Source of the DNA: an uncultured Shinella sp. | GTDB lineage: Bacteria; Pseudomonadota; Alphaproteobacteria; Rhizobiales; Rhizobiaceae | DNA: 8,666 nucleotides | Assembly: GCA_946481465.1 (NCBI GenBank) | Contig: CAMLOC010000107.1 | Span: forward strand, 1 to 8,666 | Direction: 5' to 3' | Part shown: positions 1-8,666 of the stretch, piece after piece | How positions within the stretch are numbered: position 1 is the first letter of the stretch | Layout: every line of letters starts with the position of its first letter | Position numbers and translations under genes: made by a program | The notes under the pieces: generated by a model | The model's input: only the letters and a program-made list of their open reading frames with translations | Told to the model about the DNA's origin: nothing | The model's database searches: none

Positions 1-641
1 TCGTCGCTGGCGGCCGCCATCTGCTGGCCGGTCTTGCCCTCGCTGCCGGCGTCCGTCGCCTGCGAGATCTCCACCTGCTGCGTCCAGAAATCAGGATCGA
101 ACGGGTCGCGATAGGCTTCGCCCCCATTGGCGCCGGTCGCAGGACCCGAGGTCGCCGCGCCGCCCTCGCCCTTGGCGCTGACATTCGCCTGCTGGCCGAC
201 TTCCTGGGCGATCTCCGACAGCACGGAATAGGGGTTCTCGAAGAAATTGGCCTCGGAATATTTCGCTTCCTCGCCGGCCGTCGTCTTCTCGTCCTTGCCG
301 CTCTCCGCGCCGTTGCCGCTCGCCTGCTGCTGGCCCTGTTCCTTGGACTTGTCCTGCGTCGCCTCGCCTTCGGCGCTGTTGGCCGGCTTCTTCACCGACT
401 TGTCGGCCGGCTTGTCGTCGGTCAGCTTGATCGGGTTGAAATAGGAGGCGACCGAGGCCTGGGTCTTCTCGTTGGCGGCATTGACAAGCCACATCACGAG
501 GAAGAAGGCCATCATGGCGGTCATGAAGTCGGCATAGGCGATCTTCCAGGCAGCCGAATGGTGGTCGCCCTCGTGATCGCCATGGCGCTTGACGATGATG
601 ATCTCGTTCTTGCCGTGGTGGTGATTTTCGCCTTCGCTCAT
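1..641 (-). CDS. motB: Flagellar motor stator protein MotB (C-terminus outside window)
   Basis: MotB is the peptidoglycan-anchored stator subunit that, with MotA, conducts ions and drives flagellar rotation from the inner membrane. The 213 residues visible start with a His-rich cytoplasmic segment (HHH at residues 7-9). The diagnostic stretch follows: [16 protein letters not shown] then LVMWLVN at residues 32-54. It contains the single transmembrane helix and the ion-carrying Asp38, equivalent to Asp32 of E. coli MotB. A plug-like segment (ASYFNPIKL, about 65-73) comes next. Then there is a long, charged, Gln/Gly/Ala-rich linker, as expected of rhizobial MotB. The OmpA-like peptidoglycan-binding domain would lie beyond the left edge. 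The start at 641 overlaps the stop of the upstream gene as ATGA, which indicates translational coupling. An AAGG sits about 7 nt upstream. The identification is firm; only the C-terminal part is unseen. Confidence 0.95.
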
Positions 642-1291
642 CCAAGCACCTTGCGCACGGTGTCAGCCCAGGCCGCCATCCGCGTTACCAGGACGGTTTC
701 GCCGAACTCCACCGTCAAATCGACATCCTGCATCTCGACATGCCGGAAGACCGGCGCGGGTTCGTCGAAATGCGTTTCCAGTTGCCGGAAGAGGTTTGCC
801 GGCCCCTTCACGGTTATCGTCATGCCTTCGTCGCCCTGCAGGCCCTCGCTGATCATGCGGGCGAGATCGGCGACCGCGCCCTGCGTCAGCACGTCGTTCA
901 TCACCGGCGCCAGGACCTCGGCCGTGTCGGCGGCGACGCGCTCGGCCACCTCGCCCGTCAGCGTGGAGAAGCGCTCGGCAAGGGCGCTGGCATAATCCTT
1001 CTCGTAGCGCGCCTTCACGCTGTCGAGCTCGGCCTGGTGCGCCTCCTTCAGCGCCGCGATCTCGGCCTCGTGGCGTGCGCGAAGCTCCGTCTCGGCTTCC
1101 GCCCTGCCCTCGGCAAAGGCCTCGGCGCGCTCGGCGGCAATATCCACCGGCGGCTCGGCCGGCGGCATGGCAAAGGCCTGGGCCGCGACCTCACCGTCGC
1201 CATCACCGAAGGACGGCGGCTGGAAGGCGGGCGCCTTGGGACGCGGAGGGGCGCCGAAATCCTTGAGGTAACGGGCGAGCTGCACGCTCAT
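638..1291 (-). CDS. FliH/YscL-like flagellar export protein (ORF upstream of motB)
   Basis: This is a 217-aa protein with the architecture of FliH/YscL, the peripheral stalk that binds and restrains the flagellar export ATPase FliI. It has a Pro-rich N-terminus (about 12-50), then a charged Ala/Glu coiled coil (about 50-110, including [18 protein letters not shown]). A C-terminal globular region (about 115-217) carries the FliH-like pattern of a helical segment, a 'MTITVKGP' strand and a '[15 protein letters not shown]' segment. The start at 1291 was chosen for its good ribosome site GGGGAGGA at 1298-1305, six bases upstream; a longer reading to 1429 has non-protein-like composition. Its stop overlaps the motB start (ATGA). 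A short uncharacterised ORF at this place before motB is, as I recall, usual in rhizobial flagellar clusters. The FliH assignment rests on architecture and residue pattern rather than a firm family match. Confidence 0.7.
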
Positions 1292-1516
1292 CGCGCATCC
1301 TCCCCGCCTGCCGCGTGCCGGGCGAACGCAATGGCGGCCCGGCGGGAACCCCGCGGACCGCTGCAACGCTCGCTCTCGAAAACACTGGAACCTGACACCA
1401 CCGCTGACCTGTCTCCTCGGACACCGCACCTTCCGCGAGGCGAAAGGCGCACAATCTTCCTGATCGTGCCGACGAACCTAGGGGTTCAAACTTGTGCGAG
1501 GATGAAGATGAAAGGT
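1292..1516. other. Intergenic stretch before the FliH-like gene
   Basis: This is about 225 bases without a credible gene. It holds a small hairpin GAACC-N4-GGTTC (1474-1487) and a GCGGG-N3-CCCGC hairpin (1342-1354). I saw no CtrA box, no clear -35/-10 pair and no sigma-54 consensus. The FliH-like gene and motB therefore either use a promoter I cannot recognise here or depend on readthrough from the flagellin gene. Confidence 0.5.
1298..1305 (-). promoter_or_regulatory. Ribosome binding site of the FliH-like gene
   Basis: GGGGAGGA lies six bases before the ATG at 1291. It decides this start over the in-frame upstream start at 1429, which would add 46 residues of implausible composition. Confidence 0.75.
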
Positions 1517-1586
1517 GTTGGGCCGCGCCAGGGCAAATAGCGCGGCCCAACCGCCCGCCTCGGCCGATGACCAACGGCCGGGGCGG
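1517..1586 (-). terminator. Tandem stem-loops after flagellin, probable terminator
   Basis: Downstream of the flagellin stop the transcript can first form a stem of CCGCCC plus CGGCCG against CGGCCG plus GGGCGG (1551-1586). That stem has a four-base bulge and an eight-base loop. It is followed by a perfect 11-bp stem GTTGGGCCGCG / CGCGGCCCAAC (1517-1527 with 1541-1551, loop 13). The sequence beyond the second stem reads ACCTTTCATC, a weak U-tract. An abundant flagellin message would be expected to end or be protected at such structures. Partial readthrough into the FliH-like gene is possible because the U-tract is poor. Confidence 0.55.
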
Positions 1587-1603
1587 AAGAGAAATGCCTG
1601 CCT

Positions 1604-2788
1604 TTACTGGCGGAAGAGCTGGAGAATGTTCTCGGCGCTCGAATTGGCGATCGACAGGGACTGAATGCCGAGCTGCTGCTGGGTCTGCAGCGCCTTCAGG
1701 CGGGTCGATTCCTCGTTCATGTCCGCATCCACGAGACGGCCGATGCCCTTGTCGATCACGTCGTTGAGGCTGGCGACGAAGCTCTCCTGCATCTCGATGC
1801 GGGTGGAGATCGCGCCGAGGTCGGCCGCCGCGCTGGTCATCGCCTCCAGGGCCGCGTCCACCATCTTCAGCAAGCCGTCGAGCTGGGCGGTCGTGGTCGA
1901 ATTGCCGATGACGAGAGTGTCGACGGTCGATGTCGTCGCCGTGGCGACATTGGTCGTATCGACGGCCCAAAGGCCGCCGAGCGCGTCTTCGAAGGCAACC
2001 TCCTGGCTGGGAACGGTCGTCTGGTCCACCGCGATCACCCAGGTGTCCGTGGCGACCTTCACATAATGGTTCGTGCCGTCGGTGGCGTGGCTGCCGTCGA
2101 AGGTGGAGGCGCCGGCACCCGCCGCGATGACCTCGTCCGTCGTGAAGGCCGCGACGGTATATTCGCTGATGACGCCGCCGTCATTGATATTGAGCGCGAC
2201 GGCCGCCCCTTCGATCACCGTCGTCTTGTCGAGAATGCCGAGATTGCCGCCCTCGTCGAAGAGAACGGTCGTGTCGTCGAGCATGTAGTCGACCGTCTTG
2301 ACGGATACGGTGCCGGAGGCGTTGCGGACGAACGAGGCGACGACGCTCTTCTTCACGGAGCCGCCGGCGGCCGTCAGGTCGGTCTGCAGCCAGTTCTCGC
2401 CGGAGAAGGAGGCGCCTTCCGCGATGCTGACGAGTTGCTCCTGGAGCTGGGCGATCTCTTCCTGGATCTTCGACTTGTCGACGCCCTCTTCGGTCGCGGC
2501 GACGAGCTTCGCGCGAATTTCCGTCACGACCTCGATGGCCGATTCCAGACCGGCATAGGCCGTGTCGACCTTGGCGGCGCCGAGGCCGAGCGCGTCCTGG
2601 ACGGTGGCGAGAGCGCGGTTGTCCGACCGCATGGTGGTCGCGATCGACCAGTAGGCGGCGTTGTCGGCGGCGGTTTCGACGCGCATGCCGGACGAAACGC
2701 GGCCCTGGGTGGTTTCGAGGCCGTTGTCGATGGAACGGAGGGTCTGCAGCGCCGCCATGGCGGCGGAGTTGGTCAATATGCTGGTCAT
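1604..2788 (-). CDS. fla: Flagellin, rhizobial type
   Basis: This is the flagellar filament subunit, 394 aa. The N-terminal D0/D1 region (1-140) begins MTSILTN and contains DNAAYWSIATTMRSDN and a VQDALGLGAAKVDTAYAGLE stretch; it is strongly like the FlaA/FlaD flagellins of Sinorhizobium, Rhizobium and Agrobacterium. The conserved C-terminal D1/D0 region (about 300-394) has VDADMNEESTRLKALQTQQ and ends in ILQLFRQ. The central surface part (about 140-300) is rich in Thr, Ser and Asn, for instance TATTSTVDT and GNSTTTAQ, and offers many possible O-glycosylation sites. There is no signal peptide, as expected for flagellar type III export. The start at 2788 gives the canonical N-terminus; its Shine-Dalgarno is weak (an AGGG about 12 bases upstream). 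Two CtrA boxes lie 120-165 bases upstream, and a GT41-type glycosyltransferase gene precedes it on the same strand. Rhizobia often carry several flagellins, so the exact paralogue letter is uncertain. Confidence 0.96.
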   Translation of the reverse strand: MTSILTNSAAMAALQTLRSIDNGLETTQGRVSSGMRVETAADNAAYWSIATTMRSDNRALATVQDALGLGAAKVDTAYAGLESAIEVVTEIRAKLVAATEEGVDKSKIQEEIAQLQEQLVSIAEGASFSGENWLQTDLTAAGGSVKKSVVASFVRNASGTVSVKTVDYMLDDTTVLFDEGGNLGILDKTTVIEGAAVALNINDGGVISEYTVAAFTTDEVIAAGAGASTFDGSHATDGTNHYVKVATDTWVIAVDQTTVPSQEVAFEDALGGLWAVDTTNVATATTSTVDTLVIGNSTTTAQLDGLLKMVDAALEAMTSAAADLGAISTRIEMQESFVASLNDVIDKGIGRLVDADMNEESTRLKALQTQQQLGIQSLSIANSSAENILQLFRQ

Positions 2789-2909
2789 TGGCACTGGCCC
2801 TGGAAAGGAATTGTCGGGGACATGCCGGAGTGAGGCGGGGACCGGTAACGACGAAGGGGCTTCATGCATCCGGCGCCGCTCGTTTGCCCTGGGCGCCAGT
2901 CCGTCGTTC

Positions 2910-2924
2910 TTAATAAAGGGTTAA
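2910..2924. promoter_or_regulatory. CtrA box 2 upstream of flagellin
   Basis: TTAA-TAAAGGG-TTAA is a second perfect TTAA-N7-TTAA site, 25 bp centre to centre from the first and closer to the gene. It overlaps the putative -10 element TATTAA (2910-2915, minus strand). Occupancy could therefore repress or autotune this promoter, or it may serve a start site further downstream. Confidence 0.65.
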
Positions 2925-2938
2925 CGGCAAATGGTTAA
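2910..2938 (-). promoter_or_regulatory. Putative flagellin promoter -35/-10
   Basis: On the minus strand TTAACC (2933-2938), 17 bp, TATTAA (2910-2915) fits a CtrA-assisted sigma-70 type promoter with a degenerate -35. It predicts a leader of about 115 bases before the flagellin ATG. No sigma-54 -24/-12 pair was found. The -10 matches four of six consensus bases, so the call is tentative. Confidence 0.4.
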
Positions 2939-2949
2939 CAAATGGTTAA
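2935..2949. promoter_or_regulatory. CtrA box 1 upstream of flagellin
   Basis: TTAA-CAAATGG-TTAA is a perfect match to the CtrA full site TTAA-N7-TTAA. On the minus strand both half-sites read TTAACCA, as in the Caulobacter-type consensus. The half-site at 2933-2938 (TTAACC) can double as a -35 element, 17 bp before TATTAA (2910-2915). CtrA control of motility genes is established in alphaproteobacteria; binding here is inferred. Confidence 0.75.
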
Positions 2950-2974
2950 CATCACCAACGCCTCATAAACCAAA

Positions 2975-2998
2975 ATGAAGAAAGCGTAAATTCTTCAT
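2975..2998. promoter_or_regulatory. Inverted repeat ATGAAGAA-N8-TTCTTCAT, possible operator
   Basis: A perfect 8-bp dyad with an 8-bp spacer sits about 25 bp upstream of CtrA box 1, between the glycosyltransferase stop and the flagellin promoter. Its size and place suit a dimeric regulator site. It could also be a weak stem-loop at the end of the glycosyltransferase transcript. Confidence 0.35.
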
Positions 2999-3033
2999 GG
3001 CCAGATCTGGCCCTCGACCGGCCCTCAGGCCGG
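2999..3033 (-). terminator. Palindromes at the end of the glycosyltransferase gene, possible terminator
   Basis: CCGGCC-CTCA-GGCCGG (3018-3033) places the stop codon in a tetraloop. A perfect 14-bp palindrome GGCCAGATCTGGCC (2999-3012) follows 12 bases after the stop. Neither has a clear U-tract on the minus strand, so termination is only plausible. The BglII-like core could instead be a protein site. Confidence 0.35.
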
Positions 3034-5061
3034 CCACAGGCGCGTATCGGCAGGGAGCGGCGAGAAGTCGTTCCATCGTGCGAGCCTTTCGGCGTAGCGC
3101 CGGCGATAGGCATCCTCGCTCTCGAATTCAGCGATTTCCTGAACGAGTTCCGCACCGATCTCGTAATAGACGTCGAGATTGACCAGATCGGGCACCGGCG
3201 TTTCGCCGCGCTCGGCCTCGCCCTGCATGTGCCAGAACAATTCCTCGAGCCGGCGGGCAAGGCCGTGCATGTCGCGCAGCACACAGGTCTCGCGGTTCTG
3301 TGCGAGCTTTTCACGCAGCGCCGCAAGTGCCTTGCGGTCGCCGGCCAGCGCGATCGCACGCTGGACATATTCCTCGGGCGTGGCGCAGATCAGTTCGCCG
3401 ATGCCCGCGGCCGAGACGATGCTGGCGCAGAAGCGAGCCGGGAAACTCTTGCCGGGAACCGTCAGCACCGGCAGGCCCATGGTGATCGCATCGGCGCCCG
3501 TCGAATGCGCACCATAGGGGAACGTGTCGAGGAACAGGTCGGCAAGCGCGATGCGGGCGAGATGCCGCGGATTGGGGATTTTCGGCGCGAAGATGATGCG
3601 CTCGGGCGCGACGCCCGCCTGCTGCGCCGTCTGGCGCAGGTTCCGGCTGGCGGCGTCGTTTTCACCGAGCAGCCAGAGGACGCTGCCGGGCGTGGCCGCG
3701 AGGATGGCAAGCCAGCGCGCAAAGCATGCCTCGGTGATCTTCTGCATGCCGTTGAAGCAGGCATAGACGAAGGCGTCCTCCGGCAGGCCGGCCTCCGCCC
3801 GGGTCGGCCGCGGAGCGATCTCGCGCTTGCGGTCGACAGGCTGGCCGCAGGCGATGCGCAGGACCTTTTCCGTGTAATAGATCTCGTTTTCAGGCGGGAT
3901 GATGTAGTCGTCGGTGATCAGGTATTGATGGTAGGGGCTCGCCATGGAACCCGGATAGCCGCAGAAATTGACGATGACCGGAGCCGGCCGATAGGCGAAG
4001 ATCGCCGTGCGCGCATGCTTGGTATAGCCGTTGACGTCGACAAGGACATCGATCTCGTCGCTGGCGATCAACTTGGCCGCATCGACGTCGCTGATCGCCG
4101 CGATATCGCGCCAGCAATCCACGGCGGCCTTGATGCGCGCCTGCGTCGCGTCGCTGGCGGCGGGGTCGCCGCAATAATAGGCGAAGATCTCGACGTTCTT
4201 CTTGTCGTGCAGTTCCAGGACCTCGCTGAGGGCGAAGCCCACCGCGTGCTGGCGAAGGTCCGACGAAACATAGCCGACGCGCAGGCGCTGGCCGCTGCCC
4301 GACTTGCGGCGGGCGGGCTTGCGCGGAACGCTCGACGTATCCGGCCGGCCGACCAGCGATTTGTTGTAACGATGGGCCCGGGCAAGCTGGAAGACCGGAT
4401 CGTCGGCATAGCAACCGAGCGTCAGCGGCGACTGCGCGTCGACCAGCTGGCGGGCGGTGACATGGGTGGACGGCGTCATGATCGGCCACTTGCACTGGTG
4501 CTGGCGGATCGACAACCAGTGCTGGGCCGCCTCGGGCTTCATGGGTTGCAGCTCGATCGCCTGCCACAGGACGGCTTCCGCCTCCTCCAGCCGACCGGCA
4601 TTTTCCAGCACGCGCCCGGTATGCTGGAGGCTCATCAGGCGGTGCCCGAGCTTTTCGGGCGTGATTTCCTTTGTCGTTTCCGCAAAGGCCAGCCATTGCC
4701 GTACGGCCTGGTCGATCTGGCCGCTATCCTCGAAGGCGCGGCCGAGATTGATATAGGCGGGACCGAAGGTCGGGTCCAGCTTCAGGCAGGTCTGCAACGC
4801 ATGGATCGCCCCGACGACATCACCGGCCTGGCGCAGCGCGACGGCATAGTTGAAGCAGGCCATGTGCCGGAAAGGACTGTCCTCGTTGAAGGCGATCCAG
4901 ATCTTGTAGAGATCGATCGCCTGGGCGAGCAGGCCCGCGCCCGTCAGCGCCTCGGCCGACTGCATGAGGTCGGGCAACGACATAGTCTGGCTGCGTGCCC
5001 GCTGGAACGCGGCGACCAGGGGCGAGGCAGGATCGGGAACCAACGAGGTCTTTACGTTCAT
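3025..5061 (-). CDS. TPR-containing SPINDLY/GT41-type O-linked N-acetylglucosamine transferase-like protein
   Basis: This is a 678-aa cytoplasmic protein that probably transfers a sugar from a nucleotide donor to Ser/Thr of a partner. About three TPR units (66-99, 100-133, 138-176) form a protein-binding N-terminus. They are followed by a QHQCKWP motif (187-193) typical of bacterial SPINDLY-like proteins. The GT-B catalytic part (about 259-612) starts LRVGYVSSDLRQH and keeps residues matching human OGT: His272 (OGT His498), NGYTKHAR (344-351), Lys441 in FNGMQK (OGT Lys842), and AHSTGAD (518-524, OGT His920/Asp925 region). A 60-residue acidic tail ends PADTRLWPA. The start at 5061 is set by GGAGGA (5066-5071); a start at 5088 lacks such a site. 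The gene lies directly upstream of flagellin on the same strand. FlmG, a TPR plus glycosyltransferase protein, modifies flagellins in Caulobacter, so flagellin is the likely substrate. Family assignment is firm; sugar and substrate are inferred. Confidence 0.88.
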   Translation of the reverse strand: MNVKTSLVPDPASPLVAAFQRARSQTMSLPDLMQSAEALTGAGLLAQAIDLYKIWIAFNEDSPFRHMACFNYAVALRQAGDVVGAIHALQTCLKLDPTFGPAYINLGRAFEDSGQIDQAVRQWLAFAETTKEITPEKLGHRLMSLQHTGRVLENAGRLEEAEAVLWQAIELQPMKPEAAQHWLSIRQHQCKWPIMTPSTHVTARQLVDAQSPLTLGCYADDPVFQLARAHRYNKSLVGRPDTSSVPRKPARRKSGSGQRLRVGYVSSDLRQHAVGFALSEVLELHDKKNVEIFAYYCGDPAASDATQARIKAAVDCWRDIAAISDVDAAKLIASDEIDVLVDVNGYTKHARTAIFAYRPAPVIVNFCGYPGSMASPYHQYLITDDYIIPPENEIYYTEKVLRIACGQPVDRKREIAPRPTRAEAGLPEDAFVYACFNGMQKITEACFARWLAILAATPGSVLWLLGENDAASRNLRQTAQQAGVAPERIIFAPKIPNPRHLARIALADLFLDTFPYGAHSTGADAITMGLPVLTVPGKSFPARFCASIVSAAGIGELICATPEEYVQRAIALAGDRKALAALREKLAQNRETCVLRDMHGLARRLEELFWHMQGEAERGETPVPDLVNLDVYYEIGAELVQEIAEFESEDAYRRRYAERLARWNDFSPLPADTRLWPA

Positions 5062-5065
5062 GACA

Positions 5066-5071
5066 TCCTCC
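5066..5071 (-). promoter_or_regulatory. Ribosome binding site of the glycosyltransferase
   Basis: GGAGGA ends four bases before the ATG at 5061 and decides this start over the in-frame ATG at 5088. Confidence 0.75.
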
Positions 5072-5100
5072 GGCGAGCGGCCAGGCAAGCGCCATTGCAG

Positions 5101-5121
5101 GCGCAGTAAAACACCCTGCGC
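5101..5121. promoter_or_regulatory. Inverted repeat GCGCAG-N9-CTGCGC upstream of the glycosyltransferase
   Basis: A 6-bp dyad lies 40 bases before the glycosyltransferase start, in the only space available for its promoter (5062-5170). It could be a regulator site or a leader hairpin. No convincing -35/-10 or CtrA box is visible beside it. Confidence 0.25.
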
Positions 5122-5170
5122 TTATTGCCCGTCTGGCTTGTGCGGGGCTGGCTGGCGGAGGACCGGAAAC

Positions 5171-5204
5171 GAAAACGGGCGGCGCAAGAGCGCCGCCCGT
5201 TTTC
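5171..5204 (-). terminator. Strong intrinsic terminator after the octad-repeat gene
   Basis: A perfect 15-bp stem GAAAACGGGCGGCGC / GCGCCGCCCGTTTTC with loop AAGA lies 55 bases after the stop of the octad-repeat gene. On the minus strand the GC-rich stem ends in TTTT. It should separate that gene from the glycosyltransferase, which then needs its own promoter or some readthrough. Confidence 0.85.
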
Positions 5205-5258
5205 CATATTGAGGTAAAGGACCGGGCGCGGTTGGCACCGCGCCCACCGCCTCGGCTA

Positions 5259-6650
5259 TCACTGTGCGAGAGTGGTTTCCGTGTAGGCAGCGATGATCCA
5301 GTTGGTCTGGTCCTGCGAGAACAGCGATTCACGCGATCCCGTCAGTTCGTCGAGCTGGGCATCGGTCATGTTCATCAGGTCATCTTCCTGCAGGCCCTTG
5401 ATGGCCGTGTCGGAGATGGCTGCAAACTCGGTCGCGGAGAAGAGGGCCAGGTCGCCGTCTTCGAGAGCCGCGATCTGGGCCGACGACATCGCGCCAACCT
5501 GCGTTACACCGAGCGCGGCGACCTGGTCGGTCGTCAGGGCGGTGATCTTGTCGGTCGACAGAACCTTGACGAGGTCGGCGCTCAGGCCGCTGAAGACGGT
5601 CGGGTCGAGCTTGGCCATCTGGGCGGCGTCCAGAGCGGCAAAGGCCTTCGAGTTGAGGGCGTTGACCTGGGTTGCATCGAGCGCGGCCACGTTGTCGGTG
5701 GACAGGCCAGCAACGCCGGTCGAGCTGATGGCGCCGAGCTGCGCGGTCGTCCAGGCATCGAGGGTGGTATCATCGATAGCGCCGATCTGGGTCGCGTTGA
5801 GGGCGGCGATCTGCGTCGAGGTCAGGTAACCCTGCTGCGTTGCGTCGAGCGCGGCCATGTTCAGGGCGGCGATCTGCTTGGAGGCCAGTGCGGCAACCTG
5901 AGCGTCGGTCCAGCCACCGACTTCATCGGCGGTCAGGGCAGTGACCTGCGCCGTGTTGAGCGCCTTGATCTGGTCCGTCGTCAGTGCCTTGCCGCCGTCG
6001 GCGTCGAGCAGCGCGATGTCGGCGCCATCCAGGCCGGCGAGGGCCTTGGTGGAAAGGGAGCCGATCTTCGACGACGTACCGGCGAAGAGTGCGGTGATGT
6101 CAGCGGCTTCGAGGCCGGCCACGCCATCGGAGGTCATGCCTTCGAGCTGGGTGGCGGTGAGGGCGGCAGCAGCCGTGGCATCGAGGGCCGTGACCTGAGA
6201 GCCGCTCAGCTTGCCGACCTGTGCGGCATCCAGGTTGACGATGGAGGTTGCGCTGAGCTGCGTTGCGTTCAGCGCGGCGAGCTGCTTGGACGTCAGGGCC
6301 TTCATCTGAGATGCGTCCAGCGCATCGAGGTCGGCGGTCACGAGCTGGCTGACCAGATCGGTCGACAGGCCCGAAACCTGCGCGTCGGAGAGGGAGGCGG
6401 TTGCAGAGGTGTTGATCTGCTGGAACTGACCAAGCGTCAGGCCGGCAAGCGCGCCGGTGGAAAGGCTGCTCAGCTTCAGCGATTCGATTTCGTCGTTGGC
6501 GATGACTGCAAGCTGGCTGGAAGAGAGTGCGGCAACGGCTTCGGACTTCAGCGCGCCCACGGCTGCGGTGTCGAGTGCCGCGACGTTCGTGGTGGTGAGG
6601 CCCTTGACCTGGGTTGCGGACAGGCCGGAAACAAACGAAGTGAGAGACAT
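5259..6650 (-). CDS. Octapeptide-repeat protein A, family unrecognised
   Basis: This is a 463-aa protein made almost entirely of about 50 tandem octads of the form L-[ST]-[ST]-x-Q-[VI]-x-A, for example LTTDQIKA, LNTAQVTA and LDATQVNA. Three pentads (LKLSS, TSIVN, LNMAA) and one 11-residue stretch interrupt the array. The octads cover residues 10-435. A short head (MSLTSFVSG) and a 28-residue tail ending QTNWIIAAYTETTLAQ flank them. There is no Cys, no signal peptide, no membrane helix and no RTX nonapeptide; the protein is acidic and Ser/Thr rich. Hydrophobic positions 1 and 6 with a Ser/Thr cap suggest very short stacked helices or another solenoid. The start at 6650 follows GGGG about eight bases upstream, and the reading further upstream is not protein-like. 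A CtrA-type promoter lies about 360 bases upstream and a strong terminator follows. It is a relative of the protein at the right edge. Function unknown; a secreted surface or flagellum-associated structural protein is my inference. Confidence 0.85.
   Translation of the reverse strand: MSLTSFVSGLSATQVKGLTTTNVAALDTAAVGALKSEAVAALSSSQLAVIANDEIESLKLSSLSTGALAGLTLGQFQQINTSATASLSDAQVSGLSTDLVSQLVTADLDALDASQMKALTSKQLAALNATQLSATSIVNLDAAQVGKLSGSQVTALDATAAAALTATQLEGMTSDGVAGLEAADITALFAGTSSKIGSLSTKALAGLDGADIALLDADGGKALTTDQIKALNTAQVTALTADEVGGWTDAQVAALASKQIAALNMAALDATQQGYLTSTQIAALNATQIGAIDDTTLDAWTTAQLGAISSTGVAGLSTDNVAALDATQVNALNSKAFAALDAAQMAKLDPTVFSGLSADLVKVLSTDKITALTTDQVAALGVTQVGAMSSAQIAALEDGDLALFSATEFAAISDTAIKGLQEDDLMNMTDAQLDELTGSRESLFSQDQTNWIIAAYTETTLAQ
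5346..6623 (-). repeat. In-frame 24-bp (octapeptide) repeat array of protein A
   Basis: About 50 degenerate 24-bp coding units encode L-x-x-x-Q-[VI]-x-A. The best conserved run is about residues 208-420. The units differ enough at DNA level that the array looks old and is maintained by selection on the protein pattern. A region LEAADITA followed by an 11-mer ending KIGS resembles the LEAEDIET...IGTR motif of protein B. Confidence 0.85.
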
Positions 6651-7007
6651 GGATATACCCCAAGATTGAAGTTGGCAGACGCAATCACCTGCGCACGTCC
6701 GGTCATCCGGGAGTTTCACGGCGAGGATGTCGAAACCCTTGCGCATGACGCGGGGCCGTCGGCGCTGCGCATGCCGCTATCGGCATCGACAGGCCCGGCA
6801 CCGCCCTGATTGGCGTTGGTGCTAGGTGAAACATGGCTCGCGCGAGCCAGCACAGCGGAATGGCATCATGCACCCAGAGCAACGAATGTCTCTGATCCCC
6901 ACGCCCTCGAAAGCAATCGCCCCTCACCCGGATGCCGCCTTACCGGCGGGGGCCCGAATGCATCTTCAGGCCCTGGGTTCGCGAGGGATTTTCGCGTTCA
7001 ACCGGAG
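6651..7007 (-). other. Long leader of the octad-repeat gene, no gene seen
   Basis: About 355 bases lie between the predicted promoter and the ATG at 6650. Short ORFs here on both strands have compositions unlike proteins and were discounted. It contains a perfect palindrome GGCTCGCGCGAGCC (6835-6848), able to fold as a hairpin, and a stem ATGCCG-CTAT-CGGCAT (6771-6786). If transcription does start near 7000, this is an unusually long 5' UTR that could hold post-transcriptional control. Confidence 0.45.
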
Positions 7008-7037
7008 ATTATCCCCCAGCCTTTAATTTTGGGTTAA
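7008..7037 (-). promoter_or_regulatory. Putative CtrA-dependent promoter of octad-repeat protein A
   Basis: The -35-like TTAACC (7032-7037) is embedded in the CtrA box. An 18-bp spacer separates it from a -10 GATAAT (7008-7013; five of six consensus bases). Transcription to the left would start near 7000 and read a leader of about 350 bases into the gene at 6650. Confidence 0.55.
7023..7037. promoter_or_regulatory. CtrA box upstream of octad-repeat protein A
   Basis: TTAA-TTTTGGG-TTAA is a perfect TTAA-N7-TTAA site. On the minus strand its first half (TTAACC, 7032-7037) sits 18 bp before GATAAT (7008-7013), the classic layout in which CtrA occupies the -35 region of an activated promoter. 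Confidence 0.72.
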
Positions 7038-7152
7038 CGCCCCATCGATTCTCTGTGCCGAGTTGACCGCATTCCGGCCCCGAGGGCAGCATAGGCAGAA
7101 AAATCCAAGCACAGTCCGAGGATAGACCTCACGCAACCAGTATTAATGATTA

Positions 7153-7184
7153 ACGGGCGCCCGCCGGAAATGGCGAACGCCCGT
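7153..7184 (-). terminator. Strand-specific terminator hairpin after octad-repeat protein B
   Basis: On the minus-strand transcript the arms ACGGGCGUUCGCC and GGCGGGCGCCCGU form a 13-bp stem including two G-U pairs, with loop AUUUCC, followed by UAAUCAUUAAU. On the plus strand the two G-U pairs become A-C mismatches. The structure therefore favours termination of the leftward transcript from the gene ending at 7329. Confidence 0.65.
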
Positions 7185-7199
7185 GAAAGGGTTCCGATG

Positions 7200-7311
7200 C
7201 GGTTTTCGGCCGGGCTGGAGCATTTCCAGCCGAAGCGAAATCGCTTCGGTGTCGGATAATGCGGTAAAACCAGTAATCCAGAGCATTTCCGATGAACCAG
7301 AAATGCTCTGG
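7200..7311. repeat. RIME-like palindromic intergenic element
   Basis: A stretch of about 110 bp carries two palindromic modules: GGCTGGA-N5-TCCAGCC (7213-7231) joined to CCGAAGCG-AAAT-CGCTTCGG (7230-7249), and a 12-bp stem CCAGAGCATTTC-N10-GAAATGCTCTGG (7278-7311). The size, the two large palindromes and the GAGCATTTC core fit the Rhizobium-specific intergenic mosaic elements (RIME) as I remember them. It lies directly after the stop of protein B, where it may also protect or end the transcript. A genome-wide copy search would settle the identity. Confidence 0.6.
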
Positions 7312-7328
7312 CGCCCTGCCCGGTCCTG

Positions 7329-8666
7329 TCAAAGACCCTCGAACTCGGCGTAGGCCGCCACCACCGCGTTCACCTGCTCGACGCTCATCGCCCGCGCCTG
7401 TGCCGCCGTGAGGCTGTCGAGCTGCTCTTCGCTGAGGCCCGAGACATGCTGCGTGCTCAGTCCCCTGATGGCCCGGGTGCCGATGGCCGCGATCTCGTCC
7501 GTCGTGAAGGTCTGGATATCCTCCAGCAACATCGCCGCGATCTGCCGGCTGCTCAGCGCGCCGATCTGGGCGGAGTTCAGGAGATCGATCTGGTCCGACG
7601 ACAGGGCCGCAATCTGCTCCGTCGACAACGATGCCACCTGGTCGGTCGTCAGTGCCGCGATCTGGTCGTTCTTCAGTGCGGCGATAACGCCGGTGGACAG
7701 GCGGGCAATCGTCCGCGAACCGATCTGCGCAATTTCATCCGTCGTGAAGGCCTGGATATCCTCCGATGCCAGGCCGGCAACGGCGGCGGCAGAAAGCACC
7801 GCAACCTGGCTGCTCGTGAGGGCCGCCGTCTGCTCGCTCGAAAGGGCGGCGACCTGATCGCTCTTCAACGCGGCGATGAAGGCCGTCGACAGAGCCGCGG
7901 TCTGGGCGGTCGAAAACGCCGTCACATCGAGGCTGACGGACTGGCGCGCGGTCAGCGCGCCGACCTGCGTCGCGCTCAGTGCGCCGAGCTGGTCGGAACC
8001 GAGGACAGCCAGCTGGGTGGACTTGAGCGCCGCGACCTGCCCGGTCGTCAAGGCGGCGACCTGCGCGGTGGAAAGCGCCGCGACGGCATCGGTGGAGAGC
8101 CACACGAGGACCCGCGTCGAGATCTGCGCGACTTCATCGGTCGTGAACGTTTCGATATCCGCGGCTCCGATGCCCGTGATGCCGGCCGCCGAGAGCGCCG
8201 CGACCTGCCCGGTTCCAAGGGCGGACACCTGGTCGGTCGACAGCGCGGTAACCTGATTGCCCTTCAACGCGGCGACGAAGGCGGTCGACAGGGCCGCGGT
8301 CTGGCCGGTCGACAGGGCCGACACGTCGAGGCCTACAGCCTGGCGTACGGCAAGCGCGCCGATCTGCGCCGTGGAGAGCGCCCCCATCTGCTCGGAGGAA
8401 AGCGCGGCCAGCTGGGCGGTCGAAAGAACGGAGACCTGCCCCGTCGTCAGCGCGGCGACCTGCGCGGTGGAAAGAGCGGTGACGGCATCGGTGGAAAGGC
8501 GTGCAAGGACCCGCGTCCCGATGCTTGCGATCTCGCCGGTCGTGAACGTCTCGATGTCCTCGGCTTCCAGACCCTCGACGGCAGCCGCCGAAAGCGCTGC
8601 GATCTGGCCGCTCGTGAGCGCTGCCGCCTGCTCGGGCGACAGGGCGGCGACCTGATCGCTCTTCAA
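7329..8666 (-). CDS. Octapeptide-repeat protein B, C-terminal part (N-terminus outside window)
   Basis: The reading frame is open at the right edge, so the true start is unseen; the TTG at the very edge is read as Leu of a repeat. The 445 visible residues comprise 53 octads such as LSTAQVAA and LTTGQVAA, plus two pentads (LDVSA, LDVTA). These are ordered into higher units of 133 residues. Each unit starts with LK, carries a distinctive EDIETFTT...IG/STR segment at octads 5-7, and ends STAFVAA or STAFIAA. The last third diverges and ends in EQVNAVVAAYAEFEGL, a tail like that of protein A. No Cys or membrane segment is seen. The protein resembles A in octad consensus and tail but has a higher-order repeat and is probably considerably longer. 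I do not recognise the family; an exported structural or adhesive role is a guess from repetitiveness and context. Confidence 0.85.
   Translation of the reverse strand: MKSDQVAALSPEQAAALTSGQIAALSAAAVEGLEAEDIETFTTGEIASIGTRVLARLSTDAVTALSTAQVAALTTGQVSVLSTAQLAALSSEQMGALSTAQIGALAVRQAVGLDVSALSTGQTAALSTAFVAALKGNQVTALSTDQVSALGTGQVAALSAAGITGIGAADIETFTTDEVAQISTRVLVWLSTDAVAALSTAQVAALTTGQVAALKSTQLAVLGSDQLGALSATQVGALTARQSVSLDVTAFSTAQTAALSTAFIAALKSDQVAALSSEQTAALTSSQVAVLSAAAVAGLASEDIQAFTTDEIAQIGSRTIARLSTGVIAALKNDQIAALTTDQVASLSTEQIAALSSDQIDLLNSAQIGALSSRQIAAMLLEDIQTFTTDEIAAIGTRAIRGLSTQHVSGLSEEQLDSLTAAQARAMSVEQVNAVVAAYAEFEGL
7677..7868 (-). repeat. Partial third super-repeat unit of protein B
   Basis: The first eight octads, LKSDQVAA to LSTGVIAA, follow units 1 and 2 closely, including the EDIQAFTTDEIAQIGSR segment. 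After this the register changes. A second EDIQTFTTDEIAAIGTR segment appears ten octads later (about 7437-7448 and surrounding), which suggests a deletion or recombination between units. Confidence 0.7.
7869..8267 (-). repeat. 399-bp super-repeat unit 2 of protein B
   Basis: It has the same length and order as unit 1: 16 octads with a pentad (LDVTA) at the same place, from LKGNQVTA to LSTAFIAA. Protein and DNA are clearly similar to unit 1, which indicates tandem duplication of the whole 133-residue block. Confidence 0.85.
8268..8666 (-). repeat. 399-bp super-repeat unit 1 of protein B
   Basis: It encodes 16 octads and one pentad (LDVSA), 133 residues, from LKSDQVAA to LSTAFVAA. The window ends exactly at its first codon, so further copies may lie outside. 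Confidence 0.85.

Follow-up and report, generated by a model that had tools for sequence, protein, structure and literature searches.

Two neighbouring genes in the window, the whole stretch of 8,666 nucleotides that was analysed, encode proteins built of a tandem eight-residue repeat (proteins A and B), and a gene for a TPR-GT41 glycosyltransferase lies between A and a flagellin gene (Table 1). Because close relatives of this enzyme are nearly always encoded beside an octad gene, the repeats are suggested as its target. On balance, we think it probable that A and B are secreted repeat proteins whose octad positions 3 and 4 receive O-linked sugars in the cytoplasm from their own GT41.

Table 1. 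Location of the octad proteins, their tails and the adjoining genes in the window
Feature	Positions	Strand	Remarks
Protein A	5259..6650	-	463 aa; 44-47 octads, ALTTAQ repeat
C-terminal helix of A (residues 446-462, ...DQTNWIIAAY...)	5265..5315	-	Shared tail; candidate export signal
Protein B	7329..8666	-	At least 445 aa; 49-51 octads; 5′ end outside the window
C-terminal tail of B (...EQVNAVVAAYAEFEGL)	7332..7379	-	Same kind of tail; basis: L003 ortholog and the window
TPR + GT41 (O-GlcNAc-transferase-like) glycosyltransferase	3025..5061	-	Proposed modifier of A and B; equivalents of the OGT catalytic His/Lys kept
Flagellin gene	1604..2869	-	Start probably 2788; neighbour in few loci; outside the proposed system

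An eight-residue repeat in an uncharacterised family

The frame of protein A is open from position 6746, and the ATG at 6650 (MSLTSF...) is the start common to its orthologs. The start of protein B is missing because the ORF runs past the window edge. A sequence-only reading of this DNA had claimed a period of eight residues, and self-identity at lag 8 was indeed 0.253 for A and 0.359 for B, far above the values from 1000 shuffles (0.103 and 0.108, SD 0.013-0.015, maxima 0.147 and 0.169). Self-identity was likewise elevated at lags 16 and 24. The same reading had counted about 103 octads; the tandem array stands and the count does not, as parsing with a PSSM trained on 87 ORFs, A and B among them, assigns 44 octads to A and 51 to B, a total of 95; 200 shuffles average 6.6 and 5.8 and never exceed 14 and 11. 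With PSSM positions 2-4 neutralised the parse returned 47 and 49. The octad repeats of A and B are thus confirmed as real, and the consensus from 14,336 octads is L-[ST]-[ST]-x-Q-[IVL]-A-A. Moreover, neither protein contains Cys and no signal peptide was obvious in A by eye, both as claimed.

Profile searches place both proteins in the Pfam family PF20080 (ALTTAQ repeat), with E-values of 1.5e-46 for A and 1e-80 for B and with 156.2 and 265.5 bits, far over the curated cut-off of 26.4. The family is therefore a recognised one, contrary to the earlier claim. Its function can still be called undescribed: PF20080 has a name and is uncharacterised, and our literature search found no paper on it and no function or partner. 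Some members are annotated as 'heme utilization protein' or 'large exoprotein involved in heme utilization or adhesion'. The GT41 partner is newly reported from the present analysis, and the family thereby gains a partner and a predicted fold.

Structure prediction of A had been proposed as a check. The AlphaFold2 model consists of regular mini-helices, about one per octad, with a mean pLDDT of 92.1, and therefore disorder is not indicated. This is a confident prediction that A is a solenoid of mini-helices, and the model supports the suggestion that very short, Ser/Thr-capped elements build up a solenoid. In the model, the helical fraction is 0.02 at octad position 2 and 0.91-0.98 at positions 3-6; hence a helix N-cap explains position 2 and not position 3. 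Of PDB entries, mesothelin gave the best Foldseek E-value (1.6e-4), with a TM of 0.23 and an rmsd of 13 Å, and we claim no common fold. HeliScrew4 (PDB 9zem), a chain of 120 aa, has the octad pattern of A and B (E 9.4e-13 and 1.6e-17); the likeness is one of sequence only, and the entry was absent among the fold-search matches to A (library to April 2026). Its octads are mostly [ST]-P-[ED]-[QK], with Pro at position 3, and both the name of the entry and the regularity of the chain suggest a designed protein.

A TPR-GT41 enzyme and its linkage to octad genes

The window enzyme is a GT41 member, scoring 237.2 bits against PF13844 (cut-off 25), and has TPR matches in addition. Its nearest solved relatives are the 110-kDa OGT (E 5.6e-81) and XcOGT (E 3.5e-76). 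The H of SSDLRQH and the K of FNGMQK align with His and Lys in the OGT and XcOGT chains, in OGT with what we take to be the catalytic residues H498 and K842. To our knowledge, no natural protein target has been established for XcOGT, and those of bacterial TPR-GT41 enzymes are mostly unknown.

GT41 orthologs alone were used to retrieve 65 loci. An octad ORF of at least 150 aa, in some cases cut by a contig end, was present in 62 of these, at a median distance of 454 bp (maximum 872 bp). Two more (L006 and L013) held octad relics of about 110 aa, and an octad ORF was absent from one locus (L046). The same association was seen in samples of genomes. PF20080 was found in 4 of 121 genomes of the order sample, and these were the very 4 whose GT41 matches scored highest (at least 551 bits, next 340), with the genes side by side (Fisher 1.2e-7, or 3.6e-6 with the centre genome left out). 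In the class sample it was found in 6 of 385 genomes, and all 4 GT41s of at least 599 bits (next 353) were among those 6, no more than 7 kb from an octad match among the matches listed. The Rhizobiaceae sample held 8 GT41s of at least 1000 bits (next 338); all 8 lay in PF20080 genomes, compared with 6 of the 93 other genomes, and each was within 6 kb of an octad match among the matches listed. Across these three samples this GT41 clade occurs only in octad-bearing genomes. In the phylum sample, PF13844 was found in 16 of 17 genomes with at least 20 repeat matches (centre genome left out) and in 2 of 10 with fewer than 10. Many octad genes are distant from any GT41 seen (L002, L115 and L116). 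Bacterial TPR-GT41s resemble human O-GlcNAc transferase, and the tie between clade and repeat offers a concrete candidate substrate with a predicted site.

Ser/Thr at octad positions

The predicted site is position 3, where Ser/Thr had a median of 0.73 (range 0.28-0.96) in 27 entries with GT41 and 0.14 (range 0-0.26) in 9 genomes without it (MWU p 9.8e-6, a statistic that ignores phylogeny). Pro at this position showed the reverse, being 0.24 without GT41 and 0.00 with it, while positions 7 and 8 showed no difference. In 62 loci of the 65-locus set, position 3 Ser/Thr was 0.89. Position 4 was also raised with GT41 in many lineages, and not in the 65-locus set (0.21). Most arrays of the GT41-less entries are short (12-88 octads) and belong to other architectures, and thus the contrast is partly one between protein types; only a few long arrays lack a GT41 (G855, G890 and G919). 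Within Rhizobiaceae, the three long-array genomes without a GT41 match had 0.26, 0.33 and 0.54 at position 3, and the eight GT41 genomes, at 0.66-0.91, were all above them (p 0.012). There are exceptions. In G818 a GT41 adjoins the array, yet position 3 is 0.36 and position 4 is 0.78; G172 has 0.28 and 0.33 at positions 3 and 4, and its only GT41 is a divergent one elsewhere; G579 has 0.49 and 0.47. Protein A of the window itself has only 0.43 and 0.34.

These data bear on a rival reading, which we regard as unlikely, that the octad protein serves as a spacer or coat, its Ser/Thr being purely structural, and that the GT41 modifies something else in the same surface pathway. Position 2 is Ser/Thr-rich either way (median 0.72 with GT41 and 0.58 without, p 0.0095), explicable as the helix N-cap, and the nearby UDP-sugar genes could serve a polysaccharide. 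Moreover, octads exist without GT41 (G855) and without the extra hydroxyls, and glycosylation is therefore not required for the repeat. However, where GT41 is missing, positions 3 and 4 are poorer in Ser/Thr and richer in Pro. The neighbourhoods also argue against it, as no other ORF cluster in the retrieved loci (clusters formed within ±10 kb only and disturbed by shadow frames) came near the octad gene in constancy, the next being the mutase, an enzyme.

Flagellin, HMW1 and the proposed route of modification and export

Less likely again is that the GT41 is a flagellin glycosyltransferase, with A and B unrelated or flagellum-associated neighbours. The precedent would be FlmG of Caulobacter, described in parts of PMC7591256 as a TPR plus GT-B enzyme that O-glycosylates flagellin, and thus like the window GT41 in joining TPRs to a transferase domain. 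In the window and in L003, flagellin and MotB genes occur around the cassette; in Pseudorhizobium flavum, FlgE and two flagellins are encoded close by, and in Shinella sp. PSBB067 the window's flagellin part is no more than 5 kb from the GT41. Two flagellar-looking ORF clusters (FlgF- and FliG-like, by eye) were found in 4 loci each. However, of the 65 GT41-anchored loci only 1 has flagellin within 10 kb, compared with 62 that have octad ORFs and 2 that have relics, and the genome samples tie this GT41 clade to PF20080. An FlmG-like linkage to flagellin genes thus does not hold across the orthologs; it is present in the window, L003, L069 and PSBB067, and the adjacency is lineage-specific. The neighbour that is constant, and that the sequence-only reading did not mention, is the TPR-GT41 gene. 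The flagellin setting noted in the sequence-only reading is thus present in the window and not typical of its relatives, and that interpretation holds in part: for the repeat, the solenoid and the lack of Cys, and not for the unrecognised family or the flagellin setting.

That the GT41 N-glycosylates A and B at Asn sequons, as the GT41 HMW1C modifies its partner adhesin in the cytoplasm (parts of PMC3983070), is highly improbable: sequons are near shuffle level (4 vs 2.8, SD 1.5, in A; 0 vs 0.9 in B), with no sequon-rich acceptor of the HMW1/HMW1C type, 80 relatives have 0.25 sequons vs 26 Ser+Thr per 100 aa, and the window GT41 has TPRs and aligns to OGT (E 6e-81) far better than to HMW1C-like/N-glucosyltransferase chains (E 8e-6 to 9e-5). 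HMW1/HMW1C likewise pairs an exoprotein gene with a cytoplasmic GT41. As described in parts of PMC3983070, HMW1 uses Sec, an outer-membrane pore and Asn sequons, and its GT41 is of the AAD type and not TPR, whereas the octad system has a TPR-GT41, Ser/Thr octads and, in many loci, T1SS genes.

In the O-glycosylation that we favour, A and B would be solenoid exoproteins of an eight-residue helical repeat. Recognition by the TPR-GT41 would take place in the cytoplasm and rely on its TPR superhelix to read the repeat. The enzyme would move a sugar from a UDP donor onto Ser/Thr of position 3 (in many lineages also position 4), where each mini-helix makes its first turn, and a single protein could carry up to hundreds of sugars. 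Cytoplasmic O-glycosylation of an exported protein has a parallel in FlmG (parts of PMC7591256), which differs in that its donor is pseudaminic acid; here the neighbourhood-linked acceptor is the octad protein. A type I exporter, in Rhizobiaceae as well, may then use the conserved C-terminal helix, and the product would be a surface or extracellular glycoprotein, either adhesin or coat. The shared tail of A is a helix in the predicted model, and of 19 GT41-bearing loci from other lineages, 12 have ABC and HlyD exporter genes (T1SS) next to the pair. In the 65-locus set, T1SS-type genes gave a single match, an ABC gene, and it belongs to L046, which has no octad gene.

More tentatively, such a system might be general: the TPR-GT41 would walk along a helical-screw solenoid and glycosylate almost every octad at its first helical position, and a giant glycoprotein rod with regularly spaced sugars would be exported, with donor enzymes differing by lineage. 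If true, this possibility would supply bacterial enzymes of the O-GlcNAc-transferase-like kind with a class of natural substrates. The donor enzymes proposed are UDP-galactopyranose mutase and UDP-xylose synthase. The mutase gene is present in 52 of the 65 Rhizobiaceae-type loci, in 45 of them no more than 3 kb 3′ of the GT41.

Octad genes and their linkage to GT41

A and B, the two octad-repeat proteins of the window, show lag-8 self-identity above that of their shuffles (A 0.253, shuffled 0.103; B 0.359, shuffled 0.108), and parse into 44 and 51 octads where 200 shuffles give maxima of 14 and 11. Both match Pfam PF20080, the ALTTAQ repeat (E 1.5e-46 for A and 1e-80 for B), whilst in the NCBIfam search A had no match and B a single sub-threshold row. 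The 263-aa ORF next to the MotB-type gene scores above cut-off for no Pfam profile; judged by eye, a FliH-like protein of the flagellum is one possibility.

Genes of the window in order of transcription
Feature	Coordinates	Strand	Remark
B	8666-7329	minus	octad protein; start outside window
A	6650-5259	minus	octad protein
TPR-GT41 glycosyltransferase	5061-3025	minus	O-GlcNAc-transferase-like (PF13844)
Flagellin		minus
263-aa ORF	638-1429	minus
MotB-type gene		minus	beginning only

The lead to a partner gene came from a plasmid collection of 72,556 records, in which A matched 57 and GT41 matched 100. Among the matches listed, at least 26 of these 57 records had the best places of the two within 10 kb of each other; 11 of the 57 are Cereibacter, several near-identical. 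Linkage was tested by scanning genome contigs with GT41 as the sole query, giving 65 loci. An octad ORF of at least 150 aa was present in 62 of these at a median distance of 454 bp, the nearest lying upstream and co-directional in 27, upstream and divergent in 34 and downstream in one; lengths were 205-2730 aa, contig ends cutting some. The remaining loci comprise two with relics of ~110 aa and one with none. Each relic (L006, 9543-9866; L013, 9605-9946, minus strand) adjoins a full-length GT41 match, and here the acceptor gene is apparently decaying while the enzyme persists.

We also surveyed genome samples, three of which share the centre genome G001 and whose statistics ignore kinship. PF20080 was found in 4/121 genomes of the order sample, exactly the four with a GT41 of at least 551 bits, the genes being adjacent; the remaining GT41s (≤340 bits) were in genomes lacking PF20080. 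Six of 385 genomes in the class sample carry PF20080, and the four with GT41 of at least 599 bits all fall within them; of the other two, G272 has no GT41 and G172 only a divergent one on a different contig. All eight GT41s of at least 1000 bits in the Rhizobiaceae sample fall among its 14/101 PF20080 genomes, and the 14 genomes with lower-scoring GT41s only have no PF20080. Queried with the GT41 of the window, the long-array genomes G855, G890 and G919 gave no match at E≤1e-30; G855, the one of the three also scanned with the PF13844 profile, had no match there either. The phylum sample, scored by the PF13844 profile rather than by the window GT41 clade, holds PF20080 in 28/398 genomes and PF13844 in 18 of 27 of these, G001 left out: 16/17 with long arrays (≥20 matches) and 2/10 with short ones (<10). 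In at least nine (G538, G543, G546, G569, G572, G594, G621, G818 and G835) the two genes lie on one or adjoining contig stretches. The control genome, Caulobacter vibrioides, matches both profiles. Some genomes bearing octad arrays also contain open frames of ~2,400-3,800 aa with several serial GT41 matches (G594:C92, G614:C153, G562:C17/C29, G579:C141, G582:C30/C411, G604:C1/C379).

Predicted fold and octad hydroxyls

An AlphaFold2 model of A, made with A and five orthologs (mean pLDDT 92.1, pTM 0.77), contains 50 helices of at least four residues, almost all very short, the last being longer (residues 446-462). Over 47 octads, the helical fraction was 0.02 at positions 1 and 2, 0.98 at 3-5, 0.91 at 6, 0.79 at 7 and 0.40 at 8. 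Since helicity starts at position 3, this is the first helical residue of the model and position 2 the N-cap. Foldseek against the PDB found no close solved fold; the top PDB match by sequence is HeliScrew4 (9zem), with Pro at position 3 in most octads.

Ser/Thr was counted with positions 2-4 neutral in the parse scoring, the other positions being derived from the GT41-linked set. Median Ser/Thr at position 3 was 0.14 (range 0.00-0.26) in nine GT41-less genomes, 0.73 (0.28-0.96) in 27 GT41-positive entries (24 genomes, 3 plasmid records) and 0.89 (0.59-0.99) in 62 loci of the 65-locus set, a contrast that partly compares protein types because the GT41-less group consists mostly of short arrays carried by other proteins. 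In the same order, values were 0.14, 0.76 and 0.21 at position 4, and 0.58, 0.72 (p 0.0095) and 0.75 at position 2; Pro at position 3 was 0.24, 0.00 and 0.01. At positions 7 and 8 GT41-less and GT41-positive entries were alike in Ser/Thr. Within Rhizobiaceae, using one to three stretches per genome round the best matches, three long-array genomes without a GT41 match (0.26, 0.33, 0.54 at position 3) fell below all eight with GT41. Ser/Thr content thus goes with the enzyme, but there are exceptions at positions 3/4: G818 (0.36/0.78), G172 (0.28/0.33) and G579 (0.49/0.47), and A itself is low (0.43 at position 3, 0.34 at 4; B 0.71 at 3). Fusions of ALTTAQ repeats with a calpain-type C2 peptidase domain (P0001, P0003, P0004, P0041 and others) have a position 3 median of 0.26 (18 proteins, not sorted by GT41), and ALTTAQ proteins with PF26745 have 0.68 (n=28). 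Loci with two tandem GT41 genes (L107, L108, L071) carry Ser/Thr at positions 3 and 4, and several single-GT41 loci (L073, L072, L105/L125) at position 3 only; G080 does not fit this pattern.

A putative exoprotein-glycosyltransferase pair

The window GT41 aligns with the 110-kDa OGT (E 5.6e-81) and XcOGT (E 3.5e-76), its SSDLRQH His and FNGMQK Lys facing the OGT catalytic residues. The simplest account is that octad protein and GT41 form a putative dedicated exoprotein-glycosyltransferase pair. The octads would fold into a screw, the TPR-GT41 would O-glycosylate hydroxyls at the helix start in the cytoplasm, and the octad protein would be exported after modification. The pair would work like HMW1/HMW1C (PMC3983070) or FlmG/flagellin (PMC7591256). 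We place it in neither group: tests for the sequon density of the former and the flagellin linkage of the latter came out negative.

Outside the 65-locus set, we inspected 19 longer loci from other lineages that carry GT41 (L071-L073, L104-L110, L113, L114, L117, L118, L156-L159, L165); 12 of them contain ABC and HlyD exporter genes (L071-L073, L105-L108, L114, L156-L159), placed between octad gene and GT41 in nine and past GT41 in three (L072, L073, L105). L165 has ABC without HlyD, and six have no exporter genes. None were seen in the Rhizobiaceae plasmid loci L068-L070, and just one locus of the 65-locus set, L046, has an ABC match. A C-terminal tail round Ala-Tyr is common to octad proteins (65/72 by pattern), retained even beyond Ser-rich linkers (L002, L020, L023, L057), and is a candidate type I signal; several octad proteins linked to type I secretion genes (L071, L073, L107, L108) end differently, in -LF[LM].

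A UDP-galactopyranose mutase gene, which may serve the donor sugar, occurs in 52/65 loci; in 45 it follows GT41 on the 3′ side at a distance of no more than 3 kb. A UDP-glucuronate decarboxylase-like gene adjoins GT41 in L071, where it is so annotated, and in L107 and L108, which match at 77-79%. In L003 (Shinella fusca), whose GT41 is 88% identical to the window's and whose cassette lies amid flagellin genes, the mutase sits directly upstream of B, and therefore the window's own may lie just beyond its edge. Lastly, a protein of 428 aa that carries a PF12248-like domain (L069, 18054-19340) has matches in 28/65 loci, often near GT41.
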